A DNA stretch of 28,953 nucleotides from Flavobacteriaceae bacterium. GTDB lineage: Bacteria; Bacteroidota; Bacteroidia; Flavobacteriales; Flavobacteriaceae. The notes beneath the pieces are model-generated. The model was not told where the DNA came from. It saw only the letters and a program-made list of their open reading frames with translations, and made no database searches. A program made the translations under genes and the position numbers. The stretch spans positions 32,207 to 61,159 of the forward strand of contig NZQO01000161.1 in assembly GCA_002693605.1 (NCBI GenBank), read 5' to 3'. Each line of letters opens with the position of its first letter. The stretch's first letter is position 1. This document shows, in pieces, positions 1 through 28,953 of this stretch.

Positions 1-665
1 TCCGACATGGTCCACATGATCATATGCATCGCCTCGGGCATCAGCGAGATGAAATCCCAGAAATTGTCATGCGCCGATTGCGCCTGCGGGAAGGCGCGAT
101 CCGGGGCTTGCTTGACCGAATGGACCAGGTCGGGGAATTTCATCGCGTCCTGGATGAAGAAGACCGGGATGTTGTTGCCGACGATGTCCCAATTGCCCTC
201 TTCGGTGTAGAGCTTGACCGCAAAGCCGCGCACGTCGCGGGCGAGATCTATCGAGCCCTTGTTGCCCGCAACGGTGGAAAAGCGGACGAAGGCCGGGACC
301 TTGCGGCCCTTTTCCTGCAGCAGATGCGCCGAGGTCAGATCAGGGATGGGATCGGTGGTTTCAAAATAGCCCCGGGCGCCGTAGCCGCGCGCATGGACCA
401 CCCGTTCGGGGATGCGTTCATGGTCGAAGTGAAAGAGCTTTTCGCGAAAATGGAAATCTTCCATCAGCGTCGGGCCGCGCGCCCCGGCCTTGAGCGAGTT
501 TTGGTTGTCGGCGACCGGCACGCCCTGGGCGGTGGTCAGACGCTGGCCGTCCCCGGCACGCTGATGCGTCTCGCCGCCCTGTCCGACATCGGTCTTGCGA
601 TCCGTGGTCTCGTTGGTCTTTTGCGTTTCGATCGAGGGGTGAAAATCTGACGGTTTGCTTGGCAT
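1..665 (-). CDS. katE: Clade II (large-subunit) catalase, N-terminal part, cut by window edge
   Basis: Heme catalase that dismutates hydrogen peroxide in the cytoplasm. The first 221 codons are present; the rest lies to the left of the window. The start is the ATG at 665-663. An N-terminal extension of about 50 residues precedes the catalase core, as in HPII-type enzymes. The segment reading [18 protein letters not shown] opens the core, ERVVHARG carries the catalytic His, and [17 protein letters not shown] carries the distal Asn. The visible part ends in MWTMS, just before the usual DRGIP segment. The C-terminal heme-ligand Tyr and the flavodoxin-like domain expected for clade II cannot be seen. 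An EcfG-type promoter lies 47 bases upstream. Family assignment is secure; the clade is inferred from the N-terminus. Confidence 0.95.
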
Positions 666-711
666 GATGAAAATCCTAGGGCGAGGCAAAAGTTCACAGG
701 ATGCGGGGGTC

Positions 712-737
712 AACGCGCGTCCGATTGCAGATGTTCC
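712..737 (-). promoter_or_regulatory. EcfG-type general stress promoter for katE
   Basis: On the minus strand this reads GGAAC (737-733), a 17-base spacer, then CGTT (715-712). It is an exact match to the alphaproteobacterial EcfG/SigT consensus GGAAC-N16/17-CGTT. The -10 element ends 47 bases before the katE ATG at 665. The same arrangement is found upstream of ku (1474-1499), and a near match precedes the ferritin-like gene (1396-1420). Confidence 0.75.
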
Positions 738-804
738 GCCGTCGCGTTGCCTCGCAAAAGGTGGCGTCCCGGTAGGGTGTCCCTGGGCGTGGATGATGTC
801 GGGT

Positions 805-839
805 CTGCCAGGCGGCCCGTCGCACGCGCCGCCTGGCAG
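805..839 (-). terminator. Stem-loop after the ferritin-like gene
   Basis: A perfect 11-base inverted repeat (CTGCCAGGCGG at 805-815, CCGCCTGGCAG at 829-839) starts 10 bases beyond the stop codon of the ferritin-like gene. One further C-G pair can form inside. No clear T run follows on the minus strand, so it may be a weak terminator or an RNA-stabilising hairpin. It also insulates katE's promoter region from upstream transcription. Confidence 0.5.
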
Positions 840-848
840 GTCATCGGG

Positions 849-1355
849 TCACGCGGCCTTGGCCGATTTTGCGGCTTCGTTCACCGTTTTTTCGGCCAGA
901 TCCGTCAAATCTTCGTCGGTCTGGGATTCTTCATCCAGTGTTTTTTCGAGAAGTTTTGCGGCGTCATCCATGCCGAGTTCCTTGGCCCAGCGGCGGAGCG
1001 TGCCATAGCGGGTTATTTCATAATGCTCGACGGCCTGAGCCGAGGAGATCAGGCCAGCGTCAAGCGCGGCCGTATCCGCAAACTCGCTGATGATTTCCTC
1101 GCCTTCATCAATGATACCTTTGATCGCGTCGCAGGTTTTGCCGCGCGCAGGTTTGCCGAGAATTTCGAAAACCTCTTCGAGGCGGGACACATGTTCCTCG
1201 GTCTGCTCCTTGTGTTTGTCAAAGGCCTTCTGGAGTTTTGAATTGCTCGCAGCCCGGCGCATCTTGGGCAGTGCCTTGAGTATCTGTTTTTCCGCAAAGT
1301 AGATGTCGCGGAGGGTGTCGTGAAACAGGTCTTTCAGCGTTTTTTCCTTGGCCAT
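849..1355 (-). CDS. YciE/YciF-type ferritin-like protein (DUF892)
   Basis: A 168-residue protein of the YciE/YciF family, small four-helix-bundle proteins of the ferritin-like superfamily that are induced by general and oxidative stress in many proteobacteria. The sequence runs through LKDLFHDTLRDIYFAEKQI near the N-terminus, EQTEEHVSRLEEVFE in the middle and SAQAVEHYEITRYGTL later. These give the Glu and His residues expected of a di-iron site. The ATG at 1355 was chosen over an in-frame ATG at 1397 because an AAAGGAGA ribosome site lies 6-8 bases upstream of it. The C-terminus is Ala/Lys rich. The gene is transcribed away from ku and towards katE, and a near-consensus EcfG promoter precedes it. 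Its biochemical role is not established in the family. Confidence 0.93.
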   Translation of the reverse strand: MAKEKTLKDLFHDTLRDIYFAEKQILKALPKMRRAASNSKLQKAFDKHKEQTEEHVSRLEEVFEILGKPARGKTCDAIKGIIDEGEEIISEFADTAALDAGLISSAQAVEHYEITRYGTLRRWAKELGMDDAAKLLEKTLDEESQTDEDLTDLAEKTVNEAAKSAKAA

Positions 1356-1395
1356 TTTGAACTCTCCTTTGGGGGGTGGGGATTGCAGCAAGGCC

Positions 1396-1420
1396 AACCC
1401 GATCGACGCATTTGGGTTCC
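1396..1420 (-). promoter_or_regulatory. Near-consensus EcfG-type promoter for the ferritin-like gene
   Basis: On the minus strand GGAAC (1420-1416) is followed by a 16-base spacer and GGTT (1399-1396), one base away from the CGTT consensus -10. It ends about 40 bases before the ATG at 1355. The position and the exact -35 support it; the mismatch in the -10 makes it less certain than the katE and ku sites. Confidence 0.5.
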
Positions 1421-1473
1421 CGGGGCGCGGGCCGGTTTGGCGGTAATCCTCTCATCCGGCGCGGCGGCGGAGG

Positions 1474-1499
1474 GGAACCGGCAAAGCCCCGGCTGCGTT
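1474..1499 (+). promoter_or_regulatory. EcfG-type general stress promoter for ku-ligD
   Basis: GGAAC (1474-1478), a 17-base spacer and CGTT (1496-1499) match the EcfG consensus exactly. The -10 lies 59 bases upstream of the ku ATG. The site sits in the 203-base divergent region between the ferritin-like gene and ku, so both genes could be switched on by the same alternative sigma factor. Confidence 0.72.
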
Positions 1500-1558
1500 C
1501 GGAAAGCAAAGGTGATCTGGGCGTTTGGATCACGGAAGGATCAACGGAAGGCTGGGAC

Positions 1559-2389
1559 ATGGCCCCGCGTGCACTCTGGAAAGGGCAGCTTCGACTGTCG
1601 CTCGTTTCTATTCCGGTCGAGATTTTCTCGGCCACGAAATCCGCGTCGCGCGTGTCGTTTCGCCAGATCCACAAACCGTCGGGCAAGCGCATCCGCTATG
1701 AGAAATCCGTGCCCGGCATTGGCCCGGTCAAGACCGAGGACATCGTCAAGGGCTATGAGGTGGAGGAGGATGAGTACATTCTGCTCGACCCTGACGAGAT
1801 CGACGCGATCAAGCTTGAGACGAAGAAGACCTTTGAGCTGGTGCAATTCGTGGATGCCTGTGAGATTTCGCCGCTCTATTTTGACAAACCCTATTACATC
1901 ACCACCTCTGACGATCTGGCGCAGGATGCCTATCGCGTGGTGCGCGATGCCTTGCGGGAGGCCAACAAGGTGGGGCTTGGGCAGGTCACGATGCGCGGCA
2001 AGGAATATCTCGCGGCGGTGAAGCCCTGTGGCGATGGTCTCTTGATGGAGACGCTGCATTACGAGGACGAGCTGCGCGAAGCCGAGGAGATCTTTACCGA
2101 TATCAAGGATGAGAAGGTCGACAAGGAATTGCTCGAAGTGGCCCGGTCGCTGATCGATCGCAAGAGCGCGCCCTTTGATGCGGCCGCCTATCGCGACCAA
2201 TATGCCGAGGCGATGCAGGATCTTCTCGACGCCAAGATCAAGAACAAGAAAAGCCCGCGGGTGCGGGCGTCCGATGACGATGGCGGCGGCGGCGACAATG
2301 TGGTCGATCTCATGAGTGCGCTGAAAAAGAGCCTCAAGGAGGCTGGCGGCAAGAAACCGAAGAAACCATCCACCAAGAAGGCGTCTTAG
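1559..2389 (+). CDS. ku: Ku protein for non-homologous end joining
   Basis: A homodimeric DNA end-binding protein that recruits LigD to double-strand breaks. It is 276 residues, usual for bacterial Ku. It starts MAPRALWKGQLRLSLVSIPV, the typical first strand of the Ku beta-barrel, and continues through FRQIHKPSGKRIRYEK and YFDKPYYITTSDD. The C-terminal end is acidic/Gly-rich (DDDGGGGD), then strongly basic (KKPKKPSTKK), as expected for a Ku C-terminus that contacts DNA and LigD. The ATG at 1559 has GGAAGG 7 bases upstream; upstream in-frame sequence from 1376 has no Ku similarity and overlaps the promoter. The stop codon directly abuts the GTG of ligD, so the two are translationally coupled. 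Confidence 0.98.
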   Translation: MAPRALWKGQLRLSLVSIPVEIFSATKSASRVSFRQIHKPSGKRIRYEKSVPGIGPVKTEDIVKGYEVEEDEYILLDPDEIDAIKLETKKTFELVQFVDACEISPLYFDKPYYITTSDDLAQDAYRVVRDALREANKVGLGQVTMRGKEYLAAVKPCGDGLLMETLHYEDELREAEEIFTDIKDEKVDKELLEVARSLIDRKSAPFDAAAYRDQYAEAMQDLLDAKIKNKKSPRVRASDDDGGGGDNVVDLMSALKKSLKEAGGKKPKKPSTKKAS

Positions 2390-4897
2390 GTGTCCAAACC
2401 CCTCGATCCCTTGGCCAGCTATAACGCCAAGCGGGATTTCTCTCGCACGGGGGAGCCGCGGGGGCAGCGGGGGGATGGGCGGTCTCAGCGGCGGTTTGTC
2501 GTGCAGAAACATGCGGCGCGGCGTCTTCATTATGATTTCAGGCTGGAATGGAACGGTGTGCTGCTGAGCTGGGCGGTCACCAAGGGGCCGTCGCCCGATC
2601 CGGGCGAGAAGCGCCTCGCTGTGCGGACCGAGGATCATCCGCTGGACTACGCCGGGTTCGAGGGCACGATCCCCAAGGGCCAATATGGCGGTGGCACGGT
2701 GATGCTCTGGGATAGCGGGAGCTGGGTGCCGCAGGGGGATGTCGAGACGGGGCTGTCGGAGGGCAAGCTCAAATTCACCTTGCAAGGCGGGCGGATGAAA
2801 GGCGGCTGGGCGCTGGTGCGGATGCGCGGCAGGTCGGGCGAGAGGCGCGAAAACTGGCTGTTGATCAAGGAGCGCGACGATCATGCCAGCGACGCGCCGG
2901 ACGGGTTGACCAAGGGCGAGGCGGTGTCGATCCAGACCGGGCGCAGCATGGCGCAGATCGCCGAGGGCGCGCCGGCCAAAGCGCCGCCCGATCTGGGGCC
3001 GGAGCGCAAGCGCAAACGCCCGGAGTTTGTGAAGCCGCAGCTCGCCACATTGGTCGATGCCGCGCCGGAGGGCGATGACTGGCTGCATGAGACCAAGTTT
3101 GACGGGTATCGCTGTCTTGCGGCGCTCGGCAAGGGGGGGACGCGGCTCTATACGCGGTCGGGGCAAGATTGGACCGAGAGGTTTCACGCGCTGGACGGGG
3201 CCTTTGACGATCTGCCCTGCGAGGCCGCGCTGATCGATGGCGAGATCATGGCCGCGCAGATAATGGGGTCGGCGTTCTCGTCGTTGCAGAAGGCGTTGAA
3301 AGAGGGCGGTCCGCTGGTTTTCTTTGCCTTTGACCTGCTGCGTGTTGATGGCGAAGACCTGCGCACATTGCCGCAGATCGCGCGGCGCGAGCGGTTGGAG
3401 CGTCTGTTGTCGGGGGTGGTGGCTGACGGTCCTCTGCGGCTCAGCGAGCATATCATTGGCGGCGGGCCGGAGGTCTTTGCCGAGGCCTGCAGGGCCGGGG
3501 CCGAGGGGATCATCAGCAAACGCATCGATGCCCCCTATCGCAGCCGCCGCAGCAAGGCGTGGCGCAAGGTGAAATGCACGCGCCGACAGGAGTTTGTCAT
3601 CGTCGGCTATGCGCCCTCGGACAAGCCGGGGCGGGCCTTTGCCTCGCTCTTGCTGGCCAGTCACGAGGGCGAGCGGCTGCGCTATAAGGGCCGGGTTGGC
3701 ACCGGGTTTTCAGAAGCGGTGATGCGGGAGGTCAATTCGGCGATGACGCCGCGCAAAACACCGCCCTGCGCCGAGGTGCCGCCAGAGGTGGCGCGGGGTG
3801 CGAGATGGGTGCGGGCCGATCTCGTGGCGGAGGTCGCATTCGCCGAGTTCACCGCGGATGGCTATCTCCGCCATGCCAGTTTTCTCGGGCTGCGGGGTGA
3901 CAAAGAAGCGGCAGAGGTTCGTGTGGAGGCGCCGATGGAGGACCCGAACGATACAGAGAGCGGCACAGAGATCACATTGCGCGGCATCCGGATCAGCAGC
4001 GCCGACCGCCCCGTGTTTCCCAAGGCGGGTTGCAGCAAGGGCGATGTGGCGCGGCATTATGACCGTGTGGGCGAGCGGCTGATCGCGCTGGCGGGGCGGA
4101 GGCCCCTGTCGCTCTATCGTTGCCCGTCTGGCATCACCGATCCCTGCTTTTTCCAGAAACATGATGGCGGCGGCATGCCCCGCGAGCTGTCGCGCATCCG
4201 CATCAAGGAAAGCGATGGCGACAAGGCGGAGTATCTCTATGCCACCCGTCCCGAAAGCCTGATCGCGGCGGCGCAGATGGGCAGCATCGAGTTCCACATC
4301 TGGGGGGCGCGCACCGACCGTCTCGAGCGGCCTGACAGGCTGGTCTTTGATCTCGATCCCGATGAGGGGCTCGGCTGGGAGGCGGTTCGCAGGGCGGCGT
4401 TTGACATGCGCGACGCCCTCGCCACGCTCGGGCTGCACAGCGGGGTCCTCGTCACCGGGGGCAAGGGGGTGCATGTCTGGCTGGCGCTGCGCCGCAGTCA
4501 CAGCTGGGAGACGGTCAAGCTCTTTGCCAAGACCTTTGCCCATGTGATGGCGGCGCGGGAGCCCGACCGCTTTACCGCCGTGATGTCGAAATCGAAACGC
4601 CGGGGGCGCGTCTTTATCGACTGGTTGCGCAACCAACGGGGCGCGACCGCCATCGCCCCCTATTCCCTGCGCGCCAGAGACGGCGCCCCGGTGGCGGTGC
4701 CGGTGACCTGGGACGAGTTGAAAAAGATCGAGAGCGGCGCGCGCTTTTCCATGGGGGACATGGCGGCGCGGTTGCAGAAAGACTGTCCTGCGGCCCGGGT
4801 TCAGAGCGAATTGCAGAGCCTGAACGCGGATGTGATCGCGGCCTTGCAAGACTGGTCGGAACAGGTGGATGAGGGCGAGGGGACCGAGCCGAAATAG
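2390..4897 (+). CDS. ligD: Multifunctional ATP-dependent DNA ligase LigD (PE-ligase-polymerase)
   Basis: The 835-residue repair enzyme that processes, fills and seals ends held by Ku. The domain order is phosphoesterase, ligase, polymerase, as in Pseudomonas. The phosphoesterase (about 15-180) has QKHAARRLHYDFRLEW near residue 40 and the FEGTIPKGQYGGGTV signature near 90-103. The ligase (about 215-510) has the nucleotidyl-transfer motif ETKFDGYR with Lys236, FFAFDLLRVDG (311-321), EGIISKR (372-378) and WRKVKC (391-396). The primase/polymerase (about 530-825) has the metal-binding pair in VFDLDPDEG (Asp654, Asp656), GGKGVHVW (690-697) and VFIDWLRNQRG with the third Asp (744). The start is GTG at 2390, adjoining the ku stop. 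All three catalytic centres look intact. Confidence 0.98.
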   Translation: MSKPLDPLASYNAKRDFSRTGEPRGQRGDGRSQRRFVVQKHAARRLHYDFRLEWNGVLLSWAVTKGPSPDPGEKRLAVRTEDHPLDYAGFEGTIPKGQYGGGTVMLWDSGSWVPQGDVETGLSEGKLKFTLQGGRMKGGWALVRMRGRSGERRENWLLIKERDDHASDAPDGLTKGEAVSIQTGRSMAQIAEGAPAKAPPDLGPERKRKRPEFVKPQLATLVDAAPEGDDWLHETKFDGYRCLAALGKGGTRLYTRSGQDWTERFHALDGAFDDLPCEAALIDGEIMAAQIMGSAFSSLQKALKEGGPLVFFAFDLLRVDGEDLRTLPQIARRERLERLLSGVVADGPLRLSEHIIGGGPEVFAEACRAGAEGIISKRIDAPYRSRRSKAWRKVKCTRRQEFVIVGYAPSDKPGRAFASLLLASHEGERLRYKGRVGTGFSEAVMREVNSAMTPRKTPPCAEVPPEVARGARWVRADLVAEVAFAEFTADGYLRHASFLGLRGDKEAAEVRVEAPMEDPNDTESGTEITLRGIRISSADRPVFPKAGCSKGDVARHYDRVGERLIALAGRRPLSLYRCPSGITDPCFFQKHDGGGMPRELSRIRIKESDGDKAEYLYATRPESLIAAAQMGSIEFHIWGARTDRLERPDRLVFDLDPDEGLGWEAVRRAAFDMRDALATLGLHSGVLVTGGKGVHVWLALRRSHSWETVKLFAKTFAHVMAAREPDRFTAVMSKSKRRGRVFIDWLRNQRGATAIAPYSLRARDGAPVAVPVTWDELKKIESGARFSMGDMAARLQKDCPAARVQSELQSLNADVIAALQDWSEQVDEGEGTEPK

Positions 4898-4972
4898 GGG
4901 CTATCCCGCGCAAACACCGTAATTATTCTCAGTCTTTATGCTGATCTGCCGCTTTAGTCTCGCCTGCGGCGT

Positions 4973-5000
4973 TTGAAACTCGACAATTGCATGAGATAAT
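4973..5000 (+). promoter_or_regulatory. Candidate sigma-70 promoter for the hydrolase-kinase operon
   Basis: TTGAAA (4973-4978), a 16-base spacer and GATAAT (4995-5000) each match the housekeeping consensus at five of six positions, 77 bases upstream of the hydrolase ATG. The 180-base gap after ligD (4898-5077) holds no EcfG-type GGAAC-N16/17-CGTT on reading, so the sensor genes may be expressed constitutively while the stress genes to the left are EcfG-driven. Confidence 0.45.
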
Positions 5001-5077
5001 GCGTCATTGCACGCTATGTGATGGAATCTACGGCGCGGGTCACACTGGCGCACTAAATTCACCAAGGGACTTTGGGC

Positions 5078-5878
5078 ATGTTGACGCGGAACAAGGTGGT
5101 TGTTTCCGGTTTGGCCAATGGTAAGGCGCTTATTTTCATTCATGGCTTTGGCTGTGATCAGTCGATGTGGCGGCAGGTTGCGCCTGACCTTGCCGAAGAG
5201 TTTCAGATCGTGACCTATGACCTGACCGGCATGGGGCAATCGGACCTCTCTGCCTATGATCCGCACCGCTATGCCAATCCGCGCGGGCATGCCGAAGACC
5301 TGCTGGCGATCATCGAAGAGCTCGGCCTCGACGAGGTGGTGCTGATTGGGCATTCGATCGGGGCCACGATCGCGCTGCTCGCCGCCAATCTGGCGCCGGA
5401 TAAGGTGTCGCGGCTGGTTCTCGTCTCTCCGAACCCGTGTTTTGTGAACGCCCCCGCAGAGGGGTATCGTGGCGGTTTCTCTCATGAAGAGCTCGAAGAG
5501 CTGATCGCGTTTCTGGATGAAAACCATCTGGGTTGGGCGGCGCAGATGGCCCCGACCATCGCCGGGCAGCCGGCGGGCGCGCCTGCGGCGGACGAGCTCA
5601 CCCAAGGGTTTTGCCGCACCGATCCGACCATTGCCCAGCATTTCGGGCGGGTGACCTTTTTCTCGGATGAACGCCAGGCGTTTGCACAGGTGTCGCGCCC
5701 GGCCCTGATCCTGCATTGCAACGATGATGCGCTCGTGCCGATGGAGGTTGCCGAGTGGATGCAGGACTGGATGCCGGGGGCGACGCTGCAGGTGCTGCAG
5801 GCCACCGGCCATTGTCCTCATATGACTGTGCCCGCCGATGTGATCGCCGCGATCCGCAGCTATCTCGAGGATGGGTGA
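5078..5878 (+). CDS. rsbQ: RsbQ-like alpha/beta hydrolase (stress signalling)
   Basis: A 266-residue alpha/beta hydrolase of the RsbQ/DLK2/KAI2/D14 group. In Bacillus subtilis RsbQ binds an unknown hydrophobic small molecule and is needed for the PAS-containing phosphatase RsbP to activate sigma-B. Recognisable RsbQ segments are GFGCDQSMW (23-31), GQSDLSAYDPHRYA (53-66), PNPCFVN, GGFSHEEL and ATGHCPHM (242-249). The likely catalytic triad is Ser93 in GHSIG, Asp216 or Asp217 in NDDALVP, and His245. There is no signal peptide, so it is cytoplasmic. The ATG at 5078 has AAGGGA 8 bases upstream; an in-frame TTG two codons earlier is less likely. The gene is 5 bases from the kinase gene, and the ribosome site for the kinase overlaps this stop codon. 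Confidence 0.9.
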   Translation: MLTRNKVVVSGLANGKALIFIHGFGCDQSMWRQVAPDLAEEFQIVTYDLTGMGQSDLSAYDPHRYANPRGHAEDLLAIIEELGLDEVVLIGHSIGATIALLAANLAPDKVSRLVLVSPNPCFVNAPAEGYRGGFSHEELEELIAFLDENHLGWAAQMAPTIAGQPAGAPAADELTQGFCRTDPTIAQHFGRVTFFSDERQAFAQVSRPALILHCNDDALVPMEVAEWMQDWMPGATLQVLQATGHCPHMTVPADVIAAIRSYLEDG

Positions 5879-5883
5879 GGGCG

Positions 5884-7224
5884 ATGGAGAGCAAAGAAGA
5901 GCTTCGATCCAGTTTCACGGAACTTTTGGAGGATGCGCCCTGCGGGATCGTGGTGACGGACCCGGATGGGCGGCTGCAATATGTCAATGAGACGCTGAAG
6001 CGTTGGTTGAAGCTGCCCCCGGCTGCCGAGCGGCCGCAACGCTTGCCCGACCTCTTGACCGGCCCCGGCAAGCTCTTTTACGAGACGCATTTGGCGCCGA
6101 TGTTGCGGCTGCAGGGATTTGCCCGCGAGATTTCCTGTTCGCTGAAGGTGACGGATGGCGCGCCGCTTCCGGTGCTGCTCAGCGGTGTGGCGCGACGTGA
6201 TGCCGAAGGGCGCCCGACCCGGTTCGATTATACCGTTTTCGACGCCCGCGAGCGCCGCCTGTACGAGGACAATCTTCGGACGGCGCGGCGCAAGGCGGAT
6301 GAGCTTGCCGCCATTGTCCGCACCTCTCCGAACGCGATCCTGCGCGTCGATGCGGAGGGTGTCATCCTCAACTGGAACGCCGGGGCCGAGCGGCTCTTGG
6401 GGCGGAGTTTTGACGCGGTTCAAGGGCTTTGCGTGCAGGATCTGATCCGGTTTGCGGATCAGCCGGACTGGTTCCCGCGTGCTGTCGCCAGTTGCACAAG
6501 CGCGCGGGAAGCGGTGTTTGAGACGATGGACAACAAGGGCCAGCATTTTGAGATCACCGTGGTGCCGATCGCAGAGCCGGAAATCGGGTATAAGCGGAAT
6601 TTCTCGATCATTCTGCGCGACATAACGGACCGCAAGAAGGCCGAGTTCCGGCTCAAGGTCGCGATGAATGAAATGAAACATCGCATCAAGAACACCCTCA
6701 CCGTGGTGGGCGGGATCGCCAAGCAAACCCTGCCGGCGGAGCACCGTCCGCTCTTCATCGGTCGTCTGCAGGCCATGTCGAAAGCGCATGACATCCTCGC
6801 CAGCGAGGACCAGAAGACCGCCGATCTCATGGACCTGCTCAGGCTGACCGCCGAAGAGGCCGGGGGCGGCGCGCGCTTTCGCATTTCGGGGGTCTCCGCG
6901 ATCTTGTCCTCGAAACAGGCGACGAGCCTGTCGATGGCGCTGCACGAGCTGTCGACCAATGCGCTCAAATATGGTGCGCTGTCGGAGCCGGATGGCTATG
7001 TCGAGGTCACCTGTGAGCCGCTGGACCAGGGGGAGGGTATGCTCCGGCTGATGTGGCAGGAGCGCGATGGCCCGCCGGTGGTGACCCCCACGCACAAGGG
7101 CTTTGGCAGCAAGATGATCCACACCGTCCTGAGGTCCGATCTGGGCGGCGAAGTGGAGGTCGACTACCGTCCCGAGGGGCTGTGCTGTATGGTCACCTTC
7201 CGGCCCGAGGAAGAGGGGGGATAG
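5884..7224 (+). CDS. PAS-PAS-HWE sensor histidine kinase with RsbP-like PAS domain
   Basis: A 446-residue soluble sensor kinase. The first PAS (about 10-120) opens EDAPCGIVVTDPDGRLQYVN and contains GKLFYETHLAPMLRLQG and LPVLLSGVARRD; these resemble the PAS domain of Bacillus RsbP. A short coiled linker (about 120-145) leads into a second PAS (about 146-250, ending LRDITDRKKAE). The kinase core has the phosphoacceptor in MKHRIKNTL (His266), the N-box ALHELSTNALKYGALS with the family-specific His354 and Asn359, and the W-x-E motif (Trp391, Glu393). These three features define the HWE family, which often phosphorylates PhyR-type response regulators in the alphaproteobacterial general stress response. 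No membrane segment and no cognate regulator are seen in the window. It is translationally coupled to the RsbQ-like gene. Confidence 0.92.
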   Translation: MESKEELRSSFTELLEDAPCGIVVTDPDGRLQYVNETLKRWLKLPPAAERPQRLPDLLTGPGKLFYETHLAPMLRLQGFAREISCSLKVTDGAPLPVLLSGVARRDAEGRPTRFDYTVFDARERRLYEDNLRTARRKADELAAIVRTSPNAILRVDAEGVILNWNAGAERLLGRSFDAVQGLCVQDLIRFADQPDWFPRAVASCTSAREAVFETMDNKGQHFEITVVPIAEPEIGYKRNFSIILRDITDRKKAEFRLKVAMNEMKHRIKNTLTVVGGIAKQTLPAEHRPLFIGRLQAMSKAHDILASEDQKTADLMDLLRLTAEEAGGGARFRISGVSAILSSKQATSLSMALHELSTNALKYGALSEPDGYVEVTCEPLDQGEGMLRLMWQERDGPPVVTPTHKGFGSKMIHTVLRSDLGGEVEVDYRPEGLCCMVTFRPEEEGG

Positions 7225-7243
7225 GGCAGCGTGATAAACTGTT

Positions 7244-7264
7244 GGGCCGCGCAAGGGGCGGCCC
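7244..7264 (+). terminator. Stem-loop after the sensor kinase
   Basis: GGGCCGC (7244-7250) and GCGGCCC (7258-7264) form a 7-base perfect stem with a 7-base loop 20 bases past the kinase stop. No strong T run follows. It sits between convergent genes (kinase, aminotransferase) and could stop transcription from either side. The remaining bases up to 7402 hold no recognisable gene. Confidence 0.4.
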
Positions 7265-7402
7265 GAAGTCTGTTGGTGTGCTTACTGAGGTTCGCGGCCG
7301 ACTTCGTCACCCCTTTCCTATGGTTCGCGGCGGATCAGCACCGTCGGGACCCCGTTGGCCGAGCGGCTATATTTCGATGAGGGCCGCCGTGGCGACAGGC
7401 GA

Positions 7403-8500
7403 TCAGAGCGCGTCTAGGAAGATGTCATTCTCTTGCGCAGAGCCCATCGTGACCCGAGCCCAGGTTTCATAACGGGCCTCTTGCCAGCCTTTGATCAACA
7501 CACCCTTGGCGCGCAAGGCTTCGGTCAGAACCTTGGCCGGCGCGCCGGTGTTGAAAAACACGAAATTCGCCTGTGTCGGCGCGCAATCATAGCCTTTGGC
7601 GGCCAGAGCGGCGGCCACGCGGTCGCGTTCGTGGGTTGCCTGTTGAACCACTTGGGCGAGATGCGCCTGATCGTCGATGGCCTCGGAGGCGGCACAGGCG
7701 GCCAGGGCGTTGACGCCGAAAGGGTTGCGGGTTTTCATCAAAGCTTTGATCAGCGGCGCATCGCTGGCCACGCCGTAGCCCACACGTACGCCTGCGAGGC
7801 CGTAGGCCTTGGAAAAGGTGCGCAGGGTCAGCGCGGGTTTGCCGAGCTCTGCCATGATCGCCATGGCGTCGAACCGATGTTCAGGCGCGATGAACTCGAC
7901 ATAGGCTTCGTCGAAACAGATCAGCGTGGCGGGATCGGCGGCGGCGACGACCGTGCGGAATTCGTCCTCGGTGATCACCGGGCCGGCCGGGTTGCTCGGA
8001 GAGGAGAATATCAGCAGGCGCGGTTTGCTGGCCAGAGCGTCGCAGAGGCCTTCGACGGGGAAGGACCAGTCAGTATTGAAGGGCACCTTGGTCACGGTCG
8101 CGCCAAAGGCCAAGGCGCCGAATTCGTGCAGGCCGAAGCTCGGGCAGATGGTGACGACATGGTCCTTGGGGCGGATGATCGTGCGGAACAGGGCGCCGAT
8201 CAGGTCCTCGGAGCCATTGCCAAAGATCACATGCTCGGGCGTTGTCTCGAACTGTGCCGCGATCTTTTCGCGCAGCGCCGTATTGGCAGCATCGGGGTAG
8301 CGCCAGACACCGGCAGAGGCGGATTGCATGGCGGAGACGGCACGGGGCGAGGGGCCGAGCGGGCTCTCATTGCTGTCGAGTTTGGCGCGGCATTCGATGC
8401 CGTAGATCGCCTTGAAGCGGTCCTGAGCGAGGCCCGCGTTATAGTCGGGCAGCTCCGCAATTTCTTTGCGGACGAGGTCACTTGGAAAGGTCTCAGTCAT
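7403..8500 (-). CDS. hisC: HisC-like PLP aminotransferase
   Basis: A fold-type I, PLP-dependent aminotransferase of 365 residues, closest in layout to histidinol-phosphate aminotransferase. Seen are LDSNESPLGPSP (41-52), the cofactor-phosphate region FGNGSEDLI (93-101), SSPSNPAGP (166-174), the PLP-contacting DEAYVEF (198-204), and the Schiff-base lysine in TFSKAYGLAGVRVGYG (Lys231). It is the last gene of a leftward unit, 14 bases after an FAD-linked dehydrogenase and downstream of a transporter binding protein. No other histidine biosynthesis gene is near. HisC paralogues often act on aromatic or other amino acids, so a catabolic transamination is as likely as histidine synthesis. Family certain, substrate not. 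Confidence 0.85.
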   Translation of the reverse strand: MTETFPSDLVRKEIAELPDYNAGLAQDRFKAIYGIECRAKLDSNESPLGPSPRAVSAMQSASAGVWRYPDAANTALREKIAAQFETTPEHVIFGNGSEDLIGALFRTIIRPKDHVVTICPSFGLHEFGALAFGATVTKVPFNTDWSFPVEGLCDALASKPRLLIFSSPSNPAGPVITEDEFRTVVAAADPATLICFDEAYVEFIAPEHRFDAMAIMAELGKPALTLRTFSKAYGLAGVRVGYGVASDAPLIKALMKTRNPFGVNALAACAASEAIDDQAHLAQVVQQATHERDRVAAALAAKGYDCAPTQANFVFFNTGAPAKVLTEALRAKGVLIKGWQEARYETWARVTMGSAQENDIFLDAL

Positions 8501-8514
8501 CAGGGTTCCTGTGG

Positions 8515-9885
8515 TTATAGGTCAAAAATCTTGCCGGGGTTCATGATGTTGTCTGGATCAAGAGCGCGTTTGATGCGGCGCATGACATTGAGAGCGGGGC
8601 CATGTTCTGCCGGGAGATAGGCCTTTTTTCCCAGACCCACACCATGTTCGCCGGTGCAGGTGCCGCCCATCTCGATGGCCATGGTGACAAGGCTGGAATT
8701 GATGTGCTGGGCCTCGCGCAGCTCGTCTTGGTCCGAGGGGTCATAGAGCAGCACGAGATGAAAGTTGCCATCGCCCACATGGCCGATCAGCGGCGCTTGG
8801 ATCGAGGTGGTGGCGATCACCTCCTGAATGCGCGCGATGCAGCTTGGCAATTGCGAAATCGGGACACAGACATCGGTGGAGATGCCCTTGATGCCGGGGC
8901 GCAGCGCCCGCGAGGCAAAAAGCGCATCATGTCTGATTTTCCAGATCCGGGAAGCGTCTTCGTTGGATTGGGCGCGGTCGATCTTGAGGGCGGTTTCGGC
9001 GAGCCCCGCGAACGTGTCCATGTCGTTTTCAACCGTGGCAGTCGCCCCGGCCATTTCCACCCAAAGGGTCGGGCATTCCGGCAGGTCGGTTTTGGAATAG
9101 CGGTTGATCGCCTGCATTGGCAGCGTGTCTGCCAGCTCTATCCGGTTGAGAGACAGGCCGCATTGCAAGGCCATCACGACGGTTTCGGTGGCCTCTTGGA
9201 TGCTGGCAAAGCTGCACATCGCGGTTTGCGTCGCCTCGGGGATGCCAACCAGCCGCACGGTGAGCTCGGTCATAATGCCAAGCGTGCCTTCTGAGCCGAC
9301 AAGCAGATGGGTCAGATCGTAGCCTGCCGAGGATTTTCGCGCCCGGCCGCCGGTCTTGATGATGTCTCCGTCGGGCAAGACCACGGTCAGCCCGAGCACG
9401 AGATCGCGCATGGAGCCGTAGCGCACGGTGGTGGTGCCAGAGGCGCGTGTGGCCGCCATCCCGCCGAGCGTGGCATGGGCGCCGAGATCAATCGGAAAGA
9501 AAAGGCCAGTGGCGCGTAGATGTTCGTTGAGGTCCTGCCGGGTCACACCGCATTCCACGGTGCAATCCATATCGGCGTCGCGCACCGCGAGGATCCGGTT
9601 CATGGCGGAGAGGTCGAGGCTAATGCCGCCATGGGGGGCGTGAATTTGCCCCTCTAGGGACGATCCTGCGCCAAAGGGAATGACCGGCACGCCATGTTTG
9701 GTACAGGCTTGCAAAACATCCGACACCTCTTGGGTGGTCTTCGCCATGATGACCGCGTCAGGCAGCGCTGGCGCAAGGTGGCTTTCACCTTTGCCATGAT
9801 GTTCGCGCGCGGCCTGAGAGGTCAGAAGACGATCCCCGAATTGGGGGCGCAGCGCCGCAAGGAGGGCAGGGGAGTTTTGGTGCAT
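8515..9885 (-). CDS. FAD-linked D-lactate/glycolate-type dehydrogenase
   Basis: A 456-residue flavoprotein of the GlcD/Dld (VAO/PCMH) superfamily, which oxidises 2-hydroxy acids and passes electrons to the respiratory chain or an electron carrier. The FAD pyrophosphate loop is PFGAGSSLEGQ (70-80), followed by ASGTTTVRYGSMRDLVLGL and LVGSEGTLGIMTE of the FAD-binding domain. The C-terminal cap has GHVGDGNFHL, GEHGVGLGKK and the closing LDPDNIMNPGKIF. There is no GlcE/GlcF partner nearby, so it resembles single-subunit D-lactate dehydrogenase (cytochrome) more than the three-subunit glycolate oxidase. It lies between a solute-binding protein gene (separated by a terminator-like hairpin) and an aminotransferase. 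A hydroxy acid produced by this pathway is a plausible substrate; the exact one is unknown. Confidence 0.88.
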   Translation of the reverse strand: MHQNSPALLAALRPQFGDRLLTSQAAREHHGKGESHLAPALPDAVIMAKTTQEVSDVLQACTKHGVPVIPFGAGSSLEGQIHAPHGGISLDLSAMNRILAVRDADMDCTVECGVTRQDLNEHLRATGLFFPIDLGAHATLGGMAATRASGTTTVRYGSMRDLVLGLTVVLPDGDIIKTGGRARKSSAGYDLTHLLVGSEGTLGIMTELTVRLVGIPEATQTAMCSFASIQEATETVVMALQCGLSLNRIELADTLPMQAINRYSKTDLPECPTLWVEMAGATATVENDMDTFAGLAETALKIDRAQSNEDASRIWKIRHDALFASRALRPGIKGISTDVCVPISQLPSCIARIQEVIATTSIQAPLIGHVGDGNFHLVLLYDPSDQDELREAQHINSSLVTMAIEMGGTCTGEHGVGLGKKAYLPAEHGPALNVMRRIKRALDPDNIMNPGKIFDL

Positions 9886-9913
9886 ATGCCTGAGTATTCG
9901 ATTTGAGGACAGG

Positions 9914-9944
9914 AAAACGGGCCGGATCGAGATACGGCCCGTTT
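9914..9944 (-). terminator. Intrinsic terminator or attenuator after the binding-protein gene
   Basis: AAACGGGCCG (9915-9924) and CGGCCCGTTT (9935-9944) form a perfect 10-base stem with a 10-base loop. On the minus strand the stem runs into TTTT. It starts 18 bases beyond the stop of the solute-binding protein gene and ends before the FAD dehydrogenase start, so it would lower expression of the two enzymes relative to the binding protein. Confidence 0.8.
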
Positions 9945-9961
9945 CAGGGGTGACTTAGGGA

Positions 9962-11520
9962 TTAGGCGTTGAACCACCAGCGTTCGGCACAGCGGTTGCC
10001 ATCGAGATCCCAATCGCCAGAGATTTCCTCGCCCGTCGAAACCTTGCTCGATTTCGCATCGAGGAAGTCGGCCCAAACCGGAGCGATGAGACCGCCATCT
10101 TCGTGGATCAGCATCTGGCATTCGGCATAGAGCGCGCGGCGCTTGGCGTCGTCTTTTTCCGACCGAGCGGCGACCAGGGCGGCATTGAAGGCGTCGTTGT
10201 CCCAAGAGGTCTGTTATAGCCGCCGGCGATTGCTTCGTGCGAGTAGGCGAGCGACAGCATGAGGTCCTCGTTTGCGCGGCCCGACCAGCGTGTGGCAAAG
10301 AAGGGTCTCTTGGCCCAGATGTTGGACCAGTAGCCATCTTCTGGCTCTCGCGACACGGTGATTTTGATGCCGGCCGCGCTGGCGTGTTCGCTAAACAATT
10401 GCGCGGCATCGACCGCGCCCGTGAACGGCGTGTCCGAGGCGTGCAAGGTTGTGGCCAACCCTTCGGCACCGGCCGCTTTCAGGAGGGATTGCGCCTGCTC
10501 GGGATCATATTCATGTTGCGGGATATCGCCGTCATGATAGGCGTAAGCATTTGAAATCGGTTGGTCATTCGCGATTGAGCCAAAGCCGTTCAGAACCTTG
10601 TCGACCATATCTTGACGGTTGATCGCGAGTTTCATCGCCTTGCGCACACGAACATCTGAGAACAGCGGATCGGTGGTGTTCATGCTGAAGCAATAATGCA
10701 CCTTGCCCTGCGTCTGCATCAGGTCGATGCCCGGCATCACCCCCAGCAAATTGGCGGTGCTGGGGTCCACTGCGTTGATCGCGTCGAGCTGACCCGTTTG
10801 CAGCGCTGTTGTCCGAGCGTTCACATCACGGATCGCCAGCATTTCCACGGAATCGAAATGGGCGCGGCCTTCCTTCCAGTAGTTCGGGTTTTTGCGCACC
10901 ACGGATTTTACACCGGGCTCATAGCTTTCGAGGATATAGGGCCCGGTGCCGATCCCGGCGTCGAAATTCATGTCATCCGCAGGCACGATATACATACAGG
11001 TCAAGGACAGCACGGCCGGGAAGCCAGCATTGCCCGCGCCGAGCGTGATGGTCACCTCGTTCGGCGCGGTGGCCTGAACATCGCTGATGACCGCAGCGAG
11101 CGCTTTGACCTGCGATGTGGACGAATCCCCGCGATGCAGGTTGATCGAGAAAACGACGTCATCCGCATCCATGGTCTTGCCATTGTGGAACTCGACGCCC
11201 TCGCGCAGCTTGAAGGTCCAAACGGTCAGGTCTTCGTTGGAGTCCCAGCTGGTGGCGAGTTCCGGAACGAGGACGCCGCCAGCGCCCACTTCGATCAGGT
11301 TATTGCGCAATTGCCATTGCAGGTTCTGCATGAACTTGGTTTCTGTCGCTTGCGGATCAAGCGTTTCGCCGGAATCGAAACTGCCGATCCCCAGGCGCAA
11401 TGTGCCGCCTTGTGACGGTGTTGCGGCGCGAAGCGGCTGGCCAGAAACGCCAAGCAGGGCCGCCGCCCCGAAGGCGCCTGCGCCCAGCAACACGCTGCGT
11501 CGGTCTGTCGAGATTGTCAT
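9962..11520 (-). pseudogene. ABC transporter solute-binding protein, family 5, with a frameshift
   Basis: A periplasmic binding protein of the peptide/opine/nickel type (SBP_bac_5). The N-terminus MTISTDRRSVLLGAGAFGAA looks like a twin-arginine signal, with likely cleavage near LRAA. The family region GIGTGPYILESYEPG and typical segments such as LREGVEFHNGKTMDADDVVF and SDVRVRKAMKLAINRQDMV are intact. At 10210-10215 the frame breaks after GGYNR. Reading on in the next frame gives TSWDNDAFNAALVAARSEKD and a normal C-terminus ending CAERWWFNA, stop at 9964-9962. Restoring one base gives about 519 residues, normal for the family. The start has GGAGAA 8 bases upstream. Either a recent mutation or a sequencing error; everything else looks selected. 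It probably serves the permeases at 17599-19416. Confidence 0.88.
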
Positions 11521-11691
11521 CAGTGTTCTCCTGTTGGATTTGTGTCCTGTCGGCGCAGGTATTTTTGTCGGTCGTTAATATGTCTGCATTTAAGACGGTA
11601 TGGAGCAAAATTGCGTGTGACAAATCAGTTTTGGACGCCTATCGTTCAGTATTTCTAACGCAACGTGGAAGGCCCGGGGGCTGCTTAAAAA
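11521..11691. promoter_or_regulatory. Divergent promoter region, binding protein and LysR regulator
   Basis: This 171-base gap separates divergent genes, the usual place for a LysR-type regulator to bind. For the minus strand, TTGTCA (11623-11618) with a 17-base spacer and TACCGT (11600-11595) is a possible promoter with a poor -10. GTCT-N7-AGAC (11582-11596) overlaps that -10 and is a weak candidate half-site pair. The gap is clearly more AT-rich than the flanking genes. No strong operator can be claimed. Confidence 0.35.
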
Positions 11692-12594
11692 ATGAACTCT
11701 AAATTGCCCCCTTTGCGTGCTTTGCAAGCGTTCGAGAGTTTTGGCCGTCATTCATCTGTGCGGGCCGCCGCACAAGAACTCGGAGTGACGCCAGGGGCCA
11801 TCAGTCAACAGCTTAAGCTGCTCGAAGAGCATCTACAAACCCCTCTCACCGTAAAAGACGGGCGTCGCGCGGCGCTGTCGCCAAAGGCCAAGTCTTTTCA
11901 CGCGGTCGTGTCGATCGGGTTTGAGAAGTTGAGGAAAGCGCAGGCGCTTTTGGCGCAGCAGAATTCGGAGCTCGATATCAATGTGTCGGGCCTGCCGACG
12001 CTATTGATGAAGTGGCTCCATCCCAAATTGCACAGTTTTGAGGCCAGCAACGAAGGTGTTTCGATCCGCCTTGAGGCCACCCATGATGAGCCTGAGCCCG
12101 AGTTTTTGGACCATATGTTTCGCCTGACATACGGTGCGGCGTCGGAGCGTTTTCCACATGCGCGCGCTTTGTTTCATGACGTGTGTTTTCCAGTGTGCTC
12201 GCCCGAGTTCCTCCGGAAGAACCCGGAGGCGCTCGAGCCCTCCAACCTGTCGGATATGCCTTGGATCGATATCGATTGGGGGCCGTCCTTTTCCAGCGTG
12301 CCAAAGTTGGGAACATGGCTTGAGGCGCAGGGGTTTCCGCCGCCGAAACGCAAGCCGGTGTCGATCCATTCGCTCTCAAGCTCGGCCTTGGAAGCCGCGG
12401 CCAGTGGCAAGGGGGTTGTCTTGGCGCAGCTGTCGTTTGCTTCGGTCGATCTTGAGCTGGGGCGGTTGATACGCATCTCTCAATATTCGGTTGAGATGCC
12501 CGAGCCCTATTACATTTGTTGGGGGTCTTTGATCCTCGAACATGACAAGCCGCGGAGCTTTTTGAACTGGATTTTGGCAGAGGCAAAGAATTAG
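11692..12594 (+). CDS. LysR-family transcriptional regulator (GcvA-like)
   Basis: A 300-residue LysR-type regulator. It begins LPPLRALQAFESFGRHSSV and the winged-helix HTH (about 8-65) includes AAAQELGVTPGAISQQLKLLEE, the form typical of the GcvA/AmpR branch. The rest is the periplasmic-binding-like effector domain (about 95-295), ending FLNWILAEAKN. It is divergent from the binding protein gene and lies 98 bases upstream of the Rieske oxygenase gene in the same direction, so it is the obvious candidate regulator for one or both flanking units. The ATG at 11692 lacks a strong ribosome site; the reading frame and HTH position support it. Confidence 0.93.
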   Translation: MNSKLPPLRALQAFESFGRHSSVRAAAQELGVTPGAISQQLKLLEEHLQTPLTVKDGRRAALSPKAKSFHAVVSIGFEKLRKAQALLAQQNSELDINVSGLPTLLMKWLHPKLHSFEASNEGVSIRLEATHDEPEPEFLDHMFRLTYGAASERFPHARALFHDVCFPVCSPEFLRKNPEALEPSNLSDMPWIDIDWGPSFSSVPKLGTWLEAQGFPPPKRKPVSIHSLSSSALEAAASGKGVVLAQLSFASVDLELGRLIRISQYSVEMPEPYYICWGSLILEHDKPRSFLNWILAEAKN

Positions 12595-12655
12595 AAAAGC
12601 TAAACAATATCGCTATCGGGTTCGTTTTTCTTCCCTCCGACGCTGACGTATCGTT

Positions 12656-12667
12656 CTTGAGATCAAG
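12656..12667 (+). promoter_or_regulatory. Inverted repeat upstream of the VanA-like gene
   Basis: CTTGA-GA-TCAAG is a perfect 5-base inverted repeat 26 bases before the ATG of the Rieske oxygenase. AACA-CT-TGTT (12669-12678) follows directly. Position fits an operator in the 98-base gap between the LysR gene and its presumed target, but the repeat is short and could be chance. Confidence 0.3.
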
Positions 12668-12692
12668 CAACACTTGTTAGCTAGGAAATCTC

Positions 12693-13733
12693 ATGTTTCT
12701 CAAAAATGCATGGTATGTCGCCGCGTGGAGCGAAGAAATTGTTAATGATTTGCAGCAGGTTAAAGTGCTGGGCGAAAAGATTTGTATGTTTCGCAACAGC
12801 GACGGCGAAGTCATCGCCATGGAGGACGCCTGTCCGCATCGCAAGCTGCCGCTGTCAAAGGGCCGGATCAAGGGCGACACCGTCGAATGTGGCTATCATG
12901 GGCTGACGTTTGACTGCGCCGGGCAATGCGTCTGGGCCCCCGGCGGCGGGCGGGTTCCATCGGCGGCGCGGGTGCGCCCCTATCCGGTGCATGAAAAATA
13001 CGGTCTCGTATGGATCTGGATGGGCAACGCGGCGATTGCTGACGTCGCCGACATTATCGACATCCCGAATTTTGACAGCCCGGAGTGGGGGATCAACCGG
13101 GGCGCGGCGATGGAGCTGAGCTGTAATTACCTGTTGATGTGCGACAACCTGCTCGACCCGACGCATGTCGCCTGGGTGCATGAATCTTCCTTCGCGGCCC
13201 CGGCGACCAAGGACACGCCATTGCGGGTGACCAAGACCGATACGGGTGTGATCGTTCACCGTTGGATGATGGATCACGAGCCTGCACCGTTTTACAAGAA
13301 GGTGGTGGAGTTCGACGGCAATTGCGACCGTCTCCAGCATTATGAGGTGCGCTACCCGAGCCATGCGCTGATCCGGGCGGTGTTCACACCGGCGGGGACG
13401 GGCGGCGTCGATGGTCCGCTGCATGAAAACACCTTTGTCATGGACAGCTATAATTTCATGACGCCAACCACCGAAACCGAGACGCGCTATTACTGGTTCC
13501 AGCTGCGCAATGTGCGTCCCGACGATGACGACCTGTCGAAGATGATGAGCGAAGACGTGCGCCATGCCTTTGAAGAGGACCGCGCCGTTCTGGAACAAGT
13601 CCAGATCGGGATGAGAGACAAAACCTCGCCGCATATCGATCTCGGGATTGATGCGGGGCAGCTTCGCTTTCGTCGTCAGCTCGAGGCCATGATCGCCGAA
13701 GAGGCGATGGTCGATGCGAAGATGAGCCAGTAA
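12693..13733 (+). CDS. Rieske non-heme iron oxygenase, VanA (vanillate O-demethylase)-like
   Basis: The 346-residue oxygenase component of a two-component demethylase/hydroxylase. The N-terminal FLKNAWYVAAWSEE is the usual VanA-type opening. The Rieske [2Fe-2S] ligands are Cys47 and His49 (CPHRKLPLS) and Cys66 and His69 (CGYHGL). The mononuclear iron site is in NLLDPTHVAWVHESS, with the bridging Asp155, His158 and His163. AGGAAA lies upstream of the ATG at 12693. The reductase gene starts one base after this stop codon. VanA-like enzymes remove methyl groups from aromatic ethers or quaternary/tertiary amines, or hydroxylate rings, so the substrate cannot be named. Its place beside a peptide/opine-type transporter argues that the substrate may be imported by that system. 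Confidence 0.93.
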   Translation: MFLKNAWYVAAWSEEIVNDLQQVKVLGEKICMFRNSDGEVIAMEDACPHRKLPLSKGRIKGDTVECGYHGLTFDCAGQCVWAPGGGRVPSAARVRPYPVHEKYGLVWIWMGNAAIADVADIIDIPNFDSPEWGINRGAAMELSCNYLLMCDNLLDPTHVAWVHESSFAAPATKDTPLRVTKTDTGVIVHRWMMDHEPAPFYKKVVEFDGNCDRLQHYEVRYPSHALIRAVFTPAGTGGVDGPLHENTFVMDSYNFMTPTTETETRYYWFQLRNVRPDDDDLSKMMSEDVRHAFEEDRAVLEQVQIGMRDKTSPHIDLGIDAGQLRFRRQLEAMIAEEAMVDAKMSQ

Positions 13734-13734
13734 G

Positions 13735-14910
13735 ATGACGACCGGATTTCGCGATTTTCGCGTGGCGCAAAAGGTCACTGAGAGCGACATCATCACGTCG
13801 TTCTATCTCGAGCCCGTCGATGGCGCGCCTGTCTGGGAGGCGAGGCCGGGGCAGTATCTGACAGTGCGAGTGCCCACCGCGGATGGGCATCTTCTCAAAT
13901 CCTACTCGGTGTCGGGGGATGCGGCGCAGACCAGCGGTTATCGCATCACCGTCAAACGCGAGACGGGGCTCGACGGTGCGCCGGACGGGGTCGGGTCGTG
14001 CTGGCTTCATGATGTTGTGCAAGTGGGCGATGAGATCGCAGTCGCGGCACCTCGCGGGACGTTCTATCTCGACGAAGAGAGCACGCGGCCCGTTATCCTT
14101 TTGTCGGGCGGTGTTGGTTTGACACCGATGGTGTCGATGCTGCACCGACTGCGCGAGACCGATCGCGACGTGTATTTCCTCCATGCCTGCGAAGGCGGCA
14201 GCGTGCATGCGCTGCGCGATGAGGTCTTGGGCCTTGCCACGGCGCGCACCAAGACGCTTTTTGTCTATCGCAGTCCGAGTGCAGAGGACGAGGCGGCACA
14301 GGCCTTCGATGCCAAGGGGTTTATCGACAAAGCATTCTTGCAACGACATCTGCCCCTCGATGATTACGAGGTCTATCTCTGTGGCCCGACGCTCTTCATG
14401 GTCGCGATGTATCACTTGCTCCAGAAACTCGGCATCCCCAAGTCGCGCATCGCCTATGAGTTCTTTGGCAAGGGCGGCTCCTTGGATAAGGTGGAGGAAC
14501 CGACACGGTCGAAAACTGCCGCGTCGCGTGCGGCCCCGGCGATCCAGGCGCTTACCTTTGTGACGGACCCAGACGCCTGGGCCTCCGCAGACGAGACGCC
14601 ACGGCCGGTCAAAGCAACGTTCGACGCGGTGCCTGATACACCAGAGATCACAGCCAAGGGCGATGTGGTGTTCCGCAAGTCGGACGCCTCGGCCACATGG
14701 GGTGACGGCGTCAGCAGCTTGCTGGAGCTGGCGGAGAACGCGGGCATAGATCCGGAATTCAGCTGCCGCACAGGGATTTGTGGCGCTTGCGAATGCCGGC
14801 TGATCTCTGGAGAGGTTGAATATACCCAAGCCCCGCTCGAAGAGCCGGAAGACGGGCATGTTCTGATTTGCTGCACCCGGCCCAAGGGGCCGGTGGTGCT
14901 CGATATCTGA
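13735..14910 (+). CDS. VanB-like oxygenase reductase (FNR-type with C-terminal ferredoxin)
   Basis: A 391-residue electron-transfer partner of the preceding Rieske oxygenase. Domains in order: an FAD-binding barrel (about 1-112) with PGQYLTVRVP and KSYSVSG, an NAD(P)H-binding domain (about 115-245) with LLSGGVGLTPMVSML and VYLCGPTLFM, a linker (about 250-300), and a plant-type [2Fe-2S] ferredoxin domain (about 305-391). The cluster ligands are Cys344, Cys349, Cys352 and a Cys at 379 or 380, spaced C-x4-C-x2-C. The first half resembles the reductase part of flavohaemoglobins, with no globin domain. The start is one base past the oxygenase stop. It is the only such reductase in the window. Its stop codon is 4 bases from the stop of the convergent deacylase gene. 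Confidence 0.93.
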   Translation: MTTGFRDFRVAQKVTESDIITSFYLEPVDGAPVWEARPGQYLTVRVPTADGHLLKSYSVSGDAAQTSGYRITVKRETGLDGAPDGVGSCWLHDVVQVGDEIAVAAPRGTFYLDEESTRPVILLSGGVGLTPMVSMLHRLRETDRDVYFLHACEGGSVHALRDEVLGLATARTKTLFVYRSPSAEDEAAQAFDAKGFIDKAFLQRHLPLDDYEVYLCGPTLFMVAMYHLLQKLGIPKSRIAYEFFGKGGSLDKVEEPTRSKTAASRAAPAIQALTFVTDPDAWASADETPRPVKATFDAVPDTPEITAKGDVVFRKSDASATWGDGVSSLLELAENAGIDPEFSCRTGICGACECRLISGEVEYTQAPLEEPEDGHVLICCTRPKGPVVLDI

Positions 14911-14914
14911 GGCC

Positions 14915-15973
14915 TTAGATCGCGCTATCCGCGATCTTTTCCTCCACCGCATCACGCGAAAGCTCTGGGCAGACCACACAAAGATGGTCGCCCGGAGCCA
15001 CGATCGGCGTGGTGCGGATGATGGAGATGATGCCGGCCTGAGTGCTCGTGAGCTGTTCGGCCTCTGTGTCGAGCCTATAGAGGTCGCGCAGCTGCATCAG
15101 CGGCTGGCCCGCCTTCACCGCGTCGCCAAGACGCACCAACGGTTCGGCGAGGCCATGCGCCTGGGCGGTGACAAAGGCAGCGCTCCCTCCGAGATCGACA
15201 AAGCGTGTGGCTGGTGGCGGCAAGACGCCGAGACGGTGTGCGGCCTCACGACGCAAGACGCCTTGATGCACCAAGAGTCGCAACACCCCCTGCCATCCGG
15301 CCTCGAGCGAGGAGAGGGACACCTTGGCCTCGCCGCCCAGCTCGCAGGAAATCATCGCACAGCCAGCCGCATGCGCGGCGCTATCGAAATCGCCATGTGT
15401 GTCGCTGGCCGGGACAACCATGGTGTAGGGTAGCCCCATGACCGAGGCCAACGCCATGGTCTGGCGGTTCTGATCGGCATCGGTGGACAGGCAGAAATAG
15501 GCTGTGTCGAGATAGTTCGAGATTTTGCCACCCGAATGGATGTCAATCGCCAGATCGGCCTCGGCGATCAGATGGGTGGCGATAAACCCGGCGATATCTT
15601 GGGTCGGGCCGGCAAAGGCGGTGCCTGTGAAGGAGCGGTTGAGGTTGCCGCCATCGAGCGGAGAATTGCGGCTGACCGCCTGCACGGCGGGCATGTTCAA
15701 CGCCGAGGCCAAAAGAAGACGCCCGGTCAGGTCTTCCGGGACGAGCATTTCATAGAGCCGCCGCACGATGATCTGGCCTTCGTATTCATCGCCATGATTG
15801 CCACCACAGACGAGAACCGTGGGGCCCGCACCGCTGGCGATCACGCCAATGGGCGATTGGATTGTCGAAAACCCATAGCGGTTGTCGGAATGGGTGAAGC
15901 CAAAGAAACCTGTCCGCTTGCCTGCGGAGGAGAGGTCGAGTGTCGAGCTGACGGTCCCGAACTGATGGGTCAT
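14915..15973 (-). CDS. Zinc-dependent deacylase, AstE/AspA (DoeB-like) family
   Basis: A 352-residue enzyme of the succinylglutamate desuccinylase/aspartoacylase family, which removes acyl groups from N-acylated amino acids. The zinc site is GGNHGDEYEG (His60, Glu63) and the IDIHSGG motif (His146). The substrate-binding block DGGNLNRSF (108-116) is intact. The length and a C-terminal beta-rich domain (about 255-350, with TSTQAGIISIIRTTPIVAPGD-type repeats) match DoeB, the N-acetyl-diaminobutyrate deacetylase of ectoine breakdown, more than the shorter aspartoacylases. No other ectoine gene is present, so the substrate may be another N-acyl amino acid. Its ATG overlaps the TGA of the ATPase gene by 4 bases: it is the last gene of the transporter operon. 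Confidence 0.88.
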   Translation of the reverse strand: MTHQFGTVSSTLDLSSAGKRTGFFGFTHSDNRYGFSTIQSPIGVIASGAGPTVLVCGGNHGDEYEGQIIVRRLYEMLVPEDLTGRLLLASALNMPAVQAVSRNSPLDGGNLNRSFTGTAFAGPTQDIAGFIATHLIAEADLAIDIHSGGKISNYLDTAYFCLSTDADQNRQTMALASVMGLPYTMVVPASDTHGDFDSAAHAAGCAMISCELGGEAKVSLSSLEAGWQGVLRLLVHQGVLRREAAHRLGVLPPPATRFVDLGGSAAFVTAQAHGLAEPLVRLGDAVKAGQPLMQLRDLYRLDTEAEQLTSTQAGIISIIRTTPIVAPGDHLCVVCPELSRDAVEEKIADSAI

Positions 15974-17595
15974 TGGAGCGGTTTTTCCCTACGGTTTTTG
16001 AGAATATTTGTGAGCCAATCGGGGTCCATTTCCGGCACGGAGGACAGCAAGAGCTCTGTGTATGGGGCGTGTGGCGGTGAGAAAATATCGTCCTTCGGGC
16101 CCTGTTCGACGATGACGCCGTTTTGCATGACGACAACATCGTCGGCGATTGAGCGGACGGTCGCGAGGTCATGTGTGATGAACAGATAGGTCAGGTCCAA
16201 TTCACGTTGCAGCCGGTCGAGGAGCCTTAGAATGCCCTCGGCCACCAGTTGATCCAAAGCGGATGTCACCTCGTCACAGATGATGAAGCTCGGCTCGGCG
16301 GCCAAGGCGCGGGCGATACAGACACGCTGTTTTTGGCCGCCCGACAGTTCGGATGGCAAGCGGTGCATGAATTCGTCTGGATCGAGCTCGATCAGCGTCA
16401 GAAGCTCGCGAATGCGGGCCTCTTTTGCGGCGCCTTTGAGACCCAGGAAAAATTCGAGCGGGCGGCCGATGACATCCTTGATCCGTTGTTTGGGGTTGAG
16501 CGCGGTATCCGCCATCTGATGGATCATCTGCAGGTGGCGCTGCAAGCCTCGCGACCGTTTGGTCCCAAGCTTGGGAAGAGGCGTGCCATCGTGCAGAATT
16601 TCGCCCTCGGTCGGCGGCAACAGCCCCATGATGACCCGGGCGAGCGTGGATTTTCCCGAGCCGCTTTCGCCGACCACGGCGACGGTGCTGCCACGTCTGA
16701 TTTTCAATGAAACGTCGTCCAGCACCTTCTGGGCGCCATAGCTCGCCGAGACGTTGGTAATGTCGAGCAACGTTTCCTCGCCGCCTTCGCGCGCAACGGG
16801 CGGTGCCCGGCGAAATTCGCGCACAGCCCAGAGCGATTTGGTGTAATCCTCCTGCGGGTTGGCGAGCATCTCGCGGGCCGGGGCCTGTTCGACCTCTTCG
16901 CCGCGCAACAGTACCTTGATATGGTCCGCCATCTGCGCGACCACGGCCAGATCATGCGTGATGTAAATAGCCGCAGTGTTGTATTCGCGAACGATGTCAC
17001 GAACGGCCGCCAGCACCTCGATCTGGGTGGTCACGTCCAACGCTGTGGTTGGTTCATCAAAAATGATCAGATCCGGACGACAGGCCATGGCCATTGCCGT
17101 CATGGCGCGCTGCAATTGGCCACCCGACACTTGGTGCGGATAGCGAAAGCCGATGGTGTCGGGGTTAGGGAGGCGAATTTTGCGGTAGAGCTCGACCGCG
17201 TCTTTCTGGGCATCGGTCTTGGACATCACGCCATGCTGCACCGGGGCTTCGCAATATTGGTCGATGAGTTTGAAGGCCGGGTTGAACGCTGCGGCGGCGG
17301 ATTGCGCCACATAGGCGATGCGTTTGCCGCGCAACTGACGCAAGGCCTCGTTGGAGGCGCGGGTCAGATCCTGCCCGTCGAAATTGATGCTGCCGCCGCT
17401 GATCCGGCAGCCGCCTTTGGTGTAGCCCATCGCGGCCAGGCCCAATGTGGACTTGCCGGCGCCGCTTTCCCCGATCAACCCGAGGATTTCACCGCGCTTC
17501 AACGTGAGATCGACGCCCTTGATGATCGGCTTCCACCGGCGATCGGACCAGCCTTCGATCGCGACATTCTTCATATCCAGCAAAACATCTGACAT
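15970..17595 (-). CDS. Fused double ATPase of a peptide/opine-type ABC transporter
   Basis: A 541-residue fusion equivalent to DppD plus DppF that energises the permeases encoded just upstream. First cassette: Walker A GESGAGKST (42-50), signature VSGGQ (156-160), Walker B FDEP (179-182). Second cassette: Walker A GESGSGKST (309-317), signature LSGGQKQR (417-424), Walker B CDEV (440-443), H-loop THDLA near 475. Both sites look active. Three bases separate it from the permease gene upstream, and it overlaps the deacylase gene by 4 bases downstream. Fused versions are common in alpha- and gammaproteobacteria. Substrate class: oligopeptides, opines or related amines. Confidence 0.95.
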   Translation of the reverse strand: MSDVLLDMKNVAIEGWSDRRWKPIIKGVDLTLKRGEILGLIGESGAGKSTLGLAAMGYTKGGCRISGGSINFDGQDLTRASNEALRQLRGKRIAYVAQSAAAAFNPAFKLIDQYCEAPVQHGVMSKTDAQKDAVELYRKIRLPNPDTIGFRYPHQVSGGQLQRAMTAMAMACRPDLIIFDEPTTALDVTTQIEVLAAVRDIVREYNTAAIYITHDLAVVAQMADHIKVLLRGEEVEQAPAREMLANPQEDYTKSLWAVREFRRAPPVAREGGEETLLDITNVSASYGAQKVLDDVSLKIRRGSTVAVVGESGSGKSTLARVIMGLLPPTEGEILHDGTPLPKLGTKRSRGLQRHLQMIHQMADTALNPKQRIKDVIGRPLEFFLGLKGAAKEARIRELLTLIELDPDEFMHRLPSELSGGQKQRVCIARALAAEPSFIICDEVTSALDQLVAEGILRLLDRLQRELDLTYLFITHDLATVRSIADDVVVMQNGVIVEQGPKDDIFSPPHAPYTELLLSSVPEMDPDWLTNILKNRREKPLQ

Positions 17596-17598
17596 GCT

Positions 17599-18456
17599 TT
17601 ATTCCTTCAAACCAGATGACATGTGCAGGACCCAATCCACGATAAGGTTGACGCCGATGGTCATCAGGGCGATCGCCCCGGCGGGCAACAAGGGGGCCAG
17701 CCCGAAGGTGGCGGTCTGCCATGTGCTGAAATTGGCAAATGAGATGAGCTTTGCGCTTTCGCGGACCATGCCGCCCCAATCCGCTGTGGGGGGCTGAATG
17801 CCGAGGCCGAGGAAGGACAGGGCAGAGATGAACAGGAACACAAAGCAGAAGCGCAGGCCAAATTCCGCGATCAGGGGGGCTGCGGCATTCGGCAGGACTT
17901 CCTTGCGGATCAGCCAGAACATGCCTTCACCGCGCATCCGGGCCACTTCGATATAGTCCATCGTCAAGATCCCCTGCGCCACTGCGCGGGACAGGCGGAA
18001 GACGCGGGTGCTGTCCAACACGGCGATGACAAGGATCAGGGCGGCTACCGATGTGCCCGTGATCGTCAAAATGAGTAGCGCGAAGATCAGCGGCGGGATC
18101 GCCATCAAGACATCGACCATGCGCGACGCGATGGTGTCGAACCACCCGCCGAGCGTGGCGGCCAAGAGACCGAAGGTCGCGCCCAGTGTAAAGGCAAGCG
18201 CCGTGGTGAGCAGTGCGATGCCGACGGTGTTGCGCGCGCCATAGATGAGACGCGAGAGCACGTCGCGTCCCAACGCATCCGTGCCGAGAAAATGCGGGGC
18301 GGTCCACGGTTGGTACTGGGCGCCAATGGACACGTTTTCCGCATAGGGTGCCAAGAGCGGCGCGAAGAGGGCGATGATCGCGTAAAAGGCGACGATGATC
18401 ATGCCAATCCACGCCGAAACGGGGGCATCACGAAGGTGATGGATCAGATTTTGCAT
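17599..18456 (-). CDS. ABC transporter permease, DppC type
   Basis: A 285-residue inner-membrane permease. The N-terminal segment AWIGMIIVAFYAIIALFAPLL is the first membrane helix, followed by the periplasmic region HFLGTDALGRDVLSRLIYGAR, a hallmark of the DppC/OppC family. The EAA loop that docks onto the ATPase is EVARMRGEGMFWLIRKEVLP. The C-terminal part WGGMVRESAKLI and a final helix are typical. Three bases separate it from both the DppB-type gene upstream and the ATPase gene downstream. Confidence 0.95.
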   Translation of the reverse strand: MQNLIHHLRDAPVSAWIGMIIVAFYAIIALFAPLLAPYAENVSIGAQYQPWTAPHFLGTDALGRDVLSRLIYGARNTVGIALLTTALAFTLGATFGLLAATLGGWFDTIASRMVDVLMAIPPLIFALLILTITGTSVAALILVIAVLDSTRVFRLSRAVAQGILTMDYIEVARMRGEGMFWLIRKEVLPNAAAPLIAEFGLRFCFVFLFISALSFLGLGIQPPTADWGGMVRESAKLISFANFSTWQTATFGLAPLLPAGAIALMTIGVNLIVDWVLHMSSGLKE

Positions 18457-18459
18457 GTG

Positions 18460-19416
18460 TTATCTCGGATGCAGGAGGCGTGGGTTGGCGATGATCGACA
18501 GAATATCCGCCAAGAGATTGAGCAGGATATACGTCGCCGCGAAGATGAGGCAGGCCGCCTGAACGACAGTTACGTCCCGGTTTGACACGGCATCCACGAG
18601 CACCTGACCAAGGCCGGGGTAGACAAACACCACTTCCACCAGAACGACGCCAACAATGAGATATGCAAGGTTAAGCGCGATGACATTGATGATGGGAGCC
18701 AGCGCGTTGGGCAAGGCATGCACGGCGATGACTCGCCAGCGCTTGATGCCCTTGAGATGCGCCATTTCGATATAGGGCAGCGCCAGCAGATTCAGGATCG
18801 CGGCCCGCGTCATGCGCATCATATAGGCCAGAACGATCAGTGTGAGCGTCATCGCGGGGAGGAAGGTCTTGTAGAGCCGCTCTCCGAGTCCGGCATCGAC
18901 ATCGACATTGGCGAGGCTTGGGAACCAACCAAAGGAGACCGAGAACACCAAGATCAGGATGTAGGCGATGAAGAACTCGGGGAAGGAGATCGCGGCGAGG
19001 GTTGAGCTCGACAGCATGCGGTCAAACACGGATCCGTTGTAAAGCGCGCCCATCATGCCGGCGACCACGGCGATAGGCACCGAAATGGCGGCTGCATAAG
19101 CGGCGAGGAAAAACGTGTTGGCGGTCCGTTGGCCGACAAATTCGGAAATGGGCCGCTGGTTGGCCAGTGAGACGCCAAAATCCCCTGTTGCGGCACCTGC
19201 CAGCCAAGAGACATACCGCTCGAAGACGGTCCCGTTGAGGTTGAACCGTTCCCGAAACGCAGCGACGGTTTCTTCGTTGGCGGCCTGGCCCAGCATCTCG
19301 GTCGCGATGTCACCCGGCAGCAATTCAACTGCGGCGAAGATAATGACGGTGACAATCCAAAGCGTTAGCAGCCCTATGAGCAATCGTTTCGTAACAATAG
19401 TTAGGATTGGGTTCAT
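18460..19416 (-). CDS. ABC transporter permease, DppB type
   Basis: A 318-residue inner-membrane permease. It starts with a membrane helix (KRLLIGLLTLWIVTVIIFAA) followed by LLPGDIATEMLG, the family's conserved periplasmic segment. The EAA loop is EMAHLKGIKRWRVIAVHALP, and VEVVFVYPGLGQVLVDAVSNRD is the typical C-terminal signature. It is the first gene of the permease-permease-ATPase-deacylase operon. The ribosome site is weak. No binding protein gene precedes it; the likely partner is the frameshifted gene at 9962-11520. Confidence 0.95.
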   Translation of the reverse strand: MNPILTIVTKRLLIGLLTLWIVTVIIFAAVELLPGDIATEMLGQAANEETVAAFRERFNLNGTVFERYVSWLAGAATGDFGVSLANQRPISEFVGQRTANTFFLAAYAAAISVPIAVVAGMMGALYNGSVFDRMLSSSTLAAISFPEFFIAYILILVFSVSFGWFPSLANVDVDAGLGERLYKTFLPAMTLTLIVLAYMMRMTRAAILNLLALPYIEMAHLKGIKRWRVIAVHALPNALAPIINVIALNLAYLIVGVVLVEVVFVYPGLGQVLVDAVSNRDVTVVQAACLIFAATYILLNLLADILSIIANPRLLHPR

Positions 19417-19732
19417 CGGGCGTCACTTATGTCTGGGGATATCGCATTAAGCCTAGAGTAATGGGAGGGTGCTCTGAACATGCACCAACCGTCAAGCTAG
19501 GCCTGCTATCTGACCATTTAGTTTCTCTAAAGTGGCGAGGCTCAGACTCGCAGGGTTCGCAGGCGCGGGAAGGAGTGGTTTCCGAAAGCTGTCGTTGCAT
19601 ATGCCGAAAAAATCAGCACGAAGATCAGGAAGCGGGCAGCTATGTCCGCTTTTCGTATCGCGTCGGATACCGGCTGGCGACACGTTGCAAAGCGTGCCGC
19701 GAAACGCTGGTGCAGTAGGAGTGGTCTGGCGC
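19417..19732. other. 316-base intergenic region between the permease gene and hutD
   Basis: No gene is supported here: short open frames on both strands lack family signatures and ribosome sites. It must hold the promoter of the transporter operon near 19420-19500, though no clear -35/-10 pair stands out. A hairpin with a 9-base stem lies at 19630-19651. Composition is less coding-like than the flanks. Confidence 0.6.
19630..19651. repeat. Hairpin with 9-base stem in the 316-base gap
   Basis: AAGCGGGCA (19630-19638) pairs with TGTCCGCTT (19643-19651) with one G-T pair, loop GCTA. It could be a terminator for hutD, about 80 bases past the hutD stop on the minus strand, or a copy of a dispersed short palindrome. 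On the plus strand it runs into TT. Confidence 0.45.
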
Positions 19733-20317
19733 TTACCGATCGGCGATGCAAAGGGCGATGGGAACTCGATCAAGATACGAGAGGCGGATCTCTAGAAGCG
19801 CATCACCTTCTGCGAGTTCCAGCGCTGCGTGCGTCTTTGTGATGAATGCGGTGTCGGCAGGTTTGAGGGATGTGCCGTTGATCTTTGGCGTGCCGGCTAG
19901 ACCATGAAAGGCCAACAAACCTTGTACCGGCTGTAGGCACTGGCTCACGAGGGGTCCTTGGCGTGTCATCACATGCCCGTCGCAGCGGGTCGGGTCAAAC
20001 ATCAGGTTGAAATCGGTGATGGGCCCATCCGTCAGGCGTGAGGTCACAGCAAGACCGCCGTCAAAGCGCACGGGCTTCCAAAGTTCTGCTGTGAGCGCGG
20101 CGTCGGTTGTGTTCAGGATCATGGTCCCGCCAGACACCACAGTCAGCACGCGCATCATGCCCGAGAAATCCGAAAACGGGCCGTCATCGGCGACGTCTGC
20201 CCGGCTCAGCGTCCAGGCCGGGCGATCCCCGGTGAGGCCCTTCGCGATATTGCGCGTGATGCCGCCTCCGTTCTTCCATGGAACGTCAATCAGCGCCTCG
20301 GCTTTGAGAATCTGCAT
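19733..20317 (-). CDS. hutD: HutD/Ves family cupin protein
   Basis: A 194-residue HutD-family protein. The diagnostic N-terminus [16 protein letters not shown] and the downstream [25 protein letters not shown] region are clear, with [10 protein letters not shown] and the closing LLEIRLSY of the cupin fold. HutD is usually encoded with histidine-utilisation genes and is thought to limit the pathway; no hut genes are present here. The ATG at 20317 was chosen because GGAG lies 9 bases upstream; an ATG at 20332 has no ribosome site. It is divergent from frmA. Confidence 0.9.
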
Positions 20318-20341
20318 CACCCCATTCTCCATTCTGTCGGC

Positions 20342-20355
20342 GGGTCACTTGACCC
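20342..20355. promoter_or_regulatory. Inverted repeat in the hutD-frmA divergent region
   Basis: GGGTCA-CT-TGACCC is a perfect 6-base inverted repeat with a 2-base spacer, centred about 78 bases before frmA and 31 bases before hutD. The TTGACC it contains (20349-20354) could also serve as a -35 for frmA, in which case a bound repressor would block it. Confidence 0.45.
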
Positions 20356-20426
20356 ATTTTATGTCAGACCCTAAAGATATGCTAAACAATATTAAGTATG
20401 AACATAAAACACAGGGAAGCCAAAAA

Positions 20427-21542
20427 ATGATGAGAACCCGTGCCGCTGTGGCTGTCGCCGCAGGTAAACCGCTGGAAATCATGGAGGTCAATCTTGAGGG
20501 ACCTAAACGGGGCGAAGTTCTGATTGAGGTCAAGGCCACGGGCCTGTGCCACACAGATGAATTCACCCGGTCAGGGGCCGACCCCGAAGGGATTTTCCCC
20601 TCTATTCTCGGCCATGAGGGCGCAGGTGTCGTGTTGGAGGTGGGCGAAGGCGTGACGACTTTGGAAGTCGGTGACCATGTAATTCCGCTCTATACGCCGG
20701 AATGCCGCAACTGCGACTATTGCCTGTCCGGCAAGACCAACCTCTGTCAGGCGATCCGCGTCACCCAAGGCCAGGGCCTGATGCCCGACGGCACAACACG
20801 GTTCTCGATGCTGGATGGTACGCCGATCTATCACTACATGGGCTGCTCGACCTTTGCGAACCACACGGTCGTGCCGGAAATCGCACTGGCCAAAGTGCGC
20901 AAGGATGCGCCGTTCGACAAGATCTGCTACATCGGCTGCGGTGTGACCACGGGCATCGGTGCGGTGATTAACACGGCCAAAGTGGAAATCGGCGCGCGCT
21001 GCGTTGTGTTTGGTTTGGGCGGCATCGGTCTCAACGTGATCCAAGGGCTGCGCATGGCTGGGGCGGATCAGATCGTCGGCGTTGATCTCAACGACGACAA
21101 GGCCGAGATGAGCCGCTATTTCGGCATGACCGATTTCGTGAACCCGACCAAGGTCGAGGGTGATCTTGTGGCCCATCTGGTTGAGCTGACCGGCGGCGGC
21201 GCGGATTACACGTTCGATGCCACTGGCAACACGACCGTCATGCGCCAAGCGCTCGAGGCGGCGCACAAGGGCTGGGGCGAGAGCATCGTGATCGGCGTTG
21301 CGGCTGCGGGGGCGGAAATCTCGACACGGCCTTTCCAGCTGGTGACTGGGCGCGTTTGGCGCGGCACGGCCTTTGGCGGGGCCAAGGGGCGGACCGATGT
21401 GCCAAAGATCGTGGATTGGTACATGGATGGTAAGGTCGAGATTGATCCGATGATCACCCACAAGCTGACGTTGGATGAAATTAACCACGGGTTTGACCTG
21501 ATGCATGAGGGGAAATCCATCCGAGCCGTGGTGGAGTTCTAA
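20427..21542 (+). CDS. frmA: S-(hydroxymethyl)glutathione dehydrogenase (class III alcohol dehydrogenase)
   Basis: A 371-residue zinc- and NAD-dependent enzyme that oxidises the glutathione adduct of formaldehyde. Catalytic zinc ligands lie in GLCHTDEF (Cys) and GHEGAG (His and Glu); the structural zinc is held by the cysteines of [17 protein letters not shown]. The class III signatures [31 protein letters not shown] and [20 protein letters not shown] are intact, as is the NAD-binding [12 protein letters not shown]. The start at 20427 has AGGGAAG 7 bases upstream; the next codon is also ATG. No S-formylglutathione hydrolase gene follows. Neighbouring demethylase-type oxygenases would release formaldehyde, which explains its presence. 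Confidence 0.96.
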
Positions 21543-21574
21543 TCCTTTAACCTTTTTCGGGGCCCAAAATGTTG

Positions 21575-21614
21575 GCGGCGTGCAGGGTGTTTGCCCCGCA
21601 CGCCGCTAAGTTTT
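21575..21614 (+). terminator. Strong intrinsic terminator after frmA
   Basis: GCGGCGTGC (21575-21583) and GCACGCCGC (21598-21606) form a 9-base stem that continues with GGG/CCC inside after one mismatch. TAAGTTTT follows at 21607-21614. It starts 32 bases after the frmA stop and lies between convergent genes. Confidence 0.82.
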
Positions 21615-21690
21615 CTGAGGGAGCGACTGCTGCGCTTTATTTCCAAACGGATCGCCGTGCGCCCGCCAAGGCAGGCGCGCGGGCCTAAGA

Positions 21691-22848
21691 TCATTCGGCT
21701 GCGAGGGCCGCAGATTTCGCGCCCAATCTGCTTTCCATATACTTGAGGAAATCCCAAATCGTACCTTCCAGATCGTCCGGTGCCAGCGGGCCGCCTGCAA
21801 AGAAACGCGTCTTCTGGGCCTGTTGCAGGGTTTCCAGCTTTTCTTTGTCCTCGGCGTTGAACGCTTTGCACAGATCGACATAGGCCACGACCTCGGGATC
21901 ATTGGGATCGGATTTGAGGCCGCAGACCCCCCATCTGATCGACACCTGATCCGCGCCATGGGGCCGCAGGCACAAAAACAGCGTGTAATTCGCGGCCACG
22001 GCTACAACGAAGCTTGGGAAGAGATTGAACAGGACGCTGTTGCGCTGCTCATCTTCGGTCATGTCTTCGTGAAACGGGCCGCGCGGCGGGTATTCGGGAT
22101 CGTAATAGGACCGATAGGCCGTCCAGCGATCCTCACCGGGGACCTTGCGACAGAGCTGGGTCGGGGTCATCGGCTGCAGGGTCTTCGGGTGGGTCGCAAA
22201 CAGGTGATACCCCTCCATGAAATTCTCGGTCAGGTTTTTCCAGTTCGTGCCCCAGACGGTATCTTCCATGAACAGAAGATTGCGCAGCTCGTGGTGGTAA
22301 TTGTGGAGGATGCCGTCGAGCGACGCCATTTGCGGTGCGAGCGGTTGCGCGGTGCCGTCGAGATTGACGAAGATGAAGTTATTCCAAATCTCGGTGTTGA
22401 ACCGGGGCAAGCCGCATTTTGCCGGATCAAACGCCTTTGCCTTTTTCATCAAAGGGGCGGTTTTAAGCGCGCCGTCGCGTTTGTAGGTCCAGGCGTGGTA
22501 AGGGCAGATGAAGCTGCGGCGGTTCCCGCTCGCTTCGTTTTCGACCAAGTTGCCACGATGGCGGCACACGTTGGACAGAACGTTGATATCGCCTGTGTCG
22601 TCACGCGCCACCAAGAGCTGTTCGTCAATCAATTCGGTCGTGAAGAAATCGCCCGGTTCGGGGATTTCACCGATGTGGCCGATACACACCCATTCCTTGC
22701 GGAAAATATGTTCCTTCTCGAGCTCTAGGAACGCGTCGGACGTATAGAAATGCGACGGCATGCTATAGGCCTCATCCTTTGCTCTGGAGGTGAGCTCGGT
22801 GAGGTGCTGGCGCAGGCTCTGCGCATTTTGGGTCATGTTGGCTGGCAT
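21691..22848 (-). CDS. Rieske oxygenase alpha subunit, quaternary-amine demethylase type
   Basis: A 385-residue ring-hydroxylating-type oxygenase. Rieske ligands are Cys95 and His97 (VCRHRGNLV) and Cys115 and His118 (CPYHAWTY). The iron site is in NLTENFMEGYHLFATHP with His215 and His220, and Glu212 where most family members have the bridging Asp. A bridging Glu is reported for carnitine monooxygenase CntA and relatives acting on quaternary amines, so an N-demethylation or similar cleavage is a reasonable inference. The ATG at 22848 has GGAG 7 bases upstream. No reductase gene adjoins it. It is preceded by a perfect 16-base palindrome and a GntR gene. Family is certain; the substrate (for example a betaine) is inferred. 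Confidence 0.9.
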   Translation of the reverse strand: MPANMTQNAQSLRQHLTELTSRAKDEAYSMPSHFYTSDAFLELEKEHIFRKEWVCIGHIGEIPEPGDFFTTELIDEQLLVARDDTGDINVLSNVCRHRGNLVENEASGNRRSFICPYHAWTYKRDGALKTAPLMKKAKAFDPAKCGLPRFNTEIWNNFIFVNLDGTAQPLAPQMASLDGILHNYHHELRNLLFMEDTVWGTNWKNLTENFMEGYHLFATHPKTLQPMTPTQLCRKVPGEDRWTAYRSYYDPEYPPRGPFHEDMTEDEQRNSVLFNLFPSFVVAVAANYTLFLCLRPHGADQVSIRWGVCGLKSDPNDPEVVAYVDLCKAFNAEDKEKLETLQQAQKTRFFAGGPLAPDDLEGTIWDFLKYMESRLGAKSAALAAE

Positions 22849-22869
22849 AGCTTGCTCCGATAGTGGCGA

Positions 22870-22885
22870 ATCTGTGATCACAGAT
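22870..22885. promoter_or_regulatory. Perfect 16-base palindromic operator upstream of the Rieske gene
   Basis: ATCTGTGATCACAGAT is its own reverse complement over all 16 bases. It lies 22 bases before the oxygenase ATG. A TGTGATCACA core is of the kind bound by FadR/FCD-class GntR repressors, and an FCD GntR gene lies directly upstream. A CRP-like site is the alternative. Confidence 0.65.
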
Positions 22886-22999
22886 ATACGAAGCCAGAGC
22901 AACCATGGCAAAAGAAATTGTCGCATCGATTGGGAAAAATTTAGGCCACCCGGACTAGTGCGAGCAGACGAGCGTATGCTGCAGGTCAACGCGAGGAGA

Positions 23000-23017
23000 G
23001 GGCGCAGGTCTGCGCCC
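23000..23017 (-). terminator. Hairpin after the first GntR gene
   Basis: GGGCGCA (23000-23006) and TGCGCCC (23011-23017) form a 7-base stem with a GGTC loop, 21 bases past the stop of the GntR gene. No T run follows on the minus strand. It may limit read-through from the regulator into the Rieske gene. Confidence 0.4.
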
Positions 23018-23037
23018 CCGCTGGCATAGCGCCCGCG

Positions 23038-23688
23038 TCAGCCCATGCGGCGGTAAAGCTCAACGCTCCAAAATGCGTCTTCTTCCATCAGCTTGCGGGC
23101 TGTTTTGGCATCGGAATTGCGCAAGGCTTCGATGATCAGTTCATGTTCGCCCAGCCAATTTTCTGCGTTCACGAGGTTTTCGATCCCATGGGCGAGCCAC
23201 GGCCCCGTCTGGACGTAGAGCCGGTCGATGCTGAGGGCGAGGGCGCTATTGTCGCTCGATTGATAGATGGCGCTGTGAAACTCGTAATTGGCCAGCAAGA
23301 CACCAGGCGCGTCGCGCTTTTCGAGACAAGCGTGAGTTTTGCCGACAGCGGTTTCCAGCTTGGCGAGAATGCGCTTTGTCATGCGCGGCGCGGCAAGCTC
23401 GGCCGCGGCCCCTTCAAGAACGCCCCGCACAAAAAACAGATCTGAGGCTTGCTTTGCGGTGAGGTCCGGCACGCGGTAGGCCTTGCGTGCGGCAGAGTTC
23501 AGCGCGCCCTCAGAAGCCAGCTGTCGCAACGCTTCGCGGACCGGCATTGTTGAGACGCCATAAAGCTCGGCAAGTTTGCGAACCGAAACAGCCTCGGATG
23601 GTTTCAACTGCCCGGTGATCAATTTAACCCGCAGATCGGCATAGACCGTCGCGTTCAGCGTCTCTGGGTCCATCGGGGGCGTCAGCAT
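23038..23688 (-). CDS. GntR-family regulator, FadR/FCD subfamily
   Basis: A 216-residue regulator. The winged helix (about 12-75) contains VRKLAELYGVSTMPVREALRQLASEGAL, the standard GntR form. The FCD effector domain follows (about 85-210), with FVRGVLEGAAAELAAP, YEFHSAIYQSS and GEHELIIEAL carrying the Asp/His residues expected to hold a metal and a carboxylate ligand. It lies upstream of the Rieske gene in the same direction, with the 16-base palindrome in between, so local control of that gene is likely. The ATG at 23688 has only a weak ribosome site. Confidence 0.93.
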   Translation of the reverse strand: MLTPPMDPETLNATVYADLRVKLITGQLKPSEAVSVRKLAELYGVSTMPVREALRQLASEGALNSAARKAYRVPDLTAKQASDLFFVRGVLEGAAAELAAPRMTKRILAKLETAVGKTHACLEKRDAPGVLLANYEFHSAIYQSSDNSALALSIDRLYVQTGPWLAHGIENLVNAENWLGEHELIIEALRNSDAKTARKLMEEDAFWSVELYRRMG

Positions 23689-23727
23689 CGCAGCATCTTT
23701 TCAAAGTCCTCGCAGGTCGCGGCAAGT

Positions 23728-23829
23728 CTAGATCAGACCTGACCGCACTACCAGCTTGCGCGGATCAACTCCGCCGTGGATTTGAAGCGCCTTGTCGGCG
23801 ATGTCGGTGGCTGTCAGCGACGTGATCAG
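23728..23829 (-). pseudogene. Possible dehydrogenase C-terminal remnant after proC
   Basis: On the minus strand, in a frame different from proC, 33 codons read LITSLTATDIADKALQIHGG and then DPRKLVV before a TAG at 23730-23728. There is no start codon. The stretch looks like a real protein end: it resembles the C-terminus of zinc-type medium-chain dehydrogenases, while QIHGG also recalls acyl-CoA dehydrogenases. It occupies most of the 137-base gap between the GntR gene and proC. Could be chance. Confidence 0.3.
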
Positions 23830-24641
23830 CCGAGCTCTCGTGACCGTTTGGCGGCGGCATCGAGGGTGGTGCGCGCGATTTGGCTCAGGGTCCCATCCGC
23901 CGTCAAAGCGGTGAGCCCTGCCGCCGTGGTGCCGTTCGGGCTTGTCACCATGTCCCGCAGTTTTGTGGGGTCGGGATCTTGGGCGAGCAGCTGCCCTGCG
24001 GCGGTGACAGTTCCGATCGCCAGCACCCGCGCCACTTCGGGCGGCAATCCGCTGTCTTGCGCCGCAGAAATCATGGCTTCGCAGAAGGCAAAGTAATAGG
24101 CCGGGCCGCTGCCCGAAATGGCGGTTGCGAGATGAAGGTCATCTTCGTTGTCGAACCAGGTCAGTCGGCCGATGGCTTCGAACAATTGGCTGACCTGCGC
24201 CTTCTGGGGCTCTGACGTGTCGGCGCAGGGGTAGGCGGCGCTGACACAATGGCCGACGAGCGCACCGATGTTGGGCATGACCCGGACCACCGATGTTCCA
24301 AGGGGCGCGGCCGCTTTGAGGGTGGCGCAATGGACACCGGCGGCGACCGAGATCAGCATTGTCTCTGGCCCGATATGCCCTTGCAGCGTCTTGACCACGT
24401 CTTCCACCAATTGCGGTTTGGTGGCGAGAACGATGACATCGGGCGTAAAGTCCCGGGGCAGGGTCAAGCTGTCCTGCACATAGGCGACCCGGCTGTCCGG
24501 CGCGCCGCCGAACTCGGAGAGGCCCGGGGGTTCATGGGGGTCGAGAACAACGAAACGGGTCGATTGGTCGAGAGTGGAAAGCCAGCCGCGCAGCATCGCG
24601 CCGCCCATTTTTCCGGCGCCGACAAGAAGAATGGATTGCAT
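23826..24641 (-). CDS. proC: Pyrroline-5-carboxylate reductase family protein
   Basis: A 271-residue NAD(P)H-dependent enzyme that makes proline from pyrroline-5-carboxylate, or reduces a related cyclic imine. The Rossmann motif is LLVGAGKMGGAML (5-17); VLATKPQ, VVRVMPN and ISGSGPAYYFAFCEAM are the family blocks, and MVTSPNGTTAAGL is the dimer/active-site signature (usually SPGGTT; here Asn replaces the first Gly). Its ATG overlaps the TGA of the upstream FAD oxidase gene by one base, so it is the third gene of an operon with two FAD oxidases. That setting suggests handling an imine made by the oxidases rather than housekeeping proline synthesis. Confidence 0.92.
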   Translation of the reverse strand: MQSILLVGAGKMGGAMLRGWLSTLDQSTRFVVLDPHEPPGLSEFGGAPDSRVAYVQDSLTLPRDFTPDVIVLATKPQLVEDVVKTLQGHIGPETMLISVAAGVHCATLKAAAPLGTSVVRVMPNIGALVGHCVSAAYPCADTSEPQKAQVSQLFEAIGRLTWFDNEDDLHLATAISGSGPAYYFAFCEAMISAAQDSGLPPEVARVLAIGTVTAAGQLLAQDPDPTKLRDMVTSPNGTTAAGLTALTADGTLSQIARTTLDAAAKRSRELG

Positions 24642-26008
24642 CAGAGCACACCCTTGTTCGCGGCCTGCAGGGCGGCCATGAGGTCGGCGTCCTCATACCG
24701 TGCCAGTGAGAAACAGGGCGCATAATCTGGCAGCTCATCGCCGGAGATCGTGGCGGCGCAGAGCTCGCCTGCGGCGCAGGCCGCCATGGTGCCAAAACCC
24801 GACAGGGCACAGTTCATGAAGGCGCCTTCGGGTCCCATGGTCCCGATCAAGGGCCAGTTCTCTTCGGTCATCGTGTACCAGCCGCCATAGTGATGCATAT
24901 TGCGCGGCAACTGCCCGTAATAGGCTTTGAGGGCGGGTTGGAGACGGGAGGCGCCGCGCAGAACGATATCGGGGAAATTCTCGTCCAGCTGTTGATCCCA
25001 GGTCGCGGCGGCGGGGGTGTCGTTATAGGCCCAGCCGAGCTTGATCCATTTGCCGTTGTCGCCGCCGTCCGGACGGCAGTGTATGGCCCCCGGCATGTCC
25101 TGTGCGAGCCAGGCGAAATCGGGATCCTCCAGCAGCATGTCCCGCTCTTCGGGGGACCAGTCGATTTTCTGACCATCGAGATCGATGGAAAACGGCAAGG
25201 CGCGGGGGATGGCCCCGGCCCGGTCCTCAAACGCGACCTTCTGCTGGAAGGTGTGATAGACGGGCAGGGCGACGCCGAGCATCTCGGCGATCTTGTCCGC
25301 AAAGGGCCCGGCCGCGTTGACGATCTGATCGGCCTCTAGGACTTCTGTTCCGGATGCGGTGGCCAGCGCGATCCGAAAGCCGTCGCCAGTGTCGATGGAT
25401 TTGACCTCGCCGACGACACGCTTGGCCCCGGCCTCTTTCAGGTAATCCAGCATATGCATGCCCAGCTGTTGGCCGCTGATGTCGCCGGCCCTGCGGATGT
25501 GGATGATGCTCTGGATTTCGGGGTCGTAGCTTGGAAAACGCTCACGGATCAGGGACTGATTTTGCAAGATGTCGACGCCGTCGGGCACGCCCTCCCAATC
25601 GGGTTTGTCAAAGGGGGCATAGCTGTTTGCAGTGGCGCCAGTGTGATAGCGCAGCAAGCTGTCCGCGCTGCTGCCCAACCCGTCATGCAGTTGCGAGACC
25701 AACGCGTCGATGGTGCTGTCCCGGGTTGCGAGCGCATAGCCGCGACGGTTCATGTTGATCCGGTTGCGACTTTGCCGGGCGATTTCTTCCAATAGGTCGA
25801 TGCTGCGGTTGGTGAAGGCAACCATTGCCGGGTGCGGCCACCAGTTGCGATAGTTTTCGCCGGATTGGGCAGAGGTGAAGGCCATGGGCTGATCCCGGTC
25901 GATCAGGGTGATCTTGGACTGCCCAAAGGATTTCGCCAGATAGTAGGCGGTAGAGATCCCGATGATCCCGGTGCCGATGATCGCGATGTGGGGGGTGGGG
26001 GAGGTCAC
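24641..26008 (-). CDS. FAD-dependent amino-acid oxidase/dehydrogenase family (DAO)
   Basis: A 455-residue flavoprotein of the DadA/sarcosine oxidase/glycine oxidase superfamily. The FAD dinucleotide fold is IAIIGTGIIGISTAYYLA (GTGIIG at 12-17). The C-terminal block GGWYTMTEENWPLIG and NCALSGFGTMAACAAGELCA closes the FAD site. Such enzymes oxidise a C-N bond of D-amino acids, N-methyl amino acids or opines. It follows another enzyme of the same family by 11 bases and is coupled to proC. There is no signal peptide. The N-terminal third (QSGENYRNWWPHP) differs from DadA, so the substrate is open. Confidence 0.9.
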   Translation of the reverse strand: MTSPTPHIAIIGTGIIGISTAYYLAKSFGQSKITLIDRDQPMAFTSAQSGENYRNWWPHPAMVAFTNRSIDLLEEIARQSRNRINMNRRGYALATRDSTIDALVSQLHDGLGSSADSLLRYHTGATANSYAPFDKPDWEGVPDGVDILQNQSLIRERFPSYDPEIQSIIHIRRAGDISGQQLGMHMLDYLKEAGAKRVVGEVKSIDTGDGFRIALATASGTEVLEADQIVNAAGPFADKIAEMLGVALPVYHTFQQKVAFEDRAGAIPRALPFSIDLDGQKIDWSPEERDMLLEDPDFAWLAQDMPGAIHCRPDGGDNGKWIKLGWAYNDTPAAATWDQQLDENFPDIVLRGASRLQPALKAYYGQLPRNMHHYGGWYTMTEENWPLIGTMGPEGAFMNCALSGFGTMAACAAGELCAATISGDELPDYAPCFSLARYEDADLMAALQAANKGVL

Positions 26009-26019
26009 TTGGTCGTTTC

Positions 26020-27207
26020 CTATTTGATGCCGACTTCGGGCAGGGGGGTGTTGGTGTGAACCCGGGCGATTTCCAGTCGGGACAGGTCAATCGTCTGATA
26101 GGTGCCGGTGAGGGCCAGTTCCGACAGGGCGCGGCCGACGGCGGGCGCGTGCATGATGCCGTGGCCGGAAAAGCCGCAGGCGGTGATGATGTTGTCATGC
26201 GCGGCCGAGTATTTGCCGATGATCATATTGCCATCGAGCGTGTTCTGGGCGTAGTGCCCGGCCCAGCTGCGTTGCAGTTTCAGGTCTTCGAATTTCGGAA
26301 CCAATGCGGCCATCATCGGCCAGATGGTGTCTTCGAAATAATTGGCGAAGAAGCCTGAGTAGATGTCGTCCACAAAACCGGGCGCGATATCAAAGGTCGG
26401 GCGTCCGCCTGCAAAGCCGTCGCCTTCGGGGCGAAAGAACATGCCGCTTTCGTCCTTGACCAAGGGCATCGGTTCGAGGTCATGGGCGCATTTCCAGAAA
26501 TGTTGCACCCGGCACATGGGCACGACGGGAAGCTCTGCCCCGGTCATCTTGGCCAGGGGGGCGACCCATGGGCCGGCGGTGTTGATGAAGAACGTCGCCT
26601 CGACCGTTTCGCCGCTGTCCAAAACCAGCGAGTGCACCTTGGTGCTGTCCGAGTGTATGTCCGTCACCCGGCCCTTCACATAGTGCACGCCCAGATGTTC
26701 CGCGGCGCGGCGAAAGCCCCACAGCCCGGCATTCGGATCGATCCAGCCGTCATCCGGCGTGTGGCAGCCCAGAACGATGTCGTCGCGTTCGATGGAGGGG
26801 AAGCGCCTGCGAACTTCGTCATAGTCGATCAGGTCCGCCTTGACGCCGAGCGAGGCCTGCAGGGATTGGTTGCGCCGGAGCGTCTCTTCGCCGTCTTTGG
26901 TGACCAGAAACAGATAGCCCTGCTCGGTGAAGTTGATGTCCGGCAGGTCCGGGATATCGGCCAGTTGATCGTTGAAGGATTTGTAGAACTCGAGGCTGAA
27001 CCGCGACATCTGGATGTTTTCGGCGACGCTGAACTGTTGCCGGACACCGCCGGCGCCTTGGGGCGTCGTGGCGAATTGATACGAAGAATCGGGTTCGATG
27101 ACGCAGATTGTCCCGGCCTGACCGGAGCGGGCGAGGAAATAGGCAGCGGCGGAGCCCATGATTCCCCCGCCGATGATTGCGATGTCTGTTTTGATGTGCT
27201 TTGGCAT
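26020..27207 (-). CDS. FAD-dependent oxidoreductase, sarcosine/glycine oxidase-like (DAO family)
   Basis: A 395-residue flavoprotein of the same superfamily as its downstream neighbour but clearly a different subgroup. The FAD fold is IAIIGGGIMGSAAAYFLA (GGGIMG at 13-18); GAGGVRQQFS, INTAGPWVAPLAKM and TACGFSGHGIMHAPAVGRAL are the typical substrate and FAD blocks. A pair of DAO-family genes could form a two-step oxidation or a heteromer, as in opine and hydroxyproline dehydrogenases. First gene of the oxidase-oxidase-proC operon, divergent from a GntR gene. The ATG at 27207 gives a normal N-terminus; one at 27216 is also possible, with a similar weak ribosome site. Confidence 0.9.
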   Translation of the reverse strand: MPKHIKTDIAIIGGGIMGSAAAYFLARSGQAGTICVIEPDSSYQFATTPQGAGGVRQQFSVAENIQMSRFSLEFYKSFNDQLADIPDLPDINFTEQGYLFLVTKDGEETLRRNQSLQASLGVKADLIDYDEVRRRFPSIERDDIVLGCHTPDDGWIDPNAGLWGFRRAAEHLGVHYVKGRVTDIHSDSTKVHSLVLDSGETVEATFFINTAGPWVAPLAKMTGAELPVVPMCRVQHFWKCAHDLEPMPLVKDESGMFFRPEGDGFAGGRPTFDIAPGFVDDIYSGFFANYFEDTIWPMMAALVPKFEDLKLQRSWAGHYAQNTLDGNMIIGKYSAAHDNIITACGFSGHGIMHAPAVGRALSELALTGTYQTIDLSRLEIARVHTNTPLPEVGIK

Positions 27208-27267
27208 TGATTTCATTCCGTTTCTTCGCAGCGGAACTGGAACTTTCCGCAAGCTTCGTATTACAAG

Positions 27268-27297
27268 TTGACAAAATGGTATACGATTTGCAAGAAT
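27268..27297 (+). promoter_or_regulatory. Candidate promoter for the second GntR gene
   Basis: TTGACA (27268-27273, exact consensus) is followed by an 18-base spacer and AAGAAT (27292-27297). The spacer contains the candidate operator at 27277-27286, so autorepression is likely. Confidence 0.5.
27277..27286. promoter_or_regulatory. Candidate GntR operator TGGTATACGA
   Basis: A palindrome built on GTATAC with outer T and A, lying between the divergent oxidase operon and GntR gene. FCD-type GntR proteins commonly bind short palindromes of the form T-N-GTATAC-N-A. A similar 10-mer, 8 of 10 bases identical, occurs at 22882-22891 upstream of the Rieske gene. Confidence 0.55.
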
Positions 27298-27333
27298 CTA
27301 ATTCGAAAAGAATGGTCACCCACAGGAGCACCC

Positions 27334-27969
27334 ATGCCGTCCAGCGCCGCCGATCCGATCTATGACGATATCCGTGCCGCTATCCTGTCAGGCGACATCG
27401 CCCCGGGCGCGCCGCTGCGTCAGGATGAAATCGCCAAACGGTTCGGGGTCAGCAAGATCCCGGTTCGCGAAGCTCTGCGGCGGTTGGAGGTCGACAACCT
27501 TGTGGTCTTTGAGCGCAACAAGGGGGCCACGGTTCGCCATTATTCTGAAACGGAGGTGCTCCAGCTTCTGGATATTCGGATCGCGCTTGAGTGTCGGGCG
27601 CTCGAACTGGCGGTGCCTCACATGATCGCGACCGATTTCAGCGACATGCGTCAGCTGCTGCGCGAATATGCGAACCGCACGGATCCGGCAGAGTGGGGGG
27701 CGATGAATGCGAAGTTCCACCACATGCTCTATGAGCCTTGCGGCAATCCGCAGCTGATGAAGATGATCGACGATTTGCAAGGGAAGCTGGGGCAGTTCCT
27801 GCGGCTGCTGGTGTCGACGGCCAGCGGGTTAGAGCGCCCCATGCGCGAGCATGACGAAATCCTCGAAGCCTGTGAGCGTGGCGATACGCAAACCGCCGTG
27901 CGCACCCTGCGCCACCATATCGAAGCGACGCAAAAGGAAGTCGCCGCGTTTCTCCGAAGAGGAGGTTAA
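27334..27969 (+). CDS. GntR-family regulator, FadR/FCD subfamily
   Basis: A 211-residue regulator. The winged helix (about 6-70) includes LRQDEIAKRFGVSKIPVREA and LRRLEVDNLVVFERNKGATV. The FCD domain (about 75-205) contains IRIALECRALELAVP, NAKFHHMLYEPCGNP and MREHDEILEACERGD. The ATG at 27334 has AGGAG 6 bases upstream; earlier in-frame sequence overlaps the promoter. Divergent from the oxidase operon and 51 bases upstream of a TRAP receptor gene, so it may control both. The stop codon sits inside a 14-base palindrome. Confidence 0.94.
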   Translation: MPSSAADPIYDDIRAAILSGDIAPGAPLRQDEIAKRFGVSKIPVREALRRLEVDNLVVFERNKGATVRHYSETEVLQLLDIRIALECRALELAVPHMIATDFSDMRQLLREYANRTDPAEWGAMNAKFHHMLYEPCGNPQLMKMIDDLQGKLGQFLRLLVSTASGLERPMREHDEILEACERGDTQTAVRTLRHHIEATQKEVAAFLRRGG

Positions 27970-27974
27970 CCTCC
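27961..27974. repeat. 14-base perfect palindrome over the GntR stop codon
   Basis: GGAGGTTAACCTCC spans the end of the GntR gene. As RNA it makes only a 5-base stem with a TTAA loop. It may be a weak processing or pausing site before the TRAP gene, or simply chance from a Gly-Gly-stop codon run. Confidence 0.3.
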
Positions 27975-28020
27975 CAATCCCAACCCCAACCTGAATCCAA
28001 CAGTCTAAAGGATGACTTTC

Positions 28021-28953
28021 ATGAAAACCTTCACCAGCCTCATGGTGGCGGCCAGTCTAGCTGTGGCCGCAGCATCCGGTGCTTCAGCAGCGGAACGCAA
28101 ATACGTCAACATCGGCACGGCCGGCATTGGCGGCGGCTATTATCCGACCGGCGGCTTTATCTGCAACGTGCTGAACAAAAGCCGCGATACGCAGGACCAC
28201 AACATTCGCTGCACCGTGGAATCGACCGGTGGGTCGGTGGCAAACCTGCGGTCGATCCAAGCCGGTGAAATGGATGTCGCCATTGTTCAATCGGATTGGC
28301 AGTATCATTCCTATCGCGGCTCTTCGAAATTCGAAGAGGATGGCGCCAACGAAGACCTGCGGTTCCTATTCTCGCTGCATCTGGACACGGCCCATCTCGT
28401 GGCCCGGGCCGATAGCGGCATGACCGATTTCGCCGATCTGGCGGGCAAGACCGTCAATATCGGCAACGCCGGTTCGGGGACCGAGGCGACCATGACCTTT
28501 GCGCTGTCCCGCTATGGCAAGGCGCCCGAAGATGTGTTTGGGCAGGCCACCCGCCTGACCTCGCGGGAACAGGCGCAAGCGCTCTGTGACGGCAAGATCG
28601 ATGCCTTCTTCTACACCACCGGGATCACCGCCTCGTCGATCACCGAAGCGACCAACACGTGCGACGCTTCTGTCCTGAACTGGAATGATGAAACCATCGA
28701 CGCGATGATCGCTGAATTCCCCTATTACGCCAAATCCGTCATCCCGGCGGGGTCGTATAAAGGTCAGGAAAGCGACGTGACCACCTGGGGTCTGGGGGCG
28801 ACGCTGGTTGCTTCGGCCGAAACCGACGACGATGTGGTCTACAACATGGTCAAAGCCGTCTTCGACAATTTCGAAGACTTCAAGGCCCAGTCGAGCCTCT
28901 ATGTTGGTTTGACGCGAGAAGGGTCGGTGGACAATGGCCGTTCGATCCCCTTC
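28021..28953 (+). CDS. TAXI-family TRAP transporter solute receptor, cut by window edge
   Basis: The periplasmic receptor of a TRAP transporter. 311 codons are present and the frame is still open at the edge; the usual length is about 320-340. The first 24 residues are a signal peptide (basic MKTF start, hydrophobic core, ASAA cleavage). The TAXI opening VNIGTAGIGGGYYPTGGFIC follows, then STGGSVANLRSIQAGEMDVA and GKTVNIGNAGSGTEATM, both family hallmarks. AAAGGA lies 8 bases before the ATG. TAXI receptors bind amino acids, carboxylates and related compounds. Position after the GntR gene suggests it imports the substrate of the FAD oxidase operon; the membrane subunits should lie just to the right. 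Confidence 0.95.
   Translation, partial: MKTFTSLMVAASLAVAAASGASAAERKYVNIGTAGIGGGYYPTGGFICNVLNKSRDTQDHNIRCTVESTGGSVANLRSIQAGEMDVAIVQSDWQYHSYRGSSKFEEDGANEDLRFLFSLHLDTAHLVARADSGMTDFADLAGKTVNIGNAGSGTEATMTFALSRYGKAPEDVFGQATRLTSREQAQALCDGKIDAFFYTTGITASSITEATNTCDASVLNWNDETIDAMIAEFPYYAKSVIPAGSYKGQESDVTTWGLGATLVASAETDDDVVYNMVKAVFDNFEDFKAQSSLYVGLTREGSVDNGRSIPF

Follow-up and report, generated by a model that had tools for sequence, protein, structure and literature searches.

Organization of the Locus

The window, i.e., the whole stretch of 28,953 nucleotides analysed here, carries at 5078..7224 of its forward strand a pair of closely spaced genes. The first (5078..5878) encodes a predicted RsbQ-type alpha/beta hydrolase of 266 amino acids, and the second (5884..7224), which starts on the same strand five bases after the stop codon of the first, a predicted PAS1-PAS2-HWE histidine kinase of 446 amino acids. 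These limits agree with those given in an earlier note on this DNA. We take ATG 5078 as the hydrolase start, and number the triad residues from it, where the list of open reading frames gives TTG 5072; for the kinase we take ATG 5884, the listed GTG 5755 falling within the hydrolase gene.

Upstream of the pair, on the reverse strand, are the first part of a gene for a large clade catalase (1..665, with the start codon at 665 read from the sequence and the remainder of the gene beyond the window; Pfam Catalase and Catalase_C match on L079 10761-12920) and a gene for a ferritin-like DUF892 protein (849..1355; PF05974, 214.8 bits). They are followed on the forward strand by the NHEJ genes ku (1559..2389; Ku domain match) and ligD (2390..4897; profile matches), the latter directly upstream of the pair. 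The start of ku is placed at ATG 1559 and not at the listed GTG 1376, because in the longer frame the Ku match sets in at residue 65. Farther along, between 10108 and 19416, the window holds genes of a peptide-type ABC transporter (a binding protein, two permeases and a double ATPase); a Rieske oxygenase, a reductase and an AstE/AspA-type hydrolase are encoded there too.

The neighbouring stress genes had been described as carrying EcfG-type promoters, and the pattern searches bear this out. Strict matches to GGAAC-N17-CGTT lie upstream of the catalase gene (712..737, reverse strand) and of ku (1474..1499, forward strand), and a weaker GGAAC-N16-GGTT-type match, detected with the relaxed pattern only, lies upstream of the DUF892 gene (1396..1420, reverse strand). 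The window contains three strict matches to GGAAC-N16-18-CGTT, against 0.65 expected, and at least three occur in 4 of 100 shuffles; two of the three are those before catalase and ku, close to the genes and on the correct strand, and the third, which lies within the kinase gene but runs against it, looks like chance. A Poisson estimate for two strict sites upstream of genes (P 0.0016) is post hoc, assumes approximately 26 genes with 200 bp each, and is not relied on. Before the hydrolase there is a sigma-70-like match, TTGAAA-16-GATAAT (4973..5000, forward strand), which is a consensus match only (one found, 0.7 expected by chance). No terminator-like site is seen between ligD and the hydrolase gene, and read-through from ku-ligD into the hydrolase is possible.

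Origin of the Contig

The bin that contains the window is a Bacteroidota MAG. The T9SS tail family gives 27 matches in it (the control gave a match only in Bacteroides, below the cut-off), and AT-rich relatives were found for it. The GC content of the window contig is 60-64%, compared to 38-54% in 13 other contig stretches sampled from the same bin, and the nearest relatives of the RsbQ/PAS-HWE pair are Rhodobacterales. Given the T9SS matches and the difference in GC content, we conclude that the window contig is alphaproteobacterial DNA misbinned into a Bacteroidota MAG; the relatives of the pair are the basis of the alphaproteobacterial placement. A host devoid of the general stress response (GSR), one possible reading of the missing NepR in the genome of the bin, was set aside because the bin is Bacteroidota and the contig is foreign to it.

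Owing to the misbinning, our first hydrolase surveys were centred on the wrong phylum. In these Bacteroidota-side loci (L043-L078), a PAS1-like protein follows the hydrolase in 30 of 36 cases (the six others being L050, L063, L064, L071, L073 and L077), and an HWE match is found in none of the 36. A HisKA motif is present in 12 of them, the rest being unclassified by motif, although 16 of them carry the HisKAb label in the PAS tree described below.

The RsbQ-Type Hydrolase

Among solved structures, the best match of the hydrolase is RsbQ (PDB 1wom; phmmer, E 7e-73). The next relatives are Olei00960 (3qvm) and then the plant receptors KAI2/D14, and ordinary hydrolases trail far behind at approximately 1e-15. 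Pfam and NCBIfam assign the protein to general families only. The triad named in the earlier note, Ser93 and His245 with an Asp that we place at position 217, is kept in all 11 aligned hydrolases. With RsbQ as its closest solved relative and a Ser-Asp-His triad, the product of 5078-5878 is, as judged from sequence, an RsbQ-type hydrolase.

The PAS Domains and the HWE Core of the Kinase

The first domain of the kinase, PAS1 (residues 1-128; 5884..6267, forward strand), had been likened to the PAS domain of RsbP. According to the available text of PMC3183031, nine residues mark PAS domains of this type, four of them essential, and the DIT motif is missing. We placed the marker sites by the spacing published there (C10, L13, L48, Q53, F55, C56, Y59, P62, E72, P86). 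P62 is a conserved position in addition to the nine. The window letters at these ten sites are C, V, L, K, F, Y, H, P, E and P, with V in place of L13 and Y in place of C56, so that C10, L48, F55, the H or Y of site 59, E72 and P86 are all kept; among the window residues are C20, H69, P72, E82 and P96, and the F-alpha helix lies around F65 (codon 6076-6078). In all 11 kinases the DIT motif is missing at the end of PAS1 and a D-[IV]-[TS] motif is present at the end of PAS2.

A protein search with PAS1 residues 1-130 gave 84 matches. An HWE domain is present in 51 of the best 52, the sole exception being P0047 (245 residues), and the other 32, labelled by their Pfam domains, are 17 phosphatases, 10 HisKA kinases, 4 cyclases and 1 unclassified protein. 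Across the 51 HWE homologues the signature is well kept: C10 in 49 (with two gaps), F or Y at site 55 in 51, H at site 59 in 47, P62 in 50, and E72 and P86 in 51 each. The phosphatase matches, among which are proteins of Saccharothrix, Actinosynnema and Nocardioides, are 42-48% identical to PAS1 in 16 of 17 cases (P0081: 35%). The alignment also reveals a post-PAS helix common to the window (TVFDARERRLYEDNLRTARRKAD) and the Saccharothrix phosphatase P0056 (TVFDARERRAYERELLAAKRRAE).

PAS1 might have grouped away from the PAS domains of RsbP. It falls instead with the RsbP-type, RsbQ-partnered PAS domains, and eight PAS2 rows stand apart, in a tree that is weak (few columns, 47 of 99 inner branches open). 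The tree has 105 rows, in which the HWE group takes two changes and a starred set comprises 33 of the 38 HWE rows; 29 of the 51 HWE proteins were put forward for it, P0052 dropped out, and P0084 was left unclassified. The signature residues, the missing DIT motif and the grouping in the tree together mark the window PAS1 as an RsbP-type PAS domain.

PAS2 (residues 139-256; 6298..6651, forward strand) is an ordinary PAS domain matched by Pfam PAS_4 and PAS_9 and by TIGR00229, with RDIT at its end. It is followed by the kinase core (residues 263-440; 6670..7203, forward strand), which contains HRIKN, HELSTNALKYGA and GFGSKMI. The HWE_HK family (PF07536) matches residues 263-336 with 57.9 bits, against a cut-off of 22.8, in agreement with the output class named earlier. 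The phospho-acceptor is H266 in HRIKN (codon 6679-6681), HELSTNA is the N box, and all kinase motifs are intact. The closest solved structures to this half of the protein are the LOV-HWE kinases 5epv and 6ph4. With PF07536 above its cut-off, HRxxN and the N box, the protein is, as judged from sequence, an HWE histidine kinase.

Conservation of the Gene Pair

A search of genomes for conserved pairs, which the earlier note had proposed, does find them. Among GTDB contigs, those with the pairs closest to that of the window come from Leisingera daeponensis (78%), a record labelled Nocardioides marinus (77%) and Limimaricola cinnabarinus (56%). At E 1e-50 or better, 17 of the 394 genomes searched in the family of Leisingera have the hydrolase, as do 7 of 385 searched in the class, and two genomes are common to both sets. 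An RsbP-type PAS protein comes after the hydrolase in all 17 family genomes and in four of the five further class matches (the exception is L143). The outputs in the 17 family genomes are HWE kinases in 9, HisKA-type or hybrid kinases in 6 and cyclases in 2, as assigned by motif, similarity and reading and not by a Pfam run on each protein. With the window, L007 and L182 (a Loktanella salsilacus plasmid), the nine family loci make twelve HWE loci. Over 11 of these loci, the distances of the hydrolase, PAS1 and the HWE domain correlate at 0.91-0.93, as expected if the pair has been inherited or has moved together. PAS2 is present in the 11 aligned HWE kinases. By homology, then, the hydrolase and the PAS1 kinase appear to be an RsbQ-PAS module with an HWE output, encoded by a real and conserved gene pair.

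The surroundings of the pair differ from locus to locus. A Ku or LigD match adjoins the pair only in the window and in L114, with none in the other nine HWE loci (some of the stretches being short). In L114 ku-ligD is divergently oriented, unlike in the window; the PAS1 of this locus is identical to P0019 of Roseovarius sp. 22II1-1F6A. Strict EcfG-type sites are absent from L114, and a near-consensus CGAAC-N17-CGTT before its ku was spotted by eye, post hoc. A further large HWE kinase follows ligD there, so that the NHEJ genes stand between two HWE kinases (4886-13800 for the whole row).

The RsbQ-PAS module travels on plasmids. RsbQ-type hydrolases (E 1e-45 or better) occur on 64 plasmid records from Streptomyces, Rhizobium, Phaeobacter and others, and in the plasmid loci that we opened (L182-L189) the hydrolase mostly adjoins a PAS kinase or cyclase.

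A Proposed Connection with the General Stress Response

HWE kinases are often used by alphaproteobacteria to switch on their own stress response, which is unrelated to that of Bacillus. We are interested in whether the genomes that carry the pair also carry this response. Of the 10 HWE-pair genomes, 9 have NepR (3/3 in one set and 6/7 in another), against 110 of 254 genomes without RsbQ (Fisher p 0.006, uncorrected for kinship and completeness). The latter count is 120/265 less six HWE-pair genomes, four other RsbQ genomes with NepR, and G1041, which we infer to be in the sample. The one HWE-pair genome with no NepR match, G1162, is a fragmented assembly of 2.7 Mb. Family genomes with other RsbQ-PAS outputs have NepR in 6 of 8 cases (p 0.14), and the contrast within one survey alone is weak (6/7 versus 28/60, p 0.11), both again Fisher values uncorrected for kinship and completeness. 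In the Leisingera genome, NepR is encoded together with PhyR, a sigma factor of the EcfG type and one more kinase (the frames were read by eye, and only NepR was profile-scored).

The EcfG regulon of Sphingopyxis granuli includes ku-ligD, two catalases and an HWE kinase (PMC7083833). HWE kinases of S. melonis and C. crescentus hand their phosphate to PhyR and to a hub receiver of the single-domain type (PMC5964349). In Rubellimicrobium (R. thermophilum), PhyR is phosphorylated by a LOV-HWE kinase (PMC12148442). Against a connection of the pair with this response stands the narrow role described for PhyR in R. sphaeroides (PMC5830050).

It is tempting to propose the following mechanism. The hydrolase and the PAS kinase would form a bipartite cytoplasmic sensor, in which a small molecule is bound, and perhaps cleaved, by the hydrolase; by analogy with B. 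subtilis, the hydrolase would touch PAS1 at its F-alpha helix. From there the helix between PAS1 and PAS2, and then PAS2 itself, would relay the change to the HWE kinase, and the kinase would autophosphorylate at H266. The phosphate would most likely enter the alphaproteobacterial HWE/HisKA2 network, i.e., the single-domain receiver hub and/or PhyR, and PhyR would remove NepR from EcfG and thereby induce genes such as the adjoining katE and ku-ligD. Docking and signal passage are modelled on B. subtilis, for which alone the available text of PMC3183031 reports the hydrolase-PAS contact, needed for signalling; in its models 1 and 2, the primary sensor may be the hydrolase or the PAS domain. The case for a PhyR/EcfG output of the window pair is circumstantial and draws on kinase family and context. 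Homology, signature residues, domain order and conservation of the pair are direct observations, and the RsbQ-PAS module itself is held to be far more likely than the chain to EcfG; for a bipartite sensor that feeds the whole chain through PhyR to EcfG, we see an even chance.

The earlier note went further and took the pair by itself to imply that the sensor has been re-plugged into a second general stress pathway. Its homology, PAS1, HWE and EcfG-site statements stand, and the pair is conserved, but this last step does not follow from the pair. Coupling of the module to histidine kinases has been in print since 2011 (PMC3183031), and HWE kinases do not all serve PhyR: in the available text of PMC12354254, PhyK of Brucella is not shown to act on the GSR. 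An EcfG-type site, strict or relaxed, is found within 300 bp before the hydrolase in none of 11 loci. Four receiver queries of limited reach detected no phyR-like receiver near the pair in the same number of loci (some stretches being 2-3 kb per side); their only matches are in L007, where a gene for a REC-LuxR regulator is directly upstream of the pair, and in L120, more than 4 kb away. The L182 plasmid has a row of genes (7992-13705) for the hydrolase, the PAS-HWE kinase, a KaiC ATPase, a second HWE kinase and a single-domain receiver. The restriction of adjoining ku-ligD genes to the window and L114, and the loss of the phospho-acceptor His in the relative L118, also count against the chain to EcfG.

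The regulator gene in L007, the gene row of L182, the varying neighbourhoods, the missing EcfG-type sites before the hydrolase and the case of PhyK speak for the alternative that the sensor has a target other than PhyR, such as a dedicated REC-LuxR factor or a single-domain receiver, and that the adjoining GSR genes are chance neighbours. Against it, no receiver gene was found beside the window pair, so that the window kinase is an orphan, as many kinases of the GSR are; in the other loci, the only counterpart of the L007 regulator is a distant match (36%) in L120; and NepR is enriched in HWE-pair genomes. We regard such a target as unlikely, if still a serious contender.

A second alternative keeps PhyR and reverses the sign, with the kinase acting mainly as a phosphatase or sink and the loaded hydrolase lowering the stress response. 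There is precedent in S. meliloti RsiC, which works both ways, and in LovK, which removes phosphate (available text of PMC12354254 and PMC5964349). One relative, L118 (G974), fits as well: in its kinase (5125-6414, reverse strand) SRVSTM replaces HRxKNT, so that the phospho-acceptor His is lost, and the N box is changed, while PAS1 and the hydrolase triad are still intact; it is perhaps a pseudokinase. However, the motifs of the window kinase are all intact, the phospho-acceptor His is kept in 10 of 11 relatives, and the module activates in B. subtilis, all of which makes a sink improbable. That the hydrolase is an ordinary metabolic enzyme merely sharing an operon with the kinase could be argued from how common alpha/beta hydrolases are and from its general family assignments, but the near-constant RsbP-type PAS neighbour, the correlated divergence and the distance to ordinary hydrolases make it very hard to credit.

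Returning to the chain through PhyR to EcfG, a broader proposal would be that one receptor-hydrolase/PAS input drives the GSR across phyla, through a PPM phosphatase to sigma-B in Bacillus and, in the Leisingera family, through an HWE kinase to PhyR-NepR-EcfG; in the window the module is clustered with stress genes, namely those for catalase and NHEJ. We put this forward tentatively, as somewhat short of an even bet. If it is true, the ligand of the module would be a general bacterial stress signal, perhaps chemically akin to the KAI2/D14 cue in plants.

Comparison with Known Systems

The coupling of RsbQ-PAS to histidine kinases is already known. Nadezhdin and co-workers in 2011 listed 45 RsbQ/RsbP-PAS pairs whose outputs are phosphatases, histidine kinases or cyclases, with extra PAS domains in five of the 45 proteins, and the text of that paper, figures aside, has no mention of the HWE class, PhyR or EcfG in the part available (PMC3183031). 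The coupling was restated in 2025 (PMC12143880). Our literature search for RsbQ with HWE in alphaproteobacteria, which covered few subscription papers and no figures, returned no paper, and one for RsbQ with PhyR returned a single review (PMC4598750). In the literature searched we did not find the HWE subclass, its concentration in the Leisingera family or its setting among GSR genes. The 2011 account describes the cue of the module as unknown and names B. subtilis as the one organism with a known target (PMC3183031). In named roseobacters (Leisingera, Limimaricola, Roseovarius), the version with a kinase output offers a direct phosphotransfer readout for ligand, docking and target, and would show whether one input module serves the same physiological end through different output machinery.

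The locus resembles four known systems. It shares gene order and module with the Gram-negative RsbQ-PAS histidine kinases in the available text of PMC3183031. With RsbQ-RsbP of B. subtilis it shares the triad of the hydrolase and the position of the hydrolase gene before that of a protein that begins with an RsbP-type PAS domain bearing the F-alpha signature; it differs in that the output is an HWE kinase and not a PPM phosphatase, and in that a second PAS domain is interposed. The PAS/LOV-HWE kinases of the alphaproteobacterial GSR (LovK, Paks, RT-HK) have the same HWE core with HRxxN, whereas the input in the window is a separate hydrolase with an RsbP-type PAS domain, and not light or an unknown cue. 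Finally, the butenolide receptors KAI2/D14 of plants, the next-best solved relatives after RsbQ and Olei00960, are receptor-type hydrolases that signal through a protein partner; for the window hydrolase, the predicted partner is a PAS kinase.
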